A DNA stretch of 64,000 nucleotides from Actinophytocola xinjiangensis (GTDB taxonomy: Bacteria > Actinomycetota > Actinomycetes > Mycobacteriales > Pseudonocardiaceae): assembly GCF_001921215.1 (NCBI RefSeq), contig NZ_MSIF01000001.1, forward strand, positions 868,001 through 932,000, in the 5' to 3' direction. Positions 1-64,000 of this stretch are shown here, one piece after another. The position numbers and the translations under genes are program-made. Below the pieces are notes generated by a model. That model saw nothing but the letters and a program-made list of their open reading frames with translations. It did no database searches and was not told the origin of the DNA. Every line of letters starts with the position of its first letter. Within the stretch, counting starts at the first letter, position 1.

Positions 1-1
1 C

Positions 2-352
2 AACGCGATCGAGCCGGGGGCGCGTACCCGGATGACGGAGAACCTGCTCGGCGACCTGGCCGACCGGCTCGACCCGAGCCTGGTGGCGCCGGTCGTCCTG
101 TGGCTGGCCGCGCGGGAGTGCGCGACGACCGGCGAGGTCTACAACGTGGGCGGCGGTCGGGTGGCCAGGGTCGTGATCGCCCAGACGCCCGGCTTCTTCT
201 CCCGCGAGATCACCGCCGAGGCCCTGCGGGACGGCTGGGACGCCCTGAACGACCCCGGCCGGGCCGAGGTGATGACGACCTTCCAGCAGGAGATGGGTGT
301 CCTGGTGGGACTGCTCGCGGACGGGGACCCCTCGGCGGTCGCCGATGCGTGA
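2..352 (+). CDS. Short-chain dehydrogenase/reductase, C-terminal part (5' truncated by window edge)
   Basis: The reading frame is open from the first bases, so the gene begins upstream. The visible 116 residues fit the C-terminus of a classical SDR of the kind found in peroxisomal multifunctional type-2 (HSD17B4-like) enzymes. A NAIEPGARTRMTE segment matches the usual N-x-(I/V)-x-P-G stretch after the catalytic site, and ATTGEVYNVGGG matches the terminal dinucleotide-domain strand. The catalytic Tyr/Lys lie outside the window. Its TGA overlaps the ATG of the acyl-CoA dehydrogenase (ATGcgTGA), so the two are translationally coupled. A 3-hydroxyacyl-CoA dehydrogenase role in beta-oxidation is inferred from the operon. 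Confidence 0.85.
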   Translation, partial: NAIEPGARTRMTENLLGDLADRLDPSLVAPVVLWLAARECATTGEVYNVGGGRVARVVIAQTPGFFSREITAEALRDGWDALNDPGRAEVMTTFQQEMGVLVGLLADGDPSAVADA

Positions 353-1514
353 GCTGCGCGACCCCGAGCACGAGCTGATCGCCACGACGATCCGTGAGCG
401 CGTCGCCGAGTTCGACGACGACTACTGGTCGGCGTGCGACCGCGACCACCGGTTCCCCTGGGAGTTCTTCACCGCGCTGGCCGAAGGCGGCTGGGTCGGC
501 CTCGCCATCCCCGAGGAGTACGGCGGCGGTGGCCGTGGCGTCACGGAGGCGGCGATCCTGCTGCGCGAGATCGCGGCGTCCGGGGCGGCCATGAACGGGT
601 GCACGGCCCTGCACATGAACGTGTTCGGGCTCCAGCCGGTCATCAAGTACGGCAACGACCGTCTCAAGGAGACCTTCCTCCCGCCGGCCGCGGCGGGCGA
701 GCTGCACGTGGCGTTCGCCGTGACCGAGCCGGACGCGGGCACGGACACCTCCCGGATCACCACGCGTGCCGTGCGCGACGGTGACGGCTGGCGGATCAGC
801 GGCCAGAAGATCTGGACGAGCAAGGCGCTCGAGTCGTCGATGGCGCTGATGCTCGCCCGCACCGCGCCGGCGCCCGACACCGAGGCCGGTCGCTTCGACG
901 GGCTCAGCCTGTTCCTGATCGACCTGGACCCCGACCACGTCGACATCCGGCCCATCCCGAAGGCCGGCCGCAACGCGGTCGCCACCTGCGAGACCTTCTA
1001 CGACGACCTCCCGGTCGAGGGCTGGCGACTGGTCGGCGAGGAGGGCAAGGGCTTCAAGCACATCCTGTCGGGGCTCAACCCCGAGCGGATCCTGATCGCC
1101 GCCGAGGCGACGGGCATCGGACAGGCCGCGCTGCGCCGCGCCACCGACTACGCCAAGGTGCGGCGCGTGTTCGACCGCCCGATCGGCAGCAACCAGGCGC
1201 TGTCCCACCCCCTGGCCGACTCCTACGCCCGGCTGGAGGCCGCCTGGGAGCTGACCATGGTCGCCGCCGGCCGGTACGACGCGGGGCTGTCCTGCGGCGC
1301 CGAGGCCAACATGGCGAAGTACCTCGCGGCCGAGGCCGGCTACGACGCCGCCGACCGCGCGGTGCAGACCCACGGCGGGCTCGGCTACGCGCAGGAGTAC
1401 CACGTCGAGCGCTACTGGCGGGAGGCGCGGATCATGCGGCTGGCGCCGATCAGCCAGGAGATGTCGCTCAACTTCATCGCCCAGCAGGTGCTTGGCCTGC
1501 CCCGGAGCTACTGA
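345..1514 (+). CDS. Acyl-CoA dehydrogenase
   Basis: A 389-residue protein of normal length for the family. It would introduce a 2,3-double bond into an acyl-CoA thioester using FAD. The N-terminal helical domain is followed by the mid-domain substrate/FAD motif AFAVTEPDAGTDTS (about residues 125-138) and the KIWTS stretch, then the C-terminal helical domain with THGGLGYAQEYHVER and RLAPISQEM. That last segment replaces the YEGT-type base motif of classic short-chain enzymes, as in several actinobacterial catabolic ACADs. The start was chosen at the ATG overlapping the upstream stop codon. It lies in a tight operon with SDR, thiolase and acyl-CoA ligase genes, so it probably acts in ring or side-chain beta-oxidation. 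The substrate cannot be read from sequence. Confidence 0.92.
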   Translation: MRELRDPEHELIATTIRERVAEFDDDYWSACDRDHRFPWEFFTALAEGGWVGLAIPEEYGGGGRGVTEAAILLREIAASGAAMNGCTALHMNVFGLQPVIKYGNDRLKETFLPPAAAGELHVAFAVTEPDAGTDTSRITTRAVRDGDGWRISGQKIWTSKALESSMALMLARTAPAPDTEAGRFDGLSLFLIDLDPDHVDIRPIPKAGRNAVATCETFYDDLPVEGWRLVGEEGKGFKHILSGLNPERILIAAEATGIGQAALRRATDYAKVRRVFDRPIGSNQALSHPLADSYARLEAAWELTMVAAGRYDAGLSCGAEANMAKYLAAEAGYDAADRAVQTHGGLGYAQEYHVERYWREARIMRLAPISQEMSLNFIAQQVLGLPRSY

Positions 1515-2314
1515 TGTCCCGTTTCGAGGGCCGGGTGGCCTACGTCCTGGGCGGCGGCAGCGACGGCCCGGCGCGACCGGGGGAGACCCTGCCGATGGGC
1601 AACGGCCGGGCGATCGCGCTGCGGCTGGCCGCCGAGGGCGCGACGGTCGTCGTCGGCGACAAGGTGCTCGCCCGTGCCGAGGCGACCGTCGAGCACCTCG
1701 CCGTCCCCGGGCTCGCGGTCGAGGTCGACGCCGCCGACCCCGGTTCGTGCCGGGCCGCCGTCGCGGCCGCGCTGGCCCACGGTGGTCGGCTCGACATCGT
1801 CGTGTGCAACGTCGGGCTGTCGGGGCGGGAGCCGCTGAAGGTCCAGAGCATCGAGGACTGGGACATCGCGTCCGATGTCAACGTCCGCTCGCACTGGCTG
1901 ACCGCGCAGGCCGCGCTCGAACCCATGCTGGAGCGGGGTTCGGGGGCGTTCGTGTTCGTCGGGTCCACCGCGGGCGTCTACAGCAGCCGCCGCTCGTTGT
2001 CCTACGAGGCGACGAAGGCCGCACAGCTCGCGGTGATGCGCCACGTCGCGGTCCGGTACGCCGGTCGCGGCATCCGGGCCAACGCGGTGGTGCTCGGCAC
2101 CATCGACTCGGCGTTGGTGCGCCGTGAGTTCGGGGACGCACCGGGCGCGGCCCGCGCGTCCGTCGTCCCGATGGGACGTGAGGGCCGACCGGAGGAGGCC
2201 GCGGGCGCGGTCGCCTTCCTGGTGAGCGACGACGCGGGCTACGTGACCGGCCAGAGCCTGCTCGTGGACGGCGGCGTGAGCGCGGCCTGGCCCATCCCCC
2301 CGGTGGTCTCGTGA
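1514..2314 (+). CDS. SDR family oxidoreductase
   Basis: A 266-residue NAD(P)-dependent short-chain dehydrogenase/reductase. The nucleotide-binding glycine motif is unusual: the usual TGxxxGxG loop is stretched to GGGSDGPARPGETLPMGNG (about residues 13-31). The active site is conventional, with Ser in VGSTAG and YEATK as the YxxxK pair; DGGVSAAW lies near the C-terminus. The ATG overlaps the acyl-CoA dehydrogenase TGA by one base. It probably oxidises or reduces a hydroxyacyl or ring carbonyl intermediate of the same pathway; the substrate is unknown. Confidence 0.9.
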   Translation: MSRFEGRVAYVLGGGSDGPARPGETLPMGNGRAIALRLAAEGATVVVGDKVLARAEATVEHLAVPGLAVEVDAADPGSCRAAVAAALAHGGRLDIVVCNVGLSGREPLKVQSIEDWDIASDVNVRSHWLTAQAALEPMLERGSGAFVFVGSTAGVYSSRRSLSYEATKAAQLAVMRHVAVRYAGRGIRANAVVLGTIDSALVRREFGDAPGAARASVVPMGREGRPEEAAGAVAFLVSDDAGYVTGQSLLVDGGVSAAWPIPPVVS

Positions 2315-2327
2315 ACAGGAGCAGCAG

Positions 2328-3497
2328 ATGACCAAGGTCGTCGTCAGTGGCGTCGGGATGAGCCCGTTCGGGAAGTTCCTCGACAGGTCCATGAAGGACC
2401 TCGGCCGGGTCGCGGTCGACGCGGCACTCGCCGACGCCGGTATCGGGGTGCCCGACGTCCAGGCGATGTTCTTCTCCAACGCCCTGGCCGGGCTGATCAC
2501 CGGCCAGGAGTGCATCCGGGGCGAGGTGGTCGGCTACCCGCTGGGCCTGGCGGGCATTCCCATCCACAACGTCGAGAACGCCTGTGCCTCGGGCGGCAAC
2601 GCCCTGCATCTCGCGTGGCTGGCCGTCGCCTCCGGCCTGTACGACACGGTGCTCGCCCTCGGCGTCGAGAAGGCGAACCACGAGGACCGGCAGCGCACCT
2701 TCAGCGCCTACGCCGCCGGCATGGACGTCGAGCAGGGCTTCGCGACCGGTGACGGCGCCGGTCAGGAGCGCAGTCCGTTCGTCGACCGCCAGGCGCGCCT
2801 GGCCGCCACCCTGTTCGACGAGCGGGGCGTGACGATGGAGGGGCTGGCCAGGGTCACCTCGCGGTCGCTGGAGAGCGCCCGGCACAACCCGTTCGCGCAC
2901 CGGCGTTTCGGTGGCTCGCCGCAGGACGTGCTCGACGCCCGCGTCGTCGTGGAGCCGCTGACCGTGCTGATGAGCTCGCCGGTCAGCGACGGCGCGGCCG
3001 CCGTGGTGGTCACCAGCAAGCCCTCGGCGCGGTCGGTCGACATCCTCGCCTCCCGGATGGCCACCCGCCCGCCGGCCGACCAGCCCGACGCCCCCAACGC
3101 GGTCGAGGCGTCGGCCCGCGCGGCGTTCGAACAGGCGGGTCTCGGGCCGCAGGACATGGACCTGGCCGAGGTGCACGACGCCTCGGTGGCCTACGAGCTG
3201 ATGGCGTGGACCGACGTCGGCCTGTGCGCGCCGGGCGACGAGCAGCGTTGGGCGATGGAGGGCGTGACCGAGGCGGGCGGCGCGATGCCGGTCAACCGCT
3301 CCGGCGGCCTGGTCGGCCGCGGCCACGCCCTGGGCGCCAGCGGTCTCGCCCAGGTGCACGACGTCGTGCGCCAGCTGCGCGGTGAGGCGGGGGAGCTGCA
3401 ACTGGCCGACCCGCGCCGGGCCGTGGTCCAGATCGGCGGTGGTGTCGTCGACTGGCTGACCGCCGCGTCGAGCGTGCACGTCCTGGGGAAGGGCTGA
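2328..3497 (+). CDS. Thiolase family protein (SCP-x / lipid-transfer-protein-like)
   Basis: A 389-residue member of the SCP2-type thiolase branch, which carries out thiolytic or retro-aldol C-C cleavage of branched acyl-CoAs. The nucleophilic Cys86 sits in ENACASGG. HDAS near residue 285 corresponds to the HDAF region, and GRGHALGASG to the GHxxGASG motif. An SD-like AGGAGCAGC precedes the ATG after a 13-bp gap from the SDR. In steroid side-chain degradation such proteins normally work with a DUF35 partner (for example Ltp2 or ChsH-type proteins), and no DUF35 gene is visible in this window. It may be encoded upstream, or this protein may act alone. Confidence 0.88.
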   Translation: MTKVVVSGVGMSPFGKFLDRSMKDLGRVAVDAALADAGIGVPDVQAMFFSNALAGLITGQECIRGEVVGYPLGLAGIPIHNVENACASGGNALHLAWLAVASGLYDTVLALGVEKANHEDRQRTFSAYAAGMDVEQGFATGDGAGQERSPFVDRQARLAATLFDERGVTMEGLARVTSRSLESARHNPFAHRRFGGSPQDVLDARVVVEPLTVLMSSPVSDGAAAVVVTSKPSARSVDILASRMATRPPADQPDAPNAVEASARAAFEQAGLGPQDMDLAEVHDASVAYELMAWTDVGLCAPGDEQRWAMEGVTEAGGAMPVNRSGGLVGRGHALGASGLAQVHDVVRQLRGEAGELQLADPRRAVVQIGGGVVDWLTAASSVHVLGKG

Positions 3498-3499
3498 GC

Positions 3500-4468
3500 G
3501 TGTCCGACCTCGTCATCGACGCCCACCTGCACGTCTGGGACGCCACCTGGCTCCCGGAAGGGCTGCGGCGCGCGTGGGCCAGGCAGGGCGCGGGGCGCCG
3601 GCTGCCGGAACGTCACCCCGAGGACATCCTCGCCCACGTGGCCGTTGGCCAGAGCGACCCGGACGCTGGCCTGACGGTGGCGGCGTTCGACAGCGTCGGC
3701 GTCGCGGCGGGCCTGATCCCGGTCGTCGACTGGACCATCGTGGGCGCCCCGGCCGGTGAACACCTCCCGATCGGCGCGCTCAACGCCCGGTACGAACAGC
3801 TCTGCGCACGCAACGAGAGGCGGCTGTACTTCGCGGCCGGTCTGGATCCGCGACACCCCGACGCGCGGGCACTGTTCGAACAGGCGGCCGCGCACCCGCA
3901 CTGCCGTGGGTTCAAGCTCTACCCGGCCGCGGGCTGGGACCTGCGCGATCCCGCGCACGCCTGGCTGTTCGAGGCGCTGGTGGAACGCGAGCTGCCCGCC
4001 GTCGTCCACACCAGCCCGCTGGGCGGCGACCCGTTACAGGTGGTGCGCTGCCGGCCAGCGGAGGTCGGTGCCCTGCTGGCGACGTACCCGACGCTGCGGG
4101 TGTCCTTCGCCCACGCGGGCATCGAGGCGTGGTGGAGCGAGGCGCTCGACTGCGCGACGGGGTGGCAGCACGCCTACCTCGAGCTGTCGCTGTGGCAGCG
4201 CCTGGCCGCCGTCGACTACCCGGAGTTCCGGCGCCGGGTGCGGGCGATGCGCACCCAGATCGGGGCCCACCGGCTGGTCTTCGGGTCCGACATCTGCCGT
4301 GGCCCGAGGGAGGACGCCGACGGGCGGGAACTGGCGCGCTTCGTCACCATGGTGCGCGACCTCGCCGCGCCCCACGACGGTGACCCCCCGGTCCTGTCCG
4401 ACGAGGAACTGGGCCTGTTCCTCGCCGGCAACGCCATCCGGTTGTTCAACCTCAAGGAGTTCGCATGA
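3500..4468 (+). CDS. Amidohydrolase-2 family protein
   Basis: A 322-residue TIM-barrel metal-dependent hydrolase or decarboxylase of the amidohydrolase-2 family. The metal-binding HxH lies at the N-terminus (DAHLHVWD), followed by RGFKLYP, the histidines of VVHTSP and SFAHAG, and the terminal aspartate in FGSDICRG. It starts with GTG two bases after the thiolase TGA, and its own TGA overlaps the ligase ATG. In this family the reaction may be C-C hydrolysis, decarboxylation or lactone hydrolysis. Opening a lactone made by the nearby Baeyer-Villiger enzyme is one plausible role, but this is only inference. Confidence 0.85.
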   Translation: MSDLVIDAHLHVWDATWLPEGLRRAWARQGAGRRLPERHPEDILAHVAVGQSDPDAGLTVAAFDSVGVAAGLIPVVDWTIVGAPAGEHLPIGALNARYEQLCARNERRLYFAAGLDPRHPDARALFEQAAAHPHCRGFKLYPAAGWDLRDPAHAWLFEALVERELPAVVHTSPLGGDPLQVVRCRPAEVGALLATYPTLRVSFAHAGIEAWWSEALDCATGWQHAYLELSLWQRLAAVDYPEFRRRVRAMRTQIGAHRLVFGSDICRGPREDADGRELARFVTMVRDLAAPHDGDPPVLSDEELGLFLAGNAIRLFNLKEFA

Positions 4469-6024
4469 GCGACACCCTCGGCGGCCTCTTCGCCAACGCG
4501 GGCAGGCGGTTCCACGACAACGTGGCGGTCACCGTCGGCGCGGAGAGCCAGACCTTCGGGGAGGTGATCGACCACGGCTGGCGGCTCGCGCACGCGCTGC
4601 GCGACCGTGGGGTCGCCCCCGGGTCGTTCGTGGCCGCGATGCTCGGTGCCAACCGTGTCGAGTCGCTGGCGGTCTACGTCGGCCTCGCGCTGGGCGGTTA
4701 CACCGCCGTGCACGTCAACGACCGGCTGACCGCGCCGGAGGTCGACCACGTCCTGTCCGACTCGGGCGCGGCGGCGCTGATCCACACCGACGGGCCCGCC
4801 GGCGTCACCACCGAGCTGACCACGACCACGGGCCTCGCGGCCTGGTTCGCGATCGGCGGCGACCCGCCGCCGGGAGCCGAGTCCTACGCCGGGGCGCTCG
4901 CGGCCGCGTCGAACGAGCCGGTGCCCACCCAGGTCGCCCCGGAGGACATCGCCCTGGTGGGCTACACCAGCGGCACGACCGGTTTCCCCAAGGGTGTCCT
5001 GGTCAGCCACCGCGCGGTCGTCAACTGCGTCAAGCTGGTGCCCTACGCCTACCGTTTCCCGCTCCAGGGCCACGCCGCCTTCCCGGGCGGCTGGTCGTTC
5101 GTGTCCGGGCTGTGGGGCGTGATCTTCCCGCACTTCTACACCGGCGGGACGGTCGCGTTCATCGCGGGCGCCACCCCCGACGAGTGGGGGCGGCACATGG
5201 TGGAGCACCGGGCGACGTTCACCCTCGGCCTGACGCCCCTCATCCCGGGCCTGATGGAAGCGCTGCGCCTGTACCCGGCCGCGCTCGACACGCTGCAGTC
5301 GGTGCTGCACTCCGGTGGTCCGCTGCCACCGGAGCTCGCCGCCGACCTGGTCGCGCTGATCGACGACCGTCTCGTCGAGACCTACGGCATGACCGAGGTG
5401 GTCGGGCCGATCACGATCTCCAACCGCACCGACTGGCGTGGTCTCGGCGGCGCGGACAACATCTTCGAGTCCGTCGGCCGGCCGCTGCCGACGTCGTCGA
5501 TGCGCGTCATCGACCCCGACGGCAACCCGCTGCCCTCGGGCGAGGTCGGCGAGCTGGTCATCGAGGCGGACACGATGTTCTCCGGCTACCACAACCAGCC
5601 GGAGAAGACGGCGGCCGTGCTGCGCGCGGGTGCCTACCACACCGGGGACCTCGGCTATCGCGACAAGGCCGGCTACTACTACCTCACCGGACGCGCGCAG
5701 GAGCTGATCATCACCGGTGGCGCCAACGTGTACCCCGCCGAGGTGGAGCGCGTGCTGCTGCTGATGGACGACGTCGCCGAGGCGGCGGTCTTCGGGCTGC
5801 CGGACGAGCGCTGGGGTGAGGCGGTCTCGGCGGCCGTCGTCCTGCGTCCCGGTGCGACCGTGACCGCCGACGAGGTCCGGGACTTCGCCCGGTCGCAGCT
5901 GGCCGGTTTCAAGAAGCCGGTCCACCTGTTCTTCCTCGACGCGCTGCCCCGCAACGCCGCGATGAAGGTCATGAAGCACGTGCTCAAGGACCAGTTGGCG
6001 GACGCGACAGGAGGCCCCCGGTGA
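4465..6024 (+). CDS. AMP-dependent acyl-CoA synthetase/ligase
   Basis: A 519-residue ANL-superfamily adenylate-forming enzyme that activates a carboxylate to acyl-AMP and then acyl-CoA. The P-loop YTSGTTGFPKG is at about residues 171-181, ETYGMTE forms the A5 motif, and YHTGDLGYRD carries the ribose-binding Asp. LTGRAQELIITGGANVYPAEVE is split across the hinge region, and the catalytic C-terminal Lys lies in AAMKVMK. The ATG overlaps the amidohydrolase stop (ATGA), and the stop overlaps the GTG of the next gene. It would supply the CoA thioester for the acyl-CoA dehydrogenase and thiolase in the same operon. Confidence 0.92.
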   Translation: MSDTLGGLFANAGRRFHDNVAVTVGAESQTFGEVIDHGWRLAHALRDRGVAPGSFVAAMLGANRVESLAVYVGLALGGYTAVHVNDRLTAPEVDHVLSDSGAAALIHTDGPAGVTTELTTTTGLAAWFAIGGDPPPGAESYAGALAAASNEPVPTQVAPEDIALVGYTSGTTGFPKGVLVSHRAVVNCVKLVPYAYRFPLQGHAAFPGGWSFVSGLWGVIFPHFYTGGTVAFIAGATPDEWGRHMVEHRATFTLGLTPLIPGLMEALRLYPAALDTLQSVLHSGGPLPPELAADLVALIDDRLVETYGMTEVVGPITISNRTDWRGLGGADNIFESVGRPLPTSSMRVIDPDGNPLPSGEVGELVIEADTMFSGYHNQPEKTAAVLRAGAYHTGDLGYRDKAGYYYLTGRAQELIITGGANVYPAEVERVLLLMDDVAEAAVFGLPDERWGEAVSAAVVLRPGATVTADEVRDFARSQLAGFKKPVHLFFLDALPRNAAMKVMKHVLKDQLADATGGPR

Positions 6025-6905
6025 AGCTGGGCATCAGTGAGCTGTTCCCCGGGACCGGGCCGCGTGACGGCCGGTGGTCGCTGGACGCCGCGCAGCTGAT
6101 CGAGGAGATCGGCTACAACTCGGTGTGGCTGCCCGAGCACGTGGTCTTCTTCCCGAGCTACCGGTCGAAGTACCCCTACGAGTCCGGCGGTGCCCAGGAG
6201 GTGCACCGGACGCTCGGTGTCCACGACCCCCTCGTGCTGGCGGGCTCGCTCGCCGCGGCGACGACGACGCTGCGGATCGGCACCTACGTCCTCGTGCTGC
6301 CCCAACGCAACCCGATCGTCACGGCCCGCCAGGTGGCCAGCGTGGACCGGCTCTCCGGTGGCCGGTTCCAGCTCGGTGTCGGGGTCGGCTGGTCGGAGGA
6401 GGAGTACGCCGCGCTGGACGTGCCGTTCGAGCGCCGGGGTGAGCGGATGAACGAGTACCTCGCGGCGATGCGTGCCCTGTGGGACGAGGAGGAGGAGACC
6501 TCGTTCTCCGGTGAGTTCGTCGAGTTCGAGCCGCTCTACTGCTTCCCCAAGCCGGCCCAGAAGCGGCTGCCGGTCATTGTCGGTGGCAACAGCCGGGCCA
6601 CCCTCGACCGGATCGTGAAGTACGGCGACGGCTGGGCCGGGTACAGCCGCACGCACGAGGACATCAGGGTGTTCGTCGAGAAGCTGACCGTCCTGATGGA
6701 GGCCGCGGGCCGCGACATGTCCGAGCTGTCGCTCAAGGTGGGGCGGCGCAGCAAGGGCATGTCGGACAAGGACTGGGAGGACGACCGCGCCTACATCGAG
6801 CAGGCGGCGAGCGTGGGCATCGACGAGGTCGTGGTCTCGCCCCGGATCGGCGACGAGAACTACGAGCGGGACATGCGGCGCTACGCCGAGATCGTCGGCC
6901 TCTGA
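6021..6905 (+). CDS. LLM-class F420-dependent oxidoreductase
   Basis: A 294-residue luciferase-like TIM-barrel flavin/F420 enzyme. Family marks include YNSVWLPEHV near the N-terminus, RIGTYVLVLPQRNPI, the GRFQLGVGVGW loop and LPVIVGGNS. It begins with GTG overlapping the ligase TGA (GTGA) and is the last gene of the catabolic operon. In actinobacteria this class performs F420-dependent hydride transfers as well as FMN-dependent oxygenations. Which cofactor and substrate are used here is not evident. Confidence 0.9.
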   Translation: MKLGISELFPGTGPRDGRWSLDAAQLIEEIGYNSVWLPEHVVFFPSYRSKYPYESGGAQEVHRTLGVHDPLVLAGSLAAATTTLRIGTYVLVLPQRNPIVTARQVASVDRLSGGRFQLGVGVGWSEEEYAALDVPFERRGERMNEYLAAMRALWDEEEETSFSGEFVEFEPLYCFPKPAQKRLPVIVGGNSRATLDRIVKYGDGWAGYSRTHEDIRVFVEKLTVLMEAAGRDMSELSLKVGRRSKGMSDKDWEDDRAYIEQAASVGIDEVVVSPRIGDENYERDMRRYAEIVGL

Positions 6906-6921
6906 CGGGCGCGGTCGCCGC

Positions 6922-7662
6922 TCAGATCGACCAGTGCATGCCGCCGTCGACGCTGAACACGTCCCCGGTGACGTACGACGCGGGCCCGGAGGCGAGGAAG
7001 GCGACGAGTGCGGCGGCCTCCTGCGGCCTGCCGAACCGGCCTGCCGGGATGCGGGCGCGGACCAGGGCCGCGCGCGACTCGTCGGTCGGGTACGTACGCC
7101 GGACCTGTTCGCTGTCGATCCGTCCCGGGGCGAGGCAGTTGACGGTGACGCCGTCGGCGGCGACGGTCCGGGCGAGGGCCTTGGACCACAGGACACAGGC
7201 CGCGACGGCGGCCTGGGCGGCGGACACCACGGTCGGTTCCAGCAGGCCGACGAAGTTCACCACCCGGCCCGCTCCGCTGGTGCGCAGCATCGGCAGCAGG
7301 GCGTCGGTGAGGCGCCGCTTGGCGTGGAAGTTGAGGTCGAACTGCCGGTGCCAGACCTCCTCGGTGAGGGCCTCGCCCGGTTGTTCGGCCGCCCCCGCGA
7401 CGTTCACCAGGACGTCGACCCGGCCGTGTTCCCCGGCGACGGTGTCGGCGATCCGGGTGGCGGCCCGTGGGTCGGTGAGGTCGGCCGCCACCACCAGCGG
7501 CCGTGCCGCCAGTTCGTCGGCGACCTGGTCGAGCAGGGCGCGGCGCCGGGCGACCAGCACCACGTCGGCGCCCTCCGCCGCGAGGGCGAGTGCTGTGGCG
7601 CGACCGATCCCGGCGCTCGCCCCGGTCACCACGGCGACGCGTCCGGCCAGGTGCAGGTCCAT
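6922..7662 (-). CDS. SDR family protein lacking the catalytic tyrosine
   Basis: A 246-residue classical-SDR-sized protein with an intact cofactor loop, VTGASAGIG (residues 13-21), and the NVAG strand. The active site is degenerate. The catalytic Ser region reads NFVGLLE, and the position four before the conserved Lys of SKAL is Val instead of Tyr, so there is no YxxxK. The C-terminal PAGRFGRPQEAA and SVDGG motifs are normal. It is transcribed convergently to the LLM gene and divergently from the monooxygenase, with two operator-like boxes in the shared promoter region. It may be a non-canonical enzyme or a regulatory paralogue. Confidence 0.9.
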   Translation of the reverse strand: MDLHLAGRVAVVTGASAGIGRATALALAAEGADVVLVARRRALLDQVADELAARPLVVAADLTDPRAATRIADTVAGEHGRVDVLVNVAGAAEQPGEALTEEVWHRQFDLNFHAKRRLTDALLPMLRTSGAGRVVNFVGLLEPTVVSAAQAAVAACVLWSKALARTVAADGVTVNCLAPGRIDSEQVRRTYPTDESRAALVRARIPAGRFGRPQEAAALVAFLASGPASYVTGDVFSVDGGMHWSI

Positions 7663-7692
7663 GGATTCCTCCGTTTCCTCTCTACAAAATCA

Positions 7693-7706
7693 AGCAAGTG
7701 CTTGAT
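7693..7706. promoter_or_regulatory. KstR2-like operator box 1
   Basis: AGCAAGTGCTTGAT fits the mycobacterial/rhodococcal KstR2 consensus AnCAAGnnCTTGnT as I recall it. It also sits inside the longer palindrome ATCAAGCA-AG-TGCTTGAT (7689-7706). It lies about 30 bp upstream of the minus-strand SDR start. Confidence 0.6.
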
Positions 7707-7758
7707 ACATTACCGAGAGACGGACGGCGACGGAAGCGGTGCGGTACGCGTTATGTGC

Positions 7759-7772
7759 AGCAAGCGCTTGAT
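7759..7772. promoter_or_regulatory. KstR2-like operator box 2
   Basis: AGCAAGCGCTTGAT is the second copy, identical to box 1 except for one central base, and also fits AnCAAGnnCTTGnT. Box centres are 66 bp apart, about six helical turns, so both face the same side of the DNA. This box lies 17 bp before the monooxygenase ATG, and both divergent genes are probably controlled together by a TetR-type repressor encoded elsewhere. Confidence 0.6.
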
Positions 7773-7789
7773 TCTATGAGGGGACCACG

Positions 7790-9499
7790 ATGACCATCCA
7801 GGACGACCGGCAGCCGATGCCCGGTCTCGACTACCTGATCATCGGCGCCGGCGTCTGCGGGCTCTACCAGCTCCACCAACTCCTCCAACTCGGGGTGTCG
7901 GTGCGGGTCGTCGACGCGAACGCGGGCCTGGGCGGAACCTGGTACAACAACCGCTACCCGGGGTGCCGGTTCGACTCGGAGTCCTACACCTACCAGTACT
8001 CCTTCTCCCGCGAACTGCTCGACGAATGGGACTGGAAGGAGCGCTTCGCGCCCCAGCCGGAGACGCTGTCCTACCTGGAACACGTCGCGGACCGGTTCGA
8101 CCTGCACCCCCACATCAGCCTCGACACCCGGGTCGAACGGGCCGAGTGGGTCGAGGACGGCGCGCACTGGCTGGTGACCATGGCCGACGGCGAGCAGGTC
8201 CGTACCCGCTTCGTGTTGTGCGCCATGGGCCTGCTGTCCGTTCCCACCTACCCGAGGTTCCCCGGGCGCGGCACCTTCGGCGGCGTGGAGACCCACACCT
8301 TCGACTGGCCGGCGGACCTCGACATCACCGGCAAGCGGGTGGCCGTGATCGGCACCGGAGCCAGCGGCGTGCAGGTCATCACCGACGTCGCCGACAAGGT
8401 CGAGCACCTGACGGTGCTCCAGCGCGACGCCAACTGGTGCGCGCCGCTGGGCAACGAGCCCATCACGCCCGAGGAGATGGCGCGGCTGCGCGCGTCCTAC
8501 GACGAGATCTTCGCGTGGTGCCGGGAGACGCCCGCGGGGTTCGTGCACCGCCCCGACCGCACCCTGTCGACCGACGTCACCCGCGAGGAGCGGCTGCGCC
8601 ACTGGAACGACCTCTACGACAACGGTCACGGTGCCGCGCTCTACATGGGCAACTACCGCGACACGATGATGGAGGCCGGACCGAACCGCGAACTCTCCGA
8701 GTTCGTCGCCGACCGGATCCGCCAGCGGGTCGCCGACCCCGAGGTCGCCGAACTGCTCATCCCCAAGGACCACGGCTTCGGCAACAAGCGGGTCGCCGGC
8801 GAGTCCGGCTTCTACGAGGTCTTCAACCAGGACAACGTCGAACTGGTCGACCTGATGGCCACCCCCGTCCGCGAGGTCACCGGGAACGGCCTGCGCCTGG
8901 ACCTCGGTGACGGCGAGGTGCGCGACCTCGACGTCGACGTCATCGTCTACGCGACCGGCTTCGACGCCGTCACCGGCCCCTTCGACCGGATCGACTTCCG
9001 GGGCGTGGACGGAGTTCGGCTCAGGGAGCAGTGGAAGGACGGCCCCGAGACCTGCGTCGGCGTCCAGGCCACGAACTTCCCCAACCTGTTCATGCTGGTG
9101 GGGCCCCAGTCCGGCTCCGCGTCGGCCAACTTCCCCCGTGGCATCGAGGACGTCGTCAACTGGATGACCGAGACCGTGCGCCACATCCAGGCCAACGACA
9201 TCGTCCGGGTGGAGTGCCGGCGTGAGGCCGAGATCGCCTGGGTCGACCACGTCCGCGACATCAACAGCCGACTTCTGCTCGCCCACTCGAAGTCCTGGTT
9301 CAACGGCCACAACATGAACCTCGACCGCGACGACAACCCGCGCGTGATGGTCTACCTCGGCGGCGCCCCCCGCTACCGCCGCCGCCTCCAGGAGGAGATC
9401 GACGGCGGCTACCCGAGCTTCGAGCTCCGCGCGGCGCGGGAGCCGATGGTCTCGTTACGGCCAAACCGCGTATTGACGGACCACGATCCTCTCGAATAA
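7790..9499 (+). CDS. Flavin-containing Baeyer-Villiger monooxygenase
   Basis: A 569-residue NADPH- and FAD-dependent enzyme that inserts oxygen next to a ketone to give an ester or lactone. The FAD Rossmann motif GAGVCG is at residues 19-24, followed by GGTWYNNRYPGCRFD, typical of cyclohexanone-type BVMOs. The fingerprint FxGxxxHxxxWP is exact at residues 163-174, and the second Rossmann motif is GTGASG. SD-like GAGGGG precedes the ATG. Two KstR2-like boxes lie directly upstream. Oxidation of a cyclic or steroid-ring ketone feeding the neighbouring ligase/beta-oxidation operon is inferred. Confidence 0.93.
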   Translation: MTIQDDRQPMPGLDYLIIGAGVCGLYQLHQLLQLGVSVRVVDANAGLGGTWYNNRYPGCRFDSESYTYQYSFSRELLDEWDWKERFAPQPETLSYLEHVADRFDLHPHISLDTRVERAEWVEDGAHWLVTMADGEQVRTRFVLCAMGLLSVPTYPRFPGRGTFGGVETHTFDWPADLDITGKRVAVIGTGASGVQVITDVADKVEHLTVLQRDANWCAPLGNEPITPEEMARLRASYDEIFAWCRETPAGFVHRPDRTLSTDVTREERLRHWNDLYDNGHGAALYMGNYRDTMMEAGPNRELSEFVADRIRQRVADPEVAELLIPKDHGFGNKRVAGESGFYEVFNQDNVELVDLMATPVREVTGNGLRLDLGDGEVRDLDVDVIVYATGFDAVTGPFDRIDFRGVDGVRLREQWKDGPETCVGVQATNFPNLFMLVGPQSGSASANFPRGIEDVVNWMTETVRHIQANDIVRVECRREAEIAWVDHVRDINSRLLLAHSKSWFNGHNMNLDRDDNPRVMVYLGGAPRYRRRLQEEIDGGYPSFELRAAREPMVSLRPNRVLTDHDPLE

Positions 9500-9500
9500 T
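9473..9500 (+). promoter_or_regulatory. Probable sigma-70-type promoter of the subtilase gene
   Basis: TTGACG (9473-9478) and AATAAT (9495-9500) are separated by 16 bp, a near-consensus -35/-10 pair that is rare in this GC-rich window. The -10 overlaps the TAA of the monooxygenase, so the subtilase is probably expressed on its own. Confidence 0.5.
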
Positions 9501-9538
9501 TGAACTGACAACTAGTTGCCTCGATCTCAGGGGGACGG

Positions 9539-12460
9539 ATGAGGTTCTTCCGGGCGAGATCCACGGTCATCAGCTGGGCCGCGCTGGCCGTGCTCGCCGG
9601 CGTCGCCGGTCCGTCCGCCTCGGCGACAGCCCCGGCGACCCAACCCGCCGTGCCGATCGCACCGGAACTCGTCGCGCAGGTCGAGGACGTGGCTGACGGT
9701 GAACCGGTGACCGCCCTGGCGATGTTGCCCAACCCCACCGAACTGGACGGGTCCTACGACGAGGTCCTCACGGAGCTGCGCCAGCACGCGGCCACCACCC
9801 AGGCCGAGGTCGAACGGCACCTCGCGCAACGCGCGGCGACCGGTCGGATCACGGTCCTGGGCAGGCTGTGGCTGACCAACGCGCTGCTCGTCGAGTTCCC
9901 GGCGAGCGAGAGAACCCTTGGCGCGCTTGCCGAAACACCGGGCATCGACCACCTCGTCCCGAACTTCGAGGTCCGCGCCCCGGAGACCGTCGACGGTCAT
10001 GACCTCGGCGCCCAGGAGCTGACCTGGGGACTGACCAGGATCGAGAGCCAGCGCGTCTGGGACGAGCTCGGGGTGACCGGAGCCGGCGCGAAGGTCGCCG
10101 TCCTGGACACCGGCGTCGCCGCCGACCACCCCGACCTCGCCGGCAAGATGTTCACCACCGATCCCACCGACCCCAGGCGTCCCGGCGGTTGGGCCGAGTT
10201 CGACTCCACCGGTGGTCGCGTCGACTCGACGCCGCACGACTCCGCGGACCACGGCACGCACGTGACCGGGACCGTCGTCGGCGGCGACGCGTCGGGCACC
10301 GCCATCGGGGTCGCGCCCGACGCGACCTACATCCACGGTGAGGTCATCCCGTCGGGTCGGGGCACCTTCGCCCAGGTCGCGGCCGGCATGCAGTGGGCCG
10401 TCGCACCGACCGACATCGACGGGAACCCGGCCGGACCGGCTCCGGACGTGGTGAGCATGTCGCTGGGCATCAACACGTTCGCGAACGAGATGATCGCGCC
10501 CACCAGGGCCATCCGCGCGGCGGGCATCGTTCCGGCCTTCGCGATCGGCAACAGCTGCGGCAGCGCCGGCACGGCGAGCCCCGGCAACGTGTACGACGCG
10601 GTCGGCGTCGGCGCGACCGACGTGAACGACAACGTCGCCTCGTTCTCCTGCGGCGGTGTGATCAGCAGGTCGCAATGGTCGGACCCGCCCGCGCAGTGGC
10701 CGGCGGAGTGGGTGAAGCCGGACATCTCCGCACCCGGCGTCGACGTGCTGTCCGCCGCCCCGGGCGGCGGCTACGCGACGCACTCCGGCACCTCGATGGC
10801 CACCCCCCACGTCGCGGGCGCCGCCGCGTTGATGCGCTCCGCCGCACCCGGCCTGTCCGTCGACGACCTGTTCACCGCGCTCGCCGACACCTCGTTCTGG
10901 GACGACCGCAACTCCCCGGACCGGCCGGACACCCGGTTCGGCCACGGTCGGATCAACGCCTATGAGGCCACCGCGCGGGTCGCCGTGCCCTCCGGGATCG
11001 CGGGCACCGTGTCCGCGGCCGGTACCGGCGAGCCGGTCGCCGGCGCCACGGTCGTCGTGACACCGGGCAACCGCACACTGACCACCAAGGCGGACGGCGC
11101 CTTCGCCACCCGGCTGGCGCCCGGCACCTACGAGCTGACCGTGACCGCGTTCGGCCACGACACCGCGACCGTGCCCGTGGCCGTCACGGAGAACACCTTC
11201 GTCGACGTCGACGTCCCGCTCACGGTCGTCCCCAACGGATCGCTGACCGGTGTGGTGACGTTCACCGAGACGGGGCACGGCGTGCCTGGCGCGACCGTGC
11301 GCGTCCTGGACGTACCGGTCGACCTGTCCGCGACCACCGACACGGACGGCCGCTACACCGTCGACGGAATCCCGGCGGGCGCCTACTCGCTGCGGGTCAG
11401 CGCCCCCACCTTCGCCACTCCCACCCCGATCGACGTGACCGTCACCGCCAACGGGTCCACCGTCGCGGACGTCGCACTGCACGCCGCACCGCCGTCGGTG
11501 GCCGTCGTGGCCAACCCCGAGTCCTACGGCCAGGAAATCGTGGACACCGTGCTCACCCCGGCGGGGATCCCGGCGACCGTCTACCCGCACGCCGAGATCG
11601 ACCGGGCCAGTCGGCATCCCGTCGTGCTGGTCGGTTACTCCACCAGCACGGGCTACTACAACCGCACCCGGTTCCAGGCGATGCTGGACGCCACCGACGC
11701 CAGTGGCGCCGGGGTGATCTTCCTCGACCACGCCACGGGTTCGCGAAACGGCCTCGCCCAGCTGTCCGTGCACACCGGACAGCCCGAGGGAACCTGGCAG
11801 ACCTCCGGCTGGGTCGATCCGACCGACGTGCGCTACGAGGTCACCGAGGCACACCCGATCTTCGGTGACCGCGCGGTCGGCGACCACGTGGTCCTGGCCC
11901 CCGCCGACTCGACGGTGCCCAGGTGGGCGGCCTGGTTCGCCGGCTACGAAGGCGACGGCAGGCGGATCATCGGTGCGCTCGGCCGTGAGTCCGACGGCGG
12001 CGCGATCGGCGGCGGCGTCGCCATCGACGAGCGCCCCAACAATCGGCACGTCCTGCTGTCCATGCACGCGACGGGCGCGGCCACCTGGACGGCCGACGCG
12101 GAGGAGATCTTCCTCAACGCGATCGACTGGGCGGCACCGGAACGACCCGCGAACGGGCCACACCTCACCCCCTACGACCTGACCGTCGATCCCGGCGAGG
12201 TCCAGGCCGGCACTCCGGTGTCCGTTTCGGTGCGGGTGAAGAACGTCGGCGCGTCGACCGGGACCTACGACGCCGAACTGAGGGTCGGTGGCTCGACGTT
12301 CGCGATCACTCCGGTCACCCTGGCCACGGGCGCGTCGACGACCGTGCGCTGGACGGTCACCCCGGACACCGTCGGGACGTTCCCGGTCGAGGTCGGCCCG
12401 CTGTCGTCCACGTTGCGGGTGCGAGCACCGGTATCGCACCGCGAGGTCGCCCCTGGCTGA
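9539..12460 (+). CDS. Secreted S8 family subtilisin-like serine protease, multidomain
   Basis: A 973-residue exoprotein with a Sec signal peptide (MRFFRARS then a hydrophobic core ending ASATAPA). The propeptide region reaches about residue 150. The catalytic triad is clear: Asp190 in AVLDTGVA, His238 in DHGTHVTG and Ser419 in SGTSMATPH. Two carboxypeptidase-regulatory-like beta-sandwich repeats follow (about 482-560 and 561-650), then a ThuA/gingipain-like region (about 655-870, starting VAVVANPESYG) and a CARDB-like terminal domain (about 880-970). AGGGGGAC precedes the ATG. It is an extracellular protease of unknown target; the C-terminal half probably mediates binding. Confidence 0.93.
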   Translation: MRFFRARSTVISWAALAVLAGVAGPSASATAPATQPAVPIAPELVAQVEDVADGEPVTALAMLPNPTELDGSYDEVLTELRQHAATTQAEVERHLAQRAATGRITVLGRLWLTNALLVEFPASERTLGALAETPGIDHLVPNFEVRAPETVDGHDLGAQELTWGLTRIESQRVWDELGVTGAGAKVAVLDTGVAADHPDLAGKMFTTDPTDPRRPGGWAEFDSTGGRVDSTPHDSADHGTHVTGTVVGGDASGTAIGVAPDATYIHGEVIPSGRGTFAQVAAGMQWAVAPTDIDGNPAGPAPDVVSMSLGINTFANEMIAPTRAIRAAGIVPAFAIGNSCGSAGTASPGNVYDAVGVGATDVNDNVASFSCGGVISRSQWSDPPAQWPAEWVKPDISAPGVDVLSAAPGGGYATHSGTSMATPHVAGAAALMRSAAPGLSVDDLFTALADTSFWDDRNSPDRPDTRFGHGRINAYEATARVAVPSGIAGTVSAAGTGEPVAGATVVVTPGNRTLTTKADGAFATRLAPGTYELTVTAFGHDTATVPVAVTENTFVDVDVPLTVVPNGSLTGVVTFTETGHGVPGATVRVLDVPVDLSATTDTDGRYTVDGIPAGAYSLRVSAPTFATPTPIDVTVTANGSTVADVALHAAPPSVAVVANPESYGQEIVDTVLTPAGIPATVYPHAEIDRASRHPVVLVGYSTSTGYYNRTRFQAMLDATDASGAGVIFLDHATGSRNGLAQLSVHTGQPEGTWQTSGWVDPTDVRYEVTEAHPIFGDRAVGDHVVLAPADSTVPRWAAWFAGYEGDGRRIIGALGRESDGGAIGGGVAIDERPNNRHVLLSMHATGAATWTADAEEIFLNAIDWAAPERPANGPHLTPYDLTVDPGEVQAGTPVSVSVRVKNVGASTGTYDAELRVGGSTFAITPVTLATGASTTVRWTVTPDTVGTFPVEVGPLSSTLRVRAPVSHREVAPG

Positions 12461-12472
12461 GGTGTCGCTGCC

Positions 12473-12523
12473 TCCTACGTCACACAACACCGTCCTACGT
12501 CGTCAGTAGGTTTTCAGTAGTCT
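12473..12523 (+). promoter_or_regulatory. Repeat-containing promoter region of the WXG/toxin operon
   Basis: TCCTACGTC occurs twice, 20 bp apart (12473-12481, 12493-12501), and TCAGTAG twice (12503, 12514). The middle copies form the inverted repeat CCTAC-N7-GTAGG (12494-12510). TAGTCT (12518-12523) could be a -10 element. This looks like a regulator-binding site just ahead of the operon. Confidence 0.35.
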
Positions 12524-12550
12524 CGCGGTCGAGTGCTGAGTGGAGGTGTG

Positions 12551-13411
12551 GTGACGCAGGGCGCGTGGTACGACGAGTTCGAGCAGCCGTTCGACGACGA
12601 CGAGGAGCGGCAGCGACTTCCCCGGCAGCCGGCCGCGTCCCGCGCGGCCCCCGTGGCTGCGCCGCCGGTCACCGACCAGGGCGCGGAGTTCACCGGGCGG
12701 TCCGAGGACGGGTCGGTGGTCGTCACGGTCCGGGGCCGGCGGCTGGTCGCCGTCACGGTCGCCGAGGCGCCGGCCAGGGTGGCGGCGGGCGTGCTGGCCC
12801 AACGGGTGGCGACGGCGGTGAACAACGCCCTGCTCGCGGCCCGTGCCGCGCAGCCCGTCGCCGAGGACCCCGTGCCGGACCTGGGTGGTCTGGTGGCGCA
12901 GTTGGAGGCCGTGAGTGCCTACAGCGACCAGTTCATGCGCCGGGTCGAGGGCGCCATCAACGACGTCATCGTCAAGGTCGGGGAGCGGACCGGGATGCGC
13001 GGTGACCCGTCGGCCGTCGAGGTCGGCGAGCTGGTGGCCGAGGTCGTGACCACCGCGAAGGTCACCAACGACGCGCTCGGCGCCGCCAGGGGGCCCCGGG
13101 CGTCGGGTGGCGGCGCGGACTCCGAGGACGCGGTGCGGGTCGACATCGACGACACCGGGCTGGTCGCCCAGGTGCGGTTGACCACGACGGCCGCCGGGAT
13201 GTCGGGCGACCAGTTCGCCGGGTCCGTGCGCGAGGCGGTGAACGAGGCCCTGGACGACTGGGCCGAGCAGCGGGAGCAGGACCCGGCGGTGGCGGTCGAC
13301 CTCGATCACCTGACGGCCAGGGCGGAGGCGTTGCGCTCGCGCAGCGTCGAGCAGCTGCGCGGCTACACCACCAACCTCAGAACGATCATGGGAAGTATCG
13401 GCGAGCCCTAG
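12551..13411 (+). CDS. YbaB/EbfC-like protein with two repeats
   Basis: A protein of about 286 residues without close assignment. Two regions resemble the YbaB/EbfC DNA-binding fold: one near residues 40-95 (GSVVVTVRGRRLVAVTV followed by a helical NNALLAA segment) and one near 195-250 (VRVDIDDTGLVAQVRLTT followed by an EAVNEALDDW helix). The GTG at 12551 was chosen because GGAGG lies about five bases upstream; GTG 12533 is the alternative. Such YbaB-like proteins commonly lead ESX/WXG-type gene sets in Pseudonocardiales and probably act as export-locus accessory or DNA-binding proteins. Eleven bases separate it from the next gene. Confidence 0.75.
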   Translation: MTQGAWYDEFEQPFDDDEERQRLPRQPAASRAAPVAAPPVTDQGAEFTGRSEDGSVVVTVRGRRLVAVTVAEAPARVAAGVLAQRVATAVNNALLAARAAQPVAEDPVPDLGGLVAQLEAVSAYSDQFMRRVEGAINDVIVKVGERTGMRGDPSAVEVGELVAEVVTTAKVTNDALGAARGPRASGGGADSEDAVRVDIDDTGLVAQVRLTTTAAGMSGDQFAGSVREAVNEALDDWAEQREQDPAVAVDLDHLTARAEALRSRSVEQLRGYTTNLRTIMGSIGEP

Positions 13412-13422
13412 GGGAGCAGTAC

Positions 13423-13752
13423 GTGGACGGAAGTCTCGATCTTCGAGGCGAATCGATCAGCCAGTCGGGGGGAGCGCTCACCGGGTCGGCGCAGGGGATG
13501 GCCGGGGATCTCTCGGCGTTCACCAGCTCGCTGTCCGGGTACGGCAATCCGTTCGGCGACGACGACCTCGGGTCGGTCATGCAGATGATCTACTCGGCGG
13601 TGTCCGAGGCCGCGATGGAGTGCTTCGACGGCAACACCGCCGAGCTGGGCGTGGCCGGCGGGCAGTTGGTCGAGATGGGCTCGGAGTACCTGAACACCGA
13701 GCAGACCAACGAGGCGGAGTTCACCACCCTGCGGGGCGAGGTCGGCGGATGA
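13423..13752 (+). CDS. Small ESX/WXG-like helical protein
   Basis: A 109-residue acidic protein with no signal peptide. It is predicted to be largely helical, has a Gly/Ser-rich stretch near residues 14-45 and contains no Trp-x-Gly motif. Size, position between a YbaB-like gene and a WXG-type membrane-associated protein, and overlap with the next gene (ATGA) suggest a type VII secretion-type partner or chaperone. AGGGGAGCA precedes the GTG start. No specific function can be assigned. Confidence 0.75.
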   Translation: MDGSLDLRGESISQSGGALTGSAQGMAGDLSAFTSSLSGYGNPFGDDDLGSVMQMIYSAVSEAAMECFDGNTAELGVAGGQLVEMGSEYLNTEQTNEAEFTTLRGEVGG

Positions 13753-14249
13753 CGACCGGACTGATGCTGCCCCCGGAGCTCGGCGGGCTGCTCAACACCC
13801 TGGGGTTCAGCTGGCCCCAGGGCGACGAGGGCAAGATCTTCGACCTGGCGGGGGAGTGGATCGCCTTCGGTGGCCAGCTGTCCTCGTCGGTCGACGACGC
13901 GCACAGCCAGGCCAACGCGGTGTGGACGAACAACATGGCCGAGGCCGTCGACCGGTTCCGGGAGTACTGGAACGGCCCCGACGCGCCCCGGTCCAACCTG
14001 GCCGACGGTGCCACGGCGGCCACGATGGTCGGCGCGGGTCTGTACGTGTGCGCCGGGGTGCTGCTGGCCCTGAAGGTCGCGGTGATCGCCCAGCTCGTGG
14101 CGTTGGCGATCCAGATCGCCCAGGCCATCGCGACCGCGGCGGTCACCTTCGGTGCCTCGCTCGCCCAGATCCCGATCTTCCGGCAGATCACCAAGACGCT
14201 GCTGGACATGGCGCTGGACGTCGCCATCAACGCCCTGCTCAATGTCTAG
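13749..14249 (+). CDS. WXG100-like / CpnT-N-terminal-like protein with hydrophobic segment
   Basis: A 166-residue protein. The N-terminal half resembles the WXG-type helical domain that begins many actinobacterial polymorphic toxins, with LNTLGFSWPQGDE and a later FREYWNG segment. A long hydrophobic stretch of about 60 residues (about 92-150) follows and would insert in, or pack at, a membrane. It overlaps the upstream TGA and the downstream ATG, so the locus is translated as a unit. It is probably the trafficking half of a split toxin whose effector domain is encoded by the next gene. Confidence 0.78.
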   Translation: MTTGLMLPPELGGLLNTLGFSWPQGDEGKIFDLAGEWIAFGGQLSSSVDDAHSQANAVWTNNMAEAVDRFREYWNGPDAPRSNLADGATAATMVGAGLYVCAGVLLALKVAVIAQLVALAIQIAQAIATAAVTFGASLAQIPIFRQITKTLLDMALDVAINALLNV

Positions 14250-14931
14250 GCGCAGTGGCGGTGGTGGGGCGGGCGGCCGGTCGGCCGGACTGTTCCAGCC
14301 CATTCTGCGGTGGCTGCGCGGACCGTCGCGCACGGGCGGGCGCCCCGGCCCGTCGGCGCCGCACCGCCCGGCGGTCCCACCGAGACCGACCCGGCACCCC
14401 TCGGCACCCCCGCCGCACACCACGCCCCGGTACGGTAATCACCGGCCGATGCTGGACCGCTACCGCCACGAGACCGACCCCAACCACCCCGCGAACCCGT
14501 TTCCCGGGCGGTCGGTCACCCGGCTCACCCCGGAGCAGCGCGAGGCCCACCGGGTGTTCTTCGACAGCAACGGCGACTTACGCCGGGCGCGCGACGGTTC
14601 GCTCTACGACACCCAGTCCGGCACGTCCGCGTGGGGCGGCGGGCGCGCGATCTTCGTCATGGACGGCAATGGGAACATCTACGCGTCCAACCATCACGCG
14701 CCCGGTCAGTTCCACCACTCCTCGCTCGCCGGTGGCCATCCGGTCGCGTCGGCGGGCGAGCTGTCGGTGCGCAACGGCCGGGTGGAGTTCGCCACCGCCG
14801 CGAGCGGCCACTACCAGCCGCAGCCGGCGCAGATGGCCAACCTGGCCGGAGAGTTCGCCCGCAACGGTGTCCGACCGCCCATCTGGGACTTCCGGGGGCC
14901 GGTGCCCGGCGGTCGTCCCCTGTTCGCCTGA
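14242..14931 (+). CDS. Putative polymorphic-toxin effector with plant IQM-like C-terminal domain
   Basis: A 229-residue protein. Residues 1-75 are basic and rich in Pro/Gly, a typical linker. The C-terminal region has AIFVMDGNGNIYAS (136-149), FHHSSLAGGHPVASAGEL (157-174) and SGHYQPQPAQM (188-198). This order closely resembles the conserved core of plant IQM calmodulin-binding proteins (HSSFLAGG, AAGRL, SGHYxP), as I recall it, and of C-terminal modules in bacterial polymorphic toxins. Catalytic activity is unknown. It overlaps the WXG-like gene by eight bases and precedes a small gene that would fit an immunity protein. Confidence 0.75.
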   Translation: MSRRSGGGGAGGRSAGLFQPILRWLRGPSRTGGRPGPSAPHRPAVPPRPTRHPSAPPPHTTPRYGNHRPMLDRYRHETDPNHPANPFPGRSVTRLTPEQREAHRVFFDSNGDLRRARDGSLYDTQSGTSAWGGGRAIFVMDGNGNIYASNHHAPGQFHHSSLAGGHPVASAGELSVRNGRVEFATAASGHYQPQPAQMANLAGEFARNGVRPPIWDFRGPVPGGRPLFA

Positions 14932-14952
14932 CCAGTCCATTGTGGAGAGACC

Positions 14953-15234
14953 ATGACCATCGAACACCGAGCCGAGCTCAACTCCGTCATCTACGGCCTG
15001 TTCCGTGCCCCGAGCCTCGAACGCGAGGTGGCGGCGAGCATGGTCGAGGCGATGATCGCCAGGGAGTACTTCCTGGACGGACCGCAGGCGTACTCCCAGG
15101 CCATCGCCCAGGCCCTCAACCAGGCCGACCCGGTGACCGCCGACCTCCAGCCCCCGTACAACGAGGCCGATGTCCGCGCCTTCCTCGCGCTCGTCCACGA
15201 GGAGTTGGAGAAGACCAGGCCCTGGGCACCCTGA
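14953..15234 (+). CDS. Small acidic protein, candidate immunity protein
   Basis: A 93-residue, mostly helical and acidic protein with no signal peptide and no motif I recognise. It begins 21 bases after the putative toxin gene, with a GGAGA-type SD before the ATG, and ends the operon. Position directly downstream of a polymorphic-toxin-like gene is the only evidence for an immunity role. Confidence 0.65.
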   Translation: MTIEHRAELNSVIYGLFRAPSLEREVAASMVEAMIAREYFLDGPQAYSQAIAQALNQADPVTADLQPPYNEADVRAFLALVHEELEKTRPWAP

Positions 15235-15246
15235 CCCGGCCCACGG

Positions 15247-15558
15247 TCACGTCAGCTTCAGACCGATCACGCCGGTGACGATCAGGCCCAGGCAGAGCAG
15301 TCTCGTGGCGGACGCGCTCTCACCGAGAAGGACGATGCCGACCAGCACGACCCCGACCGCGCCGAGGCCCACCCACACGGTGTACGCCGTGCCGAGGGGT
15401 AGTCGCGTGAGGGCGAGCGCGAGCATGGTGAAGCTGGCGGCGGCCGAGGTGATGCCGATGAGCGATGGCCAGAGCCTGGTGAAGCCGGCCGAGCGTTCCA
15501 GGGCCAGGGCCCACACGACCTCCAGCAGGCCCGCGCCGATCAGCAGCGACCAGGCCAT
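15247..15558 (-). CDS. sugE: SMR family efflux protein, SugE/Gdx type
   Basis: A 103-residue four-helix small multidrug resistance protein. The N-terminal [12 protein letters not shown] carries the essential membrane Glu in the SugE/Gdx context, and the [17 protein letters not shown] loop and LLGESAS motif are characteristic of the guanidinium-exporter subgroup. Its ATG overlaps the TGA of the upstream SDR (ATGA), so both are co-transcribed and probably under the divergent TetR gene. It works as a proton-coupled antiparallel dimer. Substrate may be guanidinium or quaternary cations; no guanidine riboswitch was seen upstream. Confidence 0.88.
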
Positions 15559-16298
15559 CAGGCCGTCGCGCCGGCGTCGACCGTGAACGCCGCGCCGGTG
15601 ATGTTGCGGCCACCGTCTCCGGCCAGATGGGCGACCGTCGCGGCGATGTCCTCCGGGGCGAGGTAGCGGCCCAGGGCGGTGAAGCGGCGCTCCTCGTCGG
15701 CGTCGGGGCCGTCGGCCGGGTTCATCTCGGTGTCGGTGGAGCCGGGGTTGACCAGGTTGACCGTGATGCCACGCGGGCCGAGGTCCCGGGCCAGGCCCTT
15801 GGTGAGGCCGGTGAGCGCGGACTTGCTCATCGTGTACAGCGTCCAGCCCGCGGTGGGCACTCGTTCGACCAGGCTGCTGCCGATGCTGATGATGCGCCCG
15901 CCGTTGCCCATGTGCGGCAGGACCGCCTGCGTGATCACGAAGGTCGCGCGGGCGTGGATGGCCAGTACCTCGTCCAGGTCGGCGACCGTGACCTCCTCGA
16001 ACGGTCCGAACGGTGCGATCCCCGCGTTGTTCACCAGGATGTCGAGCCGGCCCAACGCCGCCGCGGCCGTGTCCACGGCGGCGCGCAGGGCGGTGGGGTC
16101 GGTGGCCTCGGCCCGGACCGCCAGGGCCGCGACGCCGTGTTCCCGCAGGTCGTCGACCACCTTGTGGGCGTGGTCGGCGGCCCGTGCGTAGGTGATCGCC
16201 ACGCTCGCGCCGTCGGCCGCCAGGCGTCTCGCGATCGCGGCGCCGATACCCCGACTGCCGCCGGTGACGATCGCCGCCCTGCCGTCAAGCTGTCCCAT
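15558..16298 (-). CDS. SDR family oxidoreductase
   Basis: A 246-residue classical SDR with all hallmarks: VTGGSRGIG cofactor loop (residues 11-19), NNAG, catalytic Ser in SIGSS and YTMSK as YxxxK, then NPGSTDTEM. It resembles FabG-like 3-oxoacyl reductases. The start at MGQLDG was chosen over an in-frame ATG 39 bp upstream because the latter would cover the operator pair and leave no SD. It is co-transcribed with the SMR pump gene and divergent from a TetR gene, suggesting a xenobiotic-inducible reductase. Confidence 0.9.
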
Positions 16299-16316
16299 TC
16301 GCCTGCCCCCTCTAAC

Positions 16317-16356
16317 CGGAATCAGTTCCGCTTTCACCTAAACGGAATGCGTTCCG
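16317..16356. promoter_or_regulatory. Paired TetR-type operators
   Basis: Two matching palindromes, CGGAATCAGTTCCG (16317-16330) and CGGAATGCGTTCCG (16343-16356), share CGGAA-N4-TTCCG with centres 26 bp apart. They fill the space between the divergent SDR and TetR genes and are the likely autoregulatory sites of the TetR protein. Confidence 0.7.
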
Positions 16357-16382
16357 GTTGTCAACTGGGTAGGCTGCGGCTC

Positions 16383-16928
16383 GTGACGCGTGAGCGGGCC
16401 GACGCCGCGAGAAACAGGGCGAAGATCCTGGCCGCCGCCGCGGACCTGGTGACCACGCGGGGCATCGAGGCGCTGGGCATGGCCGAGGTCGCCGCCGCGT
16501 CCGGCGTCGGCGTCGGCACCCTGTACCGGCGGTTCGGTGACCAGGCGGGGCTGGCGCACGCGTTGATCGACGCGTCGGAGCGGGAGTTCCAGCAGGCGTT
16601 CCTGTCCGGACCGCCCCCGCTGGGGCCGGGAGCGCCTCCCGAGGAGCGGATCCGCGCGTTCCTGCACGGCCTCACCGACCGGACCCTCGCCCAGCTGGAC
16701 CTGCTGCTGATGGCCGAGACAGCGGGCCCGTTCGCCCGTTTCGGCGGTGCCTACGAGGCCTACCACCACCACCTGGCGATGCTGATCACCCAGACCTGGC
16801 CGGACCTGGACGCCTCCTTCCAGGCGGATGCCCTCCTCGCGCCCCTGGCCGCGAACCTGGTCGCCCACCGAGGCCTGGACGGCCCGACGATCAAAGCAGG
16901 CCTCGACCGCCTCCTACCCAAGGCCTGA
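16383..16928 (+). CDS. TetR family transcriptional regulator
   Basis: A 181-residue repressor. The N-terminal HTH is clear: ILAAAADLVTTRGIEALGMAEVAAASG, split around residues 13-40, followed by VGVGTLYRRFGDQAGLAHALI. The variable C-terminal domain would bind the inducer. Start is GTG, seven bases after TAGGCT (16370-16375), which fits a leaderless transcript. Two CGGAA-N4-TTCCG operators lie just upstream, so it probably represses itself and the divergent SDR/sugE operon. Confidence 0.9.
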   Translation: MTRERADAARNRAKILAAAADLVTTRGIEALGMAEVAAASGVGVGTLYRRFGDQAGLAHALIDASEREFQQAFLSGPPPLGPGAPPEERIRAFLHGLTDRTLAQLDLLLMAETAGPFARFGGAYEAYHHHLAMLITQTWPDLDASFQADALLAPLAANLVAHRGLDGPTIKAGLDRLLPKA

Positions 16929-17099
16929 CCCGAGGCACTCGGGGTCAGTCCTGCGACAGGTCCACCCAGGAATGGGCACACGCCGGATCGGACCAGGTTC
17001 CCGCAACGGTGGCGAGGAGCCGGCCGCGCCTCACCGGTGCGGGGGCGTTCAATGGCCGGCCGGGGACCGGTCCCGCACCGGTCGGGTCATGGTGTCCCG

Positions 17100-17639
17100 G
17101 TGAACCGGACAGTCGTCTGCGCCGTGCTTGTCGGCACCGTCCTCGCGGGGTGCGCGTCCCCCGACGCCGCCTCGCCGTCACCGACGTCCGCCACGTCGCC
17201 GCCGCCGTCCGTGTCGCCGATGGAGAGCTGGGTGTCGCTGGTGTGCGTGGCGGAGCTGATGCACGCGCTCGACCCGACCCTGCTGCGCCCCCCGGCCACC
17301 GACGCCGACACCCTGCCGGAGGCGAAGCGCCGCATGCGCCAGTGGACGGCCGCGGTCGCCGAGGGAGCCACGACCATGGTCGCCGAGCTCGACGAGATCG
17401 GGCCGCCGCCCGAAGGCGGCGCGCTCGCGAAGGCGTTCGACGAGCACCGAGGGCGCTACGCCGATCTCGCCGACGTCGCGGGCACCAGCGGCGCGTTCGT
17501 CGACGCCGTGCGGTCGAAGGCGGACCTGGACACCGCGGCGACCCTCGTGCAACTGCCGATGCTGGCCGCCACCACCGGCCTGGACACCAACCCCGTCTTC
17601 AGCGACCTGGCCAGGGAGAACCCACTGTGCGGACCGTGA
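17100..17639 (+). CDS. Small lipoprotein, tandem copy 1
   Basis: A 179-residue exported lipoprotein of unknown function. A short signal peptide ends in the lipobox VLAGC, followed by a Ser/Pro/Thr-rich spacer. The mature domain has a conserved-looking Cys (SLVCVAEL), an IGPPP element and a C-terminal Cys (PLCGP), so a disulfide is plausible. The GTG start gives the best signal peptide. The downstream gene encodes a related lipoprotein and overlaps it by 13 bases. Confidence 0.75.
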   Translation: MNRTVVCAVLVGTVLAGCASPDAASPSPTSATSPPPSVSPMESWVSLVCVAELMHALDPTLLRPPATDADTLPEAKRRMRQWTAAVAEGATTMVAELDEIGPPPEGGALAKAFDEHRGRYADLADVAGTSGAFVDAVRSKADLDTAATLVQLPMLAATTGLDTNPVFSDLARENPLCGP

Positions 17640-18196
17640 TCACCGTCCTGGCCGCCGCCGTCCTCGCCGCCGTCCTTGCCGCCGGCTGCTCCGCCGGTCC
17701 CGCGACCACCCCGGGCCCGGCCCCCACCACAACCTCCCCACCACCGGCGACGACCACCACGACCCCGCCGCCGCCTCCCGACCCGGCCGTTGCCTGGCTG
17801 GACCAGGTGTGCACCGAGCTCCAGGGGATCCCGATCGGCGTGGCACCGCCCCCACAGCCGGGCAACACCCTGGAGGACCTCAAGCGCGAGGGCGCCAACC
17901 TCGTCGACGTGGCCCGCCAGCCGCTCACCGCGCTGGTCACCGAGCTCAACCGGATCGGCCCACCGCCCACCCCGGCACTACGTGCCGCCTACGCCGACCT
18001 ACGCCGACCGCTCGACGGCCTGCTCAACCGCCTCAACACCCTCGTCGCCGACATCAGGGCCACCCAACCCGGAGAACCGCTCGTGTCCCTCCCCGACCTG
18101 GCCACGTTGGCCACCAACGCCTGGGACACCGCGCGCCAGGCGGTGCACATCGACCCGTCACTGAGCCCGATCGCCGCCCAGACCACCAGCTGCTAG
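17627..18196 (+). CDS. Small lipoprotein, tandem copy 2
   Basis: A 189-residue lipoprotein with signal peptide MRTVITVLAAAVLAAVLAAGC and a long Pro/Thr-rich spacer. The mature part repeats the architecture of copy 1: a Trp-x(4)-Cys segment (WLDQVCTEL), an LNRIGPPP element and a terminal Cys (TTSC). The GTG at 17627 was preferred over GTG 17636 because it provides the n-region Arg and sits seven bases after AGGGAG. The shared pattern suggests tandem duplication; function is unknown. Confidence 0.75.
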   Translation: MRTVITVLAAAVLAAVLAAGCSAGPATTPGPAPTTTSPPPATTTTTPPPPPDPAVAWLDQVCTELQGIPIGVAPPPQPGNTLEDLKREGANLVDVARQPLTALVTELNRIGPPPTPALRAAYADLRRPLDGLLNRLNTLVADIRATQPGEPLVSLPDLATLATNAWDTARQAVHIDPSLSPIAAQTTSC

Positions 18197-18340
18197 CTCG
18201 ACCGAAGAGGCCGCTGCTTCCCCTGTGGTGAACGGCCGCCCACGGATTCCCTGACTGCCGTCAGATGTACGTCCCCTTCACGTCCCATCCACGCGCGGGC
18301 GGAACCCTACGTCGCGCCAACCTGGATGGAACGGAGCACA

Positions 18341-18925
18341 GTGAGAGTTTTCCTGAACTACCGAACCGACGACGAGGGGAGTACGGCGCTCGCGGTGTCC
18401 CGGTACCTGTGCGAACGGATCGGTGAACCCAACGTCTTCCTCGACAAGCGGTCCATCGACCCGGGGACGCTGTTCGACGACGCGATCCTGCGCAACCTCT
18501 GGCGCAGCGACGTGTTGGTGGCGATCATGGGTCGCGACTGGCTCGGGTTCCCCGGTCGTGCCGGCGGTCGTGCCATCGACGACCCTGAGGACTGGGTCCG
18601 CCGCGAACTGGTCGAGGCGCTGACCCACCAGGTCCGGATCGTGCCGTTCCTGGTCGGGGGCGCACCCCGGCTGGTCAGTGACGACCTGCCGCCCGAACTC
18701 GTCGATCTGGTCCGGTACCAGGACGTGCGGTTCGAACTCCGCACCCCGGAGGCGGCCTTCGCCCGCCTCGACCGGATCCTCGGCCTGCCCGACGCTGACG
18801 AGCCGGCTCGCGGCCGTGGCCGGTCCGGCGGCATCGGGTCGGTACGCGGCAACCGCAACATCTCCATCACCGACCCGCGCGGAGCGGTGACCATCGGAGA
18901 TCCGTTCCCCAGGAACGAGACATGA
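18341..18925 (+). CDS. TIR-domain protein with C-terminal glycine-rich motif
   Basis: A 194-residue cytoplasmic protein. Residues 1-150 form a TIR domain: VRVFLNYRTDD as beta-A/box 1, NVFLDKRSIDPGTLF as the BB-loop region, RSDVLVAIMGRDW and DPEDWVRREL, where Glu89 is the expected catalytic Glu of NADase-type TIRs. A flexible linker leads to a C-terminal motif at residues 162-185 (SGGIGxVxG, then NISITDPxGxVxI). The same motif recurs at the N-terminus of the next protein. GGAG lies four bases before the GTG start; ATG 18326 is an alternative. The ATGA overlap with the partner gene implies fixed stoichiometry. An NAD-consuming immune effector is the most likely role. Confidence 0.85.
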   Translation: MRVFLNYRTDDEGSTALAVSRYLCERIGEPNVFLDKRSIDPGTLFDDAILRNLWRSDVLVAIMGRDWLGFPGRAGGRAIDDPEDWVRRELVEALTHQVRIVPFLVGGAPRLVSDDLPPELVDLVRYQDVRFELRTPEAAFARLDRILGLPDADEPARGRGRSGGIGSVRGNRNISITDPRGAVTIGDPFPRNET

Positions 18926-20985
18926 GCGGAACCGAGATCGTGGAGGCGCGGGTCCACGAGGACGACTGGATCGAGGACGGGCCCGCCGACGGTCAGTCGG
19001 GCGGGATCGGGGAGGTGTGGGGAGACCACAACATCAGCATCACCGATCCCTCGGGCGGAGTCTCGATCATCGAACGGGTGCAGTTCTACGTCCAGTCCAG
19101 CACCGCGGAGCCGGGAACTGGCCGTTCGCGGCGGCTCGTGCCCGAGGACATCCTCACCGACCTCACCGCGCGCTTCGTCGTCACACCCGGCTACGGGGAC
19201 CTGGTCCGACGTCTTCGCGAGCCCGCGACGGTCGTCATCTCCGGGGAGCCCGGCTCCGGCCGGCACGCCGCCGCGCTGATGGTGTTGAAGGAGTCCGGCA
19301 CCGGAGCGACCCGGTTCCGGGAACTGCCCGACGACGGCGACGTCGATGAGCCGGTCTTCGACGAGGACGCCATCGAGTCGGGCGAACGACTGCTCCTCGA
19401 TCTGTCCTCGGTGACGAATCCGCTTCCCGGCAAGGTGCTCGCCACCATCCGCTCCTACCGGGCGAGGGTCGCCGAGCGGCAGGCCTACCTCGCGATCGTC
19501 CTGGCCCCGGAGCTGCACCACGTCGGCGCCGAGCTGGGCACCGAGGTGGTGCACATCAGCAGACCGAACGGCAGGGAGGTCTTCCTCCGCCACCTGCGAG
19601 CCTCCGGCATCGAGGTCGATGAGCACGAGTTGCGGGACGAGAAGCTCACCGGGCACCTCACCCAGGACCCGATGCGCCACGTCGCCGCACTCGCCGGGCG
19701 GGTGCGGTCGGCCCGCCTGGCGGCGGGCGGAGCTGGTGGGTTGCCGGCGTGGCTCGCCGCCGCGCTGGCGCCCGACACCCAACGCGACGCGGCCGCGCGG
19801 TTCGTGAAGGACAATCCGGACGGCCGGGTACGGGCGTTGCTGCTCGCCGCCGCGCTGTTCGAGGACGCGGCCCCTGAGGCCGTGGCGTTCGCCGCGACGG
19901 CGCTGCTCGAGGTCGTCGGGTACCCGGCCCACGACGAGCACCGGCTCAACCTGCCCGACCTCGCGGAGGCTCTCGCCGGGGTGGACGCGTCGGTCGGAGA
20001 CGGCCGGGTGCGGTTCCGGTCGCTGGGCTTCGGTGACGCTGTGCGGACACACTTCTGGGGCATGTTCCCGGATCTGCGCATCGACCTGCGTCGGTGGCTC
20101 GACCGGTGCGTGCAGCCGAGGTGGTTGTCGGCCGACGCCCGGACGGCCGCGTTCTCGCGTTACACGGACCAGTCCCTGTGGCTCGGTCACCCGGAGGACG
20201 TGTGCGCGCTGGTCGAGCTGCAGGCCCGCCGCTCTCCGCTGGGGCTGGACCAGCGGCTCGACGCGGCCGGTGCGGCCCTCACCCGAGGACTGCTGAGCGA
20301 GCACGGCTCGTGGTTTCGACGCCGGATCTACCACTGGGCGCTCGATCGCGGCCTGTGGCCGAGTTTGGCGAGACTGCTCGTCGGCCTCTGTGTCGGGGTG
20401 ATCGCACCGGGCCAGCCGCAGCAGGCGTTGGTGCGACTGCGGCACTTCACGCGCCATCAGCAGCCCGCCGTCGTCGCGGAGGCACGTGCGGCGCTGACCG
20501 AGCTCGCCGCCAACGGCCTGTTCGCCCGTCACCTCCTTGCCCGAATCCACGACGACCTGACCGGCGACCGGCCGACGGAGGTCGACTACGACCTGTTCAC
20601 CGACATCGCCGACCCCGTCCGGCTGTCAGCGGGTGCTGGCAGGTTTCCGCACGTGGCTGACCCGGCCGTCGCCACCATGCTGGCCGCCGGCTGGGCCGCC
20701 GTGCTGTCGGACCGGCCCTACGACCAGGTCGCCGTCGCGGTCGGCCGGTGGCTCGACGCCCACGCCGAGCAACCTCACCGCGACGCACTGCTGGCCGTCC
20801 TCGCGGCTGCCGCCCGGAAGAACACCCGGGCGCGGGCCGTGCTCTACGCGGTGTCCCGGGACTGGATCGTGTCGTCACCGCCGGACAAGCGCCGCGACCG
20901 GCTGCCCACCGCGGCCCTCCTGCGGCAGATGTGCACGCGGGTCTCCACCCCACCGACCAGAGCGACGCAGGGAGTCACCCAGTGA
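18922..20985 (+). CDS. Large STAND-like protein sharing the TIR protein's motif
   Basis: A 687-residue protein, not assignable to a named family. Residues 26-49 hold SGGIGEVWG then NISITDPSGGVSI, matching the TIR protein's C-terminus at 17 of 24 positions. A P-loop-like fold follows: GEPGSGRH at 108-115 is a degenerate Walker A (Lys to Arg, Ser/Thr to His), and RLLLDL ending at Asp160 resembles Walker B. Residues from about 260 on are Ala/Leu/Arg-rich and helical, consistent with HEAT/ARM or TPR-like sensing repeats. It overlaps both neighbours by single stop/start junctions. The likely role is sensor or scaffold for the TIR effector (inference). Confidence 0.78.
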   Translation: MSGTEIVEARVHEDDWIEDGPADGQSGGIGEVWGDHNISITDPSGGVSIIERVQFYVQSSTAEPGTGRSRRLVPEDILTDLTARFVVTPGYGDLVRRLREPATVVISGEPGSGRHAAALMVLKESGTGATRFRELPDDGDVDEPVFDEDAIESGERLLLDLSSVTNPLPGKVLATIRSYRARVAERQAYLAIVLAPELHHVGAELGTEVVHISRPNGREVFLRHLRASGIEVDEHELRDEKLTGHLTQDPMRHVAALAGRVRSARLAAGGAGGLPAWLAAALAPDTQRDAAARFVKDNPDGRVRALLLAAALFEDAAPEAVAFAATALLEVVGYPAHDEHRLNLPDLAEALAGVDASVGDGRVRFRSLGFGDAVRTHFWGMFPDLRIDLRRWLDRCVQPRWLSADARTAAFSRYTDQSLWLGHPEDVCALVELQARRSPLGLDQRLDAAGAALTRGLLSEHGSWFRRRIYHWALDRGLWPSLARLLVGLCVGVIAPGQPQQALVRLRHFTRHQQPAVVAEARAALTELAANGLFARHLLARIHDDLTGDRPTEVDYDLFTDIADPVRLSAGAGRFPHVADPAVATMLAAGWAAVLSDRPYDQVAVAVGRWLDAHAEQPHRDALLAVLAAAARKNTRARAVLYAVSRDWIVSSPPDKRRDRLPTAALLRQMCTRVSTPPTRATQGVTQ

Positions 20986-22079
20986 TGGTGAGCGACAAGG
21001 CCTACCTGACCGTCACCGCCGTGGTGTCGGTCCTCGTCCTCATGCTGGCGTCTCTCACGGGCGTGGCGTGGTGGCTGTCCGTACCGTTCTGCCTGTTGAT
21101 CATGGTTGGCGGCCTGCTCGCGAAACGCCACGTCGAGAACAAGCGGGTGGTGGCACCTGCGCCGCCTTCGATGTCCTACCAGCCGCCGCCCCCGCCGGCG
21201 ACCGTGTCCGTCCAGGGAATCGCGTTGCCGAGTGCGCACCCCGACTACCGATTCCTGTTGCACGGCACCATTGTGTGGCGACTTCCCGGCCCGCACGCGA
21301 GCCCGCACCCGCGTCCGGAACAACTCGCGATCGATGCGCTTCGGGAACGGGCGGCGCGGTTCACCGAGGGCGAGTCGCCGGCCGACGTCGACCTGCTGGC
21401 GACCCGCCTGGGAACCGAGCTGTCCTTCCCTCGGCCGGACCGGACCGGAACGCTCGAGGTCTGGGCGCAGGACACGATCCTGGCGATCCCGGACGATGAC
21501 CGCGTCCGGCTGAACAAGATCGCCGCGGTCCGCAAGAACGAGGAGGTCTGGGACCATGAGCGGGCGTATGAACGGAACAAGCGCGCCTACCTGCGCGACG
21601 ACGTTCTCACGACGACGAGCAGTGCGGTCGTGTGGTGGCTGGCGCAGGACACCACGCGTGTCAGCGACACGGTCAGCCTGATCGGCACCCTCGCCCAGTT
21701 GGTGGCCGCTGCCCAGAACCGCGAGGTCGAACCGCTGTTCCAGTCGTTCGTTCGCGACCTGTCCGAGGCTGGGGAGATCGTCGAGCGCGGCGCGGACACC
21801 GAACCGGATCCGGACCTCGACGCACTGGACCGGTTGATGGCCAACCTCGTGCCGGACGATTCCGGACCCGAGCAGGCCGACCTGGCCGACCGACTCGCGG
21901 GAATCGCCGAGGAGGCGGGGGCCACCGACCTCGCCAGCGTGATCCGCGAACGGTTCGGTGCGCCCGTCTTCACCGAGCAGGACTCGTGGTTCGCCGGGTT
22001 GGCGGCCCAACCGGGTGCGCCGGGTCCCCAGGACTCGTCCCCTGGCACGAACGGAACGTCCCCACCCGCCGCTGGATAG
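20985..22079 (+). CDS. Two-TM membrane protein of the TIR operon
   Basis: A 364-residue protein of unknown family. Two transmembrane helices lie at the N-terminus (about residues 6-28 and 31-46), followed by a Pro-rich linker (PPPPP near 65) and a cytoplasmic domain. That domain has a charged helical core around NKIAAVRKNEEVWDHERA and a VVWWLAQD segment, and the C-terminal tail is acidic. The ATG shares its A with the previous stop codon (TGATG). Membrane anchoring and tight coupling suggest it localises the TIR/STAND-like complex or acts as a membrane effector, but no motif proves this. Confidence 0.75.
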   Translation: MVSDKAYLTVTAVVSVLVLMLASLTGVAWWLSVPFCLLIMVGGLLAKRHVENKRVVAPAPPSMSYQPPPPPATVSVQGIALPSAHPDYRFLLHGTIVWRLPGPHASPHPRPEQLAIDALRERAARFTEGESPADVDLLATRLGTELSFPRPDRTGTLEVWAQDTILAIPDDDRVRLNKIAAVRKNEEVWDHERAYERNKRAYLRDDVLTTTSSAVVWWLAQDTTRVSDTVSLIGTLAQLVAAAQNREVEPLFQSFVRDLSEAGEIVERGADTEPDPDLDALDRLMANLVPDDSGPEQADLADRLAGIAEEAGATDLASVIRERFGAPVFTEQDSWFAGLAAQPGAPGPQDSSPGTNGTSPPAAG

Positions 22080-22092
22080 ACGAAGGCGCCGG

Positions 22093-23550
22093 TCACCGGA
22101 TGACCGGCCGCGCCGCGACGTGGGCCTGGTCGGTGACCGGCCTGCCGGCCAGTGCGGTGAGCGTGTCCCGCAGCGCGGTCGGGTCCGGGGTGCCGGTGAA
22201 GATCTTCGCCACGTAGCCGTCGGGGCGGACGAGAACCGTGTCGGTGCGCGGTTGTGCCGGGGTGACGACCCGCACGCGGTCGTCCCAGCCGGTGAGGTCG
22301 GCGGCGCCCACGAGTACGAAACGGCCGCCGCGCAGGGCTTCGTACAGTCGGGTGCCGTCGGCGAGGGGCAGGTCGGGCTGGCGGGTGCCGGTCAGCCGGT
22401 GCTCGCCGGCGGGGGCGGGGTAGCGGAAACCCAGCGCTGTCAGGCGGCCGGTGAGCGTGCGGTGGATGGCGGGGACGCGCAGGGCGATGCCGCCGACCAT
22501 CCCGCGCAGCGCACGCGTGACACGGGACCGCGCCATCGCCAGCCGGATCAGGGTGCCGCTGATCCGCAGGACCTCCTCGCCGACCGGGTGGCGTTCGGTC
22601 TGGTACGTGTCGAGCAGGGCGTCGGGCGCGCCGTGGAGCACCGCCGCCAGCTTCCAGCTCAGGTTCGCCGCGTCCTGAAGGCCGGTGTTCATGCCCATTC
22701 CGCCGGCGGGGGAGTGGACGTGGGCGGCGTCGCCGGCCAGGAACACCCGACCCAGGCGGTAGTGCGGTGCCTGCCGTTCGTCGCTGTGGAAGCGGGACAG
22801 CCAGCGGGCCTCGTACATGCCGAAGTCGGTGCCCAGCGCCCGCCTGGTGATCGCGCGGACCTCGTCGAGCTCCAACGGGGTGTCGTCGGTGACGTCGCCG
22901 CGCCGGTCCCACGCGAAGACCCGCCACCACCCGTCGCCGAACGGGGCGATGAACGTGAACTCCGAGCCGGAACCGTTGACTGTCAACGTGTCCGGCGGTG
23001 TCTCGCGCAACCGCACGTCCGCCAGCATGATCGACTTCAGCACCGACCTGCCGGGGAACGGCTGGCCGAGGGCGTCGCGCACCGCGCTGTGGAAGCCGTC
23101 GGCGCCGACCACGTAATCCGCGCGGTAGGTCCCGCCTGTCGTGTCGACCTCGGCGCCGGTGGCGTCCTGGCGCACCGCGGTCACCGCAGCGTCGTACACG
23201 ATCTTCGCCCCGGCCTCGACCGCCCGCGCCAGCAACGCACGCTCCACGTTGTACTGCGGGGTCACCAGCATGTAAGGGAACCGGCTCGCCAGCCTGCCGA
23301 GGTCCACGCGCACGCGCCTGAACAGCTCGACGCTGGTGACGCGCCCGACCCCCGTGCGGTCCAGCTCCTCGACCAGGCCCCTGGCGTCCAGCATCTCCAG
23401 GGTGCGGGCGTGCACGGCGAACGCCCGCGACAGGTTCGACACCCGGCCGTCGCGCTTGTCCAGCACGGTCACCGTGACACCGGATTCGGCCAGGTCGCCC
23501 GCCAGCAGCAGTCCGGTGGGGCCCGCGCCGACCACGATCACCTCGGACAT
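22093..23550 (-). CDS. FAD-dependent aromatic-ring-hydroxylase-type monooxygenase
   Basis: A 485-residue group A flavoprotein monooxygenase (PheA/TfdB or polyketide-hydroxylase type). The FAD motif is VVGAGPTGLLLAGDLAESG near the N-terminus, DYVVGADGFHSAVR is the DG motif, and GRVFLAGDAAHVHSPAGGMGMNTG is the GD motif, split across residues about 275-298. A thioredoxin-like C-terminal domain follows. AAGGAGG precedes the ATG. It is divergent from a TetR gene with several operator palindromes between them. Such pairs often encode antibiotic-inactivating or tailoring monooxygenases; the substrate is unknown. Confidence 0.92.
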   Translation of the reverse strand: MSEVIVVGAGPTGLLLAGDLAESGVTVTVLDKRDGRVSNLSRAFAVHARTLEMLDARGLVEELDRTGVGRVTSVELFRRVRVDLGRLASRFPYMLVTPQYNVERALLARAVEAGAKIVYDAAVTAVRQDATGAEVDTTGGTYRADYVVGADGFHSAVRDALGQPFPGRSVLKSIMLADVRLRETPPDTLTVNGSGSEFTFIAPFGDGWWRVFAWDRRGDVTDDTPLELDEVRAITRRALGTDFGMYEARWLSRFHSDERQAPHYRLGRVFLAGDAAHVHSPAGGMGMNTGLQDAANLSWKLAAVLHGAPDALLDTYQTERHPVGEEVLRISGTLIRLAMARSRVTRALRGMVGGIALRVPAIHRTLTGRLTALGFRYPAPAGEHRLTGTRQPDLPLADGTRLYEALRGGRFVLVGAADLTGWDDRVRVVTPAQPRTDTVLVRPDGYVAKIFTGTPDPTALRDTLTALAGRPVTDQAHVAARPVIR

Positions 23551-23578
23551 GTCCGCCTCCTTAGGTCAACACTTGTTT

Positions 23579-23634
23579 GCCAACGTCTGTTGGCAACGAT
23601 AGGACGGCCGAACTCGACATGTCAACACGTGTTG
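23579..23634. promoter_or_regulatory. Cluster of TetR-type operators
   Basis: GCCAACGTCTGTTGGC (23579-23594) is a perfect 6-4-6 palindrome and CAACACGTGTTG (23623-23634) a perfect 12-mer within GTCAACACGTGTTGGC. Half-site-like copies flank them (TCAACACTTGTTTGCC from 23566, and AGTTGTTGGC before the TetR ATG). The set lies between the divergent monooxygenase and TetR genes and probably represses both. Confidence 0.7.
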
Positions 23635-23650
23635 GCCTACAGTTGTTGGC

Positions 23651-24238
23651 ATGACGGAGGCGGGGAGCACGGAGACCACCAGGGCGCGCCGCTCGGACGC
23701 GACGAGGGCGGCGATCCTCACGGCCGCGCGGGAACGCTTCGCGGCGGAGGGCTACGAGCGGGCCACGATCCGGGCGATCGCCGCCGACGCGCGCATCGAC
23801 CCGTCGATGGTCATGCGCTACTACGGCAACAAGGAGAAGCTGTTCGCCGCCGCCGCGGAGTTCGACCTTCGGCTACCGGACCTGACCGAGGTGCCGCGCG
23901 CGGAGGTCGGGGCCCGGCTGACTGGTCACCTCGTCGACCGCTGGGAGCACGACGACACGCTCATGGCACTACTGCGGGCGGCGGTCACCAACCAGGCCGC
24001 GGCCGAGCGCATGCGCGTGCTCTTCGCGACCCAGCTCGGGCCCACGGTCGCGGCGCTGGTCGAGGACCCGGCCGAGGCCCCGGAGCGGGCCGGGCTGGTC
24101 GCCACCCAGGCACTGGGGTTCGCGCTGACCAGGTACGTGCTGTGCCTGCCGTCGGTCGTCGCGCTGGACCGGGCCGCCGTCGTGGCGTGGCTGGGCCCCA
24201 CCCTGCAGCGGTACCTGACCGGCGAGCAGGGGGAGTAG
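23651..24238 (+). CDS. TetR family transcriptional regulator
   Basis: A 195-residue repressor with N-terminal HTH: AAILTAARERFAAEG, YERATIRAIAADA and the recognition part IDPSMVMRYYGNKEKLF, which is typical of the AcrR/TetR subgroup. The C-terminal ligand domain resembles TetR_C proteins ending in a helical dimer interface. TACAGT (23638-23643) lies seven bases before the ATG, which fits a leaderless transcript. It probably controls the divergent flavin monooxygenase through the palindrome cluster between them. Confidence 0.92.
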   Translation: MTEAGSTETTRARRSDATRAAILTAARERFAAEGYERATIRAIAADARIDPSMVMRYYGNKEKLFAAAAEFDLRLPDLTEVPRAEVGARLTGHLVDRWEHDDTLMALLRAAVTNQAAAERMRVLFATQLGPTVAALVEDPAEAPERAGLVATQALGFALTRYVLCLPSVVALDRAAVVAWLGPTLQRYLTGEQGE

Positions 24239-24244
24239 CCGGCC

Positions 24245-24964
24245 CTACTCGGCGTCGCGCGCCTCGATCAGGTCAAGGTCGCGGACACAGAAACCGTGGT
24301 GCTCGAAGGTCTCGTTGAGCACCGTGCCGAGACACTGGCGCACCGAACGGCCTCGGGCGTACGGCGGCCACACATCGTCATCGGGCACCGGTGCCGGCGC
24401 CGCGAGCCGCTCGACGGTGACGTCGGCGAGCCACGCCTCAAGCTCGGCGGCCTGGGCCGCACGTACGCTCACGATCTCGTCGAAGTCCGGATCGAGCGAG
24501 AGGTCCAGGCCGTGCGCCTCACGGTAGGGCTCGACGGTCGGCCCGATACCCATCGGTGTGAACAGCTCCGTCGACCCCAGGCAGCAGCGACGGAACCACG
24601 AGTCGTGGACGAAGACCAGGTGGCGCATCGTCTGCGCCGCCGACCACTCGTCGTTCACGCTGCGACGCTCGACACCCGGCGTACGGCGCATGCGCCCGAC
24701 CGTGGCAATCCAGTCGGCCCGGAGCTGACGCGACGCCGCCAGCAGATCGGTGGGCTCCTCGGAGCGGATCAACACCCGCACCGGATGACGCCGGTCGAGC
24801 TCCGCCTCGACGTACCCGCTGACCTCGACACCGTTCACCACGAGGTTGGTGACGAGGCCGTCGATCACGGCGTCCCGCATGACGACGCCGATCAGGCGTG
24901 CCCCGGTCAGATCGCACTCGCGGAACTCCGCACCGCCCAGATCCTCATCGATGTACCGCGTCAT
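24245..24964 (-). CDS. DinB-superfamily protein with pentapeptide-like N-terminus
   Basis: A 239-residue protein. Residues 1-45 (DLGGAEFRECDLTGARLIGVVM) show pentapeptide-repeat-like spacing, here quoted as two segments DLGGAEFREC and DLTGARLIGV. From about residue 75 on it matches the DinB_2 four-helix bundle, with candidate metal-binding histidines in MRHLVFVHDSWF and ETFEHHGF. The start MTRYIDEDL was chosen by fit to this family; in-frame starts at 24973 and far upstream lack support. Members may be thiol-dependent transferases (bacillithiol/mycothiol type); here no function is proved. Confidence 0.8.
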   Translation of the reverse strand: MTRYIDEDLGGAEFRECDLTGARLIGVVMRDAVIDGLVTNLVVNGVEVSGYVEAELDRRHPVRVLIRSEEPTDLLAASRQLRADWIATVGRMRRTPGVERRSVNDEWSAAQTMRHLVFVHDSWFRRCCLGSTELFTPMGIGPTVEPYREAHGLDLSLDPDFDEIVSVRAAQAAELEAWLADVTVERLAAPAPVPDDDVWPPYARGRSVRQCLGTVLNETFEHHGFCVRDLDLIEARDAE

Positions 24965-25103
24965 GCTCGGCATCCTAGGTCCGAGCACCGACAGACGAGC
25001 CTGCCCGGCCTGATGGCCCTGCTGACCGCATCTGCCCGGCCGTGCGGATCCGGTTGGCGCGAGTCGCACCACCGAAGGAGGTCGCTGCGGCAGAATCTCG
25101 AGT

Positions 25104-25577
25104 GTGCCCAGCTCCGTAGACACCCGGTCAGGTTTCGCGCTGGTGCCGGTCCGCCGCCGGGACGCCCGTCGCCTGGTCGAGTCCGGCCCGCCAAGAGGTG
25201 TCGTCCTCCCCCTGAAACACGGCGGACAGGACGACCCGCGCTATCCCTCACCGCACAGCTTCCGCTTCGGCGTCGGGTTCACCGTCGACCTGGTGCTGCA
25301 TCTGGCGTGCGCGGTGGCGGCGGTCGTCGTCGTGTCCCGCGTCGACACGCTGCCGTTCGCCGTGATCCTGCTCGCCGGGCCGGCCACGTTCATCGCCGTC
25401 TCGGTGGCCCACCGCATCTTCGTGCAACACGCGATCCACACCACGCTCGGCAAGGCGCTCACCGGCGTCCGGTACATCCGCGACGACAGCGGCGGCCCGC
25501 CGACGCTGGGATCGCTCACCAAGGCCTGGTTCACCGGCGTCCTCGTCGGGATCGCCAACGTACTGTCAGGCTTCTGA
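25104..25577 (+). CDS. RDD-like membrane protein
   Basis: A 157-residue integral membrane protein. A charged N-terminus is followed by two hydrophobic segments (about residues 58-80 and 84-103), then HTTLGKALTGVRYI, which resembles the post-helix TLGKxxxGLRV motif of RDD family proteins, and a last helix near the C-terminus. GTG start lies seven bases after CAGAAT (25091-25096), consistent with leaderless transcription. RDD proteins include transporters and uncharacterised proteins; the role here is unknown. Confidence 0.75.
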   Translation: MPSSVDTRSGFALVPVRRRDARRLVESGPPRGVVLPLKHGGQDDPRYPSPHSFRFGVGFTVDLVLHLACAVAAVVVVSRVDTLPFAVILLAGPATFIAVSVAHRIFVQHAIHTTLGKALTGVRYIRDDSGGPPTLGSLTKAWFTGVLVGIANVLSGF

Positions 25578-25598
25578 CCGCGACGTCCGCCTGTTGGC

Positions 25599-25624
25599 GC
25601 GCGGACCGCGGGACCGGTCCGCGC
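25599..25624. terminator. Bidirectional hairpin terminator
   Basis: GCGCGGACCG, a six-base loop and CGGTCCGCGC form a perfect 10-bp stem between the convergent RDD-like and esterase genes. No U-tract follows, as is usual in high-GC actinomycetes. Confidence 0.6.
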
Positions 25625-25650
25625 GGCCGGGTCGTCGCCGTCGTTGGTGG

Positions 25651-27783
25651 CTAGGCTGTCCGTCCGTGCTTCTGGTCGACGGGGAGCTGGAAGGCGAGCA
25701 GGCCGATGCCCAGGGCGTCGATCACGCGCGGACCCGCGTGGCGGTGGGCCACGTAGGCCACGGTGGCGTCGGCGGGAACCGGCCGGTCGAGGGTCACCAC
25801 CAGCCCGCGGCCCCGCTGCCAGCGCACGGATTCCACGACCGCACCCGGTACCCGGAAGTCGGCGTTGGCGCCGTCCTCGACGGTAAGTGGGGAACTGGGG
25901 GAGTGGAGTTCCACCACGAGCTGGTTCGGCGCGTCGTCGACCCGGTGGGCCTGCCTGGGGTTCGGTGGTGCCAGTCGCGGCGCGCCAGGGCGGTACAGGT
26001 CGTCCAGGAGCAGGGCCGCGTTCTGTTCGCCGAGGGTGCGGTACCCGTCGACGTAGTCGAAGTGGCAGCCGTCGTGGCCGTTGAGGCCGGTGGTTGACTG
26101 CAGGCGCAGGTTTCCGATGATCTCCGGCAGGCGTCGCTGCGCGTCTCGAAGCGCCACCGGGTCCGACTCGAGGCATGGGGAGCTGCGGACCTGGTGTACG
26201 TACACGGGCAGCGTGGCGCCGAGGTCCCGGCGCCAGTCGGCGACCAGTTCGGTGAACCCGGCGACGTGAACCCCGGCGCGGTCGCGGTCGGCCTCACCTT
26301 GGTACCACAGCATGACGTCGATGGCGTCCGGTCCGGCCAGGCCCGCTCGGGTGAGGCGGCTCAGCAGCATCCCGTAGCTGGTCGAACCGTCGGTCGGGTC
26401 GTTGTCGTTACGGGCGAAGTAGCTGATCGGCTGGCCGCCGCGGGCTCCGTTGACGATGGCGATCGGGACGCGGAGCCGCGCCGACATCAGCTGCCCCATC
26501 CTGATCGCCCACTGGCCGACAGCCGCGACCCGCTGGATGTTGTCGCCGGTGGCGTAGGTCCAGCCGCCGATGGCGGCGGCCAGTTCGGGACGGTTGTTGT
26601 TGGACGTACCGAACGTGCGGACCCAGCGGGACCGGTCGGCCTCCGAGGTCGTCGCGTTCGGCTGCTTGCCGGCCTGCGCGTTCGACTGGCCCTGCACGAC
26701 GATCACGTCACCCGCGACGACGTCGACCGCTCGGCTGATGCGATGGCGGGCGCCGTCGGAGGTGAGCGCGACCAGGTCCAGGTCGGTCGACGTCAGCGCC
26801 ACCGGCAGCGTGGCGGTGAAGGAGAACCGGGGTCGCGCCGGGGACACGGTGGCCCGTTGGACCGTCCGCCTGCCCTCGCGGGTGGTGCGCAGTTCGACCG
26901 CGGTGACGTCCGGGTCGGTCGCCACCCCGCTGACCGGTACCCGCACGGTCGTGGCGGTCCGGCCGGGGCGGGGGACCACCTGCCGCGACGTGGGCGCGGT
27001 GTCCACCCGGACCAGCGAGGGCCGGGCGTAGAAGGCGAGGCGCCTGCCGGTGTGGTCGGCCGCGTTCTTCGCGGCCGTCCAGTCGGTGTTCGCGCCCGGG
27101 GCCGCGCCGATGCCGACGTCCATCGTCTGTGGGCCGGGCGCGGTGAACCCGTTGACCGACAGCACCGGGGTCGCGGTCGCCGTGTCCGCCGTCCGAGGGC
27201 CACGGGCGTCACCGGCGTCGGCGAACGCGTGTACCTGGAACGAGCCGTAGCCGTTGGCCCACAGGACGGCGTCGTCGGCGTCGTGGGCCGTCTCGGACGC
27301 ACCCGGGATCTGCCCGGAACCTGTCGCGTCGGAACGGTTGGGCCACAGCTCGACCCATCCGGCGCCGCCGTCGACCGTCGTGACGCCCGGTACGTTGGAG
27401 GCCACGGTCAGGTCGTCGACGAACTGGTGGCGTGACCGCTCCATGCGGGTCGGCAGACCCAGGTCGTCGACATCGGCGCCCAGCGCCTCCATCGACGTCC
27501 ACACCCAGTTCGTGCCCTCGTCGGTGGTGAGCTCCAGGCAGTAGCCGAACCGGTCGGCGCCGCCGTTGAGGACCGTGGTGTCCTCGAACGTGTACGGCGG
27601 GGTCTGGTCCAGCCAGTTCGCGGCGGTGGGCAGGTCGAGCAGCCGCACCAGCCGGTAACCGTCGGCCTCGGCGGCGCAGGACGTCGACGGGGCCGGGTCG
27701 GCGGTGGCACCAGGGGGAGCGGAGACCGTGGCCACGGCCAACACGAGCGCGATACCGGCGCCGGCCAGGCGGCTGAGCGTCAT
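25651..27783 (-). CDS. Secreted sialate O-acetylesterase-like SGNH hydrolase
   Basis: A 710-residue exoprotein with a Sec signal peptide (MTLSRLAGAG, hydrophobic core, ATADPAP). The N-terminal 350 residues form beta-rich domains. The catalytic part has VVQGQSNAQAGK, with the GQSN serine block of sialate O-acetylesterases, LWYQGEADRDR and NGHDGCHFDYVDGY for the His block. It would remove O-acetyl groups from sialic acids or other glycans outside the cell. The ATG at 27783 was chosen because the signal peptide begins there; the open frame further upstream overlaps the GntR gene and is spurious. Context is the sialidase/NanA-like locus on the other strand. Confidence 0.87.
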   Translation of the reverse strand: MTLSRLAGAGIALVLAVATVSAPPGATADPAPSTSCAAEADGYRLVRLLDLPTAANWLDQTPPYTFEDTTVLNGGADRFGYCLELTTDEGTNWVWTSMEALGADVDDLGLPTRMERSRHQFVDDLTVASNVPGVTTVDGGAGWVELWPNRSDATGSGQIPGASETAHDADDAVLWANGYGSFQVHAFADAGDARGPRTADTATATPVLSVNGFTAPGPQTMDVGIGAAPGANTDWTAAKNAADHTGRRLAFYARPSLVRVDTAPTSRQVVPRPGRTATTVRVPVSGVATDPDVTAVELRTTREGRRTVQRATVSPARPRFSFTATLPVALTSTDLDLVALTSDGARHRISRAVDVVAGDVIVVQGQSNAQAGKQPNATTSEADRSRWVRTFGTSNNNRPELAAAIGGWTYATGDNIQRVAAVGQWAIRMGQLMSARLRVPIAIVNGARGGQPISYFARNDNDPTDGSTSYGMLLSRLTRAGLAGPDAIDVMLWYQGEADRDRAGVHVAGFTELVADWRRDLGATLPVYVHQVRSSPCLESDPVALRDAQRRLPEIIGNLRLQSTTGLNGHDGCHFDYVDGYRTLGEQNAALLLDDLYRPGAPRLAPPNPRQAHRVDDAPNQLVVELHSPSSPLTVEDGANADFRVPGAVVESVRWQRGRGLVVTLDRPVPADATVAYVAHRHAGPRVIDALGIGLLAFQLPVDQKHGRTA

Positions 27784-27866
27784 GGTCACTCCTTTGTGGA
27801 TGGACGGCGGGGCAGGCGTCGGTTCGGACCGATCGCGGTCCACCACGACGCTGTTCGGCGGTCCGG

Positions 27867-28622
27867 TCAACCGGCCCGCGTGGTGTCCGGTGGGTCCTCC
27901 GCGAGCTTGGACTCGATGCCGATGTAGTGGTCCTGGATCGCTGTCCGTGCCTTGTCCGGGTCGCCGGTCAGGATCGCGTCGAGGATGGCGGCGTGGCCGT
28001 GGTAGGCGTTCATCGGTGTGCGGCCGCGTGCCGGGGGAGCCGCCGCGTGGAATGCCAGCCAGAACAGGTCGAACAGCCGCAGCAGCATCGTGTTGCCGAG
28101 ATCGCGGAACAGTAGTTGGTGGAACATTCGGTCCTGCTCGACGAAGCTCTCGTCGCGTTCCGCGAGCCCACGCATCGCGGTCAGCGTCTCCCGCAGTTCG
28201 GTGAGGCTCTCCGGTGTCATGGCGCGCATCGCGTCGGTGATGAGCGCGGTCTCGAGGGTCTTGCGCAGCGCGGCCAGTTCGCGCAGCGCCCGCTTGTCCC
28301 GCATGAGGCCGTACGGGAGGTGGTCGAGCAGTGGGTCGAAGGAGAAGTCGCGGACGTACACGCCGCTGCCGCGGCGCGTCTCGAGGACGCCGGTGGATTC
28401 CAGGGCCTTGACCGCCTCGCGGACCGAGTTGCGGCTCACCCCGAACACCCTGGCCAGTTCGGCCTCCGGTTTGAGCGGGTCGCCGGGGCGCAGTCCTTCC
28501 TTGAGGATGTGGTTCCTGATCTCGTGCTGCACGATCTGGTGCAGCGGAGTCCTGTTGTCCAGCCGACGGAAATCTCCGTCGTCCTGCCGAGTCGCCACGC
28601 TTTCGATCAACCTCCCGCTCAT
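27867..28622 (-). CDS. FadR-type (FCD) GntR family regulator
   Basis: A 251-residue repressor. The wHTH is ELARVFGVSRNSVREAVKAL with the wing ETRRGSGVYV (about residues 50-90). The C-terminal FCD domain carries the expected metal/ligand residues in EQDRMFHQ and YHGHAAI. It is divergent from the ABC importer operon. Two near-identical operator sites in the shared region overlap its own promoter and the importer promoter, so it probably senses a sugar acid such as a sialic acid or its breakdown product. The functional analogue in corynebacterial sialic acid loci (NanR) is of the same family. Confidence 0.9.
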   Translation of the reverse strand: MSGRLIESVATRQDDGDFRRLDNRTPLHQIVQHEIRNHILKEGLRPGDPLKPEAELARVFGVSRNSVREAVKALESTGVLETRRGSGVYVRDFSFDPLLDHLPYGLMRDKRALRELAALRKTLETALITDAMRAMTPESLTELRETLTAMRGLAERDESFVEQDRMFHQLLFRDLGNTMLLRLFDLFWLAFHAAAPPARGRTPMNAYHGHAAILDAILTGDPDKARTAIQDHYIGIESKLAEDPPDTTRAG

Positions 28623-28629
28623 GCCGACC

Positions 28630-28702
28630 TGTAGGATATCTTACGGACCTTGACACTCGAGACACCAGGCCCTTACGGTGCGAAACCTGTAGGACATCTT
28701 GC
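28630..28702 (+). promoter_or_regulatory. Importer operon promoter flanked by two GntR boxes
   Basis: TGTAGGATATCTTAC (28630-28644) and TGTAGGACATCTTGC (28688-28702) are the same imperfect palindrome. TTGACA (28650-28655) and TACGGT (28674-28679), 18 bp apart, form a promoter between them, reading toward the ABC genes. The first box also covers the likely -10 region of the divergent GntR gene. Confidence 0.65.
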
Positions 28703-28735
28703 AGAATCTGCAGGTGGACGCCAAGGAGGTCGTCG

Positions 28736-30850
28736 GTGTCAGGAGCCGTCAACGGCGTGACCGCTCACCGTGACGCCACGTCCGTCGCGCCGGATCCAGG
28801 CGCTGGCCCGCCGGTGTTGAGCCTGCGTGACCTCGTCGTCGAGTTCGCCACGCCCGCCGGCGTCGTGCGTGCGGTCAACGGGATGACCTACGACGTCTTC
28901 GGCGGCGAGACGCTCGGTGTCGTGGGGGAGACCGGCTCCGGCAAGAGCGTGTCCGTACTCGCCGCGCTGGGTCTGATCAGCACACCCAACCTGCGCCGGG
29001 TGACCGGCGAGGTCCTGCTCGGCGACGTCGACCTGCTGACACTGCCCACAGCGGAGCTGCGGCGACGGCTCGGGCGGGACGTGGCCATGGTCTTCCAGGA
29101 CGCGATCTCCGCGCTGAACCCGGTGCGGCGGGTCGGCGACCAGATCGCCGAGGCGCTGCGGGTGCACGACCGCACCCTGTCGTCCACCGCGGCGCGGGCC
29201 CGGGTCGTCGAACTGCTCGGCCTGGTCGGGGTGCCACATCCGGTGACGCGCCACGACCAGTATCCCCACCAGTTCTCCGGTGGCATGTGCCAGCGTGTGA
29301 TGATCGCGATGGCGATCGCCAACCGGCCGAAGGTCCTGATCGCGGACGAGCCGACGACCGCGCTGGATGTCAGCGTGCAGGCGCAGATCCTGAACCTGTT
29401 ACGGGTGGCGCGGCAGGAGACCGGCGCGGGCATCGTGCTGATCACCCACGACCTCGGGGTGGTCGCGGAGACCGCCGACCGCGTGGGCGTGACCTACGGC
29501 GGCCGGATCGTCGAGTCGGGTGATGTCACCCGGATCTTCACCCGGCCACGGCATCCCTACACGGCGGCACTGCTCGGCGCGCTGCCCCGGCTCGACTCGG
29601 CGTCCGACCGGCTGCTCCCGATTCCTGGCCAGCCGCCCGATCCGAGCGAACTGCCGACGGGATGCGCCTTCGCGCCACGGTGCCCGATCTCCCGAGGCCG
29701 CGCCGTGTGCACCGAGGCCCGGCCGGAACCCGTGCCCGACGGCAGCGGGGCCAGCGCCTGTCACTTCCCCGACGAGGCGGCGAGCCTGCTCACCGCCCAG
29801 GCGGACGACCCGCCGGTCGACCAGGACGATCCGGGAGAACCGGACAACGATCCGGCCCCGGTGCTCGACGTCCACGACGCCGTCGCGCGATTTCCCGTTC
29901 GCTCCGGGGTTTTCGCCCGTGCCTGCGCCTGGGTGCACGCCGTGGACGGGGTGTCCCTGCGGGTCCCGGCCGGGCGGACGCTGGGCCTGGTCGGCGAGTC
30001 CGGCTGCGGCAAGACCACGCTCGCACGGCTCGTCCTGCGTCTCGTCGAGCCGACCGGCGGCCGGATCCTGGTCGACGGCGACGACGTCGGCAAGGCGGGC
30101 CGGTCCCAGCTGCGGCGGATCCGGCGACGCGCGCAGATGGTCTTCCAGGACCCGTACGCCTCGCTGAACCCCCGGCTGTCCGTCGGCGACAACGTCGCGG
30201 AACCGCTGCGGCTGCAAGGCCTGTCGCGGGGACAGCGGCGCGGCCAGGTGGCCGACCTGTTCAGCAGGGTGGGCCTGCGGGTCGAGCACGCGGACCGCCT
30301 GCCCTCCGAGTTCTCCGGCGGCCAGCGCCAGCGGGTCGCGATCGCGCGGGCGCTGGCCTGCGCACCGGGACTGCTGATCCTCGACGAACCGGTGTCCGCG
30401 CTGGACGTCTCCGTGCAGGCACAGGTGCTGAACCTGCTCGCCGACCTTCAACGCGAGACCGCCATGGCGTACCTGTTCGTCAGCCACGACCTCGCGGTGA
30501 TCCGGCAGGTCGCGGACGAGGTCGCGGTGATGTACCTGGGCCGGATCGTCGAGTCCGGTTCGGTGCGGCGGGTGTACGACGATCCGCGGCACCCGTACAC
30601 CCGGGCGTTGCTGGCCTCCGTGCCGGTACCGGATCCCGTCGGCCGCGCCGACCGGCAGCGGGTGCCGCTGGGCGGTGACGTCCCCAGCCCGGTGAACCCG
30701 CCGTCCGGCTGTCGGTTTCGGACCCGGTGCCCGATCGCCACCGACCGCTGTGCGGCCGAGGAACCACCGTTGCGGCCGGTCGCCGGCGGTTACACCGCCT
30801 GCCACTTCGCCGAGGAGACCGTGGGCCTGGCACCGGAGGTGCCCGCGTGA
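28736..30850 (+). CDS. Fused double ATP-binding subunit of a Dpp/Opp-type ABC importer
   Basis: A 704-residue protein combining DppD- and DppF-like subunits. First half: Walker A GETGSGKS, signature FSGGMCQRV and Walker B VLIADEPT. Second half: GESGCGKTT, FSGGQRQRV and LLILDEPV. Each half ends in the Cys-bearing oligopeptide-transporter extension (GCAFAPRCP and GCRFRTRCP). AAGGAGGT precedes the GTG start. It energises the two permeases encoded downstream. Fused ATPases of this family serve the sialic acid importer of Corynebacterium glutamicum, which supports a nonulosonate substrate here; peptides are the alternative. Confidence 0.93.
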   Translation: MSGAVNGVTAHRDATSVAPDPGAGPPVLSLRDLVVEFATPAGVVRAVNGMTYDVFGGETLGVVGETGSGKSVSVLAALGLISTPNLRRVTGEVLLGDVDLLTLPTAELRRRLGRDVAMVFQDAISALNPVRRVGDQIAEALRVHDRTLSSTAARARVVELLGLVGVPHPVTRHDQYPHQFSGGMCQRVMIAMAIANRPKVLIADEPTTALDVSVQAQILNLLRVARQETGAGIVLITHDLGVVAETADRVGVTYGGRIVESGDVTRIFTRPRHPYTAALLGALPRLDSASDRLLPIPGQPPDPSELPTGCAFAPRCPISRGRAVCTEARPEPVPDGSGASACHFPDEAASLLTAQADDPPVDQDDPGEPDNDPAPVLDVHDAVARFPVRSGVFARACAWVHAVDGVSLRVPAGRTLGLVGESGCGKTTLARLVLRLVEPTGGRILVDGDDVGKAGRSQLRRIRRRAQMVFQDPYASLNPRLSVGDNVAEPLRLQGLSRGQRRGQVADLFSRVGLRVEHADRLPSEFSGGQRQRVAIARALACAPGLLILDEPVSALDVSVQAQVLNLLADLQRETAMAYLFVSHDLAVIRQVADEVAVMYLGRIVESGSVRRVYDDPRHPYTRALLASVPVPDPVGRADRQRVPLGGDVPSPVNPPSGCRFRTRCPIATDRCAAEEPPLRPVAGGYTACHFAEETVGLAPEVPA

Positions 30851-30914
30851 GCGAGCCCGCGAACGCATCGACGCCACCGCGCGAGCGGCGACCCGGAGCC
30901 CGTGAGAGGTCGTC

Positions 30915-31781
30915 ATGAGCGCTGGTTCCTCACCGCTGCGCCGGTTCACCCGGTCCCGGTCGGCCGTCGTCGGCGCCACCGGGATGCTGCTGCTGGTCGT
31001 CCTCGCGGTGTTCGCACCGCTGATCGCCCCGTTCGACCCGACCGCCCAGGACGGTGATCCGCTGCTCGGCCCGTCCGGGGCGCACCTGCTCGGCACCGAC
31101 CAGCTCGGCCGCGACATCCTGTCCCGGCTGATCCACGGGGCGCAGGCCTCGCTCATCGCCGCGTCCGGCGCCGCCGCCGTCGGCGCGGGCATCGGGGTGC
31201 CGCTGGGGCTGCTCGCCGGTTACCTGGGGCGGTGGGTCGACGCGATCGCGATGCGGCTGGTCGACCTGTTGCTCGCCCTGCCCGGCATCCTCCTCGCCCT
31301 GGTCATGATCGTGGTGCTCGGCCCCGGCAGGCTCAACCTGGTCCTCGCCATCGGGATCGGCGCGGTGCCGGAGTTCGCCAGGCTCACCCGGGTCGCCACG
31401 CTCGCCGTCCGGGACCGCGACTTCGTCATGGCCGCCAGGGGAATGGGCGCGAGCACACCGGACACGATGCTGCGAACGGTGCTGCCGAACGTGCTCGGCC
31501 CGGTCGTCATCCAGGTCGTCGTCACCGCGTCGATGGCGGTCGTGGTCGAGGCGGGCCTGGCCTTCCTCGGTCTCGGCACCCCACCGCCCGCGCCGTCCTG
31601 GGGCGGGATGCTCCAGGAAGCCCGCTCGTACCTCTACCAGAGTCCGACCTACGGACTGTTCCCCGGGCTCTGCCTGGTCCTGACCGTGTTCTGCCTGGAC
31701 CGGATCGGTCGCGGCCTGCAGCTCGCGGTGAGCGGCGGCCCGCACCCGGCGACCCGCCCGAGCACCGGAGGTGCGGTCTAG
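30915..31781 (+). CDS. ABC importer permease, DppC/OppC type
   Basis: A 288-residue inner-membrane permease with an N-terminal hydrophobic segment after SPLRRFTRSRSAVVG, the LGTDQLGRDILSRLIHGA motif of OppC/DppC proteins, five further helices and the cytoplasmic EAA-type loop in VMAARGMGASTPDTMLRTVLP. The gene follows the ATPase after 64 bases and directly abuts the second permease gene. A 23-codon frame starting GTG 30846 at the ATPase stop and ending over this ATG reads like a typical permease N-terminus (VSEPANASTPPRERR), hinting at a leader peptide or an old frameshift. Confidence 0.9.
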   Translation: MSAGSSPLRRFTRSRSAVVGATGMLLLVVLAVFAPLIAPFDPTAQDGDPLLGPSGAHLLGTDQLGRDILSRLIHGAQASLIAASGAAAVGAGIGVPLGLLAGYLGRWVDAIAMRLVDLLLALPGILLALVMIVVLGPGRLNLVLAIGIGAVPEFARLTRVATLAVRDRDFVMAARGMGASTPDTMLRTVLPNVLGPVVIQVVVTASMAVVVEAGLAFLGLGTPPPAPSWGGMLQEARSYLYQSPTYGLFPGLCLVLTVFCLDRIGRGLQLAVSGGPHPATRPSTGGAV

Positions 31782-32729
<948 letters not shown>

Positions 32730-32760
32730 GACCACCCCTTCGACCCCAGAAGGCATCACC

Positions 32761-34308
32761 ATGACCATGTCACCGATCCAGTCCCGCCTTCTCGCCCGTC
32801 GCTCGTTCCTGCGGACCGGGTTGTTCGCGGCCGGTGCCCTCGCCGGTGTCCCCGTGCTCAGCGCCTGCGGCAGCGGCAACGCGAGCGGCGGCGCCGCGAC
32901 CGGCAGGATCACGCTCGGCACGACGAAGATCATGCAGTTCGACCCGTACCTCACCAACACCGACATCCACATCCACGCCTTCTACACCTACCTGCTCGAC
33001 TACCCGTCCGACGGCACGTACGAGCCCATCCCGGCCGCGGCCGAGAAGTGGGAGTTCGCGCCCGACCACAGGTCGGTCACCGTCACCCTGCGGGAGGCGA
33101 AGTACCACTCGGGGGCGCCGGTGGTCGCCGAGGACGTCGTCACCGGCGTCAGGCGGGCGCAGGATCCGGACGCCGGGTTCACCCTGGCCCAGCCGACCGC
33201 GTTCATCGCGTCGGCGACCGCGGTCGACAGGCGGACCGCACGCCTGGACTTCACGGGGCCGACCCCCGACTCGCTCGTGCTCGACTGGATGTTCTCGTTC
33301 CCCATGATCCCCTCGGCGAGCAACACGCCGGCGAAGCTCGAACGCGAGCCCGCCGGCTCCGGCCCGTTCACGCTCGCGGACTTCCGGCGCGACCAGCGGC
33401 TGGTGATGAAGAAGAACCCGGACTTCTACGACGCCGGCAAGCCGTACCTGGACGAGGTGGAGTACCGGTTCTTCACCGACGAGGACGCGTTGGTCGCCGG
33501 GCTCGAGTCGGGTTCGGTCGACGGCGCCGCGTACGTCGGGTTCCGGCACGCGGACCGGTTGCGCGACCGGTTCACCCTCGTGGAGGGCAGCGGCCGGATG
33601 TCGATGTTCTTCATGAACGCCACGATTCCGCCGTTCGACAACAAGGTCCTGCGGCAGGCGCTGGCGCGGGCGGTCGACCGGGAGCGCATCCTCAAGCAGA
33701 TCAACTTCGGCATCGGTGAGCCGGTGTACACGGCGTTCATGCCGTCCTCCCCCGCGTTCGACGCGGCGTACCTCGACTCGCACGGCTTCGACCTGGACGC
33801 CGCCGCGGCGCTGCTGGAGCAGTCGGCCGGCGCCCGCGGGGCCGTCGCCAGTGCGGCGTCCGGCACCCCGGCCGTCGCGACCCTGGAGATCATCCAGGCG
33901 GACCTGAAGAAGATCGGGTTCGAGCTGGAGATCGCCCCGCAGGAGGAGGCGGCTTATCTCGACGCGCTGTTCGCCAGCAAGCTGCAGTGCACCGTGGCGT
34001 TCCAGCCGAACAACATGCAGAGCCCGTCGCTGATCGCCAGGGGCAGGCAGATGCTCACCACCACGGCGAACACGACGTTCCTCGACAAGGTGCCGCCGGC
34101 GTACGTCGCGGCCGTGGAGGCGGCGGGCGCCGCCATCGCACCCGAGGACCAGAAGACCGCCTACGCCGCGCTCAACGAGGTCGTCGTCGACGAGTCGTGG
34201 GCGGTCGGCGTCACCACGGTGCCGTCGCTGTTCGCGCTGGACAAGCGCGTCAACGGCCTGGTCACCGACGTCCGCGACTTCGTCGACCTCACCGAGACGA
34301 AAGCCTGA
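32761..34308 (+). CDS. Tat-exported lipoprotein, family 5 extracellular solute-binding protein
   Basis: A 515-residue substrate-binding protein of the importer. The N-terminus carries a twin-arginine motif (ARRSFLRTG) and a lipobox (VLSAC), so it is exported folded and lipid-anchored. YEPIPAAAEKWEFAPD and TLREAKYHSGAPVVAEDV are typical of SBP_bac_5 proteins. After FDLDAAAALLEQSAG the usual glycine-tyrosine plus beta-strand insert is shortened, and the chain moves quickly to LEIIQADLKKIGF. It probably captures the sugar acid released by the nearby sialidase and aldolase-linked pathway; peptide binding cannot be excluded. Confidence 0.92.
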   Translation: MTMSPIQSRLLARRSFLRTGLFAAGALAGVPVLSACGSGNASGGAATGRITLGTTKIMQFDPYLTNTDIHIHAFYTYLLDYPSDGTYEPIPAAAEKWEFAPDHRSVTVTLREAKYHSGAPVVAEDVVTGVRRAQDPDAGFTLAQPTAFIASATAVDRRTARLDFTGPTPDSLVLDWMFSFPMIPSASNTPAKLEREPAGSGPFTLADFRRDQRLVMKKNPDFYDAGKPYLDEVEYRFFTDEDALVAGLESGSVDGAAYVGFRHADRLRDRFTLVEGSGRMSMFFMNATIPPFDNKVLRQALARAVDRERILKQINFGIGEPVYTAFMPSSPAFDAAYLDSHGFDLDAAAALLEQSAGARGAVASAASGTPAVATLEIIQADLKKIGFELEIAPQEEAAYLDALFASKLQCTVAFQPNNMQSPSLIARGRQMLTTTANTTFLDKVPPAYVAAVEAAGAAIAPEDQKTAYAALNEVVVDESWAVGVTTVPSLFALDKRVNGLVTDVRDFVDLTETKA

Positions 34309-34369
34309 TGGGGACCCGGATGACCCTCCTCGACGTGACCGACACAGTGAACTCCGGGGAGGCGGGCCG

Positions 34370-35302
34370 ATGACCGGGTTGCGTTACTCCACCCACGGCC
34401 GGGACATGGCACTGCTCACCGCGGTGTTCACCCCGTTCACAGCGGCCGGCGAACTCGACCTCGACACCGTGGCGAAGCAGGCCGACGACCTGGTCGCATG
34501 GGGTAGCGCGGCGGCGTACGTCGGGGGGACCGCCGGTGAAGGCGCGTCCCTGTCGACCGAGGAGCGCAGGGCTCTGGTCGAGCGGTGGTGCGAGGTCGCG
34601 GCGGGCCGACTGGACGTGATCGTCCACGTCGGACACTCCAGTCTCGTCGAGGCGCGCGGGCTGGCCGCGCACGCCGAGTCCGTGGGGGTGAAGGCGATCT
34701 CCGCCGTGGCGCCGTACTTCCACCGCCCGGACACCGTGGACGCACTGGTCGACAGCTGCGCCGCGATCGCGGACGCCGCACCGACCCTGCCGTTCACCTA
34801 CTACCACATCCCGTCGATGACCGGCGTCAGCCTGCGCGCCAGCGACGTGCTGCTGGCCGCACGGGAGAGGATCCCGACCTTCGCCGGGGTCAAGTTCGCC
34901 CACAACGACATGGTCGACCTGCAACGGTGCCTGCACCTCGCGGGCGACGAGCACGAGGTCTTCGTCGGTGTGGCCAAGCTGGTGCTCGCCGCGTGGCAGT
35001 GGGGTGCGCGGGCCGCCATCGGCTCGGTGTACAACTTCGCGGGTCCGCTGTTCCGGCGGATGCTCGACCACGCGGCCCGCGACGAGCTGGCCGACGCACG
35101 GGAGTGCCAGCTGCTGGCCCAGCAGGTCATCGACGCGGCCGCGTGGTACGGCGGGGAACTGGCCGGGTTCAAGGCGCTCGGCTCGCTGTCCGGTGTCGAC
35201 TGTGGGCGGTGCCGGCCGCCGCTGGTGTCGCCGGACCCGGAGCAGGTGGCCGCGTTGCACGCCGAGGTGACCGCCCTCGGGTTCCTCGGCCGGGTTCGGT
35301 GA
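34370..35302 (+). CDS. nanA: N-acetylneuraminate-lyase-like aldolase (DHDPS/NAL superfamily)
   Basis: A 310-residue class I aldolase. It has GGTAGEG for the GGTTGE motif, Tyr145 in FTYYHIPSMTG and Schiff-base Lys175 in FAGVKFAHND. The YYHIPSMTG sequence is characteristic of N-acetylneuraminate lyases and not of DapA. It would split a sialic acid or Kdn-type nonulosonate to pyruvate plus a hexose derivative. It sits directly after the importer genes and overlaps the sulfatase gene by one base. No nanK, nanE or nagAB genes are visible here. ATG 34370 overlaps the stop of a 21-codon frame of doubtful meaning. Confidence 0.8.
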   Translation: MTGLRYSTHGRDMALLTAVFTPFTAAGELDLDTVAKQADDLVAWGSAAAYVGGTAGEGASLSTEERRALVERWCEVAAGRLDVIVHVGHSSLVEARGLAAHAESVGVKAISAVAPYFHRPDTVDALVDSCAAIADAAPTLPFTYYHIPSMTGVSLRASDVLLAARERIPTFAGVKFAHNDMVDLQRCLHLAGDEHEVFVGVAKLVLAAWQWGARAAIGSVYNFAGPLFRRMLDHAARDELADARECQLLAQQVIDAAAWYGGELAGFKALGSLSGVDCGRCRPPLVSPDPEQVAALHAEVTALGFLGRVR

Positions 35303-36759
35303 TGGCGACCAACGTCCTGGTCATCCAGGCCGACCAGTTCCGGGCGGACTGTCTCGGCGTGGCCGGCAACCGCGACGTGCGCACCCCGCACCTGGACCGG
35401 CTGGCCGCCGACGGCGTCCGGTACCGCGACGCGTACGCCCCTTTCCCGGTGTGCACACCGTCCCGGTACTCGCTGCTGTCCGGCCTGCACGTCCGTCAGC
35501 ACGGCGGCTGGACGAACCACTGCACGCTCGCACCGGGCGTCGAGACCTTCCCCCGGGCGCTGCGTGGGGTCGGGTACCGGACGGCCGCGGTCGGCAAGAT
35601 GCACTTCACTCCGACCTACCTCGACGTCGGCTACGACCACCTGGCACTGGCCGAGCAGCACGGGCCAGGCCGGTACGACGACGACTACCACCGTGAGCTG
35701 GCCGCCGCCGGACTGGCGCCGGTGACCGACCTGGTCGACCAGGAGCACGAGTTCCGCGCCAGCGCCCCACAGTCCTATTGGGACTCCTATGGTGCCGGCC
35801 GGTCGAACCTGCCGCCACAGTGGCACTCCACGACCTGGATCGGCGAACGGGCGCGCCGGGAGCTGGCGAACTGGACCGACGACGGCCCCAACCTGCTGCA
35901 CGTGTCGTTCATCAAGCCACACCACCCGTTCGACCCGCCCGATGGCTGGGACGACGCCTACGATCCCGACGCCCTGACGCCGTTGCCCGGCTGGACGGAC
36001 ACGATCCCGACCGCGGACCGGGGCCACCGGCGGGAGTACTTCGACTACGAACCACTGGACCTGCCGAGACTGCGGCGGGTGATGGCGCACTACTACGCGA
36101 CCATCACGCACCTGGACCACGAGGTCGGCCGCCTGCTCGACCTGCTGGCCGAACGCGGGCTCTACGACGACACCCTGATCGTGTTCACCGCCGACCACGG
36201 CGAGTACCTCGGCTTCCACCACCTGCTGCTCAAGGACGGGCCGATGTACGACCCGATCGTCAAGGTGCCGTTGCTGGTCAAGTTCCCCGGCCGGCATCGA
36301 GCGGGCGAGACCTCGACCGCGCTGGTGTCACTGATCGACATCGCACCGACGGTCCTGTCGACCTGTGGGTTGCGCCAGGCGGCGCCGTTGCCCGGCAACG
36401 ACCTGACCGATCCGGCGCCCGGGCACGACTGCGTCTTCGCCGAGGACCGCAGGCACGGCGTCGCCGGCATGGCCCGCACCGGGGAGTACAAGCTGCTGTG
36501 GTCGGACGTCGCGGGGGAGGCCCTGTTCGACCTGACCGCGGACCCGCACGAGCTCACGAACGTCGTCGACGACCCGGTGCACGGCGAGGCGCTGCGTCGG
36601 CTGCGCGAGACCGTCGCGCGCTGGGCGCTGTTCGACGCGACGCCACCCACCTACCTGGACCACGACGCTCCCCGACGCCCCTCGGTCACCGGCGGTCGCG
36701 CCGCCCGGAGGGAACTGTTCGCCCACGCGGTGGCCGAACAGCCGCACACCTCCTGCTGA
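35302..36759 (+). CDS. Type I sulfatase
   Basis: A 485-residue formylglycine-dependent sulfatase of the alkaline phosphatase superfamily. Cys51 lies in the CTPSR maturation motif; metal ligands appear at ADQ (Asp11) and TADHGEYLG, and a substrate-site Lys/His pair is in SFIKPHHPFDPP. There is no signal peptide, so it works in the cytoplasm on imported sugars or needs another route. ATG shares a base with the upstream TGA. The implication is that the imported or processed glycan carries sulfate esters. Iduronate-2-sulfatase or choline-sulfatase-like relatives are possible. Confidence 0.9.
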   Translation: MATNVLVIQADQFRADCLGVAGNRDVRTPHLDRLAADGVRYRDAYAPFPVCTPSRYSLLSGLHVRQHGGWTNHCTLAPGVETFPRALRGVGYRTAAVGKMHFTPTYLDVGYDHLALAEQHGPGRYDDDYHRELAAAGLAPVTDLVDQEHEFRASAPQSYWDSYGAGRSNLPPQWHSTTWIGERARRELANWTDDGPNLLHVSFIKPHHPFDPPDGWDDAYDPDALTPLPGWTDTIPTADRGHRREYFDYEPLDLPRLRRVMAHYYATITHLDHEVGRLLDLLAERGLYDDTLIVFTADHGEYLGFHHLLLKDGPMYDPIVKVPLLVKFPGRHRAGETSTALVSLIDIAPTVLSTCGLRQAAPLPGNDLTDPAPGHDCVFAEDRRHGVAGMARTGEYKLLWSDVAGEALFDLTADPHELTNVVDDPVHGEALRRLRETVARWALFDATPPTYLDHDAPRRPSVTGGRAARRELFAHAVAEQPHTSC

Positions 36760-36798
36760 ACGTCATTCTCCCGTCCGGCGCCTGAGAAGGAGCGCACC

Positions 36799-38778
36799 AT
36801 GACCACTCGTCGTTCCACCCGATATCGCGCGGCGCTGGCCGCCGTGGTGACCGTGGCCGCGTTGACGCCGGTCCAGGGCGCGTACGCCGTGGCCGACACC
36901 CCGACGGCGGACCCGTTCTCCGACACGACCACCGTCCTGTTCTCCAGTCCGAACGTGCCGTCGGGGTGTTACCGCATCCCGGCGATCGTGCGGGCGGTGG
37001 ACGGGTCGCTGCTGGCGTTCGCCGAGCACCGCTTCCACACCTGCGCCGACAAGTCCAACATCGAGACGGTGGTCCGCCGGCTGCCGGCCGGTGCGACGCG
37101 GTGGCAGGCGCCCCGGACGGTCGTGCGCGGTGAACCCGGTGCGGCACAGGCACCGGCCACGCGCGGCAACCCCGGCCCGGTGGTGTACCGCAAGCTGCCC
37201 GGCGCGCCGACGTCCGGCGCGCCGCACGGCCGGATCGTCATGCTGGGCACCCACAACCCGGTGGACCCGCGGACACCGGGACAGAACCACCGGAACGCGC
37301 CACGGACCCCGTACGTGGTGCACAGTGACGACAACGGGGTGACCTGGAGCCAGCCGACCACACTGTCCCACCTGGACGATCCGGCCTGGGGGCACTACGC
37401 GACCGGGCCGGTGCACGCCATCCAGCTCACGCGCGGCGCGCACGCGGGCCGGATCATCGCGGGGATCAACTACGGCCACGGGACGGCCAACGGGGCCATG
37501 CTCATCCACAGTGACGACGGGGGTGACACCTGGCACCGTGGCGCCAGGGTGGAGTACCCCGCCGCCAGCCAACTGGTCCCGCAGGAACACAGTCCGGTGG
37601 AGCTGGCCAACGGCGACGTCATGGTCTGGACCCGGCAGAACTGGTCCGGCGGCACGCAGGAGGAGGAGGCCGACCCGCAGGTCCGGCCGCACCGGGCGAT
37701 CGCGATCAGCAAGGACGGCGGCGCGACCTACCACCGCGACTACACGCTGCTGAGGGGCTTCGAGGCGCCGCCCATCCAGTCGTCGGCGCTGCGGCTGCGC
37801 GCCACCGACGAGGGCGACGGGTACAACCGGATCCTCACGATGGCGCCGTCGGTGAACGTGGAGCCGAGGATCCGGCCCACGATCCGGTCGTCCTTCGACG
37901 AGGGCCTGAGCTGGCAGTCGGTCGACACCCCGCTGGACTCCACCGACGAGGGCAACCAGGTGTACGGCACCAACGACCGCACCGTGTCCGTGGCGGACTG
38001 TGCGTGCTGGGGCGGCTACTCCGACATGGTCGAGCTGCCAGGCGGTGCCGTCGGCCTGCTCTACGAACGCGGCACCACCGACTACCGCTCGGAGATCGCG
38101 TTCACCCGGCTCGGCGCCCGCGACCTGAACACCCCGGCCAGGACCCCAGACCTGCACGGCCGGACCGCGCTGGCCCACGACGGTGTCACCACCACCAAGG
38201 GCCGGTTCGGCCGGGCGCTGAGCTTCGACGGCCAGCGGGGGCGAGTGCAGCTGCCGTACCGGACCACCCCGGTGCTCGGCGACGGCGACTTCACGGTGTC
38301 GACCTGGATCAGGTACGACGACACGAGCCGCGACCAGGCCATCTTCTGGGCGTACGGCATGAACGGCGCACCACAGGTCTGGTTGCGGGCCGAACCTGGC
38401 AGTGACCGTCTCCGGGGCACGGTGACCACCGCGACCGGATCGGCGACGGTCACCTCCGGCGACGCGTACGCCGACGGCGGGTGGCACCACGTGGTGCTGC
38501 GCAGGCAGGGCGGCGCGGTCACGCTGCTCGTCGACGGCGCCACGGTCGGCGCGGCCTCCGGCGCGGCCGGTGCCGTCACCGGTACCGACCCGACTCCCGT
38601 CTACCTCGGTCAGCGCCTCGACGGGGCGAACCGGTTCCACGGTTCCCTGGACGAGTTCAGGGTCTACGACCGTGCCCTGTCCGGCGCCGAGCTGACGTGG
38701 CTGCGGCACGGCCACGCGAGTTCCCGGGGGCTCACGGCGCACCTGCCGATGAACGCCGTCCTCCCACCCAGCGCCTGA
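36799..38778 (+). CDS. Secreted exo-alpha-sialidase (GH33-like) with LamG-type domain
   Basis: A 659-residue exoenzyme with a Sec signal peptide (TTRRSTRYRAALAAVV ... AYAVAD). The six-bladed propeller shows the arginine motif CYRIPAIV and four Asp boxes: SDDNGVTWSQ, SDDGGDTWHR, SKDGGATYHR and SFDEGLSWQS. CWGGYSDMVEL contains the likely nucleophilic Tyr, with Glu in LLYERG. Residues from about 470 form a LamG/concanavalin-like lectin domain (GDFTVSTWIRYDD, GSLDEFRVYDRALS). It would release terminal nonulosonates outside the cell for the ABC importer. AAGGAG precedes the ATG. Confidence 0.92.
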   Translation: MTTRRSTRYRAALAAVVTVAALTPVQGAYAVADTPTADPFSDTTTVLFSSPNVPSGCYRIPAIVRAVDGSLLAFAEHRFHTCADKSNIETVVRRLPAGATRWQAPRTVVRGEPGAAQAPATRGNPGPVVYRKLPGAPTSGAPHGRIVMLGTHNPVDPRTPGQNHRNAPRTPYVVHSDDNGVTWSQPTTLSHLDDPAWGHYATGPVHAIQLTRGAHAGRIIAGINYGHGTANGAMLIHSDDGGDTWHRGARVEYPAASQLVPQEHSPVELANGDVMVWTRQNWSGGTQEEEADPQVRPHRAIAISKDGGATYHRDYTLLRGFEAPPIQSSALRLRATDEGDGYNRILTMAPSVNVEPRIRPTIRSSFDEGLSWQSVDTPLDSTDEGNQVYGTNDRTVSVADCACWGGYSDMVELPGGAVGLLYERGTTDYRSEIAFTRLGARDLNTPARTPDLHGRTALAHDGVTTTKGRFGRALSFDGQRGRVQLPYRTTPVLGDGDFTVSTWIRYDDTSRDQAIFWAYGMNGAPQVWLRAEPGSDRLRGTVTTATGSATVTSGDAYADGGWHHVVLRRQGGAVTLLVDGATVGAASGAAGAVTGTDPTPVYLGQRLDGANRFHGSLDEFRVYDRALSGAELTWLRHGHASSRGLTAHLPMNAVLPPSA

Positions 38779-38792
38779 GCGGGGGGACCGCG

Positions 38793-41700
38793 ATGTTCTC
38801 GAACCGGCGGGCCGTCGGGGCCGTGCTGGTGGTGGTGCTCGGTGGCGGGCTCGTCGCCGCCCTCCCCACGGTCGTGACACCGGTGAACGCCGAGGAAACC
38901 CCGGCGTTCACCGCCGCGTCCTTCGCCGACCCGCCGTCCACCGTGCGGCCGAAGTACCGCTGGTGGATGCCGATGGCCTTCACCGCCGACGAGCGGCTAC
39001 GGGCGGAGCTCGCTGACATGAAGGCCATCGGCGCCGGCGGCGCGGAGATCCAGACGACCACCGCGGCGGGCTCGCGGGCGTTCGACCCGGCCTTCCTCGC
39101 CGAGTACGGCTGGGGCTCACCGTTGTGGGCGGAGAAGGTCGAGACGATGGCCGAACGCGCGGCCGAGCTCGACCTGGCCCTGGACTTCACGATCAGTCCA
39201 CGCTGGCCGGCGATCGTGCCCACGGTGACCGACGTCAACGACCCCCGGGCGTCGCAACAGCTGGTGTTCTCGCACGCCTTCGTCACGGGCGGCACCACCT
39301 ACGACGACGTCCTGCCGAGCAACGACGACCCTCGACCCCCGGCGGGAGCCAGGCGCACGCTGGTCGCCGCGCTGCTCGCCCGCTGTGCGGACCCGGCGTG
39401 CGATCGTCAGAGCAGCGGCCCGGTCATGCTCGACCGCGCCAGCGTGCTGGACCTGACCGACAGCGTCGGCGACGACAACAGGCTCCGCGTCGACGTGCCG
39501 GGCGACGCGGGCGACACCTCTGTGCTGACCGCCTTCTTCCAGACCGGCGACGGCCAACTCCGCAACAACTTCACCACCACCAAGCCGAACTATTTCCTCG
39601 ACCACCTCAGCGAACAGGGAGTGCGGGCGACGACGGAGTTCTACGACTCGGCGATCCTCACCCCGCCGGTACGCGCGGCACTCGAGCGCGTCGGCCGGGT
39701 CGACCTCTTCGAGGACTCGCTCGAGCTCGGTACGTCACAGAAATGGACGTGGGACTTCGTCGAACAATGGGAGAAGCGACGAGGCTACTCACCCGTCACC
39801 GCGCTGCCCGCACTCGCGGGCGCCGGCTCGGCCGGCTTCACCGGTGCGCCGTTGTTCGACTTCACCGACGGCAGTGGCCCGCGCATCCGGACCGACTACC
39901 GGCAGACCTGGAACGACCTGTACATCAGCGCGCGCCTCGACCCGTTGCGCCGCTGGGCCAACGACCGTGGCATGGCGCTGCGCAGCCAGCCCTACGGCGG
40001 CCCCGTCGACACCCCGGAGGCAGCCACCCACGTCGACGTGCCCGAGGGCGAGTCCCTGGTGTTCTACGACAACATCGAGGCCTACCGCCTGGTCTCGGTC
40101 GGGGCGCACCTCAACGGGACGCCGATCGTGTCGAGCGAGTGTTGCGCGGCAAGGGAAAGCGTGTGGGCCACGACCGCGGGTGGCTGGCGGCCGCCGGGCA
40201 ACCTGCGGTCGGTGTACCGAGGCTACGCCGGTGGCGTGACACAGGTGGTGTGGCACGGCTACCCGTACCTGACGAAGGGGGAAGGGACCTCCGACCAGGC
40301 TGTGTGGCCGGGCATGTCCTACGGTGGCAACACCTCCTTCGGTGAGGGTTGGGGCGCGAAGGGCGGCCCGAACTGGGCGGACTACCGGGCGATCAACGAC
40401 CACCTGGCCCGTCTGCAACTGGTGCTCCGCCTGGGAAGACCGTCCTTCGACGTGGCCGTGTACCTGCAGGACTTCGGTCTGCGGTCACCAGCGACGCGGC
40501 TCACCGGGCCGGAAACCCTGCTGGAGAGCGACTCGCCGCTGGCCGAGCGTGGCTACACCCACTCCTACCTCAGCCCGGCCCACCTGCGGATGCCGTCGGC
40601 GCGGGTGTCGCACGGACGACTGTTCCCGGAAACCGGTGCGTACCAGGCGATCGTCCTCGCCGACCAGACAACGATGGCGGTGGACACCGCGCGCCGGTTG
40701 CTCGACCTGTCACGGGACGGGCTGCCGATCGTCTTCGCCGGTGACCCACCCTCGGCCACACCGGGAGGCTCGCACGACGCGCCGGCGCGGGACGCCGAAC
40801 TGCGTCGCCTGGTCGCCCAGCTCGTCAGGCGGCACAACGTGCACCGGGTCGCCGACCTCGCCGCCGTGCCGAACCTGCTCGGGCGGCTCGGCGTCCGGCC
40901 CGCCGCCGCGCACGCGACCGACTCCGCCGACGTGCTGAGCGTTCGCCGTTCTGACCGGGCCACCGACTTCTACTACCTGTTCAACCAGCGTTCGTGGGCA
41001 ACCGAGCAGCGGCTGACGCTCACCGGCGATGGCCAACCGTACGAGCTGGACACGTGGACCGGGAAGATCACCCCGATCACCGACTACCGCCGCACGGCGC
41101 ACGGCGTGGTCGTGGACGTCGCCCTCGAACCCGCCGACACCAAGGTCATCGCGCTGTCCACGCGCCACGACGACACGTTCCGCAGGGCGCCCTCGGCCGA
41201 CCACGTCCCGGCCACCACGCGCAACGACGGCCTGGCGCCGGTCGTCCTCGACGACTGGACGCTCCAGGTGGAGAGCTGGAGCCGGGGCGGGTCGGGGCTG
41301 CCGGGGGACACCGCGAGAACGCGACTTCCGGTGATCCCGGTGGTCGCCGGCGACCGGGGCGTGCTGCCGCCGTGGTCCGCGCTCACCCCGGCGAACGGGT
41401 ACGACGTCGATCTCGGCGACGTGTCCGGGATCGGCACGTACCGTTCGACGTTCACCCTCGACGGCTCCTGGCAGGGCGTGCGTGCCGCGCAGCTGGATCT
41501 GGGTGACGTCGTCGACACGGCCACCGTCACCGTGAACGGGACCAGGCTCCCGGCACTGGACCCGCAGGATCGACGGCACGTCGAGATCGGCGAGTTCCTG
41601 CGGCCGGGGAGGAACACCCTGGAGGTACGGGTCTCGTCGACCCTGCTCAACGCGGTCCGGGTGGCTCCCGGCACCGGCGCGGCGGGCCGGGACCGCATGG

Positions 41701-42506
41701 CCTACGGACTGCTCGGTCCCGTACGTCTGACACCGGTCGCCGCGCGGCAGCCAACGCTCACCGTGGAAGCGCTCGAACGGGAACTGCCACTCGCGTCGGG
41801 TGGAGCGAACCAGTCTCGCGTCCGCATCGCCAACAACTCGCCGCGACCGGTGACGGTGTCGGTCGACGCGACGACCGGGGCCGGGGTTGAGGCGGTGCCG
41901 GACCAGCGGAGCCTGCGCATCCCGGGCCGGTCGTCGGTGACGACGCTGGTGCGCCTGCGCGGCGGCAACGAGACGGGGACGTCCGGTCTCGTGATCGACG
42001 TCGCGGCGTCCAACGGGGCGCGCGGGCAGGACCACGTGACGCTGTCGCACTCCGGGAACCTGGCGGTCAACACGACCGGCAGCCCCTATCCACGGGTGTC
42101 GACGTCGAGCTACCAGTACCAGCATCCCCCGTCGTTCCTGACCGACGGGCAGGTGGGGACGTACTGGGTGTCGAACGGCCAGACGCCGGGCGAGGCGCCC
42201 ACCCCCGGAAGGCCGGAGGACCTGACCGTGGACCTCGGGTTGCCCACGGTGGTGCGCGCGGTGAGCCTGAGCGGCCGTGGCAACTGGGCGCCGAGGACCT
42301 ACGAGGTGCGGACGTCCCTGGACGGCAGGCGGTGGACGACCGTCGCGTCCGAAGTGGACGCACCGAAGGCGGACCACGTCACGGCGGTCCCGCCGGTGAC
42401 GGCGCGCTACGTGCGGCTGCGCATCACGCAGGGCTGGTATCCCAGCCAACCCGGCCACAACACCCAACTCGGTGAGTTCGGTGTCCACGCCACACTCGGG
42501 GAGTGA
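38793..42506 (+). CDS. Large secreted glycoside hydrolase, GH106-like, with F5/8-type C domain
   Basis: A 1237-residue exoprotein with a signal peptide (MFSNRRAVGAVLVVVLGG ... NAEE). The N-terminal part, SFADPPSTVRPKYRWWMP followed by MKAIGAGGAEIQT, matches the opening of GH106/alpha-L-rhamnosidase-like enzymes. A long barrel region continues to about residue 750, a galactose-binding-like jelly roll lies near 880-960, and a discoidin (F5/8 C) domain occupies about 1089-1237. It follows the sialidase gene by 14 bases and overlaps the next gene region. The substrate may be a rhamnose-containing or related branched glycan; assignment within GH106 is by pattern only. Confidence 0.83.
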   Translation: MFSNRRAVGAVLVVVLGGGLVAALPTVVTPVNAEETPAFTAASFADPPSTVRPKYRWWMPMAFTADERLRAELADMKAIGAGGAEIQTTTAAGSRAFDPAFLAEYGWGSPLWAEKVETMAERAAELDLALDFTISPRWPAIVPTVTDVNDPRASQQLVFSHAFVTGGTTYDDVLPSNDDPRPPAGARRTLVAALLARCADPACDRQSSGPVMLDRASVLDLTDSVGDDNRLRVDVPGDAGDTSVLTAFFQTGDGQLRNNFTTTKPNYFLDHLSEQGVRATTEFYDSAILTPPVRAALERVGRVDLFEDSLELGTSQKWTWDFVEQWEKRRGYSPVTALPALAGAGSAGFTGAPLFDFTDGSGPRIRTDYRQTWNDLYISARLDPLRRWANDRGMALRSQPYGGPVDTPEAATHVDVPEGESLVFYDNIEAYRLVSVGAHLNGTPIVSSECCAARESVWATTAGGWRPPGNLRSVYRGYAGGVTQVVWHGYPYLTKGEGTSDQAVWPGMSYGGNTSFGEGWGAKGGPNWADYRAINDHLARLQLVLRLGRPSFDVAVYLQDFGLRSPATRLTGPETLLESDSPLAERGYTHSYLSPAHLRMPSARVSHGRLFPETGAYQAIVLADQTTMAVDTARRLLDLSRDGLPIVFAGDPPSATPGGSHDAPARDAELRRLVAQLVRRHNVHRVADLAAVPNLLGRLGVRPAAAHATDSADVLSVRRSDRATDFYYLFNQRSWATEQRLTLTGDGQPYELDTWTGKITPITDYRRTAHGVVVDVALEPADTKVIALSTRHDDTFRRAPSADHVPATTRNDGLAPVVLDDWTLQVESWSRGGSGLPGDTARTRLPVIPVVAGDRGVLPPWSALTPANGYDVDLGDVSGIGTYRSTFTLDGSWQGVRAAQLDLGDVVDTATVTVNGTRLPALDPQDRRHVEIGEFLRPGRNTLEVRVSSTLLNAVRVAPGTGAAGRDRMAYGLLGPVRLTPVAARQPTLTVEALERELPLASGGANQSRVRIANNSPRPVTVSVDATTGAGVEAVPDQRSLRIPGRSSVTTLVRLRGGNETGTSGLVIDVAASNGARGQDHVTLSHSGNLAVNTTGSPYPRVSTSSYQYQHPPSFLTDGQVGTYWVSNGQTPGEAPTPGRPEDLTVDLGLPTVVRAVSLSGRGNWAPRTYEVRTSLDGRRWTTVASEVDAPKADHVTAVPPVTARYVRLRITQGWYPSQPGHNTQLGEFGVHATLGE

Positions 42507-42508
42507 CC

Positions 42509-44629
42509 ATGACTCGACGACTCCGTTCCACCGTCGTAGCGGCCGGCGTGGTCGCCGTGCTCGCGTCCACCGTCACGGCGACCGCGGAAGGAGGCGGTCC
42601 GCGGCTCGTGTCGCTGTCGGCAAGGCCGGACCTGGCGACGGCGGGCGACGTCCTGGTGGCGGCGGACGTGCCCCCCGGCAAGCGGGTGCGGATCACGCTC
42701 AACGGCGCGGACATCACCGACTCCTTCCGCCCCGCCGCGCACCGCCTCACCGGGCTGGTCGACCACCTCCGCCCGGGGCGCAACCACATCGTCGCGACGG
42801 CCGGGAATCTGCGTGACCAGCTGGTCGTGACGAATCACCCGGCCACCGGCCCGGTGATCAGCGGTCCACACCAGACACCCTTCGCCTGCACCACGGACCT
42901 GTTCCGCCTCGTCGACGGCAGCACGCTCGGTGCCCCGCTCGACGACGACTGTTCGATCGCCACCCGCGTCGACTACGCCTACCGGTCGACCGACGGCCGG
43001 ACGAAACCGTTGCCGGACAGCACGGACCGGCCAGGAGACCTCGCCTGGACGACCACGAGTACCGGCGCGACGGTCCCGTTCCTGATCCGCGTCGAGACCG
43101 GCACCCTGAACCGCGCGATCTACCAGATCTCCATGCTGCACGACCCGGCCACCGACGAACCCACGTTCCATCGGCGCGGCCCCGGCTGGAACGACCGGCT
43201 CATCTACACCTTCGGCGGCGGTTGTCGCCGGGGCTGGTACACCCAGGGCACCGACACCGGCGGTGTCCTGGACCCGCGGATGCTCGGTCGCGGCTACGCG
43301 GTCGCGTCGGCGTCGCTGAACGTCTTCGGCAACAACTGCAACGATCTGCTCGCCGCCGAGACGATGATGATGGTGAAGGAACGGTTCGTCGAGAGGTACG
43401 GCGACCCGCTGTTCACCATCGGCTGGGGCTCCTCCGGTGGCGCCTACCAGAGTCACCAGATCGCCGACAACTATCCGGGGCTGCTGGACGGCATCGTGGT
43501 CGGGCGGTCGTTCCCCGACGTGGTGTCCGCGACGAACTTCACGCTGTTCGACGCCCGGCTGCTCGAGCACTACTTCACCGAGGTCGCGCCGGGGGAGTTC
43601 AGCCAGGAGGCGCAGCGGCAGGTCTCCGGGTTCCTGCGGTGGCAGAGCATCGGCAACCTGAGCGACGGGGCGAACCGGCTGGACCCGGACGCCGAGTTCC
43701 CCGCCGAACTGCCGGCGGCACTGCGTTACGACGCGGAGACCAACCCCGGCGGCGCGCGTGGGGACGTCTACGACCACACCGCCAACGTCTTCGGCCGCGA
43801 CCCCGCCACGGGGTTCGCCCGGCGGCCGCTGGACAACGTCGGCGTGCAGTACGGGCTGGCCGCGCTGAACGCCGGCGCGATCACCACCCGGCAGTTCCTC
43901 GACCTCAACGAGGGCATCGGGGGACTGGACCTCGACGCGCGACCGACACCGCACCGCACCGAGGCCGATCCGATCGCGACCCGCGCCGCGTACCGCACCG
44001 GGCGGATCCTGTCCGGTGGGTTGGGTCTGGCCGACGTGCCGATCATCGACTACCGCACGTACTCGGAGGACGCGGCCAACGGCGACATCCACATGACGAC
44101 GCACGGGTTCGCCACCCGGGCCCGGCTCGAAGCGGCGAACGGCGACGCGGACAACCAGGTGTTCCTGGTGGAGGACGGCCGGTACGGTGGGTTCAGCCTG
44201 ACCAGCCCCGTCCTCCGTGAGGCACTGTCCGGTATGGACCAGTGGCTGACCGGGCTGGCCGCCGACGGTTCCGGGCGGTCAGCGCACCAGCGGGTGGTGC
44301 GGAACAAGCCGGCCGATCTCACCGACACCTGCTGGAGCCGCGACGCCCAGCCGCGCAGGATTGTCCAGCCGATCACCGTCGACAACACCGGCGAGTGCGG
44401 GCGGCTGTACCCCGCTTACGCCACCCCACGACTGGTGGCCGGCGCCCCGCTCACCGACGACGTGGTGGCCTGCCGCCGCAAGGACATCGAACGGAGTGAC
44501 TACCTGGTCGACCTCACCCCCGCCGAGTGGACCAGGCTGCGAGTGATCTTCCCGACCGGCGTGTGTGACTGGTCGAAGCCCGGCGCCGGGCAACAGCGGC
44601 CACACGGCACCTGGCAGGTCATCGCGTGA
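42509..44629 (+). CDS. Secreted DUF6351-like alpha/beta-hydrolase-type protein
   Basis: A 706-residue exoprotein with a signal peptide (TRRLRSTVVAAGVVAVLAS ... TATAEGG). An N-terminal beta-sandwich is followed by a long domain with YTFGGGCRRGWYTQG, a nucleophile-elbow-like GWGSSGGAYQS (Ser near residue 308) and paired Cys residues near the C-terminus. It resembles actinobacterial DUF6351 proteins, which have no proven reaction. GGGGAG lies five bases before the ATG at 42509; GTG 42503 overlapping the upstream stop is an alternative. Location suggests an esterase or depolymerase acting on the same glycan. Confidence 0.78.
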   Translation: MTRRLRSTVVAAGVVAVLASTVTATAEGGGPRLVSLSARPDLATAGDVLVAADVPPGKRVRITLNGADITDSFRPAAHRLTGLVDHLRPGRNHIVATAGNLRDQLVVTNHPATGPVISGPHQTPFACTTDLFRLVDGSTLGAPLDDDCSIATRVDYAYRSTDGRTKPLPDSTDRPGDLAWTTTSTGATVPFLIRVETGTLNRAIYQISMLHDPATDEPTFHRRGPGWNDRLIYTFGGGCRRGWYTQGTDTGGVLDPRMLGRGYAVASASLNVFGNNCNDLLAAETMMMVKERFVERYGDPLFTIGWGSSGGAYQSHQIADNYPGLLDGIVVGRSFPDVVSATNFTLFDARLLEHYFTEVAPGEFSQEAQRQVSGFLRWQSIGNLSDGANRLDPDAEFPAELPAALRYDAETNPGGARGDVYDHTANVFGRDPATGFARRPLDNVGVQYGLAALNAGAITTRQFLDLNEGIGGLDLDARPTPHRTEADPIATRAAYRTGRILSGGLGLADVPIIDYRTYSEDAANGDIHMTTHGFATRARLEAANGDADNQVFLVEDGRYGGFSLTSPVLREALSGMDQWLTGLAADGSGRSAHQRVVRNKPADLTDTCWSRDAQPRRIVQPITVDNTGECGRLYPAYATPRLVAGAPLTDDVVACRRKDIERSDYLVDLTPAEWTRLRVIFPTGVCDWSKPGAGQQRPHGTWQVIA

Positions 44630-44710
44630 TGAGTCGGACAAGCCGGACCGGCTGCCCCGCCGGCGCGACAACGCCCGACACGATCACGGTGCGCCGCGAC
44701 GCCGGTGGGC

Positions 44711-45355
44711 TCAGCCGACGCGGAAGGAGCCGATCACGTCGAGTCCGCTGAGGACACCGATCACCGTCAACGTCAGGCAGGCCGCCACGGCGGACAGGAT
44801 CCACGGGCGACGGCGGCGCGCCGTGACGAACACGAGGCCGAGCGCTGCCCAGAGCAGACCCTCGGCCAGGAACCACGGCTCGTTCAGCAACAGGTCCTGA
44901 AGATCGGCGACCTGACGGTCGTAGGACCGCCACACGTCCGCCGGGAGCACCGTCGGATGTACGCCGGTCAGGCTGAGCACCCGCAGCGTGCCGTTGACCA
45001 GCGCGTGCATGCAGCAGCCGACGGCCACCAACCAGCCGAGTACCGGCAGCGCGCGGCGCAGGGCGGGCACGCGCACCGCGACCGGCGGCAGCACAGCGGC
45101 GACGAGGATGATCGCCGCGCCGACCGCGTTGATCGCCCGGAAGTCCTCATCGGACAGTGGCTCGCCGATCATGCCCACCGTGCCGCCGGCCGCGTAGTAC
45201 GCCCGGTAGCACGCGTAGGCGAACGCCCACAGCGCGAGTGCCCAGGCGATCCCGCGGCCGGCGTCCGGCCGCGGCTGAGCGTTCGCCGAGGCGGGTCCTT
45301 CTGACGTCGTGGGGCGACCACCGCGCGCGGTGTTGAGCGGATCGGTCAGACTCAT
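44711..45355 (-). CDS. DUF3995-like four-TM membrane protein
   Basis: A 214-residue integral membrane protein. After a charged N-terminus there are about four hydrophobic helices (near residues 35-55, 72-95, 105-130 and 185-208). GNGT-like loops and the conserved-looking HALVNGTLRVLSL and LNEPWFLAEGLLW segments resemble DUF3995 proteins. An ideal AAGGAG SD lies four bases before the ATG. It is divergent from the LacI-family gene and convergent with the DUF6351-like gene. Function is unknown. Confidence 0.78.
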   Translation of the reverse strand: MSLTDPLNTARGGRPTTSEGPASANAQPRPDAGRGIAWALALWAFAYACYRAYYAAGGTVGMIGEPLSDEDFRAINAVGAAIILVAAVLPPVAVRVPALRRALPVLGWLVAVGCCMHALVNGTLRVLSLTGVHPTVLPADVWRSYDRQVADLQDLLLNEPWFLAEGLLWAALGLVFVTARRRRPWILSAVAACLTLTVIGVLSGLDVIGSFRVG

Positions 45356-45533
45356 CGTTCTCCTTGATGTGGTCCCAGGGTCGACCCGACCGCCGACGCC
45401 ACACACGCAACCATCCCCGGCGACAGGGGAGCGCACGGCCGGGTGCCGGATGTGGTGCGGGACTCGTTCGAGCCCGGCTGATCGATCACCGTCGTGGTTG
45501 TAACGATCTGAAACAACGTGGTAGAGATGGGCG

Positions 45534-46538
45534 GTGCGGAAACGGGCGACGGTGCGTGAGGTGGCGGCGGCGACGGGGATGTCGATCGCCACGGTGTCAC
45601 GGGTGATCAACGGGCGGGGGAACGTCGCCGAGCACACTCGGGACGCGGTGCTGCGGGCGATCCGGGAGCTGGGGGTGCCCGCGCCGCGACCTCGCCGCGA
45701 GTCGGCCAGGCGGGGGTCGGTGTACGTGCGGTGTCCCTACCTGCTGACCGACTACTTCGGGTTGATCGTGTCGTCGGTGGTGGAGGCGCTGGCGCTGCAC
45801 GACGTCGAGGTCGTGTTGGACGCCGGGTCGGCGATGCAGAAGCGCCGGCCGTTGCCCGGGTTGGCCGGCCGGCCGGACATCTCGGGGGCGGTGCTGGTGT
45901 TGCCGCCGGAACCGGTGGAGGAGCTCGACGGGCTGCGGGCCGCGGGGTTTCCGCTGGTGGTGATCGATCCGCGGGTGCCGTTGCCGGACGACGTCGTGTC
46001 CGTGTCGGCGGCGCATTTCCTGGGAGCGCGCACGGTCATGTCACACCTGGTCGAGTGCGGCCATCGGCGGGTCGGTGTCATCGGCGGCCCGCCGGAGTGG
46101 CTGGCCAGCGGCCGGCGTCTGGCCGGGTTCGCCTCCGCGCTGGCCGACATCGGGGTGCTCCAGCCGCCTCGGCTCGTCGTGGAGGTCGACGAACCCACCG
46201 AGGAGAAGGGTCGTCTGGCCGCCGGCGAACTGCTGGACCTGTCGCAGCGGCCAACGGCCCTGGTGGCGTTCAACGACAAGATGGCGGTCGGCGCGCTCAA
46301 GGCCGCCGCCGCGCGGGGGCTGTCCGTGCCCGGTGACGTCTCGGTGGCCGGGTTCGACGACATCGACCTCAGCCGCGCCTGCGTGCCGGAGCTGACCACG
46401 GTGCGCCAGCCTCTGCGCGAGATGGGGCGGATGGGGGCGTCCCTGCTGGTGAGGCAGTTGGAGCGGCACGACCTGGAGGCGTCGCACGTCGAACTGGCCA
46501 CCGCGTTGGTGGTGCGGGGGTCGACCGGGCCCGCTTGA
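45534..46538 (+). CDS. LacI family transcriptional regulator
   Basis: A 334-residue repressor. The N-terminal HTH reads TVREVAAATGMSIATVSRVI followed by NGRGNV and the hinge helix region. The rest is a periplasmic-binding-like sugar-sensor domain with FNDKMAVGALKAAAARGL and VAGFDDIDLS. It starts at GTG with a TAGAGA element about six bases upstream, suggesting a very short or absent leader. The GH30 gene directly downstream has repeated CACTGTT elements in its promoter, so it is the likely target. Confidence 0.92.
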   Translation: MRKRATVREVAAATGMSIATVSRVINGRGNVAEHTRDAVLRAIRELGVPAPRPRRESARRGSVYVRCPYLLTDYFGLIVSSVVEALALHDVEVVLDAGSAMQKRRPLPGLAGRPDISGAVLVLPPEPVEELDGLRAAGFPLVVIDPRVPLPDDVVSVSAAHFLGARTVMSHLVECGHRRVGVIGGPPEWLASGRRLAGFASALADIGVLQPPRLVVEVDEPTEEKGRLAAGELLDLSQRPTALVAFNDKMAVGALKAAAARGLSVPGDVSVAGFDDIDLSRACVPELTTVRQPLREMGRMGASLLVRQLERHDLEASHVELATALVVRGSTGPA

Positions 46539-46561
46539 CAGCCGTCACGCATCGTGTTTCG

Positions 46562-46601
46562 GTGAAACGCACTGTTCCACTGTTGTTACACACTGTTTCA
46601 C
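46562..46601 (+). promoter_or_regulatory. Repeat-rich regulatory region upstream of the GH30 gene
   Basis: GTGAAAC (46562-46568) and GTTTCAC (46595-46601) form an inverted repeat enclosing three direct CACTGTT copies (46570, 46578, 46591). A related TGTAAC/TGAAACA pattern lies at about 45500-45516 before the LacI gene. These are candidate LacI-family operator sites. Confidence 0.45.
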
Positions 46602-46683
46602 GTGCGTCACGACGTCGTGAGAGGAGGTGACGGGCCCCTCCCTCGCACGTAGCTGCTCCCCACCCCTGCGCAAGGAGCGTCTC

Positions 46684-48510
46684 ATGCACGACACCAGGAC
46701 ACCGCGGTCCAGAGCGCTGGCCGCGGTCATCATCGGAGCGACGACCGCCGCCGGGCTGATGGTCATCCCCGCGACACCGGCGGTGGCGGCGCCGACCGTG
46801 AACGTCTGGCTCACCACCGGCGACCGCGCCAACTTGTTGCGCCAGCAAGGAAACGTCGAGTTCGGGTCCGGTGGCGGCAGCGGACCCGTGATCACCGTCA
46901 ACCCGAACGCCAGCTACCAGTCGATGGTCGGGTTCGGGGCGTCGTTCACCGACGCCGCCGCGTGGAACGTCGCCAACTCCCCGCGCCGCGACGAGATCAT
47001 GAACGCGCTGTTCAACCCCGGCAGCGGCGTCGGCCTGAGCTTCCTGCGGCAGCCGATCGGCTCCACGGACTTCTCCCGCAGCTTCTACACCTACAACGAC
47101 GGCACGCCCGACCCGAGCCTCTCGCGGTTCTCCGTCGCGCACGACGACGCCTACATCCTGCCACTCGTCAGACAGGCGAAACAGCTCAACCCACAGCTGT
47201 CGATCATGGCATCGCCCTGGAGCGCGCCGGCGTGGATGAAGAACAACAACAACCTCATCGGCGGCTCCCTGCGCGACGACCAGGTCGGGGTGTACGCCGA
47301 CTACCTGGTGAAGTTCGCCCAGGCGTACGGGGCGGCCGGCGCCCCGATCGACTACCTGAGCGTCCAGAACGAACCCAACTTCTCCCCACCCGGCTACCCC
47401 GGCATGCTGATGTCGGCCCAGCAGCAGGTGAACATCATCAACAACCTGGTGCCGAAACTACGTGCCGTCGGCCAGAACGCGCGACTGCTCGGCTACGACC
47501 ACAACTGGGACGACACGAACTACCCGCAGCAGGTCAACAACGGCGCCGGCGACAACGTCGTCGGCTCGGCCTGGCACTGCTACGGCGGGAACCCGAGTGG
47601 ACAGTCGGTGGTGCGCAACGCCCAGCCCAACAAGGAGATCTTCTTCACCGAGTGCTCCGGCACCGAGTCGGCCAACGACGCGGCCACGTTCCGCGACACG
47701 TTGCGCTGGCAGGGCATCAACCTCGCGATCGGCACCACCCGCAACTGGGCCAGGACCGTCACGACGTGGAACCTGGCGCTGGATGCCAACAACGGCCCGG
47801 TCATCGGGAGCTGCGGCAACTGCACCGGCGTGGTGACGACGAGCGGCGGCAACGTCACCTACAACGCCGAGTACTACGTTCTCGGGCACCTGAGCAAGTT
47901 CGTGCGGCCCGGCGCGGTGCGGATCGACTCGACCGGCTACGGCGAGGGCGGCATCCAGAACGTGGCCTTCCGCAACCCCGACGGCACCATCGTGCTGGTG
48001 GCGCTCAACAGCGGCGGCACCCAGAACTTCCAGGTGTCCTTCGGCGGCCAGACGTTCGGCTACACCCTGCCGGGCGGCTCGATGGCGACGTTCCGGTGGC
48101 CGGGCTCCGGCGGCGGCGAGCCGCCGGGACGCACCGGCCCGATCACCGGCCTCGGCGGCAAGTGCCTGGACGTCACCGACGGCTCCACCGCCAACGGCAA
48201 CCAGCCGCAGATGTGGACCTGCACGTCCGGCCCGAACCAGCAGTGGACCCTCGGCACCGACGGAACCGTCCGCGCGCTGGGCAAGTGCCTGGACGTGACC
48301 GGCAACGGCACCGCCAACGGCACGGCCGTGCAACTGTGGGACTGCTTCGCCGGCCCCAACCAACGATGGACGGCCACCAACGGGAGCCTGGTCAACGTCG
48401 GGAGCGGCACCTGCCTCGACGTCCGCGACGCCAACACGGCCAACGGCGCGAGACTCCAGATCTGGAGCTGCACCGGCGCGACCAACCAGCGTTGGACGGT
48501 ACCCGCCTGA
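46684..48510 (+). CDS. Secreted GH30 family glycoside hydrolase with ricin-type lectin domain
   Basis: A 608-residue exoenzyme. The signal peptide ends AVAAP. The GH30 barrel contains FGASFTDAAAWNV, the acid/base Glu230 in VQNEPNFSPP and the nucleophile Glu323 in FFTECSGTES, the arrangement of glucosylceramidase-like and endo-beta-1,6-glycanase enzymes. The C-terminal 130 residues form a CBM13 beta-trefoil with three QxW repeats (NQQWT, NQRWT, NQRWT). CAAGGAG precedes the ATG by eight bases. It probably degrades beta-1,6-linked glucan or galactan outside the cell and is probably regulated by the adjacent LacI protein. Confidence 0.93.
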   Translation: MHDTRTPRSRALAAVIIGATTAAGLMVIPATPAVAAPTVNVWLTTGDRANLLRQQGNVEFGSGGGSGPVITVNPNASYQSMVGFGASFTDAAAWNVANSPRRDEIMNALFNPGSGVGLSFLRQPIGSTDFSRSFYTYNDGTPDPSLSRFSVAHDDAYILPLVRQAKQLNPQLSIMASPWSAPAWMKNNNNLIGGSLRDDQVGVYADYLVKFAQAYGAAGAPIDYLSVQNEPNFSPPGYPGMLMSAQQQVNIINNLVPKLRAVGQNARLLGYDHNWDDTNYPQQVNNGAGDNVVGSAWHCYGGNPSGQSVVRNAQPNKEIFFTECSGTESANDAATFRDTLRWQGINLAIGTTRNWARTVTTWNLALDANNGPVIGSCGNCTGVVTTSGGNVTYNAEYYVLGHLSKFVRPGAVRIDSTGYGEGGIQNVAFRNPDGTIVLVALNSGGTQNFQVSFGGQTFGYTLPGGSMATFRWPGSGGGEPPGRTGPITGLGGKCLDVTDGSTANGNQPQMWTCTSGPNQQWTLGTDGTVRALGKCLDVTGNGTANGTAVQLWDCFAGPNQRWTATNGSLVNVGSGTCLDVRDANTANGARLQIWSCTGATNQRWTVPA

Positions 48511-48522
48511 CCACCTGACCAC

Positions 48523-48559
48523 GGCGGCTCCGACCTCGTTCGGCGAGGCCGGAGCCGCC
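48523..48559 (+). terminator. Intrinsic terminator hairpin after the GH30 gene
   Basis: GGCGGCTCCG-A-CCTCG pairs with CGAGG-C-CGGAGCCGCC around the loop TTCGG. The 15-bp stem with one internal mismatch sits 12 bases after the stop codon; no T-tract follows. Confidence 0.7.
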
Positions 48560-48603
48560 CGGCGAAACGTGCGGTTCCAGTGGTCTGGTTATGATCCTTT
48601 TCG

Positions 48604-49794
48604 ATGTCGGTCACCGAGTCCCCAGCCGCGCCATCGCGGTCCGCCCGGCGTGCCCGGGTCGCGGTCGCCGTGGTGTTTCTCACCAACGGGGCGTTGTTCG
48701 CCAACGTGGTCCCGCGTTACCCGCAGCTCAAGGTGGAGCTGGCGATGTCCAACACCGTGCTCGGCGCGGTGGTCGCCGCGATGCCGCTCGGCGCGCTGAC
48801 CGGCGGCCTGCTGGCGCCGGCGGCGATCCGGCGGTTCCGGTCCTCGCGGGTGTCGACACTGGGCATCGTCGTGTTCGCCGCGCTGACGATGCTGGTGGCG
48901 GTCGCGCCGACCTGGTTCGCCCTCGCCGCGGTGATGTTCGTGCTCGGCGGGCTCGACGCGGTGATCGACGTGGCGCAGAACGCGCACGGGCTGCGGGTGC
49001 AGCGGGTCTACGGCCGGTCGATCGTGAACGCGTTCCACGGCCTGTGGAGCGTTGGCGCGGTGCTCGGCGGGCTGATGGGCTCGGCCGCCGCCGGGCTGCG
49101 GCTGCCGCTGCCCGTGCACCTTGGCTGTTCGGCGCTGCTGTTCGGCGCGGTCGCCCTGGTCGCGCTGCGGTTCATGCTGCCGGGTCCTGAGGACGCCGAG
49201 CGGCCGACGCGGCCGGGCACGGTGACGTCCCGGTCGGTGCGCGGGGCGGCGGTGCGGATGCTCGCCGTACTGAGCGTGCTCGCGATCTGTGGCGCCGTCG
49301 TGGAGGACGCGGGTGCGTCATGGGGGGCGCTGTTCCTCACCGACCTGAACGCGTCCGCGGCCACCGCCGGGCTCGCGTTCGTCTGCCTGCAGACGGCGAT
49401 GACCGTCGGCAGGCTGACCGGCGACCGGGTGATCGACCGCTGGGGGCAACGCGCCGTCGTCCAGGTGGGCGGTGTGTTGACCGCGGTCGGTATGGGGGTG
49501 GCGCTGGCGTTCCCGTCGGTCGGCACCGTGCTGGCGGGGTTCGCGCTGGCCGGTCTCGGCGTGGCGACGCTCATCCCGGTCGCCATGCATGCCGCCGACG
49601 AGCTGCCGGGCCTGCCGGCCGGTCTCGGGTTGACGGTGGTGAGCTGGCTGCTGCGCGTCGGCTCTCTGGTGTCGCCGCCGCTGGTCGGGGTGGTCGCCGA
49701 CCTGGCGAGCCTGCGGGTCGGCCTGGTGGGTGTCGTGCTGGCCGGGCTGGTCACCGTCGGTCTCGGCTCCGTACTGGCCCGGTCGAAGTCCTAG
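48604..49794 (+). CDS. MFS transporter
   Basis: A 396-residue permease with about twelve transmembrane helices. The A-motif-like loop between helices 2 and 3 reads GALTGGLLAPAAIRRF, and the repeat after the central loop shows TVGRLTGDRVIDRWGQR. It resembles the sugar/drug MFS branch that includes FucP- or YbjJ-like proteins. It stands alone between two hairpin terminators. Substrate is unknown; proximity to the GH30 and LacI genes makes an oligosaccharide or its waste product possible. Confidence 0.88.
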   Translation: MSVTESPAAPSRSARRARVAVAVVFLTNGALFANVVPRYPQLKVELAMSNTVLGAVVAAMPLGALTGGLLAPAAIRRFRSSRVSTLGIVVFAALTMLVAVAPTWFALAAVMFVLGGLDAVIDVAQNAHGLRVQRVYGRSIVNAFHGLWSVGAVLGGLMGSAAAGLRLPLPVHLGCSALLFGAVALVALRFMLPGPEDAERPTRPGTVTSRSVRGAAVRMLAVLSVLAICGAVVEDAGASWGALFLTDLNASAATAGLAFVCLQTAMTVGRLTGDRVIDRWGQRAVVQVGGVLTAVGMGVALAFPSVGTVLAGFALAGLGVATLIPVAMHAADELPGLPAGLGLTVVSWLLRVGSLVSPPLVGVVADLASLRVGLVGVVLAGLVTVGLGSVLARSKS

Positions 49795-49814
49795 GCCCGG
49801 GTCCCGGTCAGGAA

Positions 49815-49845
49815 CCGGTCGGTCCGCCGCGCGCGGACCGACCGG
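49815..49845. terminator. Bidirectional hairpin terminator
   Basis: CCGGTCGGTCCG, a seven-base loop and CGGACCGACCGG form a perfect 12-bp stem between the MFS gene and the convergent small secreted protein gene. Confidence 0.7.
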
Positions 49846-49865
49846 CCCCAGAGGCGGGACCTTTC

Positions 49866-50441
49866 TCAGCAGCTCAGGAACGGGTCCGGGGGAGTGGACT
49901 CGAACCAGGCCCAGTCGGTCAGCGGGCTCCCCGCGTAGAAGGTCACCTCGATGTAGACCTGCCCGTACCAGTAGGCCGGGAAGCAGGGGGCGAGGGTGTG
50001 GGGGAGCCCCTGCATCACGAGGGTCGAGCTGTCCCCGCCCCTGAGCTGGATGTACTCGTCCTTCGCGGCCAGCGTCCAGGTGTCGGTCTCGCTGAACCGG
50101 TAGAAGAGGTAGATGTGCGCGGTCCCCGACGCCCAGCGGCCGTTGCACTGCATGGTGAAACCGAAGTTGACCGTCGGTTTCACGCTCCACGTCGGCTTCC
50201 AGCCGCCGACACCGCACACGACCTGGTCGTCGGGCACGTTGTTCACCCCGATGGCTGACGAGCTCGGCCCGCTCGCGCCGAGCCGGTTGGCCTGAAGTCC
50301 TGTCTGCGTCATCGACAGTGCCGCGACGTTGTTCGCGGTGAGGTCGGTGGTGGTCGCGCCCGCCGATGGCGTCACGACGACCGACGCGGCCGCGACCACG
50401 AAGGCGAGCAGGGTTCTGACGACGAGCCGTCTCCGTCTCAT
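49866..50441 (-). CDS. Small secreted protein, unknown family
   Basis: A 191-residue protein with a strong signal peptide (MRRRRLVVRTLLAFVVAAAS ... AGATT). The mature part is short, aromatic-rich and predicted beta, with four cysteines (VVCG, MQCN, APCF and a terminal LSC) that could make two disulfides. No conserved motif was recognised. An extended GGAGGAAAGG stretch precedes the ATG. It is divergent from the AfsR-like regulator gene, which may control it. Confidence 0.75.
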   Translation of the reverse strand: MRRRRLVVRTLLAFVVAAASVVVTPSAGATTTDLTANNVAALSMTQTGLQANRLGASGPSSSAIGVNNVPDDQVVCGVGGWKPTWSVKPTVNFGFTMQCNGRWASGTAHIYLFYRFSETDTWTLAAKDEYIQLRGGDSSTLVMQGLPHTLAPCFPAYWYGQVYIEVTFYAGSPLTDWAWFESTPPDPFLSC

Positions 50442-50688
50442 GGAAATCCTTTCCTCCGTCGACTTCTCCGGCGGGCTCGCGACCCGGGCACGGCACGCCG
50501 GCGGCCCTCGGAGCCGGTGGCGGCGATGCTCGCCGCGTCGTGTCCGCTTCGCCGCAAGGGACAGCGTGGCCGCCGGCGTCCTCCCGGCCACACCACGTTC
50601 TGCGAATCCGCTGTTCAGCGGTAGCAGGCGACCGCGCGGCGGGCATAAACAGAACTTCTCCCCCTGGCGACTGAGGGCGGTCGGTGCG

Positions 50689-52743
50689 ATGACGGTGGAG
50701 CTGCGGGTGTTGGGGCAGGTCGAGGTCCTCGTCGGGGGGAGGCCGGTGGGGCTCGGCCACGCCCGGCAGCGGTGCGTCCTGGCGGCACTGCTGCTCGACG
50801 CCAACCAGGTCGTCGTCACCGACCGGGTGGTGGATCGGGTGTGGGGCGAGAGTTCCCCCCGGCGGGCCAGGCAGCTGGTCAGCAACTACCTCTCCCGCCT
50901 ACGACACCTGCTCGCCACCACCGGCGGCGAGGCGGTGATCCAGCGGCGCAACGGCGGCTACGTCCTGCTCGTCGACCCCGATCGGGTGGACGTGCACCGC
51001 TTCCGCGAGCTGGTCACCCGAAGCCGCACCGAGACCGACCAGACGTCCGCGCTGGAACTGCTGGAGCGGGCGGCGGCGCAGTGGCGGGGCGAGGCGCTGT
51101 CCGGGCTGGACACGCCGTGGACCACCACGGTGCGGGAAGGCCTGGCACGGGAGCGGTTCGCCGCCGACACCCACCGCCTCGACCTGGCCCTGCGACTCGG
51201 CCGGCACGCGGCGTCGCTGCCCGAACTGAGCGACCGGGCCGCCGCGCACCCGCTGGACGAACACGTCGCCGCCCAACTCATGTCCGCCCTCTACCGCAGC
51301 GGTCGCCAGGCCGACGCCCTCGACCACTACCGGCGACTGCGCGCCCGGCTGGCCAGCGAGCTGGGTACCGAGGCGGGCGCGGACCTGCGCCGGCTCCACC
51401 AGCAGATCCTCACCAGCGACCCGGCCCTCACCACGCCAGAACGCCCGGTCCTGGCCGCCCGCGTCCGGGTACCCCGCCAACTGCCCGCCCGGCCACGGCT
51501 GTTCACCGGCCGGTCTCCGGAACTGGCGCGGCTCACCGTTGACCTGCACGAGCAACCGGATCCGGGTGGCACGATGCCGATCTCGGTGATCGACGGCACC
51601 GGCGGCGTCGGCAAGACCTGGCTGGCCCTGCACTGGGCGCATCAGCACCTCGACCGCTTTCCCGACGGCCAGCTGTACGTGAATCTCCGCGGCTTCGACC
51701 CCGCCGGTGAGCCCGTCGCACCGGAGGCGGCGATGCGCGGATTCCTCGACGCCCTCGGCGTCGCACCCGCCGCCGTGCCGACGGACCCGGGGGCGCGGCT
51801 CGGGCTGTACCGAAGTCTGCTCGCCGACCGGCGCCTGCTCGTCGTGCTGGACAACGCCCGTGACACCGCACAGGTCACGTCGCTGCTTCCCGGCAGCCCG
51901 ACCTGCGCGGTGCTGGTCACCAGCCGCCACCGCCTCGACGGCCTGGCCACCGCGCACGGCGCCCGATCGCTCGAACTCGGCACCCTGACCGACGGCGAGG
52001 CGCGGCAACTGCTGGCCCGGCACCTCGACCACGATCGGATCAGCGCGGAACCCGACGCCGTCACGGAGTTGCTCACCCACTGCGCCGGACTACCGCTGGC
52101 GATCAGCATCGTGGCCGCCCGCGCCGGCCGTCACCCCCGGTTCCCGCTCGCGGCGCTGGCCGGGGAGCTGCGTGACCGGAACCGCCGACTGGACGCCCTG
52201 GACACCGGCGACGCCCCCGCCAACCTCCGGATCGTGCTGTCCTGGTCCCACCACGCGATGTCGCCGGCCGCGACAGTCGCGTTCGGACTCTTGGGACTGT
52301 GGCCAGGGACGGACATCAGCCTGCCGGCGGCGGCAAGCCTGCTCGCGCTGCCCGTCGCCGACGCCGGCCGCGTGCTGCGGGAGCTCGAACACGGACACCT
52401 CGTGCGTCAGCACACGCCGGGCCGCTACCGCATGCACGACCTGGTCCGGCTCTACGCCGCCGACCGCGCCCACCACGACCACCCGGAGACAGGCCGCACC
52501 GAGGCCCTGCGCCGGGTGGTCGACTTCTACGTCCACACGGCGTTCGCGGGTGACCGGCTCCTACAACCGCTGCTCCCGCCGATCGAACTGGGTGAACCGG
52601 CCGGCGGCTGCCACCCCTGCCCGTTGCGCGACCAGCGCGCCGCCCTGACCTTACCGCCGAACATCCCAACCTCCTGGCCGCCCAACGGCTTGCCGCCGCG
52701 CAGGGCTGGGGCGATTCGGTCCACGACCTGGCCTGGATCCTGA
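50689..52743 (+). CDS. AfsR-type SARP regulator, N-terminal part (frameshifted)
   Basis: The open frame encodes 684 residues: an OmpR-like DNA-binding domain (ELRVLGQVEVLVGGRPV, about 1-95), a bacterial transcriptional activation (BTA) domain (to about 250), then an NB-ARC module with Walker A DGTGGVGKTWLA (about 302-313), Walker B LLVVLDNA and the GLPLAI motif. After about residue 654 the sequence turns to a Pro-rich run that does not fit the family, and it stops at 52743. The expected continuation (TAEHPNLLAAQ) is present in another frame from 52653. Full-length it would be about 935 residues, a pathway activator of secondary metabolism, possibly of the downstream type III PKS cluster. Confidence 0.85.
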   Translation: MTVELRVLGQVEVLVGGRPVGLGHARQRCVLAALLLDANQVVVTDRVVDRVWGESSPRRARQLVSNYLSRLRHLLATTGGEAVIQRRNGGYVLLVDPDRVDVHRFRELVTRSRTETDQTSALELLERAAAQWRGEALSGLDTPWTTTVREGLARERFAADTHRLDLALRLGRHAASLPELSDRAAAHPLDEHVAAQLMSALYRSGRQADALDHYRRLRARLASELGTEAGADLRRLHQQILTSDPALTTPERPVLAARVRVPRQLPARPRLFTGRSPELARLTVDLHEQPDPGGTMPISVIDGTGGVGKTWLALHWAHQHLDRFPDGQLYVNLRGFDPAGEPVAPEAAMRGFLDALGVAPAAVPTDPGARLGLYRSLLADRRLLVVLDNARDTAQVTSLLPGSPTCAVLVTSRHRLDGLATAHGARSLELGTLTDGEARQLLARHLDHDRISAEPDAVTELLTHCAGLPLAISIVAARAGRHPRFPLAALAGELRDRNRRLDALDTGDAPANLRIVLSWSHHAMSPAATVAFGLLGLWPGTDISLPAAASLLALPVADAGRVLRELEHGHLVRQHTPGRYRMHDLVRLYAADRAHHDHPETGRTEALRRVVDFYVHTAFAGDRLLQPLLPPIELGEPAGGCHPCPLRDQRAALTLPPNIPTSWPPNGLPPRRAGAIRSTTWPGS

Positions 52744-53498
52744 CCACGTTCCTCTACCGGGAGGGCCGCTTCGACTCCGCCCTGGCCGTCTGGCAGGCCG
52801 GGCATGCCGCCGTCCGGGAACGGAACGACGCGGCGGGCGAGGCCGGCGCCCACCAACTGCTCGGCGCGATCTTCGCCGAGCTGGGCAGGCCGGCCGAGGC
52901 CCTGCGCCACCTGACCAAGGCCGAGGAGGCCGGCGACCTGCCCGCCCAGGCCTACACGCACCACACGCTGGGGTGGTTCTGGTCCCTGCAGGGCGACCCG
53001 AGGCGTGCGCTGGACCACGCCGGCCGGGCCCGTCACCTCTACCGCACCCTCGGCCTGCCCGCGGGGGAGACCCGCCAACTCACCGTCACCGGCTGGTACC
53101 ACGTCCAGCTGGGCGACCACGAGCGGGCCCGCACCACGCTGTATGCCGCGCTGGCCACGGCACGCCATCACCGGTACCGCGAGGACGAGGCCCTGGCACT
53201 GGGCATCCTCGGCTACATCGCTCTCCACACGGGTCACCACGCCGCCGCTGTCGACCGGTACCGGCAGTCCCACACCCTGCTGCACGAAGCCGGCAGCACC
53301 TACTTCGAAGCCAACGCCCTGGACCAACTCGGCCAGGCCCATGCCGCGCTCGACGAACCAGGGCACGCTGTTCGGGCGTGGGAGCAGGCCCTGGAGCTGT
53401 ACCGGACCCAGGGCCGCACCGCCGCCGCCGACCGCGTTCGGCACCAGCTCGCCGCCCTCGGCCCGCCCTCCAGACCGCTCGCGACCCCGACCGGGTAG
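52653..53498 (+). pseudogene. Displaced TPR tail of the AfsR-type regulator
   Basis: Beginning TAEHPNLLAAQRLAAAQ, this 281-codon frame encodes the expected C-terminal half of the regulator: the post-NB-ARC helical segment and several TPR-like repeats (EGRFDSALAVWQAGHAAV, LGRPAEALRHLTKAEEAG, QLGDHERARTTLYAAL). The frame contains no ATG or GTG start and no SD, so it can only be read as an extension of the upstream coding region. The loss of a few bases near 52648-52653 (ACC-TT-ACC) is the simplest cause. A sequencing error, a recent mutation or programmed frameshifting remain possible. Confidence 0.75.
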
Positions 53499-53528
53499 CG
53501 GACGTGGCCCAGGTGCGGACAACGACGG

Positions 53529-54677
53529 CTACGGCCGCCGGCGGGTGACGCGTCCGGCCAGGGAGGTGAGCATGGACCGGACGAGGGCGGGGCCGACGGT
53601 CCCGGCGCCGAGGCCGATGTCGACGAGGGCGTCGAAGGCGTGTTGGTGGTCGCGGGCGGTGGTGGTGGCCAGGTCGACCGCCCACGGGGTACGGGTGAGG
53701 CGGGTGAGCAGGTCGGTGTGTCGGAGGTGGGTGCCCAGTGCCCGGCGCAGCGAACGGCGGTACTCCTCGGCCGGGTCGCCGGTCAGGGCGGCGGTGCCGG
53801 CCAGGGCGCCGGACAGCACGGCGTAGTGGATGCCCTCGCCGGTCAGGGGATTGATGAGGGACGCGGCGTCGCCGGCCAGCAGCACGCGGTGCGTGGCGAC
53901 GTCGGGGCGGCCGGGGGACAGCGGCAGGCGGTGGCCGCGCAGCGCCAGCGGTGGGCAGTCGGGCAGCAGGGCGTGCAGGCGGTCGGTCAGGTGGACCCGG
54001 GTCGGCGGCGTGGCGCGGACGAGTTCGCCGTAGCCGACGTTCGCGGTGCCGTCGCCGATGGGGAAGACCCAGGCGTAGGCCGGCCAGTGGGCGGTGGTCA
54101 TCACGAGGCGTTGCTCACCGGCGGGCCAGGGGCGGGCGCTGGTGTAGCCGCGCAGGGCGACGGCGGTGGTGCCGGGTGGGGCGCGGCGGGCACCGCACCG
54201 GCGGCGGACGACCGACTCCGCGCCGTCGGCACCGATCACGGTTCTGGCGTGGATGGTGCCGTCGACGGTGACGCCGTCCTCGGTGACGGTGAGGGTGCGG
54301 ACGCGGTGGCGTCGCAGGACGGCGCCGGCGTTCTGGGCGGCGCGGACGAGCCGCAGGTCGAACAGCGCGCGGGGGACGACCGAGGCTGGTCGGGAGAAGC
54401 GGCGGGTGGCGGTCACGCCGCTCGGGGAGCGCAGCCGCAGGTGGGTGATCGGATCGGTTCCGTCGGTGAGCGCGGCGGGACGCACGCCGAGGGCGGCGAG
54501 GACGTCCAGGGCGTGCGGGGCGATGCCGTCGCCGCAGACCTTGTCGCGGGGGAAGTCCTCGGCGTCGAGCAGCAGGACCCGGGCGGTCGGGTCGGCGCGC
54601 AGGGCGGCGATCGCCGAGGTCGAACCGGCCGGTCCGGCACCGACGACGACCAGATCCCACCGGGTTCCCGGTGGCAT
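53529..54677 (-). CDS. Geranylgeranyl-reductase-like FAD oxidoreductase
   Basis: A 382-residue flavoprotein of the geranylgeranyl reductase / group A monooxygenase fold. FAD motif DLVVVGAGPAGSTSAIAAL is at the N-terminus, FPRDKVCGDGIAPHAL is the characteristic CGDG substrate-site loop of GGR proteins, and VLLAGDAASLINPLTGEGIHYA is the GD motif, split at about residues 265-286. Its ATG overlaps the stop of the upstream reductase (ATGA). It would reduce prenyl double bonds or hydroxylate the aromatic product of the type III PKS/UbiA cluster. Confidence 0.88.
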   Translation of the reverse strand: MPPGTRWDLVVVGAGPAGSTSAIAALRADPTARVLLLDAEDFPRDKVCGDGIAPHALDVLAALGVRPAALTDGTDPITHLRLRSPSGVTATRRFSRPASVVPRALFDLRLVRAAQNAGAVLRRHRVRTLTVTEDGVTVDGTIHARTVIGADGAESVVRRRCGARRAPPGTTAVALRGYTSARPWPAGEQRLVMTTAHWPAYAWVFPIGDGTANVGYGELVRATPPTRVHLTDRLHALLPDCPPLALRGHRLPLSPGRPDVATHRVLLAGDAASLINPLTGEGIHYAVLSGALAGTAALTGDPAEEYRRSLRRALGTHLRHTDLLTRLTRTPWAVDLATTTARDHQHAFDALVDIGLGAGTVGPALVRSMLTSLAGRVTRRRP

Positions 54678-55711
54678 CAGCGGGCGAGTTGGTCGACGAC
54701 GGCGGTGAACAGCCGGGGCGCGCGGGCCGCGGCCGGCACGATCAGCCGGGCGAGCGCCGCCCGGTTCCTGGCCCACAGCAGGGACTCGGTCAGCCAGCGG
54801 GACCGCCGCGACGTCCTGGCCCAGGCGCGTTCGTAGTCGCCCGGCCGCCCGGCGCGCAGACAGCGGACGAGTTCGGCGGCCGTGGACAGCGACACCGCGA
54901 GACCCTCGCCGGTGAGCGCGTCGATGTAGCCGGCCGCGTCACCGACCAGCAGCACCCGCCCCGCCACCCGGCCGGCGGTCCGCTGCCGCAGCGGGCCGGC
55001 GCCACGGACCGGCGAGACCGGCCGCGCACCGGCCAGCCGGGCCGCCAGGTCGGGGAAGGCGGTGAGCTGCTCGGCGAAACCGCCGCGCACCGACGACAGG
55101 ATCGCGACGCCGATCGTGTCGGCCGAAACCGGCGTCACGTAGGCCTCGGACCGGCTTGCCCAGGTGACCTCCACCGAGGCGCTGGCCGGGGCGAGCGCGA
55201 AGTGCCGGCGCAGTCCCCACCGAGGGGCCGGTGTCGCCCGCGCGGTGGTGAGGCCGACGAGGTCCCGGATCGAGGAGTGCAGCCCGTCGGCCGCGACGAG
55301 GTAGCGCGCCCGCAGCCCGCCGGCCAGCACGTGGTCCTCGTCCTGGGTCAGCCCGGTGACCGGGCAGGGCAGGACCGGCACCCCGGCGCGGTCGACCGCG
55401 GCCCGCAGCGCGTCATGCAGTTGGGTACGGCGGACTCCACGTCCGGTGCCGTTGCGGAACGGGGCGTACGCGACCGTGTCACCCTGCCGGTAGGTGATCC
55501 CCCCGATCGGATGGCCCGGCGGGTCCACCCCGAGCGTTTCGAGAGCCCGCACCGCACCGGGCATCAGCCCTTCGCCGCAGGCCTTGTCGAGCACGCCGGG
55601 TCGTTTCTCGCAGACCACCACGTCCAGGCCGGCCCTGGCGCAGCCCAGGGCGACCGCGAGACCGGCCGGCCCGCCGCCGGCCACCACCACGTCGTGGGTC
55701 CGCTCAGGCAT
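54677..55711 (-). CDS. FAD-dependent oxidoreductase, GGR/monooxygenase type
   Basis: A 344-residue flavoprotein related to the downstream gene product but shorter. VVAGGGPAGLAVALGCARAG binds FAD, DKACGEGLMPGAV replaces the CGDG loop, and VLLVGDAAGYIDALTGEG is the GD motif. It overlaps both neighbours in the minus-strand operon (ATG at 55711 lies inside the methyltransferase stop region). By position it may be the monooxygenase comparable to SrsC of Streptomyces griseus phenolic-lipid biosynthesis, or a second prenyl reductase. Confidence 0.88.
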   Translation of the reverse strand: MPERTHDVVVAGGGPAGLAVALGCARAGLDVVVCEKRPGVLDKACGEGLMPGAVRALETLGVDPPGHPIGGITYRQGDTVAYAPFRNGTGRGVRRTQLHDALRAAVDRAGVPVLPCPVTGLTQDEDHVLAGGLRARYLVAADGLHSSIRDLVGLTTARATPAPRWGLRRHFALAPASASVEVTWASRSEAYVTPVSADTIGVAILSSVRGGFAEQLTAFPDLAARLAGARPVSPVRGAGPLRQRTAGRVAGRVLLVGDAAGYIDALTGEGLAVSLSTAAELVRCLRAGRPGDYERAWARTSRRSRWLTESLLWARNRAALARLIVPAAARAPRLFTAVVDQLAR

Positions 55712-56225
55712 ACGCCGACCTGAGCGCGTCGTTCTCCGCGCGGATCCGCACGGCCAGCAGACCGGCGTTCAGCACGGTGAACACCAGCGCGGTCACCCAC
55801 GCGTCGTGCACCAGCGGCAGGGCGAACCCCTCGACCACCACCGCGACGTAGTTCGGGTGGGGGACCAGGCGGTAGGGCCCGTCGGTCACGCGGGAAAGCC
55901 CGGGCACGACCACGATCCGGGTGTTCCACTGCGGCCCGAGCACCCGGATGCACCACCAGCGCAGCGCCTGCGCCCCGACCACCAGCGCGACCATCGGCCA
56001 GCCGAGCCAGGGCGTGAACGGCCGGTCCGCCAGCCACACCTCCAGCAGGCAACCGGCCAGCAGCCCGGTGTGCAGCACCACCATCACGGGGTAGTGCGCG
56101 AGGCCGGTCTCCCGGCCACCGCGCGCCCGGCTCCACGCCAGGTTGCGGTTGGCCACCACCAACTCCGCCAGCCGCTCGACCGCGACCAGACCCACCAGCA
56201 CCGAGTACCACACCTGGCTCACCAT
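55704..56225 (-). CDS. ICMT-family membrane methyltransferase
   Basis: A 173-residue membrane protein with four to five helices. The C-terminal SAM-binding motif of isoprenylcysteine carboxyl methyltransferase-like proteins is clear: GPYRLVPHPNYVAVVVEG (the RHPxYxG/E type). The N-terminal VVANRNLAWSRARGGRE loop is conserved in the SrsB-like group that O-methylates alkylresorcinols. It overlaps the type III PKS gene by seven bases (ATGGTGA); GTG 56222 is an alternative start. The reaction is probably methylation of the PKS product. Confidence 0.85.
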   Translation of the reverse strand: MVSQVWYSVLVGLVAVERLAELVVANRNLAWSRARGGRETGLAHYPVMVVLHTGLLAGCLLEVWLADRPFTPWLGWPMVALVVGAQALRWWCIRVLGPQWNTRIVVVPGLSRVTDGPYRLVPHPNYVAVVVEGFALPLVHDAWVTALVFTVLNAGLLAVRIRAENDALRSAYA

Positions 56226-57277
56226 CGCAGCAGCACCAACTCGGCGCAGAAACCCGGCCCCATCGCCATCACCACGCCCCAGTCGCCGGGGTCGGCCGGG
56301 CGGCGGGCCTGGGTGTCGGCGAAGACGTGCAGCACCGACGCGGAGGACAGGTTGCCGATCTCGCGCAGCGAGCGCCACGTCAGCGCCAGGTCGTGCTCAT
56401 CGAGGCCGAGCACCGACTGGACGGCCTCGATCACCTTCGGCCCGCCGGGATGGCAGATCCAGCGCGCGATGTCGCCGACCTCCAGGCCGTGCGGTGCCAG
56501 CAGGCTCTTCACGTCGTCGGCCAGGTGGGTGCGCACCAGGTCGGGCACCTCCGGGCCGAGAACGACCTTCAGGCCGTCGCTGCCGATGTCCCAGCCCATG
56601 GCGCGCTCGGAGTTCGCGTACAGGTGGCTCACCGAGTCGACCACCCTCGGCCCGGCCGCCGCGCGCGGATGATCCGAACCGACGGCGACGACCGCGGCCG
56701 CGCCGTCACCGAACAGCCCGGAGGCGATCATGTTCGCCACACTGGAATCCTGCCGCTGAAGGGTGAACGAGCACAACTCGACCGACACCAGCATCGCCAC
56801 CGACGTCGGCCAGCCGGCCAGGAAGTCGTGCAGCCGGGCGATACCGGCCGCGCCGGCCAGACAGCCGAGGCCCACGATCGGAATCCGCTTCACGTCCGAC
56901 CGCAGGCCGATCCGCGCCGCGATCCGCGCGTCCAGCGACGGCACCGCGATCCCGGTGACCGTTGTGGACAGCACGAGATCCACATCGGACGGTCGCAGGC
57001 CGGCGCCGGCCAGCGCCGCCGACGCCGCGTCGCACCCGAGATCGACGGCGGCGGCGAGGAAGGCGTTGTTCGCGTCGGTGAACCCGTCGATCTCCCGGTA
57101 GCGCTCGACGGGCAACGCCAGATGTCGCGCCGCCACGCGGGCGCCGTCGTGGAACCGGGCCGCCAGCGCGTGGGTGGTGGGGTCCGGGAGACACAGCTCG
57201 GTGAACAGGTCCGTCAGCTGTCGCTGGGAGTAGCGATGGGGTGGAAGAACTCCGTGTACCGCCGCAATGGTCGTCAC
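56219..57277 (-). CDS. Type III polyketide synthase
   Basis: A 352-residue chalcone-synthase-fold enzyme. The catalytic triad is visible: Cys in VGLGCLAGAAG (residue 139 from this start), His in WICHPGGPK and Asn in EIGNLSSAS. PSLDARIAARIGL and SGLFGDGAAAVV are typical of bacterial alkylresorcinol/naphthol synthases. It extends an acyl or malonyl starter with malonyl-CoA to a phenolic, resorcinolic or pyrone product. GTG 57277 was chosen because it follows TAGTGT by seven bases (leaderless); GTG 57286 is a possible earlier start. It is the first gene of a four-gene minus-strand operon. Confidence 0.92.
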   Translation of the reverse strand: MTTIAAVHGVLPPHRYSQRQLTDLFTELCLPDPTTHALAARFHDGARVAARHLALPVERYREIDGFTDANNAFLAAAVDLGCDAASAALAGAGLRPSDVDLVLSTTVTGIAVPSLDARIAARIGLRSDVKRIPIVGLGCLAGAAGIARLHDFLAGWPTSVAMLVSVELCSFTLQRQDSSVANMIASGLFGDGAAAVVAVGSDHPRAAAGPRVVDSVSHLYANSERAMGWDIGSDGLKVVLGPEVPDLVRTHLADDVKSLLAPHGLEVGDIARWICHPGGPKVIEAVQSVLGLDEHDLALTWRSLREIGNLSSASVLHVFADTQARRPADPGDWGVVMAMGPGFCAELVLLRW

Positions 57278-57284
57278 CACGTCC

Positions 57285-57306
57285 ACACTAGGTGCTCACC
57301 TACACT
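57285..57306. promoter_or_regulatory. Back-to-back promoters of the PKS and UbiA genes
   Basis: On the minus strand TAGTGT (57290-57285) lies seven bases before the PKS GTG. On the plus strand TACACT (57301-57306) lies six bases before the UbiA GTG at 57313. Both fit TANNNT -10 elements of leaderless actinobacterial transcripts, so the two genes would diverge from only about 35 bp of DNA. Confidence 0.45.
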
Positions 57307-57312
57307 CGGCAG

Positions 57313-58164
57313 GTGACGAGCTCCGCCGCGCGCCGGACGACCTGGCCGGGAACGCTGCGCGGCCTCGCGGGCGCCTGCCACCCGCTGCCCGGCCTCGCGG
57401 TGACGCTGGTGGCCGTCGTCCTGGGTGTCGGTGCCGGGCTCGACGTGCCGGGCACGGTCCTGCTCGGCGGCGCGGTGCTCAGCGGTCAACTGTCGATCGG
57501 CTGGTCCAACGACTGGATCGACGTGGCGCGGGACCGGGCCGCCGGTCGCGGCGACAAACCGGCGGCGGCCGGGCTCGTCGCGGTGCGCACGGTCGCGGCG
57601 GCGGCGATCACGGCCGTGGCGGTGACGGTCGTGCTGTCGTTGTCACTGGGCTGGCTGGCGGGCGCCGCGCTGCTGCTCGGCGTCGTCGCCGGCTGGGCGT
57701 ACAACCTGGGGCTGAAGGCCACGAGGTGGTCCGGCGCCGCCTATCTCGCCGCCTTCGGCGCGCTGCCCGTCGGGGTGTACGCGGCATCGCCGGGAGAGCC
57801 GTGGCCACCGTGGTGGATGCCGGTGGTCGGCGCGCTGCTCGGGTTCGGGGCGCACTTCGCCAACGTGCTGCCCGATCTGCGTGCGGACGCGAGCACCGGC
57901 GTGCGGGGGCTTCCGCACCGCCTCGGCCCGCGCACCGGCGTGATCGTCATGGCCGCGTCGCTGGCCATGGCGTCGGTCCTGCTCGGTACCGCGCCCGCCG
58001 GGGCGTCGACCCTCTTCGCGCTGACGGCGGTGATCGGCGGAACCGCGCTGGCGGCCGCCGCCACCGTGGCCGCCGTGCGCGCCCCGCACAGTGCCGCCGC
58101 GTTCCGGCTCACGGTCGGGATCGCGGTCTTCGACGTCGGACTGCTGGCCGCCGTCACGATCTGA
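57313..58164 (+). CDS. UbiA-family membrane prenyltransferase
   Basis: A 283-residue integral membrane protein with about eight to nine helices. The two Asp-rich motifs are present: NDWIDVARDRAAGRGDKP (first NDxxDxxxD) and PDLRADASTGVRGLPHRLG (second DxxxD). Such enzymes move a polyprenyl chain from its diphosphate to an aromatic acceptor. GTG 57313 fits a leaderless start; GTG 57292 would leave only five bases to the divergent PKS. The pairing with type III PKS, methyltransferase and GGR-like genes suggests a prenylated phenol or quinone product. Confidence 0.9.
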   Translation: MTSSAARRTTWPGTLRGLAGACHPLPGLAVTLVAVVLGVGAGLDVPGTVLLGGAVLSGQLSIGWSNDWIDVARDRAAGRGDKPAAAGLVAVRTVAAAAITAVAVTVVLSLSLGWLAGAALLLGVVAGWAYNLGLKATRWSGAAYLAAFGALPVGVYAASPGEPWPPWWMPVVGALLGFGAHFANVLPDLRADASTGVRGLPHRLGPRTGVIVMAASLAMASVLLGTAPAGASTLFALTAVIGGTALAAAATVAAVRAPHSAAAFRLTVGIAVFDVGLLAAVTI

Positions 58165-58237
58165 CCCGCCGGCCCTTCAGTCCACCGTGGACCGCCGGCC
58201 GCGACCGAGGCGATGCCGGCGTCGGTCCGCCGCCCCG

Positions 58238-58282
58238 CCGACGGCTGCCGTGCCGGCGTCGTGCCGCCACGGCAGCCGTCGG
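58238..58282. terminator. Strong bidirectional hairpin terminator
   Basis: CCGACGGCTGCCGTG (58238-58252) pairs perfectly with CACGGCAGCCGTCGG (58268-58282) across a 15-base loop. It lies between the UbiA gene and the convergent amine-oxidase pseudogene. Confidence 0.75.
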
Positions 58283-58290
58283 GTCGCCAG

Positions 58291-59104
58291 TCAGTGAGTC
58301 AGCGCCTTGGCGCTGGTCGCGATCGCGGTCGCCTGCTCCGCCGCGCGTACCCCTGACTCGAAGGCTCCCTCGACGAAGCCGATCCAGCCGCTGGCGATGT
58401 CCGACGTGGCGAAGACGAGCCTGCCGAACGGATCCTGGATCCGAGGCAGCTGAGCGGTCAGCTGGCCCGGCCTGCGCAACGCCCACGCGCCCCGCGAACC
58501 GGGGTCGTTCCCCCAGTCGTGAGCGCGGACGTCGACCAGCGTCGCCTCCGGCAGGACCTTGCGCAGCGCCGCCTCGATGGCCGGTCGATCCCAGACATCC
58601 AGCTCGGGCAGGGCGTTGATGGCGAACAACAACTGGCCGTCGTCGTCCAGCCTGCCCTGCGAGACCATGGCGGCGAACGGGTCGCCTTCGGCGCCGTTGA
58701 CGACCACGTCGTCCTCCAGGCCGTGCACGTGGAGCCACAGCTTGCTGACGTTGGGCACGCCGACGCCCTGCCGGGTCGCGGTCGCGTGCACCTCGGGAAG
58801 ACCGGGAAGGAACCTGATCGTCCGCCACACGTTGACCGGTACGGCCATCACCACGGTCCTGGCGGTGTAGGTCTGGCCGAGTCCCGCGGTGACGTGGACC
58901 CGGTCGCCGGTCTGGACGACCGCGCGCACGGGCGTGTTCAGGCACACCGTGGCCAGGGAGTCGCCGAGGACGGCGTCGATCGAGGCCCTGCGCCGACAGG
59001 TCGCGTGCCGCCACGGCGCCGGCGAAGCCGGCGCCGACGACGATCACGTCATAACTTCGGCGCCGCACCGAGGCATCGTCGGTCGTGATGTGAACCCCTG
59101 CCAT
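58291..59104 (-). pseudogene. Flavin amine oxidase, internally deleted and frameshifted
   Basis: The N-terminal 40 codons (MAGVHITTDDASVRRR, then the FAD motif YDVIVVGAGFAGAVAARDL) match the start of flavin monoamine oxidases. At about 58985 the frame changes, and the sequence continues in another frame with SLATVCLNTPVRAVVQTGD, a later part of the enzyme, up to the C-terminal SGWIGFVEGAFESGVRAAEQ motif. Compared with a typical length of about 450 residues, roughly 180 internal residues are missing. The surviving C-terminal frame could begin at GTG 58947 but would lack the FAD-binding half, so activity is unlikely. Confidence 0.78.
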
Positions 59105-59205
59105 GTTTTCCCCCTCTGGACAACACTTTTCGTAATCTTGCTCCCGGTCTGGTCACGTCCGGGTCCCCAGCACACAGCGGTGTGCCGGGGACCCGACGGA
59201 GATCG

Positions 59206-60051
59206 TCAGGCTGCCCAGCCGTCTGCCGAGGCGGTGGTCTTGGCGAACTCGGCGAACGTCCTCGGCGCGCGGCCGAGGGCACGCTCCACACCGTCGGACA
59301 GGTACGCGTCCGTACCGTTCCTGAGCGGCTCGACGACATCGGCGAAGGCCTGCGCGTCCTCGCGCGGCAACCCCTGCTCGACGAGCTCCGCGACGTACTC
59401 GTCGACGGAGAGCGGCACGTAACGGACCTCGCGGCCGGCGGCCTCGGAGATCGTGGAGCACGCTTCGGCCAACGTCACCGCCCTGGGCCCCGACAGCTCG
59501 TAGATCTGGCCCGAGTGCCGGTCCTCGGTCAGCGCGGCGACCACGACGGCGGCGATGTCCTCGGCGTCGACGAAGCTGGCCGCCCCGTCACCGCCGGGCA
59601 GCCGGACCTCACCGGCGCGGACGGCGTCGGCGAAGAAACCCTCGCTGAAGTTCTGCGCGAACCAGCCCGGCCTGCTGATCGTCCACTCCAGGCCGCTCTC
59701 CCGCACGGCGGCCTCGCTGTCGAGCAGGCCGTCCAGCGCACCGCCGCTGTCGTTCGCGTACTCGGGGTTGTCGATGCCACGCCCGGAAGCCAGCACGAGC
59801 CGCTTCACCCCGTGCTTCACCGCGTGCTCGACGAACGGCCGCACGAGCGTCGTGCCGTCCAGCTGCACGATGTAGGCCGCCCGCGCGCCCTCCAGGGCGG
59901 CATCCCAGGTGCCGCGATCGTTCCAGTCGAACACGTGCTCGGTGCTACGGGCCGCCGCGCGCACCGCGAGGCCCTTGGCCCGCAGCTGGCTGACGACGCG
60001 ACGGCCGGACTTGCCGGTCGCCCCGGTGACAAGAATTGGATGGTCAGACAT
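59206..60051 (-). CDS. NmrA-like NAD(P)H-binding atypical SDR
   Basis: A 281-residue Rossmann-fold protein. GATGKSGRRVVSQLRAKG (residues 9-26) is the GxxGxxG motif of atypical SDRs of the NmrA/YtfG branch, and the WTISRPGWFAQNFSE segment is typical. It lacks a canonical YxxxK site. It may reduce quinones or act as a redox sensor. The gene is divergent from an AraC regulator, a very common pairing in actinomycetes, which probably controls it. Confidence 0.9.
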   Translation of the reverse strand: MSDHPILVTGATGKSGRRVVSQLRAKGLAVRAAARSTEHVFDWNDRGTWDAALEGARAAYIVQLDGTTLVRPFVEHAVKHGVKRLVLASGRGIDNPEYANDSGGALDGLLDSEAAVRESGLEWTISRPGWFAQNFSEGFFADAVRAGEVRLPGGDGAASFVDAEDIAAVVVAALTEDRHSGQIYELSGPRAVTLAEACSTISEAAGREVRYVPLSVDEYVAELVEQGLPREDAQAFADVVEPLRNGTDAYLSDGVERALGRAPRTFAEFAKTTASADGWAA

Positions 60052-60130
60052 GGCCACAGTCAACCGGGCGTTGTCAAGACAATCCATGGCTGATCGGCTC
60101 CGTTTGATGTCTGGGCGTCTACGGTGCGGA

Positions 60131-60136
60131 TACAAT
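60131..60136 (+). promoter_or_regulatory. -10 element for leaderless AraC transcript
   Basis: TACAAT ends six bases before the ATG at 60143, so transcription should start at or next to the start codon. TGCGGATACAAT gives an extended context. Confidence 0.5.
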
Positions 60137-60142
60137 GCGGAC

Positions 60143-61114
60143 ATGGACGTCGTGTCGGAGTTGTTGGCGGAGGTGCGGGCGCGAGGTGCCGTCTTCCGTC
60201 AGACGATCATGAAACCCCCGTGGTCCCTGCGGATGGCCAGCGGTGCCCCGCTGACGCTGGCCACGATGGTCCGCGGTCACGCCTGGATCGTTCCCGACCA
60301 GCACGAACCGGTGCTCATCGGCGAGGGCGACATCGCCGTGGTCCGCGGCGACGTGCCCTACGCGGTCGCCGACGACCCCGCGACCCCGCCGTCGCTGGTG
60401 GTGACCAGCGTCGACTACTGCCCGACGGCTGACGGCGTCGAACACTCCTCCCCGTCGGTACGGTCGTGCGGGACACCGGGCGACGGGACCACCGTGCTGC
60501 TCAGCGGGGCGTTCGAGCGTCGGGGCGCCCTCAGTGAACGGCTGCTGCAGGCCCTGCCGGTCGTGCTGACCGTACCGGCGCGGGAGAGTGTCTGCCTGCC
60601 GGCGGAGCTGGTGGCCCAGGAGGTCGCCCGGGACCGTCCGGGACAGCAACTGGTGCTGGACCGGATGCTGGACCTGCTGCTGGTGTCCGCGCTGCGCAGC
60701 TGGTTCGCCAACCCGGAGACCAACGCTCCTGCCTGGTGCCGCGCGCTGGACGACCCGGTGGTGGGCGCGGCGCTGCGGCTGCTGCACGACACCCCAGCCC
60801 ATCCGTGGACGGTGGCCAACCTCGCGACCAAGGTGGGGGTGTCGCGGGCAGCGCTGGCCCGGCGGTTCACCGCCCTGGTCGGTGAACCGCCGATGGCCTA
60901 CCTCACGGGCTGGCGGATCGCGCTGGCCTCGGACCTGCTGCGGGAGACCGACCACACGGTGGGCACGATCGCGAAGCGGGTCGGCTACGCCAACGCGTTC
61001 GCACTGAGCGTGGCGTTCAAACGGCTGCGCGGCACCCGCCCGAGCGACCACCGCAAGCCGGCGGCGTCGGCACCGGTCGACAGTCAGTTCGGGAGTCGTA
61101 CCGAGAGCGCGTGA
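60143..61114 (+). CDS. AraC family transcriptional regulator with cupin_6 domain
   Basis: A 323-residue activator. The N-terminal half is an AraC-binding cupin_6 domain (MASGAPLTLATMVRGHAWIV, GEGDIAVVRGDVPYAV). The C-terminal 100 residues carry two HTH units: TVANLATKVGVSRAALARRF and HTVGTIAKRVGYANAFALSVAF. It starts at an ATG six bases after TACAAT. It is divergent from the NmrA-like reductase gene, its likely target. Confidence 0.92.
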   Translation: MDVVSELLAEVRARGAVFRQTIMKPPWSLRMASGAPLTLATMVRGHAWIVPDQHEPVLIGEGDIAVVRGDVPYAVADDPATPPSLVVTSVDYCPTADGVEHSSPSVRSCGTPGDGTTVLLSGAFERRGALSERLLQALPVVLTVPARESVCLPAELVAQEVARDRPGQQLVLDRMLDLLLVSALRSWFANPETNAPAWCRALDDPVVGAALRLLHDTPAHPWTVANLATKVGVSRAALARRFTALVGEPPMAYLTGWRIALASDLLRETDHTVGTIAKRVGYANAFALSVAFKRLRGTRPSDHRKPAASAPVDSQFGSRTESA

Positions 61115-61205
61115 ACCGCACGCCTGCTTGCGCAGCAGGGTGAACCCGAGCGGAGCGACGCTGCCGGTGCCGTCGGTGTCGATCAGCTGTGTGAGCCGCT
61201 CCACG

Positions 61206-61376
61206 TCACCGCGATGGCGCATTCATATCCACGACACGGAAAACCACGAAGGTGTTCCCGTCCGGATCGGCCAGCGTGTACAGCGCCCGGTCGAGGGATC
61301 GACACGGGTGACATGCGAAGAATTCCAGCACCTGGCCGTAGGAATTGACCGCGCAGTATCGCTTGCGCCCGGGGTT
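61206..61376 (-). pseudogene. Fragment of a VOC-like small protein
   Basis: One minus-strand frame reads NSYGQVLEFFACHP, then RALYTLADPDGNTFVVF and RVVDMNAPSR before a stop. The TLADPDGNTFVVF segment resembles the C-terminal strand of VOC/glyoxalase-type proteins. An in-frame stop lies just upstream and the piece has no start codon, so it is a remnant. A neighbouring frame supplies HVTRVDPSTGR, suggesting internal frameshifts. Confidence 0.4.
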
Positions 61377-61440
61377 TCACTCGGTGGTGGTCGTGGAGGA
61401 TTAGGCCGAGGTGATTCGCGGCCTGGCCGAGGCGCGTGCC

Positions 61441-61481
61441 GGTGGCCGGGCGCCAGGTGACATGTCCTGGCGGCGGCCACC
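61441..61481 (-). terminator. Hairpin after the peptidoglycan-binding protein genes
   Basis: GGTGGCCG and CGCCAGG pair with CCTGGCG and CGGCCACC around an eight-base loop, with a small bulge. It sits 14 bases beyond the stop codon of the minus-strand gene. Confidence 0.6.
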
Positions 61482-61494
61482 GACACGCCTGCCG

Positions 61495-62412
61495 TTACCG
61501 GGCCTGCGCGGCGGCCGACTCCACGCGGGCGATGAGCGCCCGTGCGGCGGACTCGGCCTGGTCGTAGCGGTCAGGGAACGCCGAGACCTGGACGGCCTGG
61601 GCCACTCGGCCCGCCGACCAGTCGGGGTGGGCCGCCGCGACGGGAATCGCCCTGGTGAAGAACGAGTTCGACGCGTAGGCGACGTCCACGACCTGGACCG
61701 GCGTGCCCCAGCCCTGGGACGGGCGTTGCTGGAACACCCCGAGGGAGTCCCGGTCGCCGCAGGGCAGGTTGTGCATGTTGGACTCGACCAGCCCGGTTTC
61801 GAACCCGGCGAGGATGACCCGGTCGTTGGCGCCGAGGCCGGTGGCGGTCCGGTGGACGATCCGGGCCACCTCGATGTCGGGCTGGCTCGGCACCGGGCAA
61901 CCCGATCCGGCCTGCCCGACGAGGTGTGCCCACGTCTGCGGACCGATGACGCCGTCCACCGCCAGCCCGTTGTCGGTCTGGAACTTGCGGACCGCCGTCG
62001 CGGTCGCCGGGCCGAAGCTGCCGTCGATGACCAGGGCGGAACGGAACTTGTTCAACTGGATCTGCGCGGCGCGGACCGCGTCGCCCGACGCGCCCTGCTT
62101 CACCGTGATCACCAGACCGGTCCAGGTCTGCGGGCCGACGACGCCGTCGGCGGTGAAACCCTTCGACTGCTGGAACGCCACCACGGCGGCTTTCGTGGCC
62201 GACCCGAAGTCGCTGTCGGGCGAGATCGTGCGGCCGTGGGCGCGCAGCAGGTACTGGGCGGTGGTCACGTTCGCGCCGGTGTTCCCGGTGCGGAGCACCG
62301 GCCAGGACGGCGCCGCGCTGGCCGGTGTCGCGAGCCCGGCCAGCATCATCATGACCGCGCACAGCATCACAGCCAGGCGCGGGACCCCTCGTCGTGCGGG
62401 CGTGTGGTTCAT
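61495..62412 (-). CDS. Secreted peptidoglycan-binding protein with lysozyme-like C-terminal domain
   Basis: A 305-residue exoprotein. The signal peptide ends PASAAP. Two PG_binding_1 repeats follow, each with the DGxFGPxT and GVxGPQTW marks (SDFGSATKAAVVAFQQSKGF split near residues 70-90; DGVVGPQTW; DGVIGPQTWAHL). The C-terminal 120 residues include NLPCGDRDSLGVFQQRP and QGWGTPVQV, which match a lysozyme-like module of actinobacterial exoproteins. ATG 62412 follows GAGGT; ATG 62427, overlapping the upstream stop, is an alternative. It probably remodels or cleaves peptidoglycan together with the M23 enzyme. Confidence 0.85.
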   Translation of the reverse strand: MNHTPARRGVPRLAVMLCAVMMMLAGLATPASAAPSWPVLRTGNTGANVTTAQYLLRAHGRTISPDSDFGSATKAAVVAFQQSKGFTADGVVGPQTWTGLVITVKQGASGDAVRAAQIQLNKFRSALVIDGSFGPATATAVRKFQTDNGLAVDGVIGPQTWAHLVGQAGSGCPVPSQPDIEVARIVHRTATGLGANDRVILAGFETGLVESNMHNLPCGDRDSLGVFQQRPSQGWGTPVQVVDVAYASNSFFTRAIPVAAAHPDWSAGRVAQAVQVSAFPDRYDQAESAARALIARVESAAAQAR

Positions 62413-62423
62413 GGTTGTCGACC

Positions 62424-63386
62424 TCATCCGATGCATCCGCTGGTGGGAAGGGAACCCGCGGCCGGCGGAGTGCTTCCGTCGTAGATCGCCAGCAGGTAGG
62501 GCTGCGGGCACCGGTTGGCGCCGCCCGCGTAGATCTCGATGTGCAGGTGCGGGCCGGTGGAGTTGCCCGTGCTGCCGGACAGGCCGATCTGGTTGCCCGC
62601 GGCGACCCTGGTGCCGGAACCGACGCCGTGGCTGGACAGGTGGCAGTACAGGTAGGACGCGCCGTCGTCGCCCGCCAGCGAGTAGCCCAGGCCGCAGCGG
62701 CTGTTGTTGATCTGGTTGGCGACGCCGGAACGGACGGCGTAGAGCGGGGTTCCGGTGCCGACCGGCAGGTCCAGCGCCGGATAGTCGTGGTGCGGGGCCT
62801 GGTAGTAACCCCGCGACAGCGAGCCGCGCGGGATCGGCAGCGAGTAGCCGCCACCGCCGCCACCGTTGCCGACGACGTACTGCCAGGTCTGCGGTCCGAT
62901 GATGCCGTCGACCGCCAGTCCGTTGCTCGACTGGAACGACCGTGCCGCGGCGGCGGTCGCCGGTCCGAACGCGCCGTCCACGGCCAACCCGAAGCCGTGC
63001 TTGTTCAACGCGGTCTGCGCGGCGGCGACGGCCTGGTTGCTGTCGCCCTGGCGGACCGTGGCGATCAGCCCGCCCCAGGTCTGCTGGCCGATGATGCCGT
63101 CGGCGGTGAAGCCGCGGGCCTGCTGGAAGGCGACGACCGCGCCACGGGTCGCCGGTCCGAACGCGCCGTCCGGCGCGATGTCGTGCCCGTGGTGGCGTAA
63201 CAGGTACTGCGCCGTGGCGACGTCCGCCCCGGCCGATCCGGAGTTGAGCACCGGCCAACCCGGCGCCGCGGCGGCGGGCTGGCCGGCGCCCAACAGCATG
63301 GTCAGGGCCGCGCCGACGGCGACGAACGCCCTCAGTACGCGGCGGGTTGCTGACTTCTTTGCGACAGCAGGGATTCGTGGTTCCAA
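62424..63386 (-). CDS. Secreted M23 family metallopeptidase with two peptidoglycan-binding repeats
   Basis: A 320-residue exoenzyme. After a signal peptide (RRVLRAFVAVGAALTMLLGA ... AAAAP) come two PG_binding_1 repeats (DGAFGPATRGAV, DGIIGQQTW; DGAFGPATAAAA, DGIIGPQTW), a Gly linker and an M23 (LytM-type) zinc endopeptidase domain. Zinc ligands are in HHDYPALDLP and GPHLHIEI, with the catalytic His in YLYCHLSSHG. GGGGAG lies six bases before a TTG start, an unusual but best-supported choice. It probably cuts peptidoglycan cross-bridges. Confidence 0.88.
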   Translation of the reverse strand: MEPRIPAVAKKSATRRVLRAFVAVGAALTMLLGAGQPAAAAPGWPVLNSGSAGADVATAQYLLRHHGHDIAPDGAFGPATRGAVVAFQQARGFTADGIIGQQTWGGLIATVRQGDSNQAVAAAQTALNKHGFGLAVDGAFGPATAAAARSFQSSNGLAVDGIIGPQTWQYVVGNGGGGGGYSLPIPRGSLSRGYYQAPHHDYPALDLPVGTGTPLYAVRSGVANQINNSRCGLGYSLAGDDGASYLYCHLSSHGVGSGTRVAAGNQIGLSGSTGNSTGPHLHIEIYAGGANRCPQPYLLAIYDGSTPPAAGSLPTSGCIG

Positions 63387-63736
63387 CTCGGCTCCCCGAG
63401 GACGAGTGACAAGTTGGGGCCAAAAGTAACCGGGCCCGGGTGGTCGTGGTGTCGTGTGCGGTCACACGACAGCCGTTCAGTTCAGCGAATGCCGCCGACC
63501 GGACGCAGCCTCCCCCCATCCGGCGTGCCGCGATTGGCCGCTCACCGCACTCGACGCGGGCGCCGGCGCACCACCGGGGTCCGACTGTGTCCTTCCGGCG
63601 CCTGGCGGCACATGCGAGGCCAGGTGGACCAAAAGCAGGACAGGATCCCGGACAGGTCTTGACAGCGGTGACACACCGTCAATGTCCTTGACACAGTGCG
63701 AAAACCCCAGGGCAGTCGACGGCGAGGAGATCAGGC
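63387..63736. other. Intergenic region of 350 bp
   Basis: No credible gene was found. It contains the inverted repeat CCAACT (63383) / AGTTGG (63413) near the TTG start of the M23 gene and a perfect 9-bp palindrome TGTCGTGTG-CGGT-CACACGACA (63450-63471), which may be an operator or a hairpin. Two TTGACA hexamers (63659, 63688) precede the GDSL gene, but neither has a good -10. Confidence 0.5.
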
Positions 63737-64000
63737 ATGCGCTGGACCCTCAGGCGGCTGGGCGCCGCCGCGCTCACACTGGTGCTCGGCCTCGGGCTCG
63801 GGGTCACCGCGGCCGCCCCGGCGGCGGCCGAGTCGAACGGCGGGGTGCGGGTGATGCCGCTCGGCGACTCGATCACCGACGGTTTCAACGTGCCGGGCGG
63901 GTACCGGATCAACCTGTGGCAGCGGATGGCGGCCGGTGGCCACACGGTCGACTTCGTGGGTTCGGGGTTCAACGGGCCGAGCCAACTGGGGGACCACGAC
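63737..64000 (+). CDS. Secreted SGNH/GDSL hydrolase, N-terminal part (3' truncated by window edge)
   Basis: The first 88 codons are visible. A signal peptide (MRWTLRRLGAAALTLVLGLG ... AAAAE) is followed by VMPLGDSITDGFNVPGGYR, the block I motif of GDSL/SGNH esterases with the catalytic Ser, typical of actinomycete carbohydrate esterases. GAGGAGATCAGG precedes the ATG. The rest, including the His/Asp blocks, lies beyond the window. Confidence 0.88.
   Translation, partial: MRWTLRRLGAAALTLVLGLGLGVTAAAPAAAESNGGVRVMPLGDSITDGFNVPGGYRINLWQRMAAGGHTVDFVGSGFNGPSQLGDHD

What the first reader, a model, noticed from the sequence alone, without database searches (positions are those of the whole stretch)
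18824..19071. Same glycine-rich motif at the TIR C-terminus and the partner N-terminus: possible amyloid-type signalling pair
Residues 162-185 of the TIR protein and 26-49 of its partner both read SGGIGxVxG followed by xx and NISITDPxGxVxI; I count 17 identical positions of 24. The two full proteins are otherwise unrelated. Known precedent: fungal HET-S/NWD2 and bacterial BASS motifs, where an effector's C-terminal short motif matches the N-terminus of an adjacent NLR and templates beta-arch amyloid assembly. G/N-rich, alternating hydrophobic I/V residues fit such a fold. This one may be a new motif class.
Basis: partly seen in the sequence, partly recalled or inferred. Interest (0 to 1): 0.85.

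Follow-up and report, generated by a model that had tools for sequence, protein, structure and literature searches.

The report
Matched signalling tags on neighbouring proteins
Two neighbouring genes of an actinobacterium, a TIR protein and a switch-like NTPase, carry the same short protein tag, and most related gene pairs examined carry other tags that again match within the pair, which suggests that the partners find each other by like-with-like assembly.

Summary
Residues 167-190 of the TIR protein (162-185 from the GTG start at 18341) and 26-49 of the partner share 17 of 24 residues; none of 20,000 shuffles reaches the score. It is not a one-off. In 53 distinct effector/NTPase pairs, 49 with overlapping genes, the effector's C-terminal tail resembles the N-terminus of its own NTPase far more than that of other NTPases (mean 76 against 33; 0 of 100,000 permutations). 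The motif differs between loci and, in most pairs, matches within the locus. Effectors are TIR proteins (11) or cyclase-like proteins (42; class III cyclase tentative). A Crp-type gene precedes 37 of 42 cyclase-like genes and 0 of 11 TIR genes.

Best reading: an NLR-type amyloid-signalling pair of the BASS/HET-S kind, with a motif in no Pfam family and an unusual probable second-messenger branch. Like-with-like coupling is well supported; the amyloid (beta-arch) state is inferred. The BASS1-10 profiles were not available, no structure model could be run, and a review already mentions BASS motifs with TIR domains: a new variant of a known kind.

The parts
18326..18925 (+). TIR effector gene (199 aa; alternative GTG start 18341, 194 aa)
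   Evidence: PF13676 TIR_2 E=3.6e-9; best solved relatives are SARM1 TIR domains, E=2.5e-4
18605..18607 (+). Glu94 of the TIR domain, aligned with the Glu of SARM1's DWVHKE
   Evidence: alignment; Glu at this column in 12 of 12 TIR proteins aligned. That it is SARM1's catalytic Glu is recalled
18824..18895 (+). Effector-side motif SGGIGSVRGNRNISITDPRGAVTI
   Evidence: 17 of 24 identical to the partner motif; 23 and 22 of 24 kept in two same-genus relatives, linker before it 6 and 3 of 11
18922..18925 (+). ATGA overlap of the two genes
   Evidence: sequence; by my start-codon rule a 4-base overlap occurs in 39 of 53 pairs and some overlap in 49 of 53
18922..20985 (+). STAND-like NTPase (687 aa), presumed sensor/switch
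   Evidence: nSTAND3 4.7e-4, below cut-off, over 40 residues; nSTAND3 at E<=0.1 in 16 of 26 family members, best 5.3e-6; a PDB profile search found no STAND or NLR chain
18997..19068 (+). NTPase-side motif SGGIGEVWGDHNISITDPSGGVSI
19243..19266 (+). P-loop-like GEPGSGRH with Arg at the Walker A Lys position
   Evidence: numbering; Arg here in 39 of 51 family members, Lys in 2
19390..19407 (+). Walker B-like LLLDLS
   Evidence: Asp in 47 of 51 family members
20985..22079 (+). Third gene (364 aa), hydrophobic N-terminus, probable membrane protein
   Evidence: starts on the last base of the NTPase stop codon; homologue adjacent to the NTPase in 41 of 53 pairs, within 2 kb in 5, elsewhere in 1, none found in 6; strongest 19-residue hydrophobic stretch starts at residue 10; no Pfam hit

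Best explanation
The two genes are an effector/receptor pair coupled by a like-with-like motif. The STAND-like NTPase senses an unknown trigger and clusters; its N-terminal motif then becomes ordered, recruits the same motif on the tail of the TIR protein and templates it. The gathered TIR domains become active and consume NAD+ or make a nucleotide signal from it, probably in phage defence or cell death. In most relatives the same wiring leads to a cyclase-like enzyme that probably signals to a Crp-type regulator. Shown here: the motif pair, its recurrence, its within-locus matching, the operon, the exchange of effectors. Inferred: physical binding, the beta-arch/amyloid state, enzyme activities and biological role.
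For: Within-locus matching in 53 pairs, 0 of 100,000 permutations; in 39 representatives under 60% NTPase core identity 74.7 against 33.0, 0 of 100,000, and 29 of 39 beat all 300 shuffles. In two genomes with two systems each, cognate scores exceed cross scores: 43 and 77 against 27 and 25; 129 and 50 against 24 and 29. The motif profile gave 23 matches at E<=1.7e-7 in 150 genomes, all in such pairs, but 19 of them are the sequences it was built from and the other 4 close relatives. In a draw of 396 phylum genomes the motif profile (E<=0.001, at most 20 candidates scored per genome) and the NTPase query (E<=1e-10, 2 candidates per genome) each found the window's genome and the same one other, G252, not used in the profile; its TIR tail and NTPase N-terminus match (score 74; 5,000 shuffles at most 65). 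Effector type changes at least 4 times on the NTPase tree, 2 of them forced by starred branches. The window motifs are not a recent DNA copy: same codon at 8 of 18 identical residues, 9.9 expected.
Against: No structure, binding or aggregation evidence. L051, L055, L057 (NTPase start miscalled), L064 and L099 show no convincing match and L060/L061 a weak one. Own tail against own N-terminus exceeds the best tail-to-tail score in only 9 of 39: tails hold further motifs without a partner on the NTPase. Codon identity over 36 pairs is above expectation (431 of 640 against 350), so DNA copying helps keep some pairs alike. In the genus the NTPase-side motif (17 of 24 twice) is no better conserved than the core (454 and 356 of 580). 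STAND membership rests on short, mostly weak Pfam hits; the PDB profile search gave no STAND or NLR chain, and the P-loop is degenerate.
Confidence: 0.62

Rival explanations
1. The matched segments dock by like-with-like beta pairing or a small domain swap (a finite complex), not by an amyloid-type polymer. The logic of coupling is the same.
For: Within-locus matching requires only like-with-like recognition; no assembly evidence exists.
Against: Short, G/N-rich, Leu-poor tails, some with several motifs in a row, look more like published signalling motifs than a folded domain; published BASS3 and sigma peptides aggregate. This is an argument by analogy.
Confidence: 0.25
2. The two motifs are remnants of a duplication at the gene junction, kept alike by gene conversion, without a role in signalling.
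For: Excess of shared codons over 36 pairs (431 against 350 of 640), for example L050, L042, L086.
Against: The window pair has no excess (8 of 18 against 9.9), nor have L052, L087 and L104. The TIR motif stays 22-23 of 24 identical while its linker keeps 3-6 of 11. Matching is found with both effector types, which were exchanged on the NTPase tree.
Confidence: 0.06
3. Low-complexity composition: any two G/N-rich tails would align like this.
For: The tails as a set are G/N-rich.
Against: Mismatched pairs from the same set score 33, matched ones 76; 29 of 39 pairs beat all 300 composition-preserving shuffles.
Confidence: 0.02
4. The motif is an effector-associated domain (EAD) or death-like adaptor in the sense of Kaur, Burroughs, Aravind and colleagues.
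For: Same organisation: like-with-like adaptors shared by effector and core component (passages).
Against: 9 of their 12 EADs are alpha-helical; this is a 24-residue Gly-rich segment.
Confidence: 0.05

Closest known systems
BASS (bacterial amyloid signalling sequence) NLR/effector pairs, Dyrka et al. 2020 (not held; known here from passages and sections of PMC7889193, PMC8086366, PMC12261475)
   Same: Adjacent or overlapping genes; motif of about 25 residues at effector C-terminus and NLR N-terminus; actinobacteria; diverse motif families; TIR partners mentioned as a minority
   Different: Effectors here are TIR or cyclase-like, not Bell; the NTPase is weakly nSTAND3-like with Arg at the Walker A Lys; membership in BASS1-10 or 'other BASS' could not be tested
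Fungal HET-S/NWD2, sigma and PP motifs
   Same: Receptor N-terminus and effector C-terminus share one motif
   Different: Different sequence and effector; Pfam NACHT_sigma touches 2 of 32 cyclase-like effectors (best E 0.0092) and 1 of 35 tails and N-termini (0.12), which is noise level
RHIM / BASS3
   Same: A Gly/Val/Gln element of the kind GxVxGxVVQ occurs in 8 of 53 effector tails by a strict pattern and in 11 of 53 by a looser one
   Different: The window motif has no Gln; the strict pattern is in 0 of 53 NTPase N-termini, the looser one in 2 (L081, L086)
EAD-coupled conflict systems with cNMP cyclase, TIR and STAND modules (PMC7159879, PMC8195603, passages)
   Same: Similar cast of effectors and NTPases, coupling by like-with-like adaptors
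   Different: EADs are small domains, mostly helical; here a 24-residue motif that differs from locus to locus
Thoeris TIR proteins (ThcB4, ThsB)
   Same: TIR domain resembles NCBIfam ThcB4 (3.9e-8) and PADLOC ThsB (6.6e-6)
   Different: Far below the NCBIfam cut-off (32.6 of 220 bits); the neighbouring NTPase hits no ThsA model

Membership tests
BASS-type amyloid signalling pair | Short motif shared by effector C-terminus and receptor N-terminus of adjacent genes | tested here: met
BASS-type amyloid signalling pair | Receptor is an NLR/STAND NTPase | tested here: inconclusive
   nSTAND3 at E<=0.1 in 16 of 26 family members, best 5.3e-6; window protein below Pfam's cut-off; no STAND or NLR chain among 8 PDB hits up to E 1; Walker A Lys replaced by Arg in 39 of 51
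BASS-type amyloid signalling pair | Effector carries a Bell domain (the usual, not the only, partner) | tested here: not met
   only TIR models hit; TIR partners are mentioned as rarer cases
BASS-type amyloid signalling pair | Match to a BASS1-10 profile | not testable with these tools
   Dyrka et al. 2020 not held
BASS-type amyloid signalling pair | Beta-arch / amyloid formation | not testable with these tools
   structure prediction failed and was switched off
RHIM / BASS3 | Gln-containing core | tested here: not met
   no Gln within the 24 residues of either window motif
Fungal sigma motif | Match to Pfam NACHT_sigma | tested here: not met
   no hit for P0001 or P0002; noise-level hits in a few relatives
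EAD | Small adaptor domain shared by effector and core component | tested here: inconclusive
   organisation fits, length and composition do not; no EAD profile compared
Class III nucleotidyl cyclase (effectors of 42 relatives) | Catalytic-domain homology with the two metal-binding Asp motifs | tested here: inconclusive
   hhalign with 17 PF00211-derived segments: probability 24%, E 8.4e-4; a first run with one miscut row gave 43%, E 2.5e-4, with VDxKDFS and TGDGY aligned to the cyclase motifs; TIR and NTPase controls 0.1-0.2%; all 3 PDB hits up to E 1 are cyclase Ma1120, best 0.14; no Pfam cyclase hit in 32 members

The most novel reading that the evidence does not exclude
A modular, fast-changing 'address code' in actinobacteria: one STAND-like receptor family is wired by locus-specific self-matching amyloid-type motifs to exchangeable enzymes, either a TIR or a cyclase that reports to a Crp-type transcription factor, so that amyloid templating gates a second messenger and transcription and not only cell death.
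Probability: 0.32. Interest if true: 0.85.

Novelty: new variant of a known kind. Interest (0 to 1): 0.66.

Why it matters
If right, it adds a receptor family, a motif group and a signalling branch (cyclase-like enzyme plus Crp) to bacterial amyloid signalling. It also offers dozens of natural cognate pairs in which specificity and cross-talk could be tested by exchanging about 25 residues. A review passage calls the outcome of this signalling in filamentous bacteria still to be explored.

Tried and rejected
Rejected: chance and low complexity; recent DNA duplication for the window pair; RHIM or sigma membership of the window motif.

No cyclase control loci among 7 genomes; a search of 41 genomes of the order gave them. 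Pfam on 35 tails and N-termini gave no motif family; hits to unrelated families were as good as NACHT_sigma. Weak own-genome motif hits on C8 and C14 (E 1.8 and 2.8) were not pursued. The promoter and terminator scan was uninformative. The PDB search with the NTPase profile gave 8 hits up to E 1, none a STAND or NLR protein.

Choices and rows dropped before counts: of 35 regions fetched, L066 had no match at 1e-3 and L063, L065 and L068 no recognisable upstream effector, leaving 31, whose effector ORFs I listed by hand. Of 32 cyclase-like loci, 5 repeated earlier loci, leaving 58 pooled pairs; 5 had no family NTPase downstream (L097, L105, L106, L107, L109), leaving 53. Only identical NTPases were removed, so near-copies remain (for example L039/L040 and L060/L061); the 39 representatives are the check on that. 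NTPase starts were set by rule (starts up to 40 bases before the effector stop were allowed), which favours overlaps. Two short rows were left out of the tree and the Walker count (51 rows). A third genome with two family hits (G061) was left out of the cross-talk comparison, as its second locus L068 had no effector.

Mended on re-check: one of the 18 cyclase control segments was miscut; without it hhalign falls from 43% to 24%. I lowered the probability of the novel case from 0.35 to 0.32 for that reason. The third gene was recounted for the 53 pairs.

Full report
What is there. The window holds a tight operon: a TIR protein (18326-18925), a 687-residue STAND-like NTPase (18922-20985, ATGA overlap) and a 364-residue protein with a hydrophobic N-terminus (20985-22079). 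The TIR domain is PF13676 (E 3.6e-9); the NTPase has a sub-threshold nSTAND3 hit. The two motifs lie at 18824-18895 and 18997-19068 and share 17 of 24 residues. The tail-to-N-terminus score of 91 is not reached by 20,000 shuffles (mean 24, maximum 61). The best local alignment of the whole proteins is this stretch.

Relatives. A search of 150 related genomes with the NTPase found it in 32 at E<=1e-5. I fetched 35 regions and could define an upstream effector in 31. A genome-contig scan with the cyclase-like effectors gave 32 named loci, mostly Pseudonocardiaceae (Streptoalloteichus, Saccharopolyspora, Amycolatopsis, Umezawaea, Actinokineospora, Kutzneria and others), with Kribbella, Frankia, Nocardiopsis and one MAG. 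After removing identical repeats and five loci without a family NTPase downstream, 53 pairs remain: 42 cyclase-like and 11 TIR effectors by profile. By my start-codon rule the genes overlap by 4 bases in 39 of 53 and overlap at all in 49 of 53.

Within-locus matching. Effector tails score 76.0 on average with their own NTPase N-terminus and 33.3 with others; none of 100,000 permutations reaches the observed mean. The own partner ranks first in 22 of 53 rows and in the top three in 37 of 53 rows and 42 of 53 columns; the best whole-protein local alignment lies at effector tail and NTPase N-terminus in 43 of 53. With one representative per cluster at 60% NTPase core identity (39 pairs) the means are 74.7 and 33.0, again 0 of 100,000; 29 of 39 beat all 300 shuffles. 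Examples: Umezawaea L082 TGGIERISGGVGNVF / GSGIGRISGGVDNVF; Kribbella L091 GGVGSIAGNVGSIVSDPTGP / GGAGDIGGNVGGVVTDPSAP; Allokutzneria L086 QGGDYVQHGDTTTNHNHGPTNTGSGNQ / QGGDYVQHGDTTTNHNHGPSNTGSGSQ. Against: L051, L055, L057 (NTPase start miscalled), L064 and L099 do not match convincingly and L060/L061 only weakly. Own-pair score exceeds the best tail-to-tail score in only 9 of 39, so tails hold additional motifs.

Specificity and held-out test. A 29-column profile of 19 hand-picked motif copies gave 23 matches at E<=1.7e-7 in 150 genomes, all in these pairs; the next match is at 7.7e-4, also in such a pair. 19 of the 23 are the sequences it was built from and the other 4 (G017, one of G059, two of G077) are close relatives of them. 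In an even draw of 396 genomes of the phylum, with at most 20 candidates scored per genome, it found one place besides the window's own (G252, E 1.3e-4). It is the tail of a TIR protein whose downstream NTPase, overlapping by 4 bases, starts with a matching motif; a homologue of the third gene follows (3.7e-21). The NTPase query over a draw of the same size found the same single genome, with 2 candidates scored per genome. The pair scores 74 against at most 65 in 5,000 shuffles. In two genomes with two systems each, cognate scores exceed cross scores.

Selection or copying. In two same-genus relatives the TIR-side motif keeps 23 and 22 of 24 residues, the TIR domain 123 and 95 of 150, the linker 6 and 3 of 11, the end after the motif 5 and 2 of 9. 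The NTPase-side motif keeps 17 of 24 twice, about as much as the core (454 and 356 of 580). Identical residues use the same codon at 8 of 18 positions in the window pair against 9.9 expected; over 36 pairs 431 of 640 against 350. So the window pair is held alike at the protein level, while DNA copying has probably helped in some other loci.

Modules. The cyclase-like effectors have no Pfam cyclase hit. Their profile aligns with 17 PF00211-derived segments at hhalign probability 24%, E 8.4e-4; a first run that included one miscut row gave 43%, E 2.5e-4, with the VDxKDFS and TGDGY motifs aligned to the cyclase motifs, and unrelated controls 0.1-0.2%. The three PDB hits up to E 1 are all the cyclase Ma1120 (E 0.14-0.22). 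Cyclase identity is therefore likely but tentative. A Crp-type gene lies directly upstream on the same strand in 37 of 42 cyclase loci; in L050 and L058 the hit overlaps an effector ORF start that was probably called too early, and in L057, L100 and L103 the hit lies upstream on the other strand. No TIR locus of 11 has a Crp hit in its fetched region. One such Crp protein was scanned and has PF00027 and PF13545. An XRE-HTH-like gene matches upstream in 6 of 11 TIR loci and in L142, and in no cyclase locus. On the NTPase tree the effector type changes at least 4 times, 2 forced by starred branches (quick tree, 51 rows). The third gene is adjacent in 41 of 53 pairs (7 of 11 TIR, 34 of 42 cyclase), within 2 kb in 5, elsewhere in 1 and not found in 6. 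The Walker A Lys position is Arg in 39 of 51 NTPases and Lys in 2; the Walker B-like Asp is kept in 47 of 51. Pfam nSTAND3 hits 16 of 26 NTPases at E<=0.1, but none of 8 PDB hits of the NTPase profile is a STAND or NLR protein. The Glu that aligns with SARM1's DWVHKE is present in 12 of 12 TIR proteins.

Mechanism. The simplest account is like-with-like recruitment: NTPase clustering orders its motif, which recruits the same motif on the effector tail. Similar rather than complementary sequences, which change together within loci and are found with either enzyme, argue for stacking of like on like. Whether the stack is an amyloid beta-arch was not tested.

Known ground. Papers seen: PMC7889193 (passages), PMC8086366 (passages and sections 6 and 13), PMC12261475 (outline, section 3, part 1 of section 9), PMC9815663 (passages), PMC8195603 (passages), PMC7159879 (passages), PMC12881547 (passages). 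They describe NLR-linked amyloid motifs in bacteria, call ten BASS families a conservative estimate, and mention TIR and CHAT partners beside Bell. Eight searches of the open-licence library listed no paper whose title or abstract opening describes a motif-matched cyclase-Crp-STAND system; nothing else was searched.

Verdict. New variant of a known kind.

Noticed in passing
cyclase-type loci among L035-L069 and L078-L109: A recurrent gene order Crp-type regulator / cyclase-like protein / STAND-like NTPase / probable membrane protein; the Crp gene goes with cyclase-like effectors and has no hit in TIR loci.
   Followed up: partly
window 19243-19266 and NTPase family: Walker A Lys replaced by Arg (GxxGxGRR) in 39 of 51 family members: a conserved degenerate P-loop.
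   Followed up: partly
L038, L039, L040, L047, L060, L061, L142: TIR-type loci with an XRE-HTH protein (TPR-like repeats by eye only) upstream of the TIR gene; the window locus had no such hit.
   Followed up: no
L105, L106, L107, L109 (Nocardiopsis), L097 (Amycolatopsis): Cyclase-like proteins with G/N-rich tails but no family NTPase directly downstream; partners may lie elsewhere or be of another type.
   Followed up: no
window 13620-15234: Possibly a polymorphic-toxin-like region: two overlapping ORFs in different frames followed by a small ORF; judged by eye only.
   Followed up: no
effector tails, e.g. L039, L042, L045: Several motifs in one tail: a RHIM-like GxVxGxVVQ element (8 of 53 tails), a TGxGxQ element (20 of 53 tails, 23 of 53 NTPase N-termini, 17 in both), besides GGIG-type motifs.
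   Followed up: partly
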